A stretch of DNA of 43,173 nt from Desulfobulbaceae bacterium. Its GTDB lineage: Bacteria; Desulfobacterota; Desulfobulbia; Desulfobulbales; SURF-16. The stretch lies in contig JAQIBE010000285.1 of the NCBI GenBank assembly GCA_027859235.1, positions 1 to 43,173 on the forward strand. The letters are read 5' to 3'. Positions 1-43,173 of this stretch are shown piece by piece. Under the pieces are notes generated by a model, which ran no database searches, was not told where the DNA came from, and saw only the letters and a list, made by a program, of their open reading frames with translations. Position 1 is the stretch's first letter. Each line of letters opens with the position of its first letter. Position numbers and translations under genes: made by a program.

Positions 1-81
1 ACTATTAACATCCTCCACTACCTCCATGAATTTAAGTCCACGGAGAGGTTAATCGGAGGGGTCAATTTTGGGCGCTGTTTT

Positions 82-528
82 CTATCTTAAGGGGGTCATT
101 ATTGCACGCTGATTAACATACGAATGCAGGTAATTGAATTCTTCGCCTCTTGAACGTTTTATAATTGCTTCAATATCTGTGTCGTTTTGAATATTAAATG
201 GCTTTTTTGTATCAATAAAATAAAAAGTTTCGATCTTTTCCCAAGTTAGGTTTGTGTTCCCTATGAATTGCATGCCTAAAATAAAAGATTCGAATTTTTC
301 GTTTAAACGAATTAACTCATCTTTAATAAACTCTGGCTTAATATTTTCTACCCAAATTTGTAAATAACCTACTTTGCTGCCATTCTTGTCGGGTATTAAA
401 AAAGAAGTATTTTGGGCATTCCATAGAGATTGTCCTGACTTGTATAGGATAGACAAATTCTTAATTTCATAATTAATCTGCAACGTTTGCTTATGTGTAT
501 TCATGCTTTCATATTTAATCTTTATCAT
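82..528 (-). CDS. hypothetical protein, possible integron-cassette gene
   Basis: I do not recognise this 148-residue soluble protein. It is rich in Ile, Asn, Lys and aromatic residues and has no signal peptide, membrane segment or Cys cluster. I start it at the ATG at 528 (MIKIKYES), because the longer track version runs back through the end of the preceding gene; the ATG at 504 (MNTHKQ) is an alternative. From 528 it overlaps the stop of the small membrane protein upstream by 14 nt, so the two are probably translationally coupled in one cassette downstream of the attC site at 897-1031. AT-rich composition unlike the core genes further right suggests acquisition. Function unknown. Confidence 0.55.
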   Translation of the reverse strand: MIKIKYESMNTHKQTLQINYEIKNLSILYKSGQSLWNAQNTSFLIPDKNGSKVGYLQIWVENIKPEFIKDELIRLNEKFESFILGMQFIGNTNLTWEKIETFYFIDTKKPFNIQNDTDIEAIIKRSRGEEFNYLHSYVNQRAIMTPLR

Positions 529-889
529 CTTGATCGGCAACTTTTCGCAAAGGTGCCACCAGAGTATTGAAAAAGTCACTCCAGGCAATTTTGAATCCGA
601 GTATTCCACCGCCAATCAAGCCTACCCAAACACCAAAACTGTCCTTACCAGTAATTTGTGCGCCAATATATGCGCCCAAAATTGGAAACCCTAAAATAAA
701 AACCAACATTAGAAGATATGTCAGTAGTATACCGACAGCTGTAAAAGGTGAGACAATTAAGCCAATACCAAGCAAAAACCCCCATAATGGACTATCAAAT
801 CTTTGATAGTAATCGCCAATATGCATTAATTGGAAAAGTATTATGATTATTCCCAATATCGGTAGAGCAACTCTTAGTAGACTCTTCAT
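515..889 (-). CDS. small integral membrane protein
   Basis: About 124 residues with roughly three hydrophobic helices: an N-terminal segment (PILGIIIILFQL), a long Gly/Leu/Ile-rich stretch (WGFLLGIGLIVSPFTAVGILL then LLMLVFILGFPILGAYIGA), and a shorter one after GKDSFG. The C-terminus is acidic (DQDDKD). I choose the ATG at 889, because an AGGTG ribosome-binding site sits six bases upstream; the track's GTG at 898 lies inside that site. The start is only about 8 nt from the GTTAGGT core of an attC site, the usual spacing for the first gene of an integron cassette. It overlaps the next gene by 14 nt. No family recognised. Confidence 0.6.
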   Translation of the reverse strand: MKSLLRVALPILGIIIILFQLMHIGDYYQRFDSPLWGFLLGIGLIVSPFTAVGILLTYLLMLVFILGFPILGAYIGAQITGKDSFGVWVGLIGGGILGFKIAWSDFFNTLVAPLRKVADQDDKD

Positions 890-896
890 TATTTTC

Positions 897-1031
897 ACCT
901 AACGTTGAATTAACCTGAAAAAAGGGAGCGTAACGAGGTGTGCAGGAATGTCGCAAACTTAGTAGAGGGACGGAAAGTAAAGCCAACCACCTAACCCCTT
1001 TTTTTGTACCAGGTTTAATGACTTGTTAGGG
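897..1031 (-). other. attC: attC recombination site (integron cassette), minus orientation
   Basis: Read on the minus strand, this 135-bp segment begins CCCTAACAAGTCATTAAACC and ends GGTTAATTCAACGTTAGGT. The arms pair imperfectly and the first carries one extra A, the extrahelical base typical of attC top-strand R''-L'' arms. The end GTTAGGT matches the GTTRRRY core. The HNH gene's TAA lies inside the first core site and the next gene starts 8 nt past the second, as expected for cassettes. The centre is a long variable stretch, giving a VCR-like length. No integrase gene is in the window. Confidence 0.78.
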
Positions 1032-1973
1032 GCCTTCCCCTGAATACACCTCATACGAGAAAAGAATATCATTACTTTCATCCAACGGGGTTTCCTCTTT
1101 AATTCTACGCGTTACCCCATCACTCCCCTTCCCAAAAGATTTCCAGCTCTCTGCCGGAAGCCCCTCAAATATCATCGGACATTCTTCATGGCTATATATT
1201 CCACCAACCACTCTTAGGTGCTTATTCCATTCTAATGCCCAGAACCAACAGCCTGGTTTGTCTATGATGCGGCATAGCATGGCCTTAAAGTTCCCATCAG
1301 CAGTATTTATGTTTGCGTAGCATCTCAGTTCCTCTGCACGTTTGGATAACTCCGTAAGCTCAGCATTACCCCAATCACCGTGATTGTATGCCCTATGAAA
1401 CCAAAAATTAGATTCTGGCAGTAGGCATGTTCCTGACTCTTTATCCGGTGCCTTGGATGTTATTAAAGAAAACAGCCCTTGAACATGGTAAAATGATAGT
1501 TCCCTAATGTATTGTTGACTGACCTGTGGTGGTGAGGTCGCTTCGAACTTCATACTCAATGCACCAATATTGAACTTGAATACATGAGTGTCAGTCGCAT
1601 CTTTAACCAGTACACCAGGTTTTAATGGATGGAAATCACGAGACGCTTTTGATATTGCCCTTTCAACGTATTCACGCTTTTCCTGTTTATGAATTGAGTT
1701 TAGTAGCGTCACACTTGACACATGCCTTTCAAGCTCTGATTTGTTACTATTACATACCTCACACGCCCTGAATATAAAGTTAAACTGGCTTCCTTCTTGG
1801 AAAGATCCAGTTGGAACAAATTGCCTCCCAATTAGATGCTCTTTGTTGGAAGGTGCTTCAGATCCAATTCCAACAGGTACACCACAATACAAACAATATT
1901 GATTTGATTTCTCTTTCTTTCTGTCAAACCAAACTACTGGTTGGTTTTTTCTGAACTTATGGACTGGTTTCAT
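1026..1973 (-). CDS. HNH-type endonuclease domain protein
   Basis: A 315-residue protein. The N-terminal 90 residues carry a split zinc-finger/HNH arrangement: CLYCG near residue 27, then EHLIGRQF near 45, then ACEVCNSNKSELE near 70. This CxxC...EH...CxxCN...K pattern is that of HNH nucleases, where the His and Asn residues form the beta-beta-alpha metal site. The remaining 220 residues are not recognised and may give specificity or bind a partner. The stop codon lies within the attC site at 897-1031, marking this as a gene cassette. There is no clear ribosome-binding site before the ATG at 1973. A role in DNA cleavage, such as phage defence or mobile-element biology, is inference. Confidence 0.7.
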   Translation of the reverse strand: MKPVHKFRKNQPVVWFDRKKEKSNQYCLYCGVPVGIGSEAPSNKEHLIGRQFVPTGSFQEGSQFNFIFRACEVCNSNKSELERHVSSVTLLNSIHKQEKREYVERAISKASRDFHPLKPGVLVKDATDTHVFKFNIGALSMKFEATSPPQVSQQYIRELSFYHVQGLFSLITSKAPDKESGTCLLPESNFWFHRAYNHGDWGNAELTELSKRAEELRCYANINTADGNFKAMLCRIIDKPGCWFWALEWNKHLRVVGGIYSHEECPMIFEGLPAESWKSFGKGSDGVTRRIKEETPLDESNDILFSYEVYSGEGP

Positions 1974-2010
1974 TTTTTACGACCGCTGATTCTTGTTTTG
2001 CACCTAATAA

Positions 2011-2136
2011 GTTATTATCCGGTTTCCTGATATCATTCCGGGTGAAGACAATTTGATAACGATTTTTCGTTCATGATACCATTTTCTAACTGGTTATCAT
2101 TCAATAACGAGTGATAACCGGAAACTGGATATCAAC
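2011..2136. repeat. nested inverted repeats with GATAAC/GTTATC motifs
   Basis: The outer arms GTTATTATCCGGTTTCC (2011-2027) and GGAAACTGGATATCAAC (2120-2136) are complementary at about 14 of 17 positions. Inside lies a perfect 8-bp inverted repeat, GGTTATCA (2092-2099) and TGATAACC (2112-2119), and a small AACGA/TCGTT hairpin near 2060. The end polarity is wrong for attC. It could be a cruciform, an operator cluster or a transposon remnant. Confidence 0.6.
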
Positions 2137-2194
2137 ACATGATCCAAATTCCTCTATCTTTTCACCCATTCAGCCCTGAGCGAGCAGGGAGCCT

Positions 2195-2276
2195 GAAAAG
2201 GGAAAGAGAATTGCAGCATGTCTGAGCACCCCGCCAGGGGGTATAAACTCTGCGAGTTTCTGCAATTCCCCTTTTC
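2195..2276. repeat. imperfect inverted repeat, possible decayed mobile-element fragment
   Basis: The left arm GAAAAGGG...GAATTGCAG (2195-2216, with a 5-nt insertion) pairs with CTGCAATTCCCCTTTTC (2260-2276). A perfect AAACTC-TGC-GAGTTT hairpin (2245-2259) sits beside the right arm. Further out, CAGCCCTGAGC and GCAGGCCAGGGC look like additional loosely paired ends. No transposase is readable. Confidence 0.5.
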
Positions 2277-2605
2277 CGGCGGAAGGTGAGCGGTGCCGCA
2301 GGCCAGGGCAGTGGGGCCAACTTGAACCTAGCGATGGTGGCGGGAATTTGGCGTCAAAAGTCAAAAGCGGACTTGCCCCCCCTTGTCCTTGTTGCGCTTG
2401 ATCTTACAGGCCGGCGCCATCATCAAAGAGGTGGCACCCTGGTGGACAAGCTACCCGAGGCCTTGACGACTGGCCCTGGTTTTGTCGAGAAGATGACGGG
2501 TTTATGTCGTTGATTTTTTGTATGGATTTTATTATCAATAATTGATAATTTGAGAAATGGTGGTGCAGTACTAAAATCTTCATTAATAGAGGGGTATTAA
2601 TTCTT

Positions 2606-3055
2606 ATGAAAAGAGCAAGTTGTATAAGTTGTATTCTGTTGATTTTGGCATTCTCGCTGTCTGGTTGTTTGGGGATGATGGCAAATACACCTTATGAAGC
2701 AATAGCCCCCAATAACGGTGATGCACTGGTCTATGTCTATAGGCCTGAGAGTGTCTGGTGGAGAGGCACCCCTTTTATTGTGTATGCAGGGGATAAAAAG
2801 TATGACCCTCTTATTAATAATGCTTACTACCCAGTACATGTTAAGCCTGGAACCGTATTTTTTAGGTTGACGACCAAGTCTACAGTCTTTGGTGAGCAGC
2901 GAGTTGATGCTGTTGAGATGAGTGTGGAGAGTGGTAAAGTGTATTACCTTAAGGTGAAGCCGAGACCAGCTGGTGCCTTCAAGTTTGTCATCATGACGAG
3001 TGATGAGGGATCAAAAGAGGTAGCTAGTACAAAGTTCTACTACACGGAAAAGTAA
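2606..3055 (+). CDS. DUF2846-like lipoprotein
   Basis: A 149-residue protein with a type II signal peptide: basic start MKRAS, hydrophobic core, and lipobox LSGC with the lipidated Cys near residue 21. The mature part (DALVYVYRPESVWWRGTPFIVYAG..., then VKPGTVFFRLTT and SGKVYYLKVKPRP) has the beta-rich pattern of DUF2846 lipoproteins, whose role is unknown. It is expected at the inner leaflet of the outer membrane. A GAGGGG ribosome-binding site lies about 13 nt before the ATG. It is a monocistronic plus-strand gene followed at 180 nt by the attC site at 3236-3307, which fits an integron cassette; the gap is longer than usual. Confidence 0.7.
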   Translation: MKRASCISCILLILAFSLSGCLGMMANTPYEAIAPNNGDALVYVYRPESVWWRGTPFIVYAGDKKYDPLINNAYYPVHVKPGTVFFRLTTKSTVFGEQRVDAVEMSVESGKVYYLKVKPRPAGAFKFVIMTSDEGSKEVASTKFYYTEK

Positions 3056-3095
3056 GATCAGGTAGGAGTAGTTGCCATACGTAAAAAAGGGGGGC

Positions 3096-3147
3096 GGAGG
3101 GATTAAATTTGAACAGGAAGGATGATTGGTTAAATAATAATCCCTCC
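3096..3147. repeat. 10-bp perfect inverted repeat downstream of lipoprotein gene
   Basis: GGAGGGATTA (3096-3105) and TAATCCCTCC (3138-3147) are perfect complements around a 32-nt AT-rich spacer, with a G-run before and a C-run after. There is no U-tract directly after the stem, so it is a doubtful terminator. Confidence 0.55.
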
Positions 3148-3235
3148 ATCTCCTTTTCCCCTAAGAGTTGCCTGGTGCTGCTCATCATTTCTGTAACTCA
3201 ATAAATATTTAACTGTGATAGGGAAATACAAAAAG

Positions 3236-3307
3236 CCCTAACTACGCGCTCAAAATGGACGCAAATTCCGCGGCTCTCTATTTGCGCCTTTTAGCTCGGC
3301 GTTAACC
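3236..3307 (+). other. attC: attC recombination site (integron cassette), plus orientation
   Basis: A 72-bp imperfect palindrome. It starts CCCTAAC and ends GTTAACC. The left arm GCGCTCAAAATGGACGCAAAT pairs with ATTTGCGCCTTTTAGC, leaving three single unpaired bases (C, T, A), all in the left arm. These extrahelical bases are the signature that orients attC on this strand. The loop is TCCGCGGCTCTCT. The orientation matches the upstream plus-strand lipoprotein gene. This is opposite to the attC at 897-1031. Confidence 0.8.
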
Positions 3308-3353
3308 TTGCCACATCCAACCTCATGAATTTCTCAATTCACCCAAGGTTAAC
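3301..3353. repeat. 10-bp inverted repeat sharing the attC end
   Basis: GTTAACCTTG (3301-3310), which includes the right core of the attC site, is perfectly complementary to CAAGGTTAAC (3344-3353). It may mark a cassette insertion junction next to the core gene dxs. The rest of 3056-3435 shows no gene. Confidence 0.5.
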
Positions 3354-3435
3354 CTTCCTACTGTGAATGTCATATCTGATAATGTCTTATCGTTAAAGTT
3401 GTCAGGCCATGTCTGAACAACTACAGCTTAACCCG

Positions 3436-5316
3436 TTATTCTTGCAAATCCATTGCCGCCTGGATAATCGCTGGCGGGTCAATTTTAGCGAGTTGCCACA
3501 GCGTAGATTGCGGGCCATGTTCCATAAAGATGTCGGGAATGCCCAGCACTGTACAGTCAACCTGGAGTTTCCGGCGGGCAAATAATTCCAGGATGCCGCT
3601 GCCGAAGCCGCCTTTCTTGACATTATCTTCAATGGTAACAACCTTGCCAATCTTTTCAGCCCACTGGCAGATCAGGTCCCCATCCAGGGGAGTGATAAAA
3701 CGTGGATTGATGACAGCAGCGCTGATACCAAGTTTCTGCAAACCTTCAGCAGCCTCCATGGCAGGGGCAACCCGATTGCCGATGGGGAGCAGGAGGACAT
3801 CAGTCCCTTCCTGCAATAACTCCCCCTTGCCGATGGCGAGTTTCTCATATCCTTCAGAGAGGGGAACCCCTAAACCATTTCCACGGCTATACCGGACGGC
3901 ACTGGGGCCGGGTAGGAATGTTGCCGTATAGAGCATGTTGCGTAATTCCTCTTCATCCTTGGGCGCCATAAACACCATGTTGGGGATGAAGCGAAAGAAT
4001 GAGAGATCAAAAACACCATGGTGGGTTGCACCGTCAGCCCCAACAACACCACCACGATCAATGGCAAAGGTGACGGGTAAATTGGGCAGGCAGACGTCAT
4101 GAATGATTTGATCCATGGCCCTTTGGAAGAAGGTGGAGTAGACCGCCACAACGGGTAGTATCCCCTCTGTGGCAAGACCTGCCGCAAAGGTTACGCCGTG
4201 CTGTTCGGCAATGCCCACATCGAAAAAACGATCGGGGAATTTCTCACTAAACTCCACCAGACCGGTACCTGCCGGCATGGCTGCGGTGATGGCCACAACA
4301 CGAGGATCTTTCTCCGCAAGGTCAACCATGGTCTCCCCAAAAATCTGGGTGTATGACGGAGGTGTTTTGGTTTTAGGAGGGAGTGGTATGCCTGTTGCCT
4401 TGTTAAATGGACCAACACCATGGAATGCCCCGGGGTTCTGTTCCGCAGGAACATAGCCTTTGCCTTTCGTGGTGAGGACATGGATAAGCACAGGGCCATC
4501 ATGGTGATCACGGACATTCTCAAATGTCTCCAGCAGGGCTGGAAGGTCATGACCGGCAATGGGGCCGATGTATTCAAATTTAAGGGCTTCAAACAACATG
4601 CCTGGGGTGAAAAAGCCCTTAAAGCTCTCCTCACTCTTCTTTAAAACCTGAAGAATGTTTTCGCCAACACTATGAAATCCTTTAAGGAATGACTCCATCT
4701 CTTTTTTGATGTGTACTATGGTTTTGCCGGAGAGTTTACGGCTCAAAAAGGTGGAAAGGGCGCCGACATTCGGGGCAATGGACATCTCATTATCATTGAG
4801 GATGACAATGAGGTTCTTGTCGAGATGGCCCGCCTGGTTGAGGGCTTCAAAGGCCATCCCCCCTGTCATGGAACCATCACCGATAACGGCAATGGCTCGG
4901 GCCGTGTCCCCTTTGAGGTATTTGGCAAGACTTATACCAAGGGCTGCCGAGATCGAGGTGGATGAGTGACCGGTGTTAAAGGTGTCATAGGGCGACTCCT
5001 CTCTCTTGGGGAAACCGCTTATTCCCTTGTACTGCCGCAGGGTGTGAAATTGATCCCGGCGACCGGTGATGAGTTTATGGGTATAGACCTGATGACCGAC
5101 ATCCCAAACCAGTTTGTCTGTGGGGGTATCGAAAATATAATGCAATGCCAGGGTGAGTTCAACCACCCCAAGGCACGGGGCGAGATGGCCACCGGTTACG
5201 CTCACCGTATCGATAATGGTTTCACGGATCTCTTCCGCAAGATTAAGGAGCTGCTTGGGGTCAAGAAGGCGCAGGTCTTCAGGGGAATCAATGTGCGATA
5301 ATATTTGAGAGGTCAT
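3436..5316 (-). CDS. dxs: 1-deoxy-D-xylulose-5-phosphate synthase
   Basis: A full-length 626-residue DXS that condenses pyruvate with glyceraldehyde 3-phosphate, the first step of the MEP isoprenoid pathway, in the cytoplasm with thiamine diphosphate and Mg2+. The N-terminal domain carries the His-rich [15 protein letters not shown] region and the thiamine-diphosphate motif [15 protein letters not shown] with downstream ILNDNEMSI near residues 150-180. The middle pyrimidine-binding domain has [15 protein letters not shown], and the C-terminal transketolase domain follows. It is last in the minus-strand xseB-ispA-dxs cluster, about 45 nt after ispA. It also feeds the IspH encoded at 13032. The large plus-strand ORFs beneath it are shadows. 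Confidence 0.98.
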
Positions 5317-5361
5317 GGCGTTATTCTAGTAAAATATTGAGACATTACAAGGCGTTATGCC

Positions 5362-6252
5362 TTATTTGTTCCGGGAGTAAATATAATGAGCAAGTTCGCG
5401 CAGGGGCTCACAGCGATGGTCAAAGGGTTCCAGACATGTGATGGCGTCATCCACGGCTTGTCTGGCCTTGGTCCTGGTGCCTTCAATACCAAAAAAGGCT
5501 GGGTAGGTTGCCTTGTCCAGTTCGGCATCTGACCCTGCTTTTTTGCCCAGTTGCTCGGTGGTGGCGGTTACATTGAGGAGATCATCAACGATCTGAAAGG
5601 CCAGGCCGATATGTCTGCCATAATTTGTAAAGGCCTTATATTCGGCAGGGGTAGCATTGCCCAGGATGGCGCCCATCTGGACAGAGGCGGTTATAAGGGC
5701 CCCTGTTTTACAGGAGTGCAGGGTGCGTAAGGTATCAAAATCGATTTCTTTGCCTTCAGAATCAATATCAATGGCCTGTCCACCCACCATACCCAGGGAG
5801 CCTGCTGACTGGGCTAAAACTTGAATGAGTTTAACCTGTGTCTCAGCAGATATCTGTGACGTCAGGGTGGGTGCACTGAGGAGGTCAAAACTAAAGGTGA
5901 GCAGGCCGTCACCGGCAAGTATGGCTGCCGCCTCTCCAAATTTTACATGGCTGGTGGGCTTGCCGCGTCTGAGGTCATCATTGTCCATGGCAGGAAGATC
6001 ATCATGGATAAGGGAATAGGTGTGGATGCACTCAAGGCTCATGGCAACAGGCAGTATGGCGTTATTATGAGAACCTAAAGTCTCTGCTGCTGCAATACAT
6101 AGAATGGGGCGGATGCGCTTCCCTCCAGCAAAAAGAGAGTAGCGCATGGTCTCAATATGTCCGGCAAGAAGGGAATCCCCTTTGAGCATGTACTGCTCCA
6201 TGCTCGCTTCAATAATGGTTTTTTTATCATGCAGATACTGTTTAAGATTCAT
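5362..6252 (-). CDS. ispA: polyprenyl (farnesyl/geranylgeranyl) diphosphate synthase
   Basis: A trans-prenyltransferase that makes farnesyl or geranylgeranyl diphosphate from isopentenyl and allylic diphosphates. The first Asp-rich motif is DDLPAMDNDDLRRGKPTSH near residues 80-95, and the second region is FQIVDDLLNVT with the following KKAGSDAELDKATYP, typical of the bacterial short-chain IspA group. The GGKRIRP motif (Lys and Arg for diphosphate binding) lies near residue 45. I start it at the ATG at 6252, which overlaps the end of xseB by 11 nt and implies translational coupling; the track's TTG at 6261 is less likely. Product chain length cannot be read securely from sequence alone. Confidence 0.95.
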   Translation of the reverse strand: MNLKQYLHDKKTIIEASMEQYMLKGDSLLAGHIETMRYSLFAGGKRIRPILCIAAAETLGSHNNAILPVAMSLECIHTYSLIHDDLPAMDNDDLRRGKPTSHVKFGEAAAILAGDGLLTFSFDLLSAPTLTSQISAETQVKLIQVLAQSAGSLGMVGGQAIDIDSEGKEIDFDTLRTLHSCKTGALITASVQMGAILGNATPAEYKAFTNYGRHIGLAFQIVDDLLNVTATTEQLGKKAGSDAELDKATYPAFFGIEGTRTKARQAVDDAITCLEPFDHRCEPLRELAHYIYSRNK

Positions 6253-6469
6253 TATGTTCAAAAGGGGTCTCTATGAAGCTGTTGTTCTTTTCGAGGAGAA
6301 GGGAGACTTTCTTCTTTGACTCATCAAGCTTCTTATTGCAAAAATCAGCAAGATTAATTCCCTCTTCAAATTTCTTTAAACTAACATCCAGCGGCAACTC
6401 ACCACTCTCCAGCTCAGCCGTGATCTGTTCCAGCTGCTCCATTGCCTGTTCAAATGTTTTTCGAGCCAT
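6242..6469 (-). CDS. xseB: exodeoxyribonuclease VII small subunit
   Basis: A 75-residue helical protein with the family pattern FEQAMEQLEQITAELESGELPLDVSLKKFEEG. The small subunit binds XseA to form exonuclease VII, which degrades single-stranded DNA. Its length is normal. xseA is not in the window. The gene is first in the xseB-ispA-dxs cluster, an order common across proteobacteria, and its stop overlaps the ispA start. The ATG at 6469 gives the conserved MARKTFEQA start. The 280-330 bases between it and the divergent xerC gene show no gene. Confidence 0.93.
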   Translation of the reverse strand: MARKTFEQAMEQLEQITAELESGELPLDVSLKKFEEGINLADFCNKKLDESKKKVSLLLEKNNSFIETPFEHNES

Positions 6470-6803
6470 TACTGTTAACCTATTTGCTGCCTTGGGTCCG
6501 AGCAGTCGTTATACAAAACAAGAAACTGGATAATTCCTATGGGAATAAATAGGTTATCTCTGACATAAAACCGTTTCTGCTGAGTTTGATGCCCCTTTCC
6601 GGTTTGCCGGATTAGAGGTGTTGAATAAGGGGACAATAGTAAAATAGAAACCTGCAGGTGGCAACGGTTTAAAAAAAAACATGGCTGTGGTAATTAGTTC
6701 TAAGTCAGACACTTTCAGTGTGAAAATATAAGGTTACAGGATCATTGCCATTAAAAATAAAATTACTCTCCAGCATGTAGCCCTGTTTCTTGATTGGCTC
6801 AGG

Positions 6804-7661
6804 GTGGAGAAGGGCTATTCTGAGCATACTGTAGCTAGTTATAGGCTCGATATTAGCGATTATAACTCTTGCGATAAGGGTGAGGCTGAAACCATTACCC
6901 TCACGAAGGATTCTATCCGGCGTTGGGTGTATGGGCTCAATAGCAATAAAAAGCCTGCCTCTGTTGCCCGGATGATCTCAGGCTTGCGGCAGTTCTGTCG
7001 TTTCCTCGTGCGGGAAAACTATCTTGTAACGGATCCAACCGCGTCCATCTCCATGCCAAAGATCGGCAAACACATCCCTGTCTTCCTCAGTGTTGACGAG
7101 GTCTTTTCCCTCATTGAAGAACCCCGGGGTGGCGATCGCTTTCATTTACGGGATACGGCAATTTTAGAATTGCTCTACTCAACCGGTATGCGTGTCTCTG
7201 AAATTTCAAAATGTGAACTTGCGGCGCTTGATTTTCAGCAGGGAATGGTTACCGTACTCGGCAAAGGAAAGAAAGAAAGACTGGTTCCTGTGGGGAATCA
7301 GGCCCTGGATGCGGTGCGTCATTATTTTCCCCAAAGGCAGTCTCTCATTGAGGCAAAGCTTAAAAGAGGCAGGCTCCATGCGGATGATCCCTTGTTTGTT
7401 AATAGCAGGGGGGGGCGTTTAACCAGTCGCTCAATTGAAAGAATGGTGGCAGGATATGGCCAGCGGGCAGGAATCGTTGTGCCGGTGACACCCCATGCCC
7501 TCAGACATTCCTTTGCCACCCATTTGCTTGAAATGGGTGCCGACCTGCGGGTGGTGCAGGAGCTGCTTGGCCATGCCAGTCTTTCCACCACGCAAAAATA
7601 TACTCATTTAACCATAGATCATCTCATGGATGTGTACGATAAGGCCCATCCGTTAAAGTGA
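6804..7661 (+). CDS. xerC: tyrosine recombinase XerC/XerD (5' end uncertain)
   Basis: A site-specific tyrosine recombinase that resolves chromosome dimers at dif. All catalytic residues are visible: Arg in STGMRVSE, Lys in LGKGKKERLVP, the HALRHSFATHLL box (His, Arg), His in LLGHASLSTTQ, and the nucleophile Tyr in KYTHL. The xerC-hslV-hslU order identifies a housekeeping Xer protein rather than a phage or integron integrase. The GTG at 6804 is only the first conventional start. The same frame is open back to 6732 and encodes ITLQHVALFLDWLRVEKG, which looks like a genuine Xer N-terminus, so translation probably begins near 6744-6750 at an ATT codon after an AGG. Confidence 0.93.
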   Translation: MEKGYSEHTVASYRLDISDYNSCDKGEAETITLTKDSIRRWVYGLNSNKKPASVARMISGLRQFCRFLVRENYLVTDPTASISMPKIGKHIPVFLSVDEVFSLIEEPRGGDRFHLRDTAILELLYSTGMRVSEISKCELAALDFQQGMVTVLGKGKKERLVPVGNQALDAVRHYFPQRQSLIEAKLKRGRLHADDPLFVNSRGGRLTSRSIERMVAGYGQRAGIVVPVTPHALRHSFATHLLEMGADLRVVQELLGHASLSTTQKYTHLTIDHLMDVYDKAHPLK

Positions 7662-7682
7662 ACAATATTGGATACAAAACAT

Positions 7683-8213
7683 ATGAAAATAAGATCAACG
7701 ACAATTATTTGCATTCGCCATAAGGGTGATGTGGTTATGGCCGGTGATGGCCAGGTTTCCCTCGGTAATACCATCATGAAGCAAGGGGCACGGAAGGTGC
7801 GGCGTCTCTATAATGATAAGGTGATTACAGGTTTTGCCGGTGCCACGGCTGATGCCTTTACGCTGTTTGACCGGCTTGAAACGAAGCTTGAGCAATTTAA
7901 CGGCAATCTCATGCGGGCCTCGGTTGAGCTGGCTAAAGATTGGCGGACGGATAAAATGCTGCGGCGTCTGGAGGCCATGCTGATTGCGGCAGATGCAGAT
8001 TGCAGCCTCCTCCTTACCGGGACAGGTGATGTTATTGAATCGGATGACGGGATCCTTGCCATTGGGTCAGGCGGTGTTTATGCCCAGTCTGCGGCCAAGG
8101 CCTTGATTCAGCATAGTGATTTGAATGCAGAAGAAATCGCCAGGGCCTCCATGGAGATTGCCGGATCCATCTGTGTCTTTACAAATTCAACTATTGTGGT
8201 GGAAAAGATATGA
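7683..8213 (+). CDS. hslV: ATP-dependent protease HslVU, peptidase subunit
   Basis: The proteasome-like threonine peptidase of the HslVU (ClpQY) complex, which degrades misfolded and regulatory proteins in the cytoplasm. Family motifs are [43 protein letters not shown] and the C-terminal AIGSGG. The catalytic Thr is the first of the STTII sequence. From the ATG at 7683 it is preceded by a short MKIRS propeptide, so activation needs processing beyond simple Met removal. The track's TTG at 7668 would add five residues; neither start has a strong ribosome-binding site. It lies 21 nt after xerC and overlaps hslU by ATGA. Confidence 0.95.
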
Positions 8214-9562
8214 AGCAACTACAACCCCTTTCCCCAAAAGAGATTGTGGCAGCATTGGATAAGTACATCATTGGTCAGGACTCGGCCAAGCGTTTTGTGG
8301 CGGTTGCCCTGCGTAATCGCTGGCGCAGGCAGCAGGTTCCCCAGCCGTTGCGGGATGAGATTTCGCCAAAAAACATCATCATGATCGGCCCCACCGGTGT
8401 GGGTAAAACGGAAATTGCCAGGCGTCTGGCCCAGCTGGTTCGTTCCCCTTTTTTAAAGGTCGAGGCCACTAAATTCACGGAAGTGGGTTATGTCGGCCGG
8501 GATGTGGAGTCCATGATCCGTGATCTCACTGAGCTTGCCGTGACCCTTGTCAAGGAGGAACAGACTGAGATTGTTCAGCAGAAGGCCAAAGACAGGGCGA
8601 AAGAGGCCCTGCTCGATTTGCTTGTTCCGCCTTCTCCGGTTGCCCCGGGTGTGGACCCTGCTGATCCTGCTGTCTCTCCAACCCGCGAGAAGTTTCGGAA
8701 GATGCTTGCGGATGGTGTGCTGGATGAGCGGGAGGTGGAGATGCAGATTGAGCAACCCGGTCCAACAATGCCCATGGTTGAAATGCTTTCCACCGGACCT
8801 GCGGATGATATGGGTTCTTCCATGAAGGATATGTTCTCTAATCTCTTCCCTAAGAAATCCCAGAAACAAAAGCTGCGTGTGAAGGACGCCATTCCAGTGC
8901 TTGAAAAACAGGAGGCGGATAAACTCATTGATATGGAACAGGTGAATCGTCTTGCTGTGGAACGGGTTGAGCAGACCGGAATTATCTTCCTGGATGAAAT
9001 TGACAAGATTGCCTCCCGTGGTACAGGCGGCAGTGCTGGCGAAGTTTCACGGGAAGGGGTTCAGCGTGATCTCCTGCCCATTGTTGAGGGGGCAAGCGTC
9101 AATACAAAATATGGCATGGTGCGCACGGATCACATCCTTTTTATTGCCAGCGGTGCCTTTCATTCCAGTAAACCCTCTGACCTGGTTCCGGAATTACAGG
9201 GGCGTTTTCCTGTACGGGTGGAGCTTCATGCCCTGGGAGAGGATGAGTTCTACAGGATTCTTGTTGAGCCGCAGAATGCCTTGCTCAAGCAGTATAAGGC
9301 CCTGCTGGCAACAGAGGGTATTGATCTTGAGTTTGCTGATGATGCGATTCACAGTATGGCCAGGATAGCGGCTGAGGTGAATGAATCCACTGAGAATATC
9401 GGGGCACGCAGGCTCCATACCATTCTGGAGAAATTGCTTGAGAATATCTCCTTTGATGCCCCGGATATGGAAGCTTCGGTCTTTCCGGTTACAGCGGAGT
9501 ATGTTGACTCCCAGTTGTCCGACATTGCCGAGGATAAGGATCTGAGCCGCTATATCCTCTAA
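8210..9562 (+). CDS. hslU: ATP-dependent protease HslVU, ATPase subunit
   Basis: A 450-residue AAA+ unfoldase that feeds substrates to HslV. The N-terminus [31 protein letters not shown] is diagnostic. The Walker A is GPTGVGKTE near residue 65, the pore region [11 protein letters not shown] follows, and Walker B is [11 protein letters not shown] near residue 260. The intervening roughly 150 residues form the HslU I-domain. The C-terminus ends RYIL, consistent with the short hydrophobic tail that docks into HslV. The start ATG overlaps the hslV stop (ATGA), so the two are translationally coupled. The next gene follows 20 nt later in the same direction. Confidence 0.97.
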
Positions 9563-9581
9563 AAAACAGGAGTAGAGTCCC

Positions 9582-10094
9582 ATGTATGATGCAGAGTTGA
9601 AGTATTGTCCCAAGTGTAATGATGAGTATATGCTGACAGCGGATCGTTGTGCAGCCTGTGATATCCCCCTGCTCACGGGGGATGAGATGGTGAGTTTTCT
9701 GGCAAATGGTCCACGCTCAGCGCGGCAGGGTGCACTCACCGCAACTGATGATGTGGTGACGATTCATCAGGGGCCAATGGCTGATCTGAAACATCTTAAG
9801 CAGCTCTGTGAACAGGAGAATATTGGTGTGGCAATTACCAGTGAGGGCGGCGGTTGCGGTAAGAGTTGAGGCGGCTGCACCTATGATCTCCGAGTTCGGA
9901 GAGAAGATGCCCGGGATGCCGTTGCTCTGATCCAGCAGGTTTTTGTTAAAGAAACAGGTCTGGATGACCATGATACGTCACGCAGTGACGCGGTCTTCAG
10001 CCAGGACACAAGTCATGCTACCTGTCCGGCCTGCGGTTTTGAGTTTGAGACGACCAGTACAACCTGTCCTGACTGCGGGTTATGCTTTGCTTAA
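9582..10094 (+). CDS. candidate selenoprotein: zinc ribbon, DUF2007-like domain, zinc ribbon (in-frame UGA)
   Basis: The track stops this gene at a TGA (9867-9869) after 95 codons. The frame continues for 74 more codons to TAA at 10092-10094, and that tail completes the protein. An N-terminal zinc ribbon (CPKC 9-12, CAAC 23-26) is followed by a DUF2007-like fold (VTIHQGPMADLKHLKQLCEQENIGVAI ... YDLRVRREDARDAVALIQQ) whose middle holds C-GKS-U96-GG-C. A second zinc ribbon follows (CPAC 148-151, CPDC 162-165). The UGA splits the fold, so termination there would leave it incomplete. Sec at 96 gives a CxxxUxxC cluster, possibly a metal or redox site. An AGGAG lies 9 nt before the ATG. It follows hslU by 20 nt and its stop overlaps the convergent cooC stop. 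Function unknown. Confidence 0.82.
9887..9902 (+). promoter_or_regulatory. candidate bacterial SECIS hairpin
   Basis: TCTCCG-AGTT-CGGAGA is a perfect 6-bp stem with a GU-containing tetraloop. The loop begins 24 nt after the UGA at 9867-9869. SelB recognises a GU in the apical loop, and spacing varies among bacteria; here it is about 5 nt longer than in the other two candidates of this window. Confidence 0.65.
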
Positions 10095-10855
10095 TCTTTT
10101 CGGGCCTGTAGATAAGCGATTACCTGCTCTGCTGCCTGTGCAGCCTGGGGGTCCATGGCAAGCTCAAGTTTATGGCTTCTGCGTTCCGCTTGTCTGATTG
10201 GTGTTGAAACGGGGAAAAAAGCAACAGGGCGGCTTGGCAGATTGTCATTCATGAACTGACGGTCATCGTCATCCTCCACCAGGTTGCCGATGAAGGAGAT
10301 ATCCTTGATCCCTGTGTCCACGGCCATCTTATGGATTTTTGTGGCGGTGCGCATGGAAGATTTGGAGGGAATGGCCACAATGAACAGCTCGTCAACAGAG
10401 GCAATGGTGCCGCGGCCAAGATGCTCAACGCCGGCCTCCATATCGAGAAGAATGGCCTGATCATCCCCGAGGAGAAGTTTGGTGAGGAGCCGTTTGAGTA
10501 CCGTGGCTTCGGGGCAGGCGCAACCACCTTCTGCCGTTTGAATGGCCCCCAGGACCATGAGCTTGATGCCGTCGGATTCAAGCATGAAATCGGCGAGTAA
10601 ATCATTAATTTCAGGGTTGATGTTGTAATAGGGTGAGCCTGCAGACTTGCCTGCCCGTTCAGCCAGAAGCTGACCCATGTCAGCGATGGGGGTGATGGAC
10701 TCAATATTGGCAAATCCCAGGGTCTGGGCCATATGGGGGCAGGGATCAGCATCGATCACGAGAACATCCTGGCCTGAGGCTTGAAGTTGTCGGGCAATGA
10801 GGGCCATGATGGTGGTTTTACCCACACCACCTTTGCCGGCGATGGCTATTTTCAT
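10091..10855 (-). CDS. cooC: CooC-type nickel-insertion/maturation ATPase
   Basis: A 254-residue SIMIBI-class ATPase starting MKIAIAGKGGVGKTTI, the deviant Walker A of the MinD/NifH/CooC group. VLVIDADPCPHMAQTLG follows near residue 35, and LLDMEAGVEHLGRGT near residue 135 is the DxEAGxEHLGRG signature of CooC proteins, which mature the nickel site of carbon monoxide dehydrogenase. A CPEA Cys lies near residue 113. No CODH gene is within the window, so its client is elsewhere, and a related Fe-S or corrinoid enzyme cannot be excluded. It is a single minus-strand gene, divergent from the muramidase at 10951, with an AT-rich intergenic region. Confidence 0.85.
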   Translation of the reverse strand: MKIAIAGKGGVGKTTIMALIARQLQASGQDVLVIDADPCPHMAQTLGFANIESITPIADMGQLLAERAGKSAGSPYYNINPEINDLLADFMLESDGIKLMVLGAIQTAEGGCACPEATVLKRLLTKLLLGDDQAILLDMEAGVEHLGRGTIASVDELFIVAIPSKSSMRTATKIHKMAVDTGIKDISFIGNLVEDDDDRQFMNDNLPSRPVAFFPVSTPIRQAERRSHKLELAMDPQAAQAAEQVIAYLQARKD

Positions 10856-10950
10856 TTTTTATCCTTATTGTATGGTAGATTACTGATTAATTATAATAGT
10901 TAATCGTAAATCAATTCATTTCCAACTTAATTTTATAACATTTCCCGCCT

Positions 10951-12120
10951 ATGGTTTCCCTTGGTATTGAAGAATTATTAAAGAACAGGCAGCCCCTTCT
11001 CGCTGGTAAGAGGATTGGTCTGTTATGTAATCAGGCCTCCACCGACCGCGCTTTCAATCATACCCGTGATCTCATCCATGCCGCCTATCCCGGGCAGCTC
11101 TCCTGCATCCTGTCACCCCAACATGGTTTCTTTGCGGAAAAACAGGATAATATGGTTGAGTCCGGGCATGGTGTTGATACGGCTACAGGTGTCCCGGTCC
11201 ATAGTTTATATGGTGAAACCCGCAAGCCCACCAGGGCAATGATGGATCAGCTGGATGTTGTTGTGGTTGATATTGTTGATGTGGGCACCAGGGTTTATAC
11301 CTTTATGTACACCCTGGCCTATGTGCTTGAGGCTGCGGCAGAATATGGCAAAACGGTTCTGGTCCTTGATAGGCCCAACCCCATCGGCGGTGTTGAGGTT
11401 GAGGGCAATATCCTTGAGTCTGACGTGAAATCCTTTGTGGGGCTGTATCCTTTGCCCATGCGCCATGGTCTGACCTTTGGAGAACTTGGCGCCCTGTTCA
11501 ATGAGGAGTTCGGTATTGGCGCTGATTATCATGTGATTGCAATGGCAGGATGGACCCGTTCCATGCATTTCCCTGAGACAGGGCTGCCGTGGGTTTTTCC
11601 TTCCCCCAATATGCCGGATTATACAGCGAGTCTCGCCTATCCAGGACAGGTTATCTGGGAGGGATGTAATATTTCTGAGGGCAGGGGAACGTGTTTCCCC
11701 TTCACCCTGTTTGGTGCGCCCTGGGTCCGACCTGATGATGTCTTGGGTTTTGTGAAGCAGACGCCTCTGCCCGGTTGCACCATGCGGCCCCTGCAGTTTG
11801 AACCGACCTTTAACAAGCATAAGGGGAGGGTGTGCCACGGTTTTCAACTGCATATCACGGATGCGAAGCAGTTTAAGCCGTACCGGACCGGGCTGGCCTT
11901 TCTGCAGGCCTTTATGAATCTCTATCCGGAGTTTGCCTATACAGAGCCGCCCTATGAATATGAGTTTGTAAAATTGCCCATGGACCTGATCCTGGGTTCA
12001 CAGAAATTGAGGAAACGTTTGCAGACCACGGAAAATCTTCTGGCGATTGAGCAGAGCTGGCAGGATGAACTGGCTGACTTTGATGCCATGCGCAGCCGCT
12101 ATTTCCTCTACTCGGACTAG
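10951..12120 (+). CDS. DUF1343 / NamZ-like exo-beta-N-acetylmuramidase
   Basis: A 389-residue protein of the DUF1343 family, whose studied member NamZ removes terminal N-acetylmuramic acid from peptidoglycan fragments. Conserved stretches are GLLCNQAS, SPQHGFFAEKQDN, VPVHSLYGETRKPT, DIVDVGTRVYTFMYTL, VLDRPNPIGG, and SEGRGTCFPFTLFGAPW. There is no signal peptide at the ATG used, so this copy may act on recovered muropeptides in the cytoplasm. Upstream sequence is AT-rich without a clear ribosome-binding site, so the start could shift slightly. The gene precedes bpt by 35 nt in the same direction. Family assignment is firm; the substrate is inferred. Confidence 0.85.
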   Translation: MVSLGIEELLKNRQPLLAGKRIGLLCNQASTDRAFNHTRDLIHAAYPGQLSCILSPQHGFFAEKQDNMVESGHGVDTATGVPVHSLYGETRKPTRAMMDQLDVVVVDIVDVGTRVYTFMYTLAYVLEAAAEYGKTVLVLDRPNPIGGVEVEGNILESDVKSFVGLYPLPMRHGLTFGELGALFNEEFGIGADYHVIAMAGWTRSMHFPETGLPWVFPSPNMPDYTASLAYPGQVIWEGCNISEGRGTCFPFTLFGAPWVRPDDVLGFVKQTPLPGCTMRPLQFEPTFNKHKGRVCHGFQLHITDAKQFKPYRTGLAFLQAFMNLYPEFAYTEPPYEYEFVKLPMDLILGSQKLRKRLQTTENLLAIEQSWQDELADFDAMRSRYFLYSD

Positions 12121-12154
12121 TGAAATGAACAAACTTTTTAGAACAGTGTAAACC

Positions 12155-12895
12155 ATGGCAAGTCAAATCACTCTTCTCAACCATGTCTTGATCGGGCGCT
12201 ATCTCAAGCATTTTTATGATATTCCAACCCATTGTCCCTATGGCAAGCGTGATGTTGCCAGGTATCGCCAGGCCCAGTTCGGTTCTGTTGATGATGCGCT
12301 GATGAAGGCCTTTCTCGCCTCTGGTTTTCGGCGCAATGGGAATACCATGTATACCATGGGTTGTCCGGGCTGTGATGCCTGTAGGTCATTACGGATCGAC
12401 CCGCTGCAGTTCAGGCCGAACCGCTCTCAAAAACGGGTTTTAGAGAAGTGTAAACATGTGAAGGCCAGAGTTCGGGAGCTGGAATTTTCCAAGGAGAAGA
12501 TGGATCTTCTGGATCAGTTTTTCAGGAACCGTTTCCCGAATCAGGAGAATAGCGGTGCCAATTATTACGGTACATTCTTCGCAAACGGTATTACGGATAC
12601 CTATGAGGTTGAATACAGGCTTGACGATGAACTCCTGGGGGTCGCTGTCATCGATGTCGGCAGCCAGTGGCTCAATGCCGTTTATTTCTATTTCGACGAC
12701 CGTTTCAGTCATTTAAGTCCGGGCGTCTTTAATATCCTCCACCTGCTTAATCTCTGCCGCATGCAGGATATACGTCATCTTTACCTGGGCTATGCCATCG
12801 CCGGTCATGGACCCATGGTCTATAAGACACGCTTTAAACCCCACGAACTGTTTTATGATGACAGCTGGCATTCCAGTGAGTCCGAGGCCTCGTAA
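12155..12895 (+). CDS. bpt: aspartate/glutamate leucyltransferase (Bpt / ATE family)
   Basis: A 246-residue aminoacyl-tRNA protein transferase of the bacterial ATE family, which attaches Leu to N-terminal Asp or Glu and so marks proteins for ClpAPS. Family features: HCPYGKRDVARYRQ at the N-terminus, the YTMGCPGCDACRSLRIDPLQFRPNRSQKRV segment near residues 65-95, and the C-terminal catalytic region ending VYFYFDDRFSHLSPGVFNIL and LYLGYAIAGHGPMVYKTRFKPHELF. Length is normal. It lies 35 nt after the NamZ-like gene, possibly cotranscribed, and 136 nt before the ispH fusion. Confidence 0.92.
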   Translation: MASQITLLNHVLIGRYLKHFYDIPTHCPYGKRDVARYRQAQFGSVDDALMKAFLASGFRRNGNTMYTMGCPGCDACRSLRIDPLQFRPNRSQKRVLEKCKHVKARVRELEFSKEKMDLLDQFFRNRFPNQENSGANYYGTFFANGITDTYEVEYRLDDELLGVAVIDVGSQWLNAVYFYFDDRFSHLSPGVFNILHLLNLCRMQDIRHLYLGYAIAGHGPMVYKTRFKPHELFYDDSWHSSESEAS

Positions 12896-13031
12896 GTCCC
12901 GCTCCCTCTTTCTTGCAAAAACCTGTTTTTCGGATTATCTTCCACCGTTTTAATAGAAGGGTTCAGGTGCGAAAGTGTTGCTGATAAACTTCTTTGTTTT
13001 CATTAATTCATAACCATGATCACCATTATCA

Positions 13032-14768
13032 ATGAAAGTAATTCTCGCCAAGAAAGCCGGTTTTTGCATGGGGGTACGGCGCGCCGTTGAGACCACCCTT
13101 GCTACCGTCCACCAGGCTGATCAGCAGGTCGCAACATTCGGCCCTCTTATTCATAACCCCCATGTCCTTGATTTGCTCCATGAGCGCGGTGTTGATGTCT
13201 TAACGGATCTCCCCGACAAGCGAGATGGCGTGATTATTATTCGCGCCCATGGTGTCCCGCCTGAACATAAGGCCCGTCTTGTTGGTTCTGGTGCCACGAT
13301 CCTTGATGCCACCTGCCCGCGGGTGATGAAGGTGCAGGCCATCATCAAAAAACATAAGAAGACAGATCATTTTACGGTCATTATTGGTGATAAGGATCAT
13401 GCGGAAGTGGTCGGACTCATGGGGTATGCCAACCCTGAGGTGGCAGTCGTTTCCCGTGTGGAGGATGTTGCCGACCTCGCCATTGCAGGCGACTATATTA
13501 TTGTCTGTCAAACCACCCAGGATAAGGAATCTTTTGATCTTCTCTGTGCAGCCATTCTCGCAAAATATCCAGGCGGTAAAGTTTTCAATACCATTTGTGA
13601 TTCAACGGATAAGCGCCAGACAGCGGTGCGTAATTTATGTGAGCAGGTTGATGCGGTGGTTGTCGTTGGCGGCAAGGCCAGTGGTAACACGAAACGTCTG
13701 GCTGAAATTGCCGAAGCAAAGGGGAAACCCGTCTTTCTGGTGGAAAGTGAAGAGGATCTTGATCGCATCTCGTTGGCTGAATTTGCAGTCGTTGGTGTTA
13801 CGGCTGGTGCATCAACGCCAACATGGATGATTAACCGGGTGATTCGTACCCTTGAAGTTATTCCGAGTAAATCCCAGTGGTTGATTACAACAGTTATGCA
13901 AAAGATTATGGGGCTTCTCCTGGCCTCAAATATCTATGTTGCTGGTGCCGGTGGTCTTTTGGGTGCTGTTTTTGCTGAAGGGCTTGGCGGAAACACAGGT
14001 TTACATGGGTTCATCATCAGCTTCGGCTATTTATTTGCCATGCATAATATCAACCGCTACTCCGGTCAATATGCAAAGAAGTTTAATAATCCTATGGTTG
14101 AGCGTTTCTGCTCGAGGTATTATACCACCCTGATGGGGTTTTCCGTGTTGTTGCTGATCTTGGCCGGATGTCTTGTTTACCCCCTTGGTTATAGACCTTT
14201 CCTGCTTTTTGTGGGGATGGCCCTGTTCGGCATTACCTATGGGACTCAAATTCTTCCTCAATCCCTGGTAGCTGTTTTTAAGATAAAAAAATTAAAAGAG
14301 ATTCCAGGCTCCAAGACGTTTCTCGTGGCCTCGGCCTGGAGTTTGATTATCATCCTTATTCCTAATTGGCCCGTGGTCACGTGGTATCCTTTTGCATATC
14401 TCATGCTCATGCTCGCCATTACGATTTATTGCCGGACATCATTGTTTGATGTATTTGATGTCCAGTCTGACCGTATTGTTGGGAAAGAGACCTTGCCCGT
14501 ATGCATTGGTGAGAGGAAAACCTTACAGTTTCTAACCTGGTCCTTATATGCACAGGGTTGTTTGGCTCTCTTGCCCTCCATTGTCGGCCAGGGGCAGATG
14601 ATGATCCTTTCCTTTCTGCCCTTTACAGGGTATTTACTCGTGCTTATTACATTGTATAAATCTGGGAAATTGGTGGCCTCTCCACGCCTTGAATTCGGGC
14701 TTGAAACGGCGCTCTATGTCTTGGCGCTTGGTCAGTTTATAGCTTTTTATAGTTTTACTTCATTTTAA
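13032..14768 (+). CDS. ispH: IspH (HMBPP reductase) fused to a UbiA-family membrane prenyltransferase-like domain
   Basis: A 578-residue fusion. Residues 1-275 are IspH, the [4Fe-4S] enzyme for the last MEP step. Its three cluster Cys are at 12, 95 and 189, and its His/Glu active-site residues lie in IHNP, AHGVP and DHAEVVG. Residues 285-578 form about eight hydrophobic helices of the UbiA superfamily. Its second Asp-rich motif is intact (DVFDVQSD, 473-480, followed by RIVGKETLPV). The first motif is degenerate: HNINRYSGQYAKKFNNP has no Asp where NDxxDxxxD is expected. The fusion could couple isoprenoid supply to prenyl transfer at the membrane, but the weak first motif means the second activity is uncertain. 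Confidence 0.93.
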   Translation: MKVILAKKAGFCMGVRRAVETTLATVHQADQQVATFGPLIHNPHVLDLLHERGVDVLTDLPDKRDGVIIIRAHGVPPEHKARLVGSGATILDATCPRVMKVQAIIKKHKKTDHFTVIIGDKDHAEVVGLMGYANPEVAVVSRVEDVADLAIAGDYIIVCQTTQDKESFDLLCAAILAKYPGGKVFNTICDSTDKRQTAVRNLCEQVDAVVVVGGKASGNTKRLAEIAEAKGKPVFLVESEEDLDRISLAEFAVVGVTAGASTPTWMINRVIRTLEVIPSKSQWLITTVMQKIMGLLLASNIYVAGAGGLLGAVFAEGLGGNTGLHGFIISFGYLFAMHNINRYSGQYAKKFNNPMVERFCSRYYTTLMGFSVLLLILAGCLVYPLGYRPFLLFVGMALFGITYGTQILPQSLVAVFKIKKLKEIPGSKTFLVASAWSLIIILIPNWPVVTWYPFAYLMLMLAITIYCRTSLFDVFDVQSDRIVGKETLPVCIGERKTLQFLTWSLYAQGCLALLPSIVGQGQMMILSFLPFTGYLLVLITLYKSGKLVASPRLEFGLETALYVLALGQFIAFYSFTSF

Positions 14769-14813
14769 TGCCTTATTAATGAAATTCATGTCAGAAGAGG
14801 CAAGAGGGTGGTT

Positions 14814-15899
14814 ATGTTAGGTTGGTTCAAAAAAAAAATCTCACCAGAGTTACAGGCTGAAGAGGAAGATGTCCGGGATGGGGATGATGTCTCTGTGGTG
14901 GAGGTTGCTGAGGATAGTGCTGAACCTCAGGATGAGGAGGCAGAACCCACTTCAATTCTCCATGAAGATGTTGGCGTGCTGTTTAAGCGACTCACCAGGA
15001 AGATGGCCAAGACCCGCGGGTCGATGGTGGCAAAGGTGGATGAACTTTTTCTCGGCAAGAAGGTCATTGACCCTGAACTCCTTGATGATTTAGAAGAAAT
15101 ACTTATAACGGCTGACCTTGGTGCTGTAACCACCATGGAACTTGTGGATGATGCCAGGGCTAAACTTGCCCGCAATGAACTGTCAGACCCCTTGGTGTTA
15201 CGAAAAACATTGCAGGAGAAGATCACCGAGTATCTCGTCGGTTCAGATAAGCCGGCTGAACTCGTTATGCCGGCTGAAGGTCCCTTTGTCATTATGGTGG
15301 TTGGGGTGAACGGGGTAGGAAAGACAACATCCATTGGCAAAATTGCCAATAAGTTTGTCAATGACGGCCAAAAGGTGCTGCTCATCGCCGCCGACACCTT
15401 TCGTGCCGCTGCAGTTGAGCAACTTAAGATCTGGGGCGAGCGGATTAATGTGCCGGTGATTTCCCAGGATACCGGAGCTGATCCTTCTGCGGTCGTCTTT
15501 GACGGCCTTGAATATGCTGAAAAACGTAATTTTGATGTGATTATTATTGATACGGCAGGACGGCTGCATACCAAGGTCAATCTGATGGAGGAGTTGAAGA
15601 AAATCAATCGGGTGATCGGCAAGAAGATTGCGGGCGGTCCCCATGAGGTGATGCTCGTCATCGATGCGACAACGGGTCAAAATGGCATTGCCCAGACCCG
15701 GGCCTTTTCCGAGACGGTGAAGGTTACCGGGCTGACGCTGACAAAGCTTGATGGTACGGCTAAAGGTGGCATTGTGGTGAATATCTGCCGCGAGTTTGAT
15801 ATCCCCATTCGCTTCATCGGCATTGGCGAGCAGGTGGATGATCTGCGTGATTTTGATCCGGTTGAATTTGCTGAAGCGCTTTTCTTTGTGGAAAAGTGA
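14814..15899 (+). CDS. ftsY: signal recognition particle receptor FtsY
   Basis: The SRP receptor GTPase that docks ribosome-SRP complexes at the inner membrane. The N-terminus is an acidic A-domain (ELQAEEEDVRDGDDVSVVEVAEDSAEPQDEE), followed by the four-helix N-domain and the GTPase. G1 is GVNGVGKTTSIGKIA, then DTFRAAAVEQLKIW, DTAGRLHTKVNLMEELKK, and TKLDGTAKGGI. A GAGG ribosome-binding site favours the ATG at 14814 over the track's GTG at 14808. It follows the ispH fusion by 45 nt. A run of nine T's after the stop is not preceded by a stem. Confidence 0.97.
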   Translation: MLGWFKKKISPELQAEEEDVRDGDDVSVVEVAEDSAEPQDEEAEPTSILHEDVGVLFKRLTRKMAKTRGSMVAKVDELFLGKKVIDPELLDDLEEILITADLGAVTTMELVDDARAKLARNELSDPLVLRKTLQEKITEYLVGSDKPAELVMPAEGPFVIMVVGVNGVGKTTSIGKIANKFVNDGQKVLLIAADTFRAAAVEQLKIWGERINVPVISQDTGADPSAVVFDGLEYAEKRNFDVIIIDTAGRLHTKVNLMEELKKINRVIGKKIAGGPHEVMLVIDATTGQNGIAQTRAFSETVKVTGLTLTKLDGTAKGGIVVNICREFDIPIRFIGIGEQVDDLRDFDPVEFAEALFFVEK

Positions 15900-16011
15900 T
15901 TTTTTTTTAAAAAACCCCTCGCTTAACCTCATAAATACGGATTACAGGGTTTATGAGCAGTTATTTTTTTTGAGAACTAAATGTCACCCCTTATATCTTT
16001 GAGTAGAATAC

Positions 16012-16845
16012 ATGCCCCATTATAGACAACATCAATCTCCCGGCTGTGGCGGTTTCTGCCTCGTTATAACCTTGATTCTCCTCCTCCTGGGAGGGGCACC
16101 ACTGCTATTTAATGTGGTGGGCTTTGTGGTTATGGCGATCGGTTTATTGATCATGGCGATTTTTGTCGGTCTCATTGGCTTTTCATTTTATGTCCGGCAT
16201 AGGGTGAGTCAGTATGAGGCCGGTCAGTCGGAAGACCGCACCCATTTTGTCACCATCCTCATTCATATTCTGGTGAAAATTGCCCAGCTTGACGGCAAGG
16301 TTGGTCGGGCTGAGAAGAGTGCTATTGAAAATTTCTTTCGCACCCACCTCCATTATACCCAGGAGCAGATATACTGGGTTCGTGAACTGATTAAGGATGC
16401 CGCTACCAATACCGACAGCCTTGATTCCTTTTTAGCCGATTTTAAGCAGCAATTTGGCCATCAGCCACGCCTCATCTTGGTTGAACTTATTTTCCAGGTG
16501 CTCTATTGCAATGACACGGTCACGGATGATCAGCTCAACCTTGCCCGCCGTATCAGTGACTTCCTGGCGATCAGCCGCTATGAATATCAGTCGATTTGGA
16601 ATCGCTACCGGGGTGAACAGGCGAGAGGACAGGAACGTTATGTGAGTCAGGAGGATCAGGCGTACCAGACCCTCGGACTAGTAAGAGGGGCAAGTGGTAA
16701 AGAGATCAAGGCTGCATATCGTAAGCTGAGTAAGGAATTTCATCCTGATATGGTGAGTCATTTAGGTGAAGAATTCAGACAGGTTGCTGAAGAAAAGATG
16801 AAAGATATTAATATGGCCTATCAAATATTGAAAGGTAAGGAGTAG
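16012..16845 (+). CDS. membrane-anchored TerB/J-domain protein (DjlA-like co-chaperone)
   Basis: A 277-residue protein with DjlA architecture. Two closely spaced hydrophobic helices (residues 17-37 and 40-62) are followed by a TerB-like helical domain (HFVTILIHILVKIAQLDGKVGRAEKSAIENFF ... FQVLYCNDTVTDDQLNLARRISDFL). The C-terminal J domain (QAYQTLGLVRGASGKEIKAAYRKLSKEFHPDM) has an intact HPD, so it should stimulate an Hsp70 ATPase at the cytoplasmic face of the inner membrane. It is 2 nt before the aminotransferase start, so they are cotranscribed. It differs from E. coli DjlA in having two N-terminal helices. Confidence 0.85.
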   Translation: MPHYRQHQSPGCGGFCLVITLILLLLGGAPLLFNVVGFVVMAIGLLIMAIFVGLIGFSFYVRHRVSQYEAGQSEDRTHFVTILIHILVKIAQLDGKVGRAEKSAIENFFRTHLHYTQEQIYWVRELIKDAATNTDSLDSFLADFKQQFGHQPRLILVELIFQVLYCNDTVTDDQLNLARRISDFLAISRYEYQSIWNRYRGEQARGQERYVSQEDQAYQTLGLVRGASGKEIKAAYRKLSKEFHPDMVSHLGEEFRQVAEEKMKDINMAYQILKGKE

Positions 16846-16847
16846 AT

Positions 16848-18029
16848 ATGGGTATTTCCACAAAGATGAATGAGTTTGCTAAACGCTCCTCTTGGATCAG
16901 AAAGATGTTTGAGGAGGGAGCAAAGTTAAAGGCAGAGTTTGGGGCTGAAAATGTTTTTGATTTTAGTCTCGGCAACCCGGATCTGCCGCCTCCGCCGGAG
17001 TTTGATGCCAGTCTTGAGGAGGTGATCCGTGAGCGCGGTCAAGGGGTCCATGCCTATATGCCCAATGGCGGTTACCCCCATGTGAAACAGGCCGTTGCCG
17101 ACCAGATTTCCATTGAACAGGAAACAACCTTGAGTGGCGATGATATCCTTATGACCTGTGGTGCTGCAGGTGGTTTGAACGTCACCCTGAAGGCGATATT
17201 AAATCCTGGAGAGGAAGTTATTATCCTGGCCCCATTCTTTGTTGAATATAACTTTTATATCGATAATCAGGGTGGTGTGGGCAAGGTGGTGAACACGAAG
17301 GATGATTTCAGCCTTGATCTTGATGCGATCCGGCAGGCCATTACGGCTAATACCAAGGCCCTTATCATTAACTCCCCCAATAACCCGACCGGGCAGGTGT
17401 ACTCAGCAGAGGAATTAACCGCTCTGGGGCAGTTGCTTGAGGAATGTCAGAGGAAATTTGCTTCAACAATTTTCCTTCTCTCTGATGAACCCTATCGTAA
17501 AATCACCTATGATGATGTTGAGGTGCCAGCGCTTTTTCCCCTGTATAAAAACAGTATGGTTATCTCCTCCTATTCGAAGGACCTGTCCCTGCCGGGTGAA
17601 CGGATTGGCTATATTGCTTTGAACTCGGCCATTGATCATAGGGCAGAACTCCTCGCTGCCATGACCCTTGCTAATCGTATCCTTGGCTTTGTCAATGCCC
17701 CGGCTCTCATGCAGAAGGTTGTAGCGAGTCTGCAGGGTAAGACCGTTGATTGCTCTATTTACACCAAACGCCGCACCACCTTTTGTAAGATCTTAGAGGA
17801 TGTTGGGTTGGAGTTTACTAAACCCAAAGGCGCTTTTTACATTTTCCCCAAATCACCCATTGAAGACGATGCCGCCTTTGTTGCCCATTTACAAGAGTTT
17901 AAGATTCTTGCCGTCCCCGGGCGTGGGTTTGGTATGCCGGGTTATTTCAGGCTGGCATTTTGTGTGGATGATGACGTTATCGCCGGATCTGCTCAGGCCT
18001 TTAAACAGGCCATGGAGAGTTATAAATAG
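16848..18029 (+). CDS. class I/II PLP-dependent aminotransferase
   Basis: A 393-residue fold-type I aminotransferase. Visible elements are FSLGNPDLPPP at the N-terminus, the cofactor pocket TCGAAGGLNVTLKAIL, the ligand loop NSPNNPTGQVYS, SDEPYRKITYD, and the Schiff-base lysine K244 in SSYSKDLSLPGERIGY. The C-terminal FRLAFCVDDD contains the Arg that binds the substrate carboxylate. It most resembles the aspartate/alanine group, but the substrate cannot be assigned from sequence. It is translationally linked to the J-domain gene (2-nt gap), with no obvious functional tie. Confidence 0.9.
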   Translation: MGISTKMNEFAKRSSWIRKMFEEGAKLKAEFGAENVFDFSLGNPDLPPPPEFDASLEEVIRERGQGVHAYMPNGGYPHVKQAVADQISIEQETTLSGDDILMTCGAAGGLNVTLKAILNPGEEVIILAPFFVEYNFYIDNQGGVGKVVNTKDDFSLDLDAIRQAITANTKALIINSPNNPTGQVYSAEELTALGQLLEECQRKFASTIFLLSDEPYRKITYDDVEVPALFPLYKNSMVISSYSKDLSLPGERIGYIALNSAIDHRAELLAAMTLANRILGFVNAPALMQKVVASLQGKTVDCSIYTKRRTTFCKILEDVGLEFTKPKGAFYIFPKSPIEDDAAFVAHLQEFKILAVPGRGFGMPGYFRLAFCVDDDVIAGSAQAFKQAMESYK

Positions 18030-18043
18030 AGCTATTGTTTTTG

Positions 18044-18116
18044 TGAACCACGGATGAACAGCGATTAAGACGGATAAAAGAAAGATCCGTGTCCATTCGT
18101 GTTCATCCGTGGTTCA
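18044..18116. repeat. 17-bp perfect inverted repeat between convergent genes
   Basis: TGAACCACGGATGAACA (18044-18060) and TGTTCATCCGTGGTTCA (18100-18116) are perfect complements, with an inner ACGGAT/ATCCGT pair (18070-18075 and 18085-18090). The element sits between the convergent ends of the aminotransferase and mazG genes. The GTTCATCCGTGGTTC motif recurs in many bacterial genomes as an intergenic repeat; it may act as a bidirectional terminator here. Confidence 0.8.
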
Positions 18117-18119
18117 GCT

Positions 18120-18920
18120 TCATATGTCGTTTTCGGTAGGGCTGTTTTTTCCTGACTTTTTTGCTTCACGCCAGCAGGCAACTTTTTCTTCATCAGAAAG
18201 GTCTGCCAGTTTGTCTTGTTTCTCATCGATCAAGGTTGTCATGGTTGAGAACCTCTCGATGAAACCGTCCACGGAATCATGCATCAGATCTTCGCTGTAG
18301 AACCCTTTGCGGCGACAGAGATTGATCAGCATTATGAGGACATCACCAATCTCCTCCTTCATATCTGCATCGTTGTTTTCCTTAACCGCGACCTGTAACT
18401 CTGCCATCTCCTCCTGCAGTTTCTGCATCAGCTGCCCGTCACTGGACCACTCAAAGCCTTGATTGGCAATACGGCTTGAAACCCGTTGTGCCCGTGTCAA
18501 CGCAGGGAGGCTTTTGGGGACATCTATAATGTCGCTCGGTTCTTTCTTTTTTTCGTCGGCCTTAATCTTCTGCCAGTTCCTGCTAATGGCCTCGTCTGAT
18601 GCAAATTTTTCGTCCGTAAACACATGGGGGTGACGGCGGATCATCTTTTCAATGATGCCCTGAATGCAGTCATCAATGGTAAAATGACCCGCCTCAGCAT
18701 AAAGATTCCCCAGGAAGCTGGCTTGAAAGAACAGATCGCCGAGTTCTTCTTTTATATGGCCAATATCACCGGAGTCAATGGCCTCTGCGAGTTCATGGGT
18801 CTCTTCAAGGAGATATGGCTTGAACGATTCAGGGGTCTGTTTCTGATCCCATGGGCAGCCGTTTGGACCACGGAGTTTCGTGATTAAGGTAATGAGGTCG
18901 TTGATTTTTTGTGATGACAT
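18120..18920 (-). CDS. mazG: nucleoside triphosphate pyrophosphohydrolase MazG
   Basis: A 266-residue full-length MazG with two tandem alpha-helical NTP-pyrophosphatase domains. It hydrolyses (d)NTPs to NMP and pyrophosphate and so removes damaged nucleotides. The N-terminal domain has PWDQKQTPESFKPYLLEETHELAEAI and EELGDLFFQASFLGNL. The second domain repeats the ExxE...EExxD arrangement (QEEMAELQVAV, KEEIGDVLIMLINLCRRKG). The Glu/Asp metal ligands are intact in both. It is a single minus-strand gene convergent with the aminotransferase gene. Confidence 0.95.
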   Translation of the reverse strand: MSSQKINDLITLITKLRGPNGCPWDQKQTPESFKPYLLEETHELAEAIDSGDIGHIKEELGDLFFQASFLGNLYAEAGHFTIDDCIQGIIEKMIRRHPHVFTDEKFASDEAISRNWQKIKADEKKKEPSDIIDVPKSLPALTRAQRVSSRIANQGFEWSSDGQLMQKLQEEMAELQVAVKENNDADMKEEIGDVLIMLINLCRRKGFYSEDLMHDSVDGFIERFSTMTTLIDEKQDKLADLSDEEKVACWREAKKSGKNSPTENDI

Positions 18921-19334
18921 GTTGCACCTCTGGTGGAGCGGTGTGGGTGTAAATACGTAGTCTGGTTTTTTGCTACGGTGAAGGGGTTATCAATAAAAAG
19001 GAGTTATTTTCCCTCAGGGTATTGTCAAACGCATGGCTCTATGTTAGGTTCTTATTAAGTAGTTTGTCTTAAAGAGTAACTTTTCTCAATTTCTTCGTTG
19101 TAACTATCTTAAAAATTTTAATATTGAGATTATTTTTGGCCATTATGTGTGTTTTTAAACGCTTAGAGGTGAGTGTTTAATCGGATTGGCAAAAAAAGAA
19201 AAGTATTTGGAACCTTTTTGGCCAAGACCTCCTCTTTATGATGAATCTAACTGCTAATAAGCGCCACTGTGATGGTGGTGTATTTTAAAAAAAAGTTTAA
19301 TCCTATTTTAATCCTATTTTGTTGAGGTGTAATC
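18921..19334. promoter_or_regulatory. 414-bp AT-rich intergenic region upstream of AP2-domain gene
   Basis: No gene is seen. The region separates mazG (leftward) from the AP2-domain gene (rightward) and should hold both promoters. A short inverted repeat, GCCACTGTGATGGTGG, lies near 19262. A tandem direct repeat, TTTAATCCTATTTTAATCCTATTTT, lies just before the gene at about 19297-19320. The tandem repeat is a plausible operator for autoregulation, by inference only. A GAGG ribosome-binding site precedes the ATG. Confidence 0.4.
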
Positions 19335-19778
19335 ATGGCTGAAAGAAAAAAATCTAAAAAAGTTCTTGTTGAGAAGCATAAGGACATTGCGCGTATTGAC
19401 CAGGAAGAAAAAAGAACCCACGGCTGGTATGTTCGGGTCCGTTATTTTGGGAAAACCCATTCTAAATTTTTCTCTGATGGTAAATGCGGCGGTCGTTATT
19501 CAAGCTTACTTGCTGCCGTTGCCTGGAGAGATCAAACCGAGAAGAAGCTTGGCAAGGTGCGTACAGACAAGCATGTTGTTACTGTATCGAACACCACAAC
19601 CGGTGTTGTAGGCGTGCGTCATAATGATACATTGGACCGTTACGAAGTAAGTTGGGTTAATCCTGACGGTAAGCAGGGTAAGACCTCTGTTTCCATCCGT
19701 AAGCATGGTAAAGAATCTGCATTTAAGCGTGCCTGTGATATCCGTAATCAAAAGGAGCAGATGAGACTTTCAAGTTAA
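19335..19778 (+). CDS. AP2/ERF-domain DNA-binding protein
   Basis: A 147-residue basic protein with one clear and one weaker AP2-type unit. The C-terminal unit reads TTGVVGVRHNDTLDRYEVSWVNPDGKQGKTSVSIRKHGKESAFKRACDIR, the three-strand-plus-helix layout of AP2 domains (GVR start, YEV/W strand, A..RACDIR helix). The N-terminal unit, WYVRVRYFGKTHSKFFSDGKCGGRYSSLLAAVAWRDQ, is a diverged copy. Bacterial AP2 domains are often attached to HNH homing nucleases, but none is fused here. A strong terminator follows at 19804, so it is a single-gene unit. A regulatory role is inferred. Confidence 0.75.
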   Translation: MAERKKSKKVLVEKHKDIARIDQEEKRTHGWYVRVRYFGKTHSKFFSDGKCGGRYSSLLAAVAWRDQTEKKLGKVRTDKHVVTVSNTTTGVVGVRHNDTLDRYEVSWVNPDGKQGKTSVSIRKHGKESAFKRACDIRNQKEQMRLSS

Positions 19779-19803
19779 TTCTTGCTTTGCAGTTTTATGT
19801 TTT

Positions 19804-19836
19804 AAAAAGGCTGATCCTCCTGGATCAGCCTTTTTT
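19804..19836 (+). terminator. rho-independent terminator
   Basis: AAAAAGGCTGATCC-TCCT-GGATCAGCCTTTTTT: a 14-bp perfect stem, 4-nt loop and T-tract, 26 nt after the AP2-domain gene. Its A-run on the other side would also let it work on the opposite strand. Confidence 0.95.
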
Positions 19837-19950
19837 ATTGGCACTCCAAAATAAAATAGAATAGTTTGATTCCAATCTAAAAATATCAGTCTGCAAAGAA
19901 AGTCTAGAACAAGACTCATGAGTAGACTGTGGATCCATAAGGATATCATT

Positions 19951-20766
19951 ATGAAATTGTCACAAAAAATCGGCTTTCTAGGCGGCGGCCAAATGGCTGA
20001 AGCCCTTATCAAGGGAATGATTCAGGGAGATCTGGTCGAGCCATCACAACTTTTTGTGATTGATCCCGTTGCAGCCCGTTGTGATCTGCTTAATGGCTTG
20101 TATCACATTAATGCCTCAACCGATAACAAGCCTATTTGGCAATGTGATATCATAATCATTGCCGTGAAGCCGCAAGTCATGGGGGGGCTTCTTGATAGCT
20201 CTAAAGATTTTATTACAAGTCACCATCTATGTATTTCAATCGCCGCAGGTGTGCCGCTTTCTTTTATGGAGGGAATATTAGAGGAGGGGTGCCGGGTTGT
20301 CCGGGTTATGCCGAATACCCCGGCGCTGGTGCTTGAAGGGGCATCGGCCCTGAGCCCCGGAGCGAATGTTTCTAAAGAAGATATGGTTATGGCGAAAACT
20401 ATTTTTGATGCGGTTGGCTCAAGTGTTGTGTTGCCGGAACAGTATCTCGATGGTGTTACAGGTCTCAGTGGTTCAGGTCCGGCCTATGTCTTCACATTCA
20501 TTGAAGCAATGATTGAGGCAGGGCTTAAGGTGGGTCTGCCCCGTGCTGAAGCTGTCGCCTTAACAAATCAAACTATTTTAGGATCAGTGAAGCTTGCCAT
20601 GGAAACAGGAAAACATCCCGCTGAATTAAAGGCTATGGTAACATCACCTGGTGGGACAACCATTGCCGGGCTGCATGAACTTGAGAAGGCCGGGTTTAAA
20701 GCGGGTGTGATGAACTGTGTTGAGGCTGCCGCCAACCGCTCCATTGAACTGGGGAAACTCTTTTAG
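19951..20766 (+). CDS. proC: pyrroline-5-carboxylate reductase
   Basis: A 271-residue enzyme reducing pyrroline-5-carboxylate to L-proline with NAD(P)H. The Rossmann motif GFLGGGQMAEALIKGM is at the N-terminus. IIIAVKPQVM, SIAAGVPLSFME, RVMPNTPALVLEGASAL, and the C-terminal signature (TGLSGSGPAYVFTFIEAMIEAGLKVGLPRAEA, TSPGGTTIAGLHELEKAGF) are all present. I start it at the ATG at 19951, preceded by AAGGA, rather than the track's 19918. It ends 3 nt before nadK, so the two are cotranscribed. Confidence 0.97.
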   Translation: MKLSQKIGFLGGGQMAEALIKGMIQGDLVEPSQLFVIDPVAARCDLLNGLYHINASTDNKPIWQCDIIIIAVKPQVMGGLLDSSKDFITSHHLCISIAAGVPLSFMEGILEEGCRVVRVMPNTPALVLEGASALSPGANVSKEDMVMAKTIFDAVGSSVVLPEQYLDGVTGLSGSGPAYVFTFIEAMIEAGLKVGLPRAEAVALTNQTILGSVKLAMETGKHPAELKAMVTSPGGTTIAGLHELEKAGFKAGVMNCVEAAANRSIELGKLF

Positions 20767-20769
20767 CCC

Positions 20770-21606
20770 ATGTCTATTGTGAAAAAGATAGGACTCATTC
20801 GGAAAAAGGGTTCTGATTCTGCTGTGAAGATTGGTCATGAATTGCAGGCTTGGCTGGTGGCAAAACAGTACACCGTTGTCATGGACCATATTGACGATTC
20901 TCTGGATATGCTTGTTGTCCTGGGTGGAGACGGCACACTCCTGCGTATTGCGGATCGGGCCAGCCGCTATGATATCCCTGTTGTTGGAATTAACCTGGGT
21001 ACTCTGGGGTTTCTCACGGAAGTTGCGGTGAAAGACCGAATTGCCGCCCTTGAAATCATACTGGCTGGCAATATAACCATTGAGCATCGTATGATGTTTC
21101 AAGCTCGACTGGTTGGTCCTGCAGACCGAAGTGAATGGGTCAACAGCCTTAATGATATTGTTATTTCCAAGGGTACCATTGATAGACTCGTGCGTTTATG
21201 TACCTGGGCAGACCAGCAGTTTGTTGCCTCGTATAAGGCCGACGGTTTGATTATTTCCACCCCTACAGGGTCAACGGCATATAATTTATCAGCAGGCGGG
21301 CCAATTGTTCATCCGAGTATTGCCTCGATCCTGATGACGCCAATTTGTCCTTTTATGCTGGAATCAAGGCCTGTGCTCCTGCCTGATGATGTAGTGGTCA
21401 CGGCCCGTTTAACGGGGCAGGCAAGGGATGTGAAGGTCATTGTTGACGGGCAGCCTGTGTGGGATATGAAGGAAGAGGATTCTCTTGAGGTGGTTGTCAG
21501 TGATAAAAAATTGCAACTAATCTGTTCCCCCTGGGAAGGCTATTTCGATATTCTGAGGAATAAGTTGAACTGGGGTGGTAAGCCTGATGTTTTCCTTAAG
21601 GATTGA
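20770..21606 (+). CDS. nadK: NAD kinase
   Basis: A 278-residue ATP-dependent NAD kinase producing NADP+. The GGDGT motif (VVLGGDGTLLRIADRAS) is near residue 56. NLGTLGFLTEV, NDIVISKGTIDR and the glycine-rich SPTGSTAYNLSAGGPIVHP-like segment (TPTGSTAYNLSAGGPI) follow. Length and motif spacing are normal. The gene begins 3 nt after proC, linking NADPH supply with an NADPH-using reductase. Its 3' end overlaps the convergent gph gene by 11 nt. Confidence 0.97.
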   Translation: MSIVKKIGLIRKKGSDSAVKIGHELQAWLVAKQYTVVMDHIDDSLDMLVVLGGDGTLLRIADRASRYDIPVVGINLGTLGFLTEVAVKDRIAALEIILAGNITIEHRMMFQARLVGPADRSEWVNSLNDIVISKGTIDRLVRLCTWADQQFVASYKADGLIISTPTGSTAYNLSAGGPIVHPSIASILMTPICPFMLESRPVLLPDDVVVTARLTGQARDVKVIVDGQPVWDMKEEDSLEVVVSDKKLQLICSPWEGYFDILRNKLNWGGKPDVFLKD

Positions 21607-22258
21607 TGGAGTCCCACAACGCCATTGGGGTATCAATAATAATCTGTGCATCATGATCCTGCAGCTCCTGCCTTGATCTAAATCCCCATGTGACTCCCAC
21701 ACTGATCATCCCACCATTCTGGGCTGTCTGCATATCCACTTTGGAATCACCTATAAACATAATGTCTGCTGGTTGGAGTTGTAAACTATGGGCAATGGCA
21801 AGGGCCCGGCCCGGGTGGGGCTTTTTCCGCGCATGATTCACTGTGCCCAAGATATGGCTGAAATGCAGGTCGCCAAAATAATAGGCAGCCATGGTTTGCA
21901 CAGTGGCTTCATTTTTGTTTGAAAGAATATTAATGGGGATGTCCTTACCCGTCAGACTTTGCAAGAGATCCATAACGCCAGGGTAAATTGCTGTTTTTGA
22001 TTTCCAGTTCCCGTCATAATGATTGCTGATGAGAGAGACACATGTATTGATGTTGTCCTCAGTGCGCTGGGATATGGGTAATATCGCGCGGGCGAGAGCA
22101 GCGATGCCGTTGCCAACGAAATAGCAATAATCGGAGGTGGGGTGGGTTGGGTGACCCAGTAAGGTTAAGGCGTGATTACAGCTGTCAGCAATATCTTCAA
22201 TGGTATTGAGCAATGTCCCGTCAAGATCAAAAATGACGGCTTTTGGCGAAGAGTACAT
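21596..22258 (-). CDS. gph: HAD-family phosphoglycolate phosphatase-like hydrolase
   Basis: A 220-residue HAD hydrolase. Motif I is FDLDGTLLNT (nucleophile and acid/base Asp), motif II is NILSNKNE, the motif III Lys lies in the HARKKPHPGRAL region, and motif IV is MFIGDSKVDMQTAQNGG. The helical cap between motifs I and II places it with Gph/PGP phosphatases, which detoxify phosphoglycolate. Substrate specificity among HAD phosphatases is not secure from sequence. It overlaps nadK convergently by 11 nt. The 241 bp to ppaC hold divergent promoters and a 67-codon open frame that I do not believe is a gene. Confidence 0.9.
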   Translation of the reverse strand: MYSSPKAVIFDLDGTLLNTIEDIADSCNHALTLLGHPTHPTSDYCYFVGNGIAALARAILPISQRTEDNINTCVSLISNHYDGNWKSKTAIYPGVMDLLQSLTGKDIPINILSNKNEATVQTMAAYYFGDLHFSHILGTVNHARKKPHPGRALAIAHSLQLQPADIMFIGDSKVDMQTAQNGGMISVGVTWGFRSRQELQDHDAQIIIDTPMALWDSINP

Positions 22259-22499
22259 GGATAATGACTTCTTTTTCTTGAGGATTAGAAGGAGGTGTGG
22301 CTGGTGTGAATGGCTCTTTTTTCTGCTTGACCAAATATCATATAACCACTATGTTTGAGACCTTTTTTGATGATCCGTGTCTTCACTGTTTTCAACATGT
22401 TAAGGTTGAAATGAAGGTCATGAACACCACAAAATTTATTTTAGCCAAAGTGGCAAATGTTGTATATCTTTATTTCAATTTTTTTGGAGGAATACGTTA

Positions 22500-23429
22500 A
22501 TGACTATTCAAGTATGTGGACACAGTAACCCTGATACCGATTCCGTAGCTGCAGCCCTGGCTTACGCCGTACTTTCAACTGCTATGGGTGATGATGCTGT
22601 TGCCGTTATGCAATCCACTCCGGACAAACTCAATCCAGAATCTACAGTTGTGCTCGGAAAATTCGGTCTGACTGCGCCTGCAGAGATTACTGATGCGGCT
22701 GGCAAGAAAATTGCTCTGGTTGATCACTCCGATATCGGTCAGGCTCCTGCCAATATCAAGGATGCTGAGGTTGTGGCGATTGTTGATCATCATAAACTTG
22801 GTGATATTACAACGAATAATCCTATTCTGATCAACTGCCAGCCTGTTGGTTGTACCTGTACTGTTTTGAATGAAATGTTCAAAATGAATAATGTTGCTAT
22901 CCCTAAGGATATTGCCGGCGCCATGCTTGCTGCTATTCTTTCTGATACGGTAAACTTCAAATCCCCCACCTGTACTGCTAAAGACAAGGCCGCTGTTGCC
23001 GATTTGAAAGTTGTCTCTGGTGTTGATGATACGGATGGCTTGTTCATGGATATGCTGAAGGCAAAGTCGGCTGTTGCCGGTGTTCCTGCTCAAGATCTTC
23101 TTTTCCGCGATTACAAAGATTTTGACATGAATGGTAAAAAAGTTGGTGTTGGCCAGCTTGAGCTTGCCACCCTTGATCAGGTAGCTGATATCCGTGATGA
23201 TCTTTTGAAGGCCATGCAGGATACAAAAGCTGATGGCCGCCACACCGTTCTTCTCATGCTCACCGATGTTGTAAAGGAAGGTACTGATCTTCTTGTTGTT
23301 TCTGATGAGCCTGCAGAGATTGAAGCCGCTTTTGGTGGTAAACTCGAAGGTGTTTCTTTTTGGGTTGACGGTATGATGAGCCGTAAGAAGCAAACTGTGC
23401 CAAATCTGCAAAAGCAATTTGGCTGCTAA
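22500..23429 (+). CDS. ppaC: manganese-dependent inorganic pyrophosphatase (family II)
   Basis: A 309-residue DHH-family pyrophosphatase that hydrolyses PPi to drive biosynthesis. Metal ligands are seen in HSNPDTDS (His8, Asp12, Asp14), VDHSD, the DHH signature VDHHKLG, and AILSDTVNFKSPT. The C-terminal DHHA2 domain ends with the substrate-binding SRKKQ motif. It is a cytoplasmic two-domain enzyme of normal length, with no CBS insert. TTGGAGG lies 7 nt before the ATG. Codon usage is notably even and T-rich, fitting a highly expressed gene. A 66-bp repeat and then a strong terminator follow. Confidence 0.97.
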   Translation: MTIQVCGHSNPDTDSVAAALAYAVLSTAMGDDAVAVMQSTPDKLNPESTVVLGKFGLTAPAEITDAAGKKIALVDHSDIGQAPANIKDAEVVAIVDHHKLGDITTNNPILINCQPVGCTCTVLNEMFKMNNVAIPKDIAGAMLAAILSDTVNFKSPTCTAKDKAAVADLKVVSGVDDTDGLFMDMLKAKSAVAGVPAQDLLFRDYKDFDMNGKKVGVGQLELATLDQVADIRDDLLKAMQDTKADGRHTVLLMLTDVVKEGTDLLVVSDEPAEIEAAFGGKLEGVSFWVDGMMSRKKQTVPNLQKQFGC

Positions 23430-23437
23430 TTCTGTTT

Positions 23438-23503
23438 AGGGGCCGTTAAGAATGTTGATCCGGTAAGCGTAGACTCCGTTGTATCAATTTCTTTACGGCC
23501 CCT
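23438..23503 (-). repeat. 66-bp dispersed repeat with inverted ends, copy C
   Basis: Copy C starts AGGGGCCGTTAAGAA and ends TTCTTTACGGCCCCT, arms complementary at 14 of 15 positions. Its reverse complement, with core CGGAGTCTACGCTTACCGG, closely matches copies at 40038-40103 and 42653-42719. It starts 8 nt after the ppaC stop codon. Size and ends resemble a MITE or a structured RNA element. Confidence 0.85.
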
Positions 23504-23553
23504 TATGCAGCTGCTTAGCATTTAACTAGTTCATCTGTTTTGAGCTGTTAAGC

Positions 23554-23595
23554 AAAAGGGGAAGATTGGCCTACCGGTCAATCTTCCCCTTTTTT
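23554..23595 (+). terminator. rho-independent terminator
   Basis: AAAAGGGGAAGATTG pairs perfectly with CAATCTTCCCCTTTT (15 bp) around GCCTACCGGT, followed by T's. It lies between ppaC and the convergent tetraheme selenoprotein gene, and can end transcription from both sides. Confidence 0.95.
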
Positions 23596-23641
23596 ATGTT
23601 TTTTCTAAGGTGTTTGATTCAGGAACAAACGTTCCTGATCC

Positions 23642-25174
23642 CTAATGGACCAAGCCGACATCCCTTGTGTAGTTGAAATCATCTGAGTGATCTTCCGTAT
23701 GACAGGTGAGGCAGATCGTTTCTGGGACCGCTTGCGTGAGTCTATGGGCTGCAGGGTTCTGGATATGCTGTTTTCCCGGCCCATGACAGGCCTCACAGCC
23801 GACCTGTTGTAATCGTTGTGGGATTAATGCCTGAATATGAGCCAGCCGTTCAGGAAGTCCTGTGACGTGGCAGAATATACAGTTTGGATTATTGTCGTCT
23901 GCTTTGTTCACCAGGGTGGAAAATGCAGTGGAATGACTGGTCTTTTGATAGGATTCATAAATAAATTCATGGCATGACTTACAGGAATCTGATCCCGCAT
24001 AAACATCAAATCGTTGTGACACGTCTTTTTTACGTCTCAATGTATTGGCTGTTTTGCGGCTATTCTTTAAAATCTGAGTGGTTTGCGGTTCGTCAAGAAT
24101 GGCGGGTCTTAAAGGGTGGAGACTTTGTTGATAGCTGGAGTAAGTGATAATGTCAGCATCTTCTTTGGGTTCCGTACGGTTTGCAAGCTCTGTTTGCAAC
24201 CTCTGCAAATGTTGCATTTTTTCATTATAGTCTTGTAATGCTGTAGGGTTCTGTCTGTATGCCTCTTGCGCTCCGCCTCTTTTGTCAATTCTGTTTTTAA
24301 ACCAGTTGAGTCTGTCAATCTCATTTCTGAGTTCCATGTGAGAAAGATGTTCTGTTTGCCACGTTTTTGCTTTCTGCCAATCAATTTTTAATTCACCGAC
24401 ATATTTGCCCTCTTTAGGGGTATGGGTCAGAATTGTATTGTCTACAAGCTGGAGCTGTTGGCCATTTAGGGATTGACCTGCCTCTAAAATGATGTGGATG
24501 TCTTGGTATTTTCTGGCAATACTTATATTCTCGTCATGGCTGAGGTTAGAGAGGAGCACAAGCATATCCATGTCTTCAGGAAGCTGTTGCAGTGTTTTGT
24601 CCAGTGCCTGCTGCCAGTCCTGGATGACGTAGCTGTTTTCCGTATTTTCTGGCAGTTGTCCTGTAATGCCGACAATGCCAATGTGTAAATTGCCCTTATT
24701 GATCAGGGTATATGGGGTGAATTCTAACGCGCCACTCTTTTTATCGACAATGTTGGCGCTGAGAAAGGGAAAGGAGGCCTCTTTTTCAAGCTCTTTAAGA
24801 AATGGTATGCCCATTTGCAGGTCATGGGTGGCTATGCCAATGGTGTCATAGCCCATGAAATTAAAACATTTAATGATTGCCAAGCTGTTTGCCAGGGCCA
24901 CTTCCCGCGATTTCTCTTGATGATTGGGCTTAAAGAAGAGTGAGCCGCTATCGATAAAGAGATTGGAGGGGACATGGAGTTTTACATCGGCACAAAAAGT
25001 AGCGCGTTTAGGCAGACCGCCTAATTGATTCGTCTTTCAACCGCAGGGTTCGACCTTGCCATGCATGTCATTGGAGTAATAAATGCTAAGCTCTTCGGCC
25101 CCAATGATATTGGCACTGAGAACCAGTGAAAATATAAGGGAAACAGCTGTGAGGTATGTTTTTAAAGGATTCAT
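23642..25174 (-). CDS. candidate selenoprotein: exported metallophosphatase-like tetraheme cytochrome (in-frame UGA)
   Basis: The track reports only residues 92-510. In the same frame an ATG at 25174, 2 nt after the rarA stop, starts a signal peptide (MNPLKTYLTAVSLIFSLVLSANIIGAEE), then YYSNDMHGKVEPCG, a TGA codon (25037-25039), and KTNQLGGLPKRA. Cys-containing relatives of the UshA/5'-nucleotidase-like family read PCGC..NxLGGL here, so Sec46 replaces Cys in a CxU motif. The middle is a calcineurin-like phosphoesterase-type region (GIATHDLQMGIPF; SNLSHDEN) and a charged helical linker. The C-terminal domain carries four CXXCH haems at 398, 432, 460 and 488. It should be periplasmic. Last gene of the DUF493-DUF3786-rarA operon. 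Natural substrate unknown. Confidence 0.9.
25008..25024 (-). promoter_or_regulatory. SECIS hairpin of the tetraheme selenoprotein
   Basis: On the minus strand TTAGGC-GGTCT-GCCTAA forms a perfect 6-bp stem with loop GGUCU. The loop begins exactly 18 nt after the UGA. Loop sequence and spacing match what I recall of the E. coli fdhF SECIS (GGUCUGC, 18 nt after UGA). Confidence 0.9.
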
Positions 25175-25176
25175 AG

Positions 25177-26493
25177 TTATTTCTGTCTGTTTGCCAGAAT
25201 CTGCCGCCATTTAAGCAGGCGATCCTTGACAAGGGCTTCATGCCCGCGGTTTGACGGTTCATAATAGGTTGCCCCTGTTAGTCTTTCGGGGAGATGATCC
25301 TGGTCAACTAAGGCTAAAGGGTCATCGTGGGCATATTTATACCCTTTGCCGTATCCTAATTCCTTGGTTAGTTTTGAGGTGCTGTTGCGTAAATGGTGAG
25401 GCACAGGAAGGGAACCGGTTTGTTTAATATCCTGGCGAACCTTTGTGAAGGCCTGGTACACGGCATTACTCTTTGGGGCTGTTGCAAGGTAGAGCACGGC
25501 CTGGCTCAGGGCCAGTTCCCCTTCAGGGCTGCCGAGCATCTGGTAACTGTCCCGTGCGGCTATGGCAAGGTGTAATGCCTGGGGGTCGCTGTTGCCTATG
25601 TCTTCAGAGGCAAAGCGGATCATTCGGCGGGCGGCATAGAGCGGATCTTCTCCTGCCATGAGCATGCGGTTGAGCCAGTATAAGGCCCCGTCCGGATCAC
25701 TGTCACGCAGACTCTTATGCAGGGCTGAAATTTGATTATAATGCTCTTCGCCGTCCTTGTCATAGTGTAATGAGTTGCGGGAAAAGGCCTCTTGAAGCAG
25801 GTCCAGGGTAACGGCTTTACTGCCGTCATCCTGTTCTGTGGCGAGGGAACCGGCAATTTCAAGTGAGTTGAGGAGTCTTCTGGCATCGCCATCGGCAAGG
25901 TTGATGAGTAAATTCAGACACTCCTCACAAAAGCTGATGCCTGCCTGGTTAAAGCCGAATTTGGGATGGCTGATGGCCCTGGCGCTAATCTGTTTACAGT
26001 CGTCATGGCTGAGCGATTTCAAGGTTAAGACACGACAGCGGGATAAGAGGGGGGCCACAACCTGAAACGAGGGGTTTTCTGTGGTGGCACCAATGAGGGT
26101 AATGAGGCCGCTTTCCACATGGGGCAGAAATCCATCCTGCTGGCTCTTGTTAAAGCGGTGAATTTCATCAACAAAGAGCAGGGTGGGTGTACCTTGGAGC
26201 TGCAGTTTCTCCGCCTTGGCTATGATGGCACGAATATCCTTTACCCCGGCAAGTACTGCTGATAAAAACATAAACTCATACTTGGATTGCTTGGCGAGGA
26301 GCCGGGCCAGGGTTGTTTTTCCTGTGCCCGGGGGGCCCCAAAGAATAAGAGATGGGATGGCGCTTATGGCCATTAAGGTAGACAGGAATTTCCCCTCACC
26401 GATTAAGTGGCTTTGGCCAACAACCTCATCAATATGCTGGGGGCGAAGTTTTTCGGCAAGGGGCCGTGGGTCATGGAAAAGTGAAGGGGTCAT
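25177..26493 (-). CDS. rarA: replication-associated recombination protein A (MgsA)
   Basis: A 438-residue AAA+ clamp-loader-like ATPase acting at stalled replication forks. The N-terminus [22 protein letters not shown] is diagnostic. Walker A is [16 protein letters not shown], Walker B is [23 protein letters not shown], and sensor 1 is [11 protein letters not shown]. The C-terminal tetramerisation domain includes [31 protein letters not shown]. Length is normal. Its start overlaps the stop of the DUF3786 gene (ATGA), and its stop is 2 nt before the selenoprotein ATG, so it sits inside a tight operon of apparently unrelated functions. Confidence 0.97.
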
Positions 26494-27293
26494 GCTGAAT
26501 TGTCCTGTGCTTTTTCTATGATGATTTCGGCCATTCTCTCAGAGGTGAATACCAACGATTCAAGGTCCAGGTAATCCAGGACATTTGCCGGATATAAAAT
26601 CTTCACCTTGGCAGCAAAACCATCCTCACGGTCTTCATCCCAGAACAGGATCTGCTGAGGGATTTGGGGCAGAACATGTACCAGGGCAACCATGTCAGCA
26701 CTCCTGCTTTCTTGAATGATGCCGCCAACAGCAGTGCAGTAAGCTTCACGTTGAGCCCGTGTTTTCCCTGTGAAAAGTGCGGCAAGTTTCTTTTCGCAAT
26801 AGGTTTCAAGGGTTCTAATCTTAGAAATGGAGTTGGGTAAACTTTCAAAACCAATCCAGTCTGAATGGGGGGGGGTACCGCCACCAGAATGGATGTAATT
26901 ATAGATGAGAATCTGATCCCGTGGGTCGATGGGTTCAACGTCATTAATGAGCAGTGACGATTTACTCATAACGATCTGTTGACCCAGATACGAAAAGTGT
27001 AAACTATTGTCTTTACAGGTTGCCTGTAGAGGAGATGCTAATGACGCAAAATCAAGTGGTTGGATTTTACCTTTTAAATGGGCAATCAGATCCAGATCAT
27101 GTTCACGCCCAAGGTCGCTGAGGCCCGTATTCCTTCCTTGGCTTAATTCTAGACCCTGGAGATCAATATAGGGACATTTATGCGGATCTTCACCACTCTT
27201 AGAGACATTGGCCGCAAAGGCGAGACATGCAGGATAACCGCATTCCCCACAATTGGTCCTTGGTACACGTTTTAATATATCATGAGGATTCAT
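26490..27293 (-). CDS. DUF3786 protein with N-terminal [4Fe-4S] motif
   Basis: A 267-residue protein. The N-terminus RTNCGECGYPACLAFAANVSKSGEDPHKCPYID has the CxxCxxxxC...C pattern that binds a [4Fe-4S] cluster in the small domain of corrinoid Fe-S proteins and relatives. The remainder matches DUF3786 (ILIYNYIHSGGGTPPHSDWIGFESLPNSISK; CEKKLAALF; VLPQIPQQILFWDEDREDGFAAKVKILYPANVLDYLDLESL). This family is common in anaerobes and its role is unknown; a redox or cofactor role is a guess. It is 2 nt after the DUF493 gene and overlaps rarA by 4 nt. Confidence 0.85.
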   Translation of the reverse strand: MNPHDILKRVPRTNCGECGYPACLAFAANVSKSGEDPHKCPYIDLQGLELSQGRNTGLSDLGREHDLDLIAHLKGKIQPLDFASLASPLQATCKDNSLHFSYLGQQIVMSKSSLLINDVEPIDPRDQILIYNYIHSGGGTPPHSDWIGFESLPNSISKIRTLETYCEKKLAALFTGKTRAQREAYCTAVGGIIQESRSADMVALVHVLPQIPQQILFWDEDREDGFAAKVKILYPANVLDYLDLESLVFTSERMAEIIIEKAQDNSA

Positions 27294-27295
27294 GG

Positions 27296-27553
27296 TTAAA
27301 TGACAAACTTGATGTCAATATGTTCGCGAAATTGCATAAAGATTGAATCCCGGTGGTCTTGGCATGTAACGGCAATTTCCAGGTTCATGGAAACATATTT
27401 GCCCGAGCTTGACTTTTTTGATTCGCTGATGGAATACTTGGCTTCAGCAAGTATCTCAACAGAGGCTTGGGTAATGGCACTGATATCATTACCAATTAAC
27501 GTATATTGCCATGCACAGGGATAGATTATTTCAGGTTTTTTTTGCGTAGTCAT
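27296..27553 (-). CDS. DUF493 (YbeD-like) family protein
   Basis: An 85-residue alpha/beta protein. The pattern PCAWQYTLIGND...AITQASVEILAE...KSSSGKYVSMNLEIAVTCQDHRDSIFMQFREHIDIKFVI matches the DUF493/YbeD family (start of strand 1, SSKGxYxS in the middle, L...IKxVL at the end). It has the ferredoxin-like fold of ACT-type regulatory domains; the function is not established. It appears to be the first gene of the four-gene operon with DUF3786, rarA and the tetraheme selenoprotein. No strong ribosome-binding site precedes the ATG at 27553. The 223 bp to the divergent radical SAM gene show nothing recognisable. Confidence 0.75.
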   Translation of the reverse strand: MTTQKKPEIIYPCAWQYTLIGNDISAITQASVEILAEAKYSISESKKSSSGKYVSMNLEIAVTCQDHRDSIFMQFREHIDIKFVI

Positions 27554-27776
27554 AGTGATGATAGTAATTAAGGATTAATAACAGACTAATATAACGACCC
27601 GCAAACGATGTTACCACCTCTTTTTATAAGTCCTGTTGTGGTATGCCTTACTGGTGAATATGAGCATCGGCAAACCATGCTTCATCCTTGTCAAATTGCG
27701 GAGCCTTGACTATCATCCGGCTGGGTCGCTGACCCGGGTTTAAGATTTTTAACCGTACTGTTGTAAAAGGAAAATA

Positions 27777-29507
27777 ATGAGATCAGAGTTTTTAGCCACC
27801 AGTCCCGCTGACCTGAAGAAGAGGGGATATGATCCAGTTGATATTATTCTTGTAACGGGTGATGGTTATGTGGATCATCCGTCTTTTGGCATCGCCATGG
27901 TTGGTCGTTTGTTGGAGGAACATGGCTATAGTGTTGTTATTTTGAGTCAGCCCAGTCACCTTGATGCTGAAAGTTTTAAGCAGTTTGGTAAGCCACGTTT
28001 GTTTTTTGGCATCAGTTCCGGTAATCTCGACTCCATCGTTTCAAATTATACCGGCAACGGCAAGGTCCGTAATACGGATCAGTTTTCCCCTGATGGTAAT
28101 CCCTTTATTGATAAGACGAGAACGATTAAACGTCGGCCTGATCACGCGGTTATGCGTTATTCGCAACTGGCAAAACAGGCCTATCCTGATGTGCCGTTAG
28201 TCTTGGGCGGCGTTGAGGCGTCCCTGCGGCGATTTTGTCATTATGACTATAAGCAGAACAAGATTCGCGGCTCGGTTCTCACTGATAGTAAGGCTGATAT
28301 TCTTGTGTATGGCATGGGTGAAAGGGCCATTGTTGAAATTGCTGACAGGTTGCAGAATAAGGAAAATATTTCCGGTATTGCCGGTACATGTGTTCGGCTG
28401 ACCCCGAAAGAGTATGGCACATTTAAAGATGTGCATCCCATTGATATTACTCTTCCTTCCCATGGGGATATTCAAAGCAATAAAGATTGTTTTTTAGATG
28501 CGGAGTTGTTGATCGATAAATATGCCCGCTCGCAGAAGAAGGTGGTGCTCTGTCAACAGCAACAGTCCCATTATGTGGTGCAATTTCCAGCGCAAAAGGT
28601 GCTGCAGCAGGAGGAACTGGATCATCTCTACCAGTTGCCTTTTACCCGCCGTTGTCATCCTGATTTCGCCAATATCCCAGCCCTTACCATGATCAAGGAT
28701 TCGGTGACCATTGTCCGTGGTTGCTGTGGGAACTGTTCTTTCTGCGCGATTACGCGGCATCAGGGTGCGGAAATAAGCAGCCGCAGTCAAGAATCCATTG
28801 TCAGGGAAGTGAAAGACATCGCCAGGGATCCTGATTTCAAAGGAACGATCTCTGATCTTGGCGGTCCAACTGCAAACTTGTTTGCTACATCCTGCGCAAA
28901 GGGGGGGTGTAGTAAGCGGGATTGTCTCTTTCCTGAGGTGTGTCCATCTTTGCAGGTTGACGAAGATTCTTTTTTAACATTACTGCGTGAGTGCATGCAG
29001 ATAAAGGAGGTGCGCCATCTCTTTATTTCCTCTGGCTTGCGCATGGAATTGTTACTTAAGACCCCAAAACTTCTGGCTGAAATTGTAAATAACCATACCC
29101 CCGGATTAATGAAAATTGCGCCAGAGCACACAGTGAGTAGTGTTCTTGGTTATATGCATAAACCGGGATTTCATGTTCTGGAAAAGTTTCTGTCACTTGC
29201 CCGGCGTCTGTATGCAAAGAAAGGGCAAAAGCTGGGGGTTTCAGCCTATCTCATTGCTTCTCACCCTGGTTGCAAAATTCCTGACATGCATCAGCTAGTC
29301 AATGATTTACACAGGTGTAAACTTGAAATCAGTCAGTTTCAGGACTTCACCCCCACACCTGGCACCATTGCTACGGCAATGTATGTCAGTGGCAAGGATC
29401 GTAACAAGAAAAAGATTCATATTCCTTCGGTGAATGAGCGGCTCCAGCAAAGAAAGATTCTGGAAAAGGCTATGAACCTGGATTCCCATAAAAGATATAC
29501 AAAATAA
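27777..29507 (+). CDS. YgiQ family (UPF0313) radical SAM protein
   Basis: A 576-residue radical SAM enzyme of the YgiQ family. The N-terminal domain begins PADLKKRGYDPVDIILVTGDGYVDHPSFGIAMVGRLLEEHGY and has FFGISSGNLDSIVSNYTGN, both hallmarks. The cluster motif CxxxCxxC lies in VRGCCGNCSFCAITRHQGAEISSRS near residue 315. FKGTISDLGGPTANLF and KIAPEHTVSSVLGYMHKPG follow. A second Cys group (CAKGGCSKRDCLFPEVCPSL) could bind another cluster. Family members are annotated as hypothetical radical SAM proteins; the reaction is unknown. AAAAGGAAAATA precedes the ATG. The C-terminal tail is shorter than in many family members. Confidence 0.93.
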   Translation: MRSEFLATSPADLKKRGYDPVDIILVTGDGYVDHPSFGIAMVGRLLEEHGYSVVILSQPSHLDAESFKQFGKPRLFFGISSGNLDSIVSNYTGNGKVRNTDQFSPDGNPFIDKTRTIKRRPDHAVMRYSQLAKQAYPDVPLVLGGVEASLRRFCHYDYKQNKIRGSVLTDSKADILVYGMGERAIVEIADRLQNKENISGIAGTCVRLTPKEYGTFKDVHPIDITLPSHGDIQSNKDCFLDAELLIDKYARSQKKVVLCQQQQSHYVVQFPAQKVLQQEELDHLYQLPFTRRCHPDFANIPALTMIKDSVTIVRGCCGNCSFCAITRHQGAEISSRSQESIVREVKDIARDPDFKGTISDLGGPTANLFATSCAKGGCSKRDCLFPEVCPSLQVDEDSFLTLLRECMQIKEVRHLFISSGLRMELLLKTPKLLAEIVNNHTPGLMKIAPEHTVSSVLGYMHKPGFHVLEKFLSLARRLYAKKGQKLGVSAYLIASHPGCKIPDMHQLVNDLHRCKLEISQFQDFTPTPGTIATAMYVSGKDRNKKKIHIPSVNERLQQRKILEKAMNLDSHKRYTK

Positions 29508-29558
29508 GACGCTGGCTCCCGGGCCGTCTTCTCTCTAGAGATCCGGACCAGACAGGTG

Positions 29559-30122
29559 CTAAAAATTGACCACCGTATAGGTGTCGATCTGCACATCTTG
29601 TTTCTGCCAGTCATCCGGCTGCAATCCAGCCTTCAGGGCTAAATGCTGCAGGAAGAGTTGTGGCTCTGGAAGTTGTTCCCAGACCTGGGGAAGGAAGGTT
29701 GCGCTGCAGTGGTCATAGGTCAAGGTGACACCATCCAGGCCTGGGCGAAGTTTCTGGAGAAGGTCCCGGGGCGAGGTGAAGGTCAGGGGGGCAGGGTCTG
29801 AGAGGATGGAAATCTCTATGTAAATTTCAGCCAGTTCCTCAGGGGTTACAGGGGGAAAACGGGAATCGTGAAGGGCCGCAAGGACGGCATAATCCTGAAC
29901 GCCAGAACGAATTGCAGCATGGGGTGTCAGGGTGCCTATACAACCTCTGAGCTGTTTATTCTTATGTAAGGTGACGAATACACCCATTTTCTGTGCAAAG
30001 AGCGGATCTGCAATCCCCTCTTTTACGAATTCTGAATCGCCATGTAAGCCCAGTTCTTTTTCAATACTGAAACGAGCGAGTTCCCGCAAAATTTGTTTTT
30101 GGTTCTCCGTGAATGTTGGCAT
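29559..30122 (-). CDS. AMMECR1 domain protein (AmmeMemoRadiSam system protein A)
   Basis: A 187-residue AMMECR1-family protein. The conserved LRGCIGTL motif follows VFVTLHKNKQ near residues 45-65. DSRFPPVTPEELAEIYIEISILSDP and LRPGLDGVTLTYDHCSATFLPQVWEQL are the other family blocks. The function of bacterial AMMECR1 proteins is unsettled; they commonly occur with MEMO1 and a radical SAM protein. Here MEMO1 is immediately upstream (2-nt gap). The classical AmmeMemoRadiSam enzyme is not in the operon, although a YgiQ-type radical SAM gene converges from the other side 51 nt away. Confidence 0.92.
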   Translation of the reverse strand: MPTFTENQKQILRELARFSIEKELGLHGDSEFVKEGIADPLFAQKMGVFVTLHKNKQLRGCIGTLTPHAAIRSGVQDYAVLAALHDSRFPPVTPEELAEIYIEISILSDPAPLTFTSPRDLLQKLRPGLDGVTLTYDHCSATFLPQVWEQLPEPQLFLQHLALKAGLQPDDWQKQDVQIDTYTVVNF

Positions 30123-30124
30123 GG

Positions 30125-30925
30125 TTACTCCTGTTCGTAAAAGCCAATTGCTGCATATCCCACCACCCTGGAGTAATCCCCTGACGTATCTCCACTTGTT
30201 GAATAATGCAAGAGTCTTGGCTGCCAGGAAAATTTTTGGGCCAGGTTGAGCAGGGTGCAGATGGGGGTGAGACCGCAGGCATTGTTAGTATTCATGGCAA
30301 GTTCTGCGAGATTCATATCTAGAATAGCTGCAAGGGTATTCTCATCCTTTGCTCTGGCCTCGTCATCGCTAAGGAAATGAGAGAGATCAGAGGAAACGAC
30401 AAGTAAGGTTTCTGCCGTTATATAAGGGGTAAGGGCTTGTGCCAGTTGTTCAGGATCGACCTGACCGATGACAATGGGCAGCAGGTCGAACTTCTCCAGC
30501 CATGCCTGTAAAAAGGGCACAATGACTTCCAGGGAATGTTCTTTCGCGTCAGAGAGTGAATTATGCTGAAAGAGTTGCGGGTGCTGGTCTAAAAGCCGGG
30601 CTGAATTTTTTGAAACAGGCACGGACCCAAGGGGCGATTGCCAATATTCTTTATGGGTAATATGGCTCGTACTCATACCCACGTGGTGGTCCGGGCCGAG
30701 TAAAATGATGTGCTTGGGTCTGGTTTGCTGAACATCCTTTCGCGCCTGTGCTGCTGTATATCCTGAATATATATACCCTGCATGGGGCATTATCATACCC
30801 CGTAACCTCCCTTGTGAGACAGTAGTTTCGCAAGCAAATGCTTCAATCTGGTTGGCGAGACTCTCCTTGTCTGCAGGGTAAAAACTTCCGGCCCAGGCGG
30901 GTGTGCGATATTGATCCTGTTGCAT
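30125..30925 (-). CDS. MEMO1 family protein (AmmeMemoRadiSam system protein B)
   Basis: A 266-residue MEMO1-family protein, structurally related to extradiol dioxygenases. The start YRTPAWAGSFYPADKESLANQIEAF and the metal-site histidines in MIMPHAGYIYSGYTAA, LLGPDHHVGM, EHSLEVIVPFLQ, and SSDLSHFLSDDEA are all visible. The end, HYSTSGDTSGDYSRVVGYAAIGF, is typical. The family binds metal (copper is reported for human MEMO1), but the bacterial role is unknown. It sits 1 nt after comM and 2 nt before AMMECR1, so all belong to one operon headed by a UxxC selenoprotein. Confidence 0.94.
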   Translation of the reverse strand: MQQDQYRTPAWAGSFYPADKESLANQIEAFACETTVSQGRLRGMIMPHAGYIYSGYTAAQARKDVQQTRPKHIILLGPDHHVGMSTSHITHKEYWQSPLGSVPVSKNSARLLDQHPQLFQHNSLSDAKEHSLEVIVPFLQAWLEKFDLLPIVIGQVDPEQLAQALTPYITAETLLVVSSDLSHFLSDDEARAKDENTLAAILDMNLAELAMNTNNACGLTPICTLLNLAQKFSWQPRLLHYSTSGDTSGDYSRVVGYAAIGFYEQE

Positions 30926-30926
30926 A

Positions 30927-32453
30927 TTATGGGTTCCTTATGTCAATGCGTCTATATTGCAACGCTTCCGCGATGTGGTTGGTGCAAATGGATTCTGATG
31001 CGGCTAGATCGGCAATGGTTCGGCCAATTTTCAGGATACGATTATAGGCCCGGGCCGAGAGGCCAAGCTGTTCCATTCCCCGTTCAAGGATGGACATGGT
31101 TGGGGGGTCGAGATGACAGTGGGTTTTCAGGTCCGTACTGGTCATTTGACTATTGGCATGGATGGCAGGCGTCTTCTGGTATCGCCTGGTTTGAATGGCC
31201 CTTGCCTGGACGACCCTGTTTTTGATCTGTGATGATGTTTCACCCGCTGGTCCACGGGTCATGTCCTTGAAGTTAACAGCTGGTACTTCAAGGTGGATAT
31301 CAATGCGGTCAAGAAGCGGTCCTGATATTCTATCACGATACCGCTTAATTTGAATTTCGTTACAGGTGCAGTGGTGTAAGGTGTCGCCGAAATGGCCGCA
31401 GGGACAAGGATTCATCGCCGCAACCAAGACAAAACGTGAGGGGAATTTCAACGAGTTTGCTGCCCTGGAAATCGTCACATAACCATCCTCCAGGGGTTGG
31501 CGTAACACCTCTAAAACATGTTTTTTGAACTCTGGAAGCTCGTCCAGGAAGAGAACGCCATTATGGGCAAGAGACACCTCGCCGGGACGGGGAATAGAGC
31601 CGCCGCCAATAAGACCCGCATCGGATGTGGTATGGTGGGGGGCACGGAATGGGCGTTTATGAATAACGGAACTGGATTGGGGAAGAAGTCCAAGAATAGA
31701 GTAGACCCGGGTGGTCTCCAGTGATTCCTCAAAGCTGAGATCCGGCAATATTGTTGATAATCTCCGGGCCAGCATTGTCTTGCCGCTGCCTGGTGGGCCA
31801 TTAAGGAGGATGTTGTGGCCGCCAGCCGCCGCCACCTCCATGGCACGTTTGACATGGTCCTGCCCCTTCACATCAGAAAAATCGCTGGACCCTGCAAAAT
31901 GGTCACAGGCTGAAGTCTTGGCAATATAGGGTTCGATTTTGAGCTTGCCATCGAGAAATTCCACGGCCTGATCAAGGGATTTCACCGGAATAATATCGAT
32001 GCCCTGTACGACCCCTGCTTCCTGCCGGTTATCCATGGGGACAAGGACACCCTTAATGGCCTGATCACGGGCCGCAATCACCATGGGGAGTATGCCCTGC
32101 ACAGGACGCAGGCAGCCGTCTAAAGAGAGTTCGCCGATCAAGGCATAATCTTGCAGAGATGGATTGGTGAAGATGTCGGTGCAGCCGAGTATGCCAATGG
32201 CAATGGGCAGATCGTATCCTGTCCCGACCTTCTTGACATCGGCAGGGGCGAGATTTACTGTTATTTTTCGATTTGGAAATTTGTAATGACTGTTTTTAAT
32301 GGCGGCCTTGACCCGATCCTTGGCCTCCCTTACGGCACCTTCAGCCAGACCGACGGTGGAAAAGGCTGGAAGCCCATTGGCGACATCAACCTCCACCTCA
32401 ATGGGTATACCGTCGACCCCGTTGAGGGCGATAGTTTTGACCTTGGTTAGCAT
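30927..32453 (-). CDS. comM: YifB/ComM family magnesium-chelatase-like AAA ATPase
   Basis: A 508-residue ComM/YifB protein; ComM is a hexameric helicase promoting branch migration during natural transformation. The N-terminal Lon-protease-like (ChlI) domain starts TKVKTIALNGVDGIPIEVEVDVANGLPAFSTVGLAEGAVREAKDRVKAAI. The AAA module has Walker A NGPPGSGKTMLARRL, Walker B GVLFLDELPEF, and a Cys zinc-finger-like insert CPCGHFGDTLHHCTC. The Mg-chelatase C-terminal domain ends with ARAYNRILKIGRTIADLA. Length is normal. It starts 3 nt after the stop of the selenoprotein gene. Confidence 0.96.
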   Translation of the reverse strand: MLTKVKTIALNGVDGIPIEVEVDVANGLPAFSTVGLAEGAVREAKDRVKAAIKNSHYKFPNRKITVNLAPADVKKVGTGYDLPIAIGILGCTDIFTNPSLQDYALIGELSLDGCLRPVQGILPMVIAARDQAIKGVLVPMDNRQEAGVVQGIDIIPVKSLDQAVEFLDGKLKIEPYIAKTSACDHFAGSSDFSDVKGQDHVKRAMEVAAAGGHNILLNGPPGSGKTMLARRLSTILPDLSFEESLETTRVYSILGLLPQSSSVIHKRPFRAPHHTTSDAGLIGGGSIPRPGEVSLAHNGVLFLDELPEFKKHVLEVLRQPLEDGYVTISRAANSLKFPSRFVLVAAMNPCPCGHFGDTLHHCTCNEIQIKRYRDRISGPLLDRIDIHLEVPAVNFKDMTRGPAGETSSQIKNRVVQARAIQTRRYQKTPAIHANSQMTSTDLKTHCHLDPPTMSILERGMEQLGLSARAYNRILKIGRTIADLAASESICTNHIAEALQYRRIDIRNP

Positions 32454-32456
32454 GGA

Positions 32457-32798
32457 TTAGGTAAACAGAATCTGAGAATACATATCTTCGTTAAATCCTA
32501 TGAAAAAGCTGTTGCCTTTGCGGATGGTTGGCGCTCTGAGATTGCCGGTACGCCCGAGTATCTTTTTCATAATCTCATCACGGTTTGCAGCGGTTGGCCT
32601 GAATTGAAGAATCTTTTTACCACTGGCAATGAATATGTGGTCGGCATTCTGAACCAGATTCCAGCCGTCATCGCCTTTAATGGGTTGGGTTTTGGCGTTA
32701 ATTTCAACTTCGAGTTCACTCTCATGCTCAGAAAAAGCAAGACCTGCTTTTTTACAGGATACTCAACCCTTACGCATGTAGCCCCATTCAAATTTCAT
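32457..32798 (-). CDS. candidate selenoprotein: ArsC/Spx-like thioredoxin-fold protein with UxxC motif
   Basis: This 113-residue gene is absent from the ORF track, because a TGA (32763-32765) falls at codon 12. From the ATG at 32798, with AAGGAG 6 nt upstream, the frame reads MKFEWGYMRKG-U-VSCKKAGLAF and continues without a stop to TAA at 32457-32459, only 3 nt before comM. The C-terminal half (ILGRTGNLRAPTIRKGNSFFIGFNEDMYSQIL) matches ArsC/Spx/YffB-type thioredoxin folds, which have CxxC or Cx here. Sec12-Val-Ser-Cys15 would be the redox pair. It is the first gene of the comM-MEMO1-AMMECR1 operon. ArsC-like selenoproteins have been predicted in this bacterial group, I believe. Substrate unknown. 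Confidence 0.9.
32732..32752 (-). promoter_or_regulatory. SECIS hairpin of the UxxC selenoprotein
   Basis: On the minus strand AAAAAGCA-GGTCT-TGCTTTTT is a perfect 8-bp stem with loop GGUCU. The loop begins exactly 18 nt after the UGA, the same loop and spacing as the element at 25008-25024. Confidence 0.9.
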
Positions 32799-32940
32799 CA
32801 AAATCTCCTTTGTTGTCAATATGATAGAAAGTCTAAATTATAGTAGTGATGCTGCTTGAGACTTGTCAATGGAATTGTTATTTAGGTGCAGCCGTTAAAA
32901 ATGGAATATTTAATCATTGCTATGCCCTTACAGTATAGTA

Positions 32941-33039
32941 CTTACCAGTTACCAGTTTACCGTTTACAGTTCGTGGATGTTGACATTATCTGATTCAGTT
33001 TACCTTGAACCGTAAACTGGCAACCGTAAACCGTTAACT
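32941..33039. repeat. imperfect inverted repeat of GTAAAC/GTTTAC units
   Basis: The left arm CTTACCAGTTACCAGTTTACCGTTTACAGTTC and right arm GAACCGTAAACTGGCAACCGTAAACCGTTAAC are imperfectly complementary and each contains tandem 7-10-bp units. It lies in the divergent 265-bp promoter region between the selenoprotein operon and a lipoprotein gene. Such GTAAAC-rich palindromes occur as intergenic repeats in many genomes. Confidence 0.65.
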
Positions 33040-33063
33040 TCAGAACTACATCCTAGGTGAACT

Positions 33064-33549
33064 ATGCAGAAAATAATAGGACATACCCTTATACTGTTTC
33101 TCGTGTCTTTTATGTTGTCAGGTTGTTATTACGATGCCCCGGTGCAGCGTACAGACCTGCAACCAGATTTTTACCCCCAGGAGGGCGATGTTAATACGTC
33201 CACCTATCCAGACGCTGTGTCAGGCCAGGACAAGGTTGTTTATGATTTGAACGGCTATTGGAAGGTGTGGCTTGGCTATGCGGATGCGGTTGCCATCGTT
33301 CAGGTGGATGATCGATTTGCAGGACGAACCGTTGCTGGTGGAGGGTGCTGTTCCCATGCCTATGCTGCGGATCGTTTGCTCATTCGTGGTCGGGTTGATG
33401 GGAATCTCATTCATTGTGAAAAGCGTACTGCCGGGAATGAATGGGAAAGCAGTGTGACTGCTTTTTCTGAGGATGCGAGTGAATTTTATTGTCTCGGGTT
33501 TCCTGTTCGGCGGTTTGAACGGCTCGGGCCAACCGAACCGTATCATTAA
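33064..33549 (+). CDS. hypothetical lipoprotein
   Basis: A 161-residue protein with a lipoprotein signal peptide (MQKIIGHTLILFLVSFMLSGC; lipobox LSGC, Cys near residue 21). The mature part contains LNGYWKVWLGYADAVAIVQVDDRFAGRTVAGGGCCSHAYAADRLLIRGRVDGNLIHCEKR, resembling a small lipocalin- or META-like beta barrel that measures 'wild-type versus ligand' forms (GxW start), but I do not recognise the family. It has a notable GGGCC pair and two further Cys. It is a single gene divergent from the selenoprotein operon and convergent with the hybrid kinase gene. Outer-membrane location is inferred from the lipobox. Confidence 0.75.
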   Translation: MQKIIGHTLILFLVSFMLSGCYYDAPVQRTDLQPDFYPQEGDVNTSTYPDAVSGQDKVVYDLNGYWKVWLGYADAVAIVQVDDRFAGRTVAGGGCCSHAYAADRLLIRGRVDGNLIHCEKRTAGNEWESSVTAFSEDASEFYCLGFPVRRFERLGPTEPYH

Positions 33550-33560
33550 TTGCTGCCAGC

Positions 33561-33581
33561 AAGAGGAGAACCGAACCTCTT
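33561..33581. terminator. weak bidirectional terminator-like hairpin
   Basis: AAGAGG (33561-33566) pairs with CCTCTT (33576-33581) around AGAACCGAA, between the convergent lipoprotein and hybrid kinase genes. It has only a short T-run, so assignment is tentative. Confidence 0.35.
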
Positions 33582-35260
33582 TAAATAATCTCCATAATCT
33601 TACGGGTAAGATCTGCGATATTAAAGGGCTTCTGGATATAGCCTGCACACCCCTTATTGACGATGTCAGCTGCCTGTCCTTCCAGGGAATAGCCGGTGGA
33701 GAGCAGGACCTTAACCTGAGGGTTAATCTCCATAAGTTTGTCGAAAGCTTCGCTCCCGCCCATATTAGGCATGATCATGTCCAGTACCACAATATCTATT
33801 GTCTCATCGTGTTTCTGATACATGGCTAACGCCTTTTCTCCATCATAGGCAGTTAAGACCTCAAACCCGCGAGACTCAAGGAGTTCCCGGGTGGTTTCCC
33901 GGATGTCATCATCATCATCCACCAGGAGAATTGTCCCGGCAACGGGTCTGCTGGTGAGGAGACACGACTTTCCACTCAGCTCTGATGAATTTTTAGATCG
34001 AGGGAGATAGATATGGAAAACAGTGCCAAGATCGGTCTTTGAGTCAACCTCAATGCAGCCATCATAGGAAGCAATGATCCCATAGGTCGATGCGAGTCCC
34101 AGCCCTGTTCCCCTGGATACATCCTTCGTGGTGAAAAAGGGTTCAAAAATCTTATCCATGATCTCAGGAGTAATGCCAATTCCTGTATCCTGAACCGTTA
34201 AATGAATATAGTCACCAGGCCGGTCTTTATGCAATTTCTGTTCGATAAGGGGAAATGCAACGACTTCAGTGCAGAGGGTTAATATCCCGCCACCTGCCAT
34301 GGCATCGGCGCCATTAATGCAGAGATTAAAAAGGATTTGTTCAATTTGTCCCTGATCAGCATCCAATATGCAGGGTTGGTCGCATAACTCGGTTTCAAAA
34401 CGGATGTTCTTTTTCGTGCGGGAAAGAGTGGTTAAGACCTCTCCGATAAGGGTGTGGAGATCCACAGGCTTCACATTAAATTGCCCCTGCCTGACGAAGC
34501 CAAGAAGCTGCCTGGTGAGTCTGCCGCCACTTGCTACAAGCTTTTCAATATTGAAAAGATGATCAATCCCGAGATCGTTTGCGTCACAGTTGGCGATGAG
34601 TAAGGAGCTGTAGCCTTGAATACCCATGAGGAGATTATTAAAATCATGGGCAATACCACCGGCTAACGATCCTAAGGCCTCCATTTTTTGAGAATGGCGC
34701 AGAAGGGCGTCTTTTTCCTTTAAATCCTGGATAACAAGGGCATGCAGCTCAATTTCTTCGGCAAGAAGGCCATTGGCGCGAGTGAGTTCTGTGGTTCGTT
34801 GTGCAACCCGATGTTCAAGATCATCATTGACCCTCTGCAGCTTATCGCGCTGCATTTCCACCTTTCTTTTGAGGGATATTTTTTCAACGCAGTTATCAAG
34901 GGTAATGGCAAGTTCTGCAATTCCTACAGGTTTCGGCAGAAAATTATAGGCCCCAAGACGCATGGCGCTGAGGGCGGTGTCGAGATCACCATGACCGGTA
35001 ATAACTATGGCCTCTAGCTCTGGCCGCATTCCCTTGGCTGTTTCAAGCAGTTCAATACCATCCATTCCAGGCATACGTACATCTGTTACCAGGATATCAA
35101 TCTGCTCTGACTCCAGAATGTTGAGGGCCTCTTTGCCAGACGATGCGGTATAGGTTTTGAATTGCCTGTTCGTTAATTGTCGGCCCAGAAGATCAAGAAT
35201 TTCAGGCTCATCGTCGACAAGGAGGATAGATGGTTTCAGGGTATGTGAGGTAATGGGCAT
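33581..35260 (-). CDS. hybrid sensor histidine kinase with N- and C-terminal receiver domains
   Basis: A 559-residue cytoplasmic REC-coiled coil-HisKA-HATPase-REC protein with no membrane segment. The first receiver (residues 10-125) has ILLVDDEPE, DILVTDVRMPG and TGHGD. A coiled coil (residues 130-185) leads to the H-box GSLAGGIAHDFNNLLMGIQGYSS. The ATPase has NLCINGADAM, DTGIGI and GTGLGLASTYGI. The second receiver has ILLVDDDDDIRE, IDIVVLDMIMPNMGG and STGY. Input must come by phosphorylation of the first receiver from another kinase. No DNA-binding output is present. It lies 231 bp beyond the end of the sensor kinase gene at 35492, so functional linkage is possible but unproven. Confidence 0.93.
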   Translation of the reverse strand: MPITSHTLKPSILLVDDEPEILDLLGRQLTNRQFKTYTASSGKEALNILESEQIDILVTDVRMPGMDGIELLETAKGMRPELEAIVITGHGDLDTALSAMRLGAYNFLPKPVGIAELAITLDNCVEKISLKRKVEMQRDKLQRVNDDLEHRVAQRTTELTRANGLLAEEIELHALVIQDLKEKDALLRHSQKMEALGSLAGGIAHDFNNLLMGIQGYSSLLIANCDANDLGIDHLFNIEKLVASGGRLTRQLLGFVRQGQFNVKPVDLHTLIGEVLTTLSRTKKNIRFETELCDQPCILDADQGQIEQILFNLCINGADAMAGGGILTLCTEVVAFPLIEQKLHKDRPGDYIHLTVQDTGIGITPEIMDKIFEPFFTTKDVSRGTGLGLASTYGIIASYDGCIEVDSKTDLGTVFHIYLPRSKNSSELSGKSCLLTSRPVAGTILLVDDDDDIRETTRELLESRGFEVLTAYDGEKALAMYQKHDETIDIVVLDMIMPNMGGSEAFDKLMEINPQVKVLLSTGYSLEGQAADIVNKGCAGYIQKPFNIADLTRKIMEII

Positions 35261-35491
35261 AGGTTGTCGTCCTTGAAGTTCGTGAAGTTACTCAGGAAGA
35301 ATACGTGAAAAGTGGAATTATGCAAAGAAATTTGTAAATATTCAGTGCAGGCAGGAAACAAGCATTAACTCCAGACAGTAACTGTTCAGATGTGCTTCAT
35401 ATTCGTTTATTTGGGCATTCGAAGCATACTGGTGTTATTCGAGAAGGTCATAATGGGCGAAGATGGAGTGCAGCTGAATAGTTACAGAAAT

Positions 35492-37225
35492 TTAACTGCT
35501 CTCTGCAGCCGTCTTCACAGAATCCATAAGAATCCTGAAAATGGTACCAGTTCCCTTGGTGCTGCTGATGAAGAGTTTCATATCCATCTCCTGGGCAAGG
35601 CCATGGACAATGGAAAGGCCAAGGCCCGTGCCTTGCCCAACCTCCTTGGTGGTAAAAAAAGGTTCAAAACAACGATCAACTTCATTTTTTGACATGCCAA
35701 TCCCATTGTCTTCAACCTCAAATATAATTTGCTGATTGATCGAATCCTGGTAGAGGCGCATGGTGATTGCTGGTTGGAATTCAGATATAGAATCACGTTT
35801 CTCAATCACGGCATGCCTTGCGTTTGCCAGAAAATTAATGATTATCTGTTCAAATTTCTGGGCATCAGCAATGACCTGGGGCAGATTCAAAGCAAATTCT
35901 TCATGGAACATGATGCCGTTATGACGAAATTGCTCCCTGAAAAAGGAAAGGGCCTGTTCCGTTGGGATATGGATATTTGTTGGTGCGAGATATCCCGTGT
36001 CAATGCGGGCAAAAGAGCGCATATTGGTAATGATGGTGTCTGCTCTGTGCACCTGTCTGATGATGGTTTTTACATCATTGGCTTCAATCGCCTCACTGTC
36101 GTTCAGGCTGAAGTAGTCGGCAATGGAATCAGCGGCAAGACGGATGATGTAAAGGGGCTGGTTGATTTCATGGGCCATGCCCGTAGCCATTTCACCAAGT
36201 GCTGAAAGCCGGCCGGCATGGGCCATTTGCGCCTGTTTTTCCCTGATCTCTTTTTCGGCAGCCTTGAGGGGCGTCATATCTTTACCAATGCAGATGATGC
36301 CGGCAAAGTTTCCCTCTGGGTCATTGACCATGTTCCCTGAAAACATGAGTGGAATGAGATGACCCTTTTTATGGTAAAAGTTGAGTTCTGTGTTGGTGAG
36401 AATTGTTCGTGATATGAATTCAACCAGATGTGGGCCGCTAAAGAGCATATCTTGTTCCATGAATTCAGAAATATGCTTACCGATCATGTCTTCTTCCAGG
36501 TAACCGAAAAGATGCAGGGTGTACGGGTTTATCTCAGTGATGGTGCCTGTGGTATCAAGAAGTATCCGGCTGTCCATTAATGAATCCTGCATCTTTTGGG
36601 ACATCTCCCTCTCACGGGCAAGTTCATAGGTAAAGGTCTGCAATTTAAGGTTGAGCCGCGATACAGCAAACCAGACACCCGTTAAAATCACCATAATAAG
36701 GCCAGACCCCATGGCAAGTTTGGTTCTGATCTGGTCTTTAAGATCCTGGAAGATTTCCAGGTTATTACTGAAATGGGCAATGCCGATCAGTTCATTACTC
36801 ATGGCATTGAATAAAGGGATTTCAATAGCCATGGTATTGTCTGGTTGCTCTTCACCCCTGACAATGTCAAGATCGCGCTTGCTGGTCTTGAGAGATTCGT
36901 AATCCAGTTCCAGTCTGATTTTTTTTGTAAATGGTTTGTCTGACTGCGGCAGCCTGAAGAGAAGGATATTGTCAATGGCTATTCCAAGTAACTCCTTGCG
37001 GAAGGGGTCTTCTTTTTCGGAAATGATATGGGCAAGGGACTGGGCCTGGGCCTCTGAAAGGGCGTGGGAGTAAGCCCGGTTTTCTGATTGCAACCGCGGG
37101 GCAAGGACAAAGATCCAGTATCCGCCAAGGAAACCTTCGAGGATGGCAGCAAGTACGACAAAAATAAGCGTAATGGTGCCGTGGTATGATTGGCCCTTGT
37201 CGAAGATTCCACTGAGCTTTGCCAC
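35492..37225 (-). CDS. membrane sensor histidine kinase with PAS domain
   Basis: A 577-residue kinase. TM1 is near residues 18-42. A periplasmic sensing region of about 130 residues follows (EDPFRKELLGIAIDNILLFRLP ... ELIGIAHFSNNLEI). TM2 (MGSGLIMVILTGVWFAVSRL) is near residue 180. A PAS domain (LMDSRILLDTTGTITEINPYTLHLFGY ... MTPLKAAEKEIREK) follows. The H-box is LSALGEMATGMAHEINQPLYII, and the ATPase domain has NFLANARHAVIE, EVEDNGIGM and GTGLGLSIVHGLA. It is 4 nt after the YfiR-like gene and in one operon with a TonB receptor, suggesting it responds to a state of the periplasm or outer membrane. No cognate regulator is adjacent except the hybrid kinase downstream. Confidence 0.93.
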   Translation of the reverse strand: MAKLSGIFDKGQSYHGTITLIFVVLAAILEGFLGGYWIFVLAPRLQSENRAYSHALSEAQAQSLAHIISEKEDPFRKELLGIAIDNILLFRLPQSDKPFTKKIRLELDYESLKTSKRDLDIVRGEEQPDNTMAIEIPLFNAMSNELIGIAHFSNNLEIFQDLKDQIRTKLAMGSGLIMVILTGVWFAVSRLNLKLQTFTYELAREREMSQKMQDSLMDSRILLDTTGTITEINPYTLHLFGYLEEDMIGKHISEFMEQDMLFSGPHLVEFISRTILTNTELNFYHKKGHLIPLMFSGNMVNDPEGNFAGIICIGKDMTPLKAAEKEIREKQAQMAHAGRLSALGEMATGMAHEINQPLYIIRLAADSIADYFSLNDSEAIEANDVKTIIRQVHRADTIITNMRSFARIDTGYLAPTNIHIPTEQALSFFREQFRHNGIMFHEEFALNLPQVIADAQKFEQIIINFLANARHAVIEKRDSISEFQPAITMRLYQDSINQQIIFEVEDNGIGMSKNEVDRCFEPFFTTKEVGQGTGLGLSIVHGLAQEMDMKLFISSTKGTGTIFRILMDSVKTAAESS

Positions 37226-37229
37226 GTGA

Positions 37230-37835
37230 CTACTGGGTATATTGAGTTGAGATTCTGAGGAAAAACGGTTTGAGCGTCAGGTGGGATGTCTGCAAGCTGT
37301 TCATGTTCACCTCCGGCCTGATGCGAGCTGTGATGGCAATGGAACCCGTGACCCCCTGTTTAAGATCATTTGCGAAGGGTGAAAATATGATGATGGAATG
37401 TTTTTCCCCATATTTGACAATGGTATTGAGATTGCCGATGTTTTCCTGACTGATGAAGATTCCCGCAGGTTTGAGGTTTGCCTGATTGAAGGTGTGGGAT
37501 TGGATCACAACAGTGTGTATCGGCATGGATTTGATTGTGCCGATCTGTTTGAGGCGCGCGGCCATCTTGTCTGCAGTACGTTTGTCATTATTATACAGGA
37601 TGACAAGCTGCAATCCCCCTTGGGGATCCTGCTTTGTGTGAATCTCCAGGTCTGCTGCAAGGAAACTTGGGAAAAGCTCAAGTCCTGCCATAAGTTTTCG
37701 TGCCTCTGGCCCATCCATAGCTGCTGCCTGTCCAGGTAGCAGCAGACAAAAAGCTACAAGGCACAGGCTGCATAATGCAACGGTTGTGCAATTGTGTTTG
37801 TTTTGTCTGATATTTCGGAAGAATCTAAGCATCAT
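37230..37835 (-). CDS. YfiR/DUF4154 family periplasmic protein
   Basis: A 201-residue exported protein with an N-terminal signal sequence (CTTVALCSLCLVAFCLLLPGQAAAM). The mature part (LELFPSFLAADLEIHTKQDPQGGLQLVILYNNDKRTADKMAARL...; IFISQENIGNLNTIVKYGEKHSIIIFSPFANDLKQGVTGSIAI) matches the DUF4154/YfiR group. YfiR represses a membrane diguanylate cyclase in Pseudomonas; homologues beside histidine kinases and TonB receptors probably modulate the kinase sensor. It lies 4 nt before the sensor kinase and 38 nt after the receptor. The partner assignment is inferred from this arrangement. Confidence 0.8.
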   Translation of the reverse strand: MMLRFFRNIRQNKHNCTTVALCSLCLVAFCLLLPGQAAAMDGPEARKLMAGLELFPSFLAADLEIHTKQDPQGGLQLVILYNNDKRTADKMAARLKQIGTIKSMPIHTVVIQSHTFNQANLKPAGIFISQENIGNLNTIVKYGEKHSIIIFSPFANDLKQGVTGSIAITARIRPEVNMNSLQTSHLTLKPFFLRISTQYTQ

Positions 37836-37873
37836 GTCTTTTTTTATTATGAGTGGCTACTGGCTGTGGTTGT

Positions 37874-39928
37874 TTAGAAATTATAGGTGGCCTGGATCCA
37901 CCAGAATCGGTCAAGCACCTGGAAGTCCTCAGCCTGATCCGTGGCAGAGAATGGGTTTTCACCCGAAGCGACATAGGCCTGGGCAGCAAAAACGTTTTTC
38001 AGACCTGTACGCATGGTGAGTCCTGGGAGCATCTGGGGGAAGAACGACAGGGTTACATCCACCACATCATAATCCTGCAGGTCGTCACGGACGTCCGTTA
38101 CTGCGCGCTGGCGCTGGTCTACATAGCGATATTGGGTATTGATGGAACTCCAGTCACAGGGGGAAAAGGTCAGACCGAGATTGACAAGCCAGTTCCGGCT
38201 GTTGACAACCTCTGTATGGGTGTCATCATCATTAGTTGTAGCATAGGAAATATTGGTATCCAACACAAGATTATTTAGGATATCCTGTTTAAATTCCAGT
38301 TCAACCCCCGTCTGGGTGGCACTGGCATCATTGGAAAAGTTTAATGAAGAATCAATTGTGATTAAGTCGTCGAGGTCTGAGTAGAACAGGGTCACCTTGG
38401 CAATCGTGCTGTCCTTTCTATAGATATAACCCAGTTCATAGGTGTCGATGGTTTCAGCATTGATCTCATCATTTCCTTTAACGAAATTAGCAGAGCCAGT
38501 CAGTTCCATGAAGGTGGGGGGGCGGAACGCCTTGGCATATTGAAGTTTGAAAATATGATGTTCTGACGGCTGCCATACCCCTGAGATCCGCGGGGTGATT
38601 TGATCATCCGCAACATCAGAATAATGGTCATACCGTAACCCTGCCATGACGGTAATGTTGTCGTTGAAATGGTATTCATCCTGCAGGGCCAGGGCCACAT
38701 GGTTGCGGGTGGCATCTTCATCCATGAAATTGTCATCACCGGTGTATTTTTGCAAAGGAGGTGTCGGGATGTAGCCGTCAACGGTGGTGGAGAAATCCGC
38801 CATCATATAGGTGTCGTTGAGTTGGGTATGATTGTAATTAAGGGCTGCAGTGACGGTGTTGCTGGGTGTTGCCTTCCAGGTGGTCTCAAGGGAGGTAAAG
38901 ATTTTCTCCTCTTCATTATACATTCCGAGATTAATGCCGTCAGGAAAGGTCGTAGCCGGAAAAGGTGGGGGAAGGGTGAACCCCGGTGGGGCTATTCTCG
39001 TATGGTCGATATCTGTTTTGGTATATAACCAGCCCAGCTTGAAAACCATGGTCATGGAGTCCATGGGCTGCATGATTTGTTTGGCTTCAAGGGAGGCGAC
39101 CTGTTGTGTCGAGGTGATTTCGTCTGTGTTGTTTGGATAGGGGTCAAAAAACTCTCCCTGGCCCGCATCAATATAGGAACCTGCTATGGAAAAGTTATGG
39201 TATTGGAAATTTCCAAAGAAGGAGTCCAGTTCACGGTCCTCATTGCTGTTGCCATAATTGCCAAAATTGTCAGGACCATAGGCTTGATCCGCACCATCGG
39301 TTCCTGTTGTCGCCATATTGAGTGAGAATTTGGCCTGGTTGTCATCGTAGGAAACTATGCCGCCGCCGCTATAGGTTTGAAATCTGCCGTATGAGGTGTG
39401 AACCGTGTTACCCTCCTGGCGTGTTATGATATTAATTACAGAATTATAGGCAAATTCGCCGTTCACTGAAGTGCCGGGGCCGCGTATGACTTCAATCCTT
39501 TCGATTTGTTCGATTGGAATACCAAAGGTGATTGAACCGGTACCCGATGTGGTGGAGTTCATGGAAACGCCGTCCAGCATGATGAGGGATGTGGCCGGTA
39601 AATATGGACTGCCTATACCGCGGCTGGTCATGGATGGGGTGCCGCTTTGGTTGAGAGAGATGTCGAGTCCGGGAACAAGGGTTAAGGCTTCCATGACATT
39701 GCGTTTGCCACGTGCCTCAAGGTCACGTCCCTGGAGTACGGTCACCATCCCCGGGGTATAGTCAGCATTCATTTTGGTGAATGTGGCAATGTCTGTATGT
39801 TTGTCCAGTACCCCCATGAGGCGGTCAAACTCAAGTTGATCTTCAGGGGAAAGTGCATCACCGCCATGGGCCGTGAAAGGCGCCAGGAGACAGAGTATGA
39901 GCAGGAGTGGTGGAGAAAATAAGCGCAT
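37874..39928 (-). CDS. TonB-dependent outer-membrane receptor
   Basis: A 684-residue receptor with a signal peptide (MRLFSPPLLLILCLLAPFTAHG). The plug domain has VTVLQGRDLEARGKRNVMEALTLVPGLDI, SRGIGSPYLPATSLIMLDGV, and IEQIERIEVIRGPGTSVNGEFAYNSVINIITRQ. The barrel is rich in aromatic-ended strands and ends in WIQATYNF with the terminal Phe typical of outer-membrane barrels. A stretch before the plug (DQLEFDRLMGVLDKHTDIATFTKMNADYTPG) may be the TonB-box region. I see no Fur box, B12 riboswitch or siderophore genes, so the ligand is unknown. It is first in the receptor-YfiR-kinase operon. Confidence 0.93.
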   Translation of the reverse strand: MRLFSPPLLLILCLLAPFTAHGGDALSPEDQLEFDRLMGVLDKHTDIATFTKMNADYTPGMVTVLQGRDLEARGKRNVMEALTLVPGLDISLNQSGTPSMTSRGIGSPYLPATSLIMLDGVSMNSTTSGTGSITFGIPIEQIERIEVIRGPGTSVNGEFAYNSVINIITRQEGNTVHTSYGRFQTYSGGGIVSYDDNQAKFSLNMATTGTDGADQAYGPDNFGNYGNSNEDRELDSFFGNFQYHNFSIAGSYIDAGQGEFFDPYPNNTDEITSTQQVASLEAKQIMQPMDSMTMVFKLGWLYTKTDIDHTRIAPPGFTLPPPFPATTFPDGINLGMYNEEEKIFTSLETTWKATPSNTVTAALNYNHTQLNDTYMMADFSTTVDGYIPTPPLQKYTGDDNFMDEDATRNHVALALQDEYHFNDNITVMAGLRYDHYSDVADDQITPRISGVWQPSEHHIFKLQYAKAFRPPTFMELTGSANFVKGNDEINAETIDTYELGYIYRKDSTIAKVTLFYSDLDDLITIDSSLNFSNDASATQTGVELEFKQDILNNLVLDTNISYATTNDDDTHTEVVNSRNWLVNLGLTFSPCDWSSINTQYRYVDQRQRAVTDVRDDLQDYDVVDVTLSFFPQMLPGLTMRTGLKNVFAAQAYVASGENPFSATDQAEDFQVLDRFWWIQATYNF

Positions 39929-40037
39929 GGGAAGGACTCAGGATTATGATTGAACGACATCAATTTGCTAAGGGAAAAGCACCAATTAAGCAGTTGTAAC
40001 AGAATAACATGGCTAACGAGATGTCCATAGCTGCATA

Positions 40038-40103
40038 AGGGGGTGTAAAGAAATTGAGACAACGGAGTCTGTGCTTACCGGGTCAACATTCTTAACGTCC
40101 CCT
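40038..40103 (+). repeat. 66-bp dispersed repeat with inverted ends, copy A
   Basis: Starts AGGGGGTGTAAAGAA and ends TTCTTAACGTCCCCT, which are imperfect complements; the core reads CGGAGTCTGTGCTTACCGG. It is 66 bp like copy C, and lies upstream of the TonB receptor gene. Confidence 0.85.
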
Positions 40104-40571
40104 AAACATTGCAAAGTATAGTAGCCTTCATTAAAAAAAAGTCAATGTAGATTTAAGGTAACATGCTGAAAGTAGATAATTTTTCGATACAGTTGTTAAT
40201 CTTTTTCTTAAGTAGTTGCGGGGAGGGGATGGCAAGGAGCTCCTGCAGGGTTTCAGCATTTCTGTAAACATGCACGATTCTCATCGTTGGGGGTGCGGAT
40301 TCTTGTTTTTACTTAACAGATTTTAAAAATATATTGTGGTAAAGCTACCTGTTGATCTTGCCTGGTGAGATTATGTCCTGTGTCAGATCATTGACAAGTG
40401 TATAAGAGGGATGATGATTACATCCTCTTATACACCGGGGCCATGGAAGAGGTGGTGGCAGCCGCAGTTTTCGACAGAATGGGTTTTGCAATTAAGCCTG
40501 CCCCCTGAGTACAATGGTGAGATCAGGGGTAAACCGATATCCGTTGCATAACGTTGGACAGGGAGTTGTTG
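40104..40571. other. intergenic region between TonB receptor and sucC
   Basis: No convincing gene is seen in these 468 bases. The region is AT-rich on the left and holds the hairpin at 40398-40435 upstream of sucC. A 21-codon open frame at 40442 (MEEVVAAAVFD...) has no ribosome-binding site. A TTGACA at 40391 could be a -35 element, but no good -10 follows. Confidence 0.4.
40398..40435. promoter_or_regulatory. long hairpin upstream of sucCD
   Basis: GTGTATAAGAGG-G-ATG pairs with CATCCTCTTATACAC (15 pairs, one bulged G) around a 7-nt loop. It lies 137 nt before the sucC start and directly after a TTGACA. There is no T-tract, so an operator or mRNA leader structure is more likely than a terminator. 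Confidence 0.55.
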
Positions 40572-41741
40572 ATGAAGATTCATGAATATCAGGCAAAGGA
40601 GCTGTTCCGGGCCGCTGATGTGGCCACCCCCCATGGTCATGTTGCCTTTAGCGTCGCTGAGGCCGTTATCCATGCCGAGTCCCTTGGCGGTTATCCGGTG
40701 GTAGTGAAGGCGCAAATCCATGCCGGTGGACGGGGTAAGGGAGGCGGGGTGAAGCTGGCCCATTCCCCTGATGAGGTGAAATCCGTTGCCGCTGCTATCT
40801 TAGGTATGACCCTGGTGACAAAACAGACTGGTTCTGCTGGCAAAAGGGTAGAAAAGATCCTGGTGGAACAGGGTCTTGATATACATAGCGAGTTATATCT
40901 GGCCATTTTGCCCGACCGCGAAACAGCATCCATCATGATCATGGCCAGTACAGAGGGCGGCATGGACATTGAGGCGGTTGCAGCGCAAACCCCTGAAAGA
41001 CTCATGAAGGTTCGCGTCAATCCCTTGGCCGGTCTGCAACCCTACCATCTGCGCGAGATTGGCTTTGGTCTTGGTCTGGCGGGCAAGAGCTTCAAGTCTT
41101 TTGGCGCCCTGTTGCAGGGGTTATATGACCTCTTTATCCAGTACGACTGTTCCCTGGTGGAAATTAATCCCCTGGTGGTCACCGGTGCAGGTGATGTTGT
41201 GGCCCTGGATGCCAAAATGGATGTGGATGCCAATAGTCTTTACCGCCATCCTGATATTGTCGCCATGCGGGATGAAACAGAGGAAGACCCCCTTGAGGTT
41301 GAGGCGTCAAAGGCGAATCTCAACTATATCAAGCTTGATGGGAATATCGGCAATATGGTGAATGGGGCAGGCCTTGCCATGGCCACCATGGATATCATTA
41401 AACAGGCTGGTGGTTCTCCGGCAAATTTTCTCGATGTCGGCGGCGGTGCCTCTGCTGCCATGGTGGAGGAGGGGTTTCGCCTCATCTTCCGTGATGAGCG
41501 GGTTAAGGGTGTTCTCATTAATATATTTGGTGGAATTCTCCGCTGTGATGTTCTGGCTGAAGGGGTGGTGCAGGCCGCCCGCAAGGTGGACATGGAAATT
41601 CCTGTGGTGGTGCGGATGGAAGGCACCAATGTTGAGCGTGGGCGTGAAATTCTGCAGGAATCCGGCCTGAATCTCATCACTGCTGTAGATCTGGCTGATG
41701 CAGCTGCCAAAGTTGCAGCCATCGTCGCCCAAGGGGAATAA
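40572..41741 (+). CDS. sucC: succinyl-CoA synthetase (ADP-forming), beta subunit
   Basis: A 389-residue subunit of succinyl-CoA synthetase, interconverting succinyl-CoA and succinate with ATP formation. It starts [22 protein letters not shown]. The ATP-grasp features are [23 protein letters not shown] and [31 protein letters not shown], and the C-terminal CoA-ligase part has [29 protein letters not shown] and [16 protein letters not shown] start it at the ATG at 40572, 7 nt after AGGGAG, not the track's 40554. Length is standard. It is followed 4 nt later by sucD. Confidence 0.97.
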
Positions 41742-41745
41742 CAAT

Positions 41746-42627
41746 ATGGCTATTTTTGTTGATGAAAACACGAGGGTTGTGGTGCAGGGCATTACGGGTA
41801 AAGAGGGCCAGTTTCATACCCGGGCCTGTATTGCTTACGGCACTCGGGTGGTTGCGGGTGTGACCCCAGGTAAGGGCGGGCAGCTGATGGATGGGGTACC
41901 TGTGTTTAATACGGTTGTTGAGGCCGTCCGGGCAACAGGGGCGAATAGTTCCATGATCTTTGTGCCCCCGCCCTTTGCCGCTGATGCCATTATGGAGGCG
42001 GCTGATGCCGGGGTGGATCTCATTGTCTGCATTACAGAGGGTATTCCTGTGCTGGATATGCTCAAGGTCATAACCTTTCTACGTGGTAAGGATGTTCGCC
42101 TCCTTGGCCCTAATTGCCCGGGGGTGATCAGCCCTGGAGTGTGCAAACTAGGTATTATGCCGGGCATTATTCATAAACCCGGCGGACCCATTGGCGTGGT
42201 GTCACGCTCAGGCACCTTGACCTATGAGGTGGTGGATCAGCTCACCAGGAAGGGATTTGGTCAGTCCACCTGTGTCGGTATTGGTGGTGATCCGGTGCAT
42301 GGGATAAGTTTTATAGATTGTTTAAGGGGTTTTGAACATGATCCTGAAACCCAGGGCATTGTGATGGTGGGTGAAATTGGCGGTTCTGCTGAGGAGGAGG
42401 CCGCATCCTTTATCAGGGAAAACCTGACAAAGCCTGTGGTTGGTTTCATTGCCGGCGTTACCGCACCTCCAGGACGGCGCATGGGTCATGCCGGGGCCAT
42501 TACAAGCGGCACATCCGGTACGGCATCGGCAAAGATTGCTGCCATGGAAGATTGCGGCCTGCATGTGTGTAAAAATCTAGCCGGTCTCGGTGATCTCTGT
42601 GAGACGGTGTTTGCAGCCTTGAGATGA
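41746..42627 (+). CDS. sucD: succinyl-CoA synthetase (ADP-forming), alpha subunit
   Basis: A 293-residue partner of SucC. The start [33 protein letters not shown] contains the CoA-binding GITGxxG region. [11 protein letters not shown] follows, and the phosphorylated His lies in the C-terminal [25 protein letters not shown]. The ATG at 41746, 9 nt after AAGGGG, is preferred over the track's 41698. Placement ahead of methylmalonyl-CoA epimerase and carboxyltransferase sequence suggests a succinate-methylmalonyl-CoA-propionate route, as in propionate-handling sulfate reducers; this is inference. Confidence 0.97.
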
Positions 42628-42652
42628 TGGGTTAGTTGCTGCGGGATGGCAG

Positions 42653-42719
42653 AGGGTTCAGGAAATAAATTGCTATAACGGAGTCTGCGCTTACCTGGTT
42701 AATATTTTTAACGTCCCCT
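42653..42719 (+). repeat. 66-bp dispersed repeat, copy B (left end diverged)
   Basis: Core ATAACGGAGTCTGCGCTTACCTGG and right end TTTTTAACGTCCCCT match copies A and C. The left end (AGGGTTCAGGAAATAAATTG) has diverged. It begins 26 nt after the sucD stop. Confidence 0.8.
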
Positions 42720-42876
42720 AACTTATTGGAATAATAGAATATTATTTGCAACTCTCTAAGTCGGGCTGAAGTTCGGTGGTAATCATATTTTTAATAGTGG
42801 CGTGCAACCATTCGTATAATTCATCAGCAGTGAAGCGGATTGCGCCATTTTCCAAAATCGTCTATAAGGGTTTTCC

Positions 42877-43026
42877 ATGTTACAGAAAATTGATCATATT
42901 GGTATTGCTATCCAGTCCATCGCCGTTGCCCGGAAGTTTTATGAAGAGATCCTGGGTCTTGTTTGTCTGTAGGAAGAGGTTGTCGCCAGTCAAGAAGGTC
43001 AAGACCGCTTTTTAATAGTTCTATAA
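42877..43026 (+). pseudogene. mce: methylmalonyl-CoA epimerase remnant
   Basis: The ATG at 42877 starts MLQKIDHIGIAIQSIAVARKFYEEILGL, a clear match to the N-terminus of methylmalonyl-CoA epimerase, including the metal-binding His of KIDHIGIA. The frame hits TAG at 42970 after 31 codons. It then continues EEVVASQEGQD, again family-like, before TAA at 43024. The remaining two-thirds of the roughly 135-residue protein is missing. The remnant ends 9 nt before the carboxyltransferase gene, so it looks like an internal deletion plus a stop. A functional epimerase must be elsewhere if the pathway runs. The 249 bp upstream hold only repeat copy B and a doubtful minus-strand open frame (42742-42861). 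Confidence 0.8.
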
Positions 43027-43035
43027 GGAAAAAAC

Positions 43036-43173
43036 ATGTCTGAGGCTCAGAAACAACTCGATGATCTCCTGGCTAAACGTGCACAGGCGCGTTTGGGCGG
43101 CGGGCAGGAGCGTATTGATAAGCTCCACGCAACTGGGCGTTTTACGGCGCGGGAACGAATCGCCATGCTCCTT
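43036..43173 (+). CDS. acyl-CoA carboxylase / methylmalonyl-CoA carboxyltransferase subunit (5' part)
   Basis: The first 46 codons of a carboxyltransferase gene that runs off the window. MSEAQKQLDDLLAKRAQARLGGGQERIDKLHATGRFTARERIAMLL matches the N-terminus of biotin-dependent propionyl-CoA carboxylase beta / methylmalonyl-CoA decarboxylase alpha (MmdA) proteins, where KxxARGRLTARERI is conserved. AAGGAA lies 5 nt before the ATG. Which acyl-CoA it uses, and whether it works as carboxylase, decarboxylase or transcarboxylase, cannot be told from this fragment. Neighbouring sucCD and the epimerase remnant support a methylmalonyl-CoA role. Confidence 0.88.
   Translation, partial: MSEAQKQLDDLLAKRAQARLGGGQERIDKLHATGRFTARERIAMLL

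Follow-up and report, generated by a model that had tools for sequence, protein, structure and literature searches.

Oppositely oriented attC sites and probable debris of a dead integron beside dxs in a Desulfobulbaceae bacterium

How do two attC sites come to lie within 2.2 kb of each other on opposite strands, with no integron integrase beside them? The question is raised by a 43,173-nucleotide stretch of DNA (hereafter the window) that constitutes an entire contig (C166) of a Desulfobulbaceae draft genome (2.85 Mb in 333 contigs, 97% complete, 4.6% contamination); the left edge of the window is therefore a contig end, at which the left side of the locus is lost. A first-pass annotation, made from the sequence alone, had offered inversion, two independent insertions or the remnants of an integrase-less cassette cluster as explanations. 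In our reading, the locus probably holds the cassette debris of a dead integron, in two groups of separate origin that were rearranged via dispersed repeats.

The two attC sites and their cassettes

As a search of the window against Rfam at gathering thresholds returned nothing, an attC covariance model of our own was built. Twenty-two sites from the arrays of relatives made up an initial model (R1), which was searched over 23 loci, nearly all beside integrases; the 65 attC matches from these integrase-bearing relatives yielded a second model (R2), with the window excluded. One match of this training set is a reverse-strand duplicate, and the E-values are rough. Matches in arrays beside integrases lay almost all in the orientation expected from the integrase. 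In the window, R2 assigned 30.9 bits (E 1.5e-5) to site A (897..1031, minus strand) and 21.0 bits (E 0.0047, rank 2) to site B (3236..3307, plus strand), with the next-best match at 13.2 bits; neither site was reported on the opposite strand. Over 248 kb of other sequence, R2 gave 4 matches, all attC-like, of which 2 recur in the search of the bacterium's own genome and the other 2 are found next to an integrase, towards its cassettes. Background-level scores had been named at first pass as grounds for dropping the attC calls; both scores lie well above background. Both attC sites are thus real, and each terminates a gene cassette at its 3' end.

The architecture of the sites agrees with the first-pass annotation in coordinates, strands, core boxes, paired arms and extrahelical bases on one arm. 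Both have paired L''/L' arms, 5-nt spacers and extrahelical bases on the 5' arm, the last of which assign A to the minus strand and B to the plus strand. Site A, secure as an attC, comprises R'' CCCTAAC, spacer AAGTC and L'' ATT[A]AACC, followed by L' GGTTAAT, spacer TCAAC and R' GTTAGGT; its core boxes match RYYYAAC / GTTRRRY in 6 and 7 of 7 letters, and its ad hoc structural score of 28.0 corresponds to about 0.2 to 0.6 occurrences per Mb in shuffles. Site B reads CCCTAAC TACGC GCT[C]AAAA[T]GG[A]CGCAAAT ... ATTTGCGCCTTTTAGC TCGGC GTTAACC, with three extra 5'-arm bases, core boxes matching in 6 and 6 of 7 letters, unpaired outer core bases, an R1 score of only 9.5 bits and an ad hoc pairing score of 21.8, which is near chance (about 21 per Mb in shuffles). 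Site B is a good attC when model and context are taken together, and a moderate one by the sequence model.

Other measures were tried. A first pairing score was dropped as too loose (about 93 chance matches per Mb); under a stricter one, A ranked well and B poorly. The single-strand minimum free energies of A and B were no better than those of shuffles, so that folding by itself is no evidence, and DNA similarity of the two sites to plasmids gave nothing useful.

Each site lies downstream of a gene in its own orientation, as first described. The stop codon (TAA, 1028-1026) of an HNH-like protein gene (1026..1973, minus) falls within the R'' box of site A. The protein has weak PADLOC matches (NsnC, E 6e-5; PtuB, E 8e-4) and no Pfam match, and no homologues were found in family genomes, genome contigs, viral contigs or plasmids. 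Ahead of the gene, an inverted-repeat stretch (1995..2140, minus) that ends in an R'-like box ACCTAAT/ATTAGGT (2002-2008), with a DNA folding z of -2.8 to -3.0, received no R2 call; it is possibly the decayed attC of a preceding cassette, whose outer part would be gone where a dispersed repeat begins. A second HNH-like protein with Cys/His motifs is likewise encoded in a cassette of the same genome (L056 748-1485), and the same dispersed repeat lies on the 5' side of both genes.

Past site A, a small membrane-protein ORF (515..898, minus; a below-threshold glycine-zipper match only in Pfam) starts at the R' edge of the site. The ORF of the next minus-strand cassette (82..615), delimited from the ORF list, its translation and an insertion-sequence boundary, has no Pfam or NCBIfam match; its final codons lie inside the end of an IS21-family insertion sequence (1..118, minus; matches start at 118) that is itself cut by the contig end, so this cassette has lost its own 3' end and attC. 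The counterpart of 1..118 in the Solidesulfovibrio plasmid NZ_CP026539 lies directly upstream of istA, annotated as IS21 family.

On the plus strand, site B follows a DUF2846 lipoprotein gene (2606..3055; PF11008, 37.7 bits against a cut-off of 34.3), 180 bp past its stop codon, with an imperfect inverted repeat found by inverted-repeat search in between (I1, 3086..3157, plus). Homologues of the lipoprotein occur in 2 other genomes of the 258 searched in the order, and no attC was found in the surroundings of either.

Orientation and integron debris across the genome

The first-pass annotation presumed that arrays normally keep one orientation. For relatives, 150 candidates were scored per genome and neighbours within 4 kb were taken as pairs: among the 150 matches listed, 47 of 47 pairs agree in orientation. 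The window's own genome departs from this rule, with 5 pairs the same and 2 opposite (Fisher p 0.015 versus relatives); one of these two opposite pairs involves a weak 16.3-bit match, which belongs to a recognisable attC lineage.

The absence of an integrase, also claimed at first pass, extends beyond the locus, as the integron integrase genes of the host, a relative of sulfate reducers, are broken. The window contains no integron integrase apart from a XerC-type recombinase (6804-7661) that falls below the integron integrase cut-off, and no intact integron integrase was found in the searched 333-contig draft. The best match in the genome, on contig C267, covers residues 1-150 of 315 before its frame runs, within the contig, into a copy of the dispersed repeat that occupies 2149-2380 of the window; a fragment on C161 corresponds to the C-terminal end, is 50-77% identical to integrases of relatives and carries an internal stop. 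By comparison, full integron integrase genes occur in most relatives: a match above the family cut-off is present in 12 of 22 family genomes and, across the order, in 93 of the 160 genomes that are fairly complete. The sister species (G012) has two full-model-length integron integrase genes (C72, C101), but none of the candidates scored there matched attC within an E limit of 0.05.

The genome-wide search for further attC sites that the first-pass annotation had recommended returned, with R2, three minus-strand matches on C332, two plus-strand matches on C252, two on each strand of C66, and others on C89 and C240. Four attC copies (two on C252, one each on C267 and C66) form one sequence lineage, as expected of a resident integron. 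On C66, an attI copy 78-84% identical to the attI of relatives (L167 9644-9725; C66:14644-14725) heads the plus-strand cassette group; minus-strand cassettes lie on the opposite flank, and no integrase was found beside it. An intact intI and attI next to an array, i.e., a complete integron, was not encountered here. Two further observations concern these cassettes: plus-strand attC sites on C252 flank a Phd/RelE-type toxin-antitoxin pair (L168 7391-8278), and a nearly identical 48-bp attC, among the shortest seen, occurs on two contigs of the genome (L056 1510-1557 and L168 7391-7438).

Junctions, dispersed repeats and the origin of the locus

The right edge of the locus is formed by dxs (3436..5316, minus; 89% identical to its orthologue in the sister species). 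In the sister, skp lies 106 bp downstream of dxs; the dxs-skp order recurs in genomes of two other genera, and in several further genomes one gene separates the two. Synteny therefore breaks at dxs, with cassettes where the sister has skp, and the layout is not the ordinary conserved sequence of relatives, since the sister and several family members have skp beside dxs. The bacterium's own skp is on C305, which stops about 24 bases past the skp stop codon; no overlap was found between the C305 end and the window ends or the other contigs examined. Taken with the adjacency in relatives, this places the cassettes probably between skp and dxs, the physical join being deduced from gene order. With attC scores above background, a layout that is unconserved and no intact integrase in the 333-contig draft, the integrase-less cassette remnant proposed at first pass is the right class.

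At the edge of site B, on the dxs side, lies a 71-bp dispersed repeat, E (3302..3372, plus), the left end of which coincides with the G|TT crossover of the site: base 3302, the first base of E, directly follows the G of R'. On C252, an attC from another lineage is joined to a copy of E (93% over 71 bp) at this very point, with A replacing G; in another species (L185), a third attC meets E there; and in L072 an attC stops 4 bp short of a weaker copy. On C113 (91% over 46 bp), C119 and L186, the copies are preceded on their left by different sequence, with no attC recognisable there. The copies lie at window 3302-3372, L168 6224-6154, L055 1425-1490, L110 56-125, L185 2852-2784, L186 6864-6795 and L072 1529-1467, and only two named genomes, a Desulfocapsaceae MAG and Desulfopila sp. 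IMCC35008, share E. The arrangement on C252 is likewise divergent: a degenerate minus-strand attC set against E (L168 6225-6345) is followed by the plus-strand attC sites around the toxin-antitoxin pair. Chance is an unlikely reason for the coincidence of E and attC: a simple uniform model, drawn up once the pattern had been noticed, puts the probability of an attC junction in two of the four own-genome copies at about 1e-9. The sister's skp-dxs gap contains no E, and no E-containing allele of this locus without a cassette was found.

Two accounts of these junctions deserve weight. E may be a small mobile repeat whose insertions fall at attC crossover points, and not a place where cassettes are inserted, a reading of the outer edge of site B that we regard as plausible, if short of probable. 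The copies without a recognisable attC on C113, C119 and L186 indicate that E spreads by itself; against this, no remnant of a displaced R' follows E in the window, on C252 or in L185, and the window copy borders chromosomal sequence. Alternatively, the integrase would have acted here. Integrase chemistry would join the G of an attC to a genomic TT, so one possible reading is that cassettes were inserted at the edge of E, and the junctions hint at insertion at a recurrent secondary site. We advance only tentatively the wider proposal that E is such a recurrent target in this order, at which the integrase sets cassettes down at one exact base; were it true, a dispersed repeat and not an attI would set both the landing place and the orientation of stray cassettes.

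The two cassette groups meet at the dispersed repeat 2149..2380 (plus), other copies of which (79 to 92% identity) break the intI fragment on C267 and are found next to cassettes on C332 and a toxin-antitoxin-like pair on C113. In the sister species, a repeat at about 7006-7148 of L097 lies between the lipoprotein and glycogen-phosphorylase-like genes; the genome of the window contains many matches to it on other contigs, several of them at contig ends.

The opposite orientation most likely reflects separate origins of the two groups, joined at this repeat. The sites with their strands, the integrase fragments, the repeats and the loss of synteny are directly visible; from them we infer how events followed one another, what part the repeats played and that an integrase once acted here. 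An active integrase would have placed cassettes both at this position, in the probable skp-dxs interval, and elsewhere, after which the integrase would have been lost and the arrays would have decayed. The plus-strand group (lipoprotein, site B) would have come to be set against E beside dxs, the minus-strand group (HNH-like and membrane proteins) would have been joined to it at 2149-2380 by rearrangement, and an IS21-type element would have truncated the far side of the minus-strand group. Inversion, two insertions and cassette remnants, as listed at first pass, are not mutually exclusive; the class of remnant stands, and as to the mechanism the evidence favours separate origins with a join at a dispersed repeat. 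Weighing against this account are the 4.6% contamination of the draft and the start of the window at a contig end, as a result of which a gap among the 333 contigs could hide a longer array or an intact integrase. So do the moderate sequence-model score of site B and its separation from its gene by 180 bp and an inverted repeat, the small number (two) of opposite pairs, and the incomplete attC listings for relatives, with 150 candidates scored per genome.

The rivals to separate origins, not all of which exclude one another, fare unequally. A serious one, which we nevertheless consider rather unlikely, is that both groups descend from one former array that was split and partly inverted between inverted repeat copies. 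The repeat does lie exactly between the divergent cassettes, its copies occur in both orientations, and repeat-mediated inversion inside an array is documented (PMC11023631); on the other side, site B abuts E, which here borders chromosomal sequence and not another cassette, and only one copy of 2149-2380 is visible in the window, so that a second breakpoint would have to lie past the contig end. It is improbable that the locus is instead an assembly effect, the broken edge of a larger and possibly complete integron spread over contigs. Draft genomes do inflate the counts of integrase-less clusters (PMC9024848), and the attC sites on C332, C66 and C240 lie, as the window's start does, at or near contig ends; yet the C267 integrase is interrupted by a repeat inside its contig, the C161 scrap has an internal stop, and splitting does not explain opposite orientation within one contig. 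Least credible is that site A is the sole attC and the hairpin of site B arose by chance, since the near-chance ad hoc score, the unpaired outer core bases and the 180 bp to the gene are set against a held-out model that ranks B second, extra bases positioned as in attC, and a crossover base that starts repeat E, likewise at two other attC sites.

Relation to known integrons and integron remnants

The sedentary chromosomal integrons of the order (for example L065, L140 and L147) share the attC architecture described here, and a model built from their sites picks up both A and B; they differ from the window in having an integrase and attC sites all in one orientation. Read as remnants, the cassettes document integron decay in a little-studied, integron-rich order, with a broken integrase, scattered single cassettes and mixed orientation. 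Clusters of attC sites lacking integron integrases (CALIN, as defined by IntegronFinder) have been proposed to be degraded integrons (PMC9024848). The window resembles these in combining attC sites and cassette genes with no neighbouring integrase (PMC9024848), and differs in having one attC per strand in mixed orientation; as the default is at least two attC sites, IntegronFinder would call it a CALIN only if sites were clustered across strands.

In Vibrio cholerae, part of an array was inverted by recombination between insertion sequences, with integrase inactivation (PMC11023631). Opposite array segments together with integrase inactivation are found here as well; the Vibrio case arose in experimental evolution between two IS3 copies, whereas here other repeats are present and the event is reconstructed (PMC11023631).

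The window therefore represents a known kind of element in a decayed state and of mixed orientation, and its unusual detail is the outer edge of site B. A likeness to it is the attG insertion of cassettes attributed to Loot et al. 2024 in a later paper (PMC12901181), according to which cassettes outside the integron are joined to sequence of the genome at the G|TT crossover, as at site B. In contrast to attG insertion as conveyed by that citing paper (PMC12901181), the same 71-bp repeat recurs here at several junctions; if these reflect integrase action, E would constitute a natural site, defined by its sequence, at which cassettes land outside integrons.
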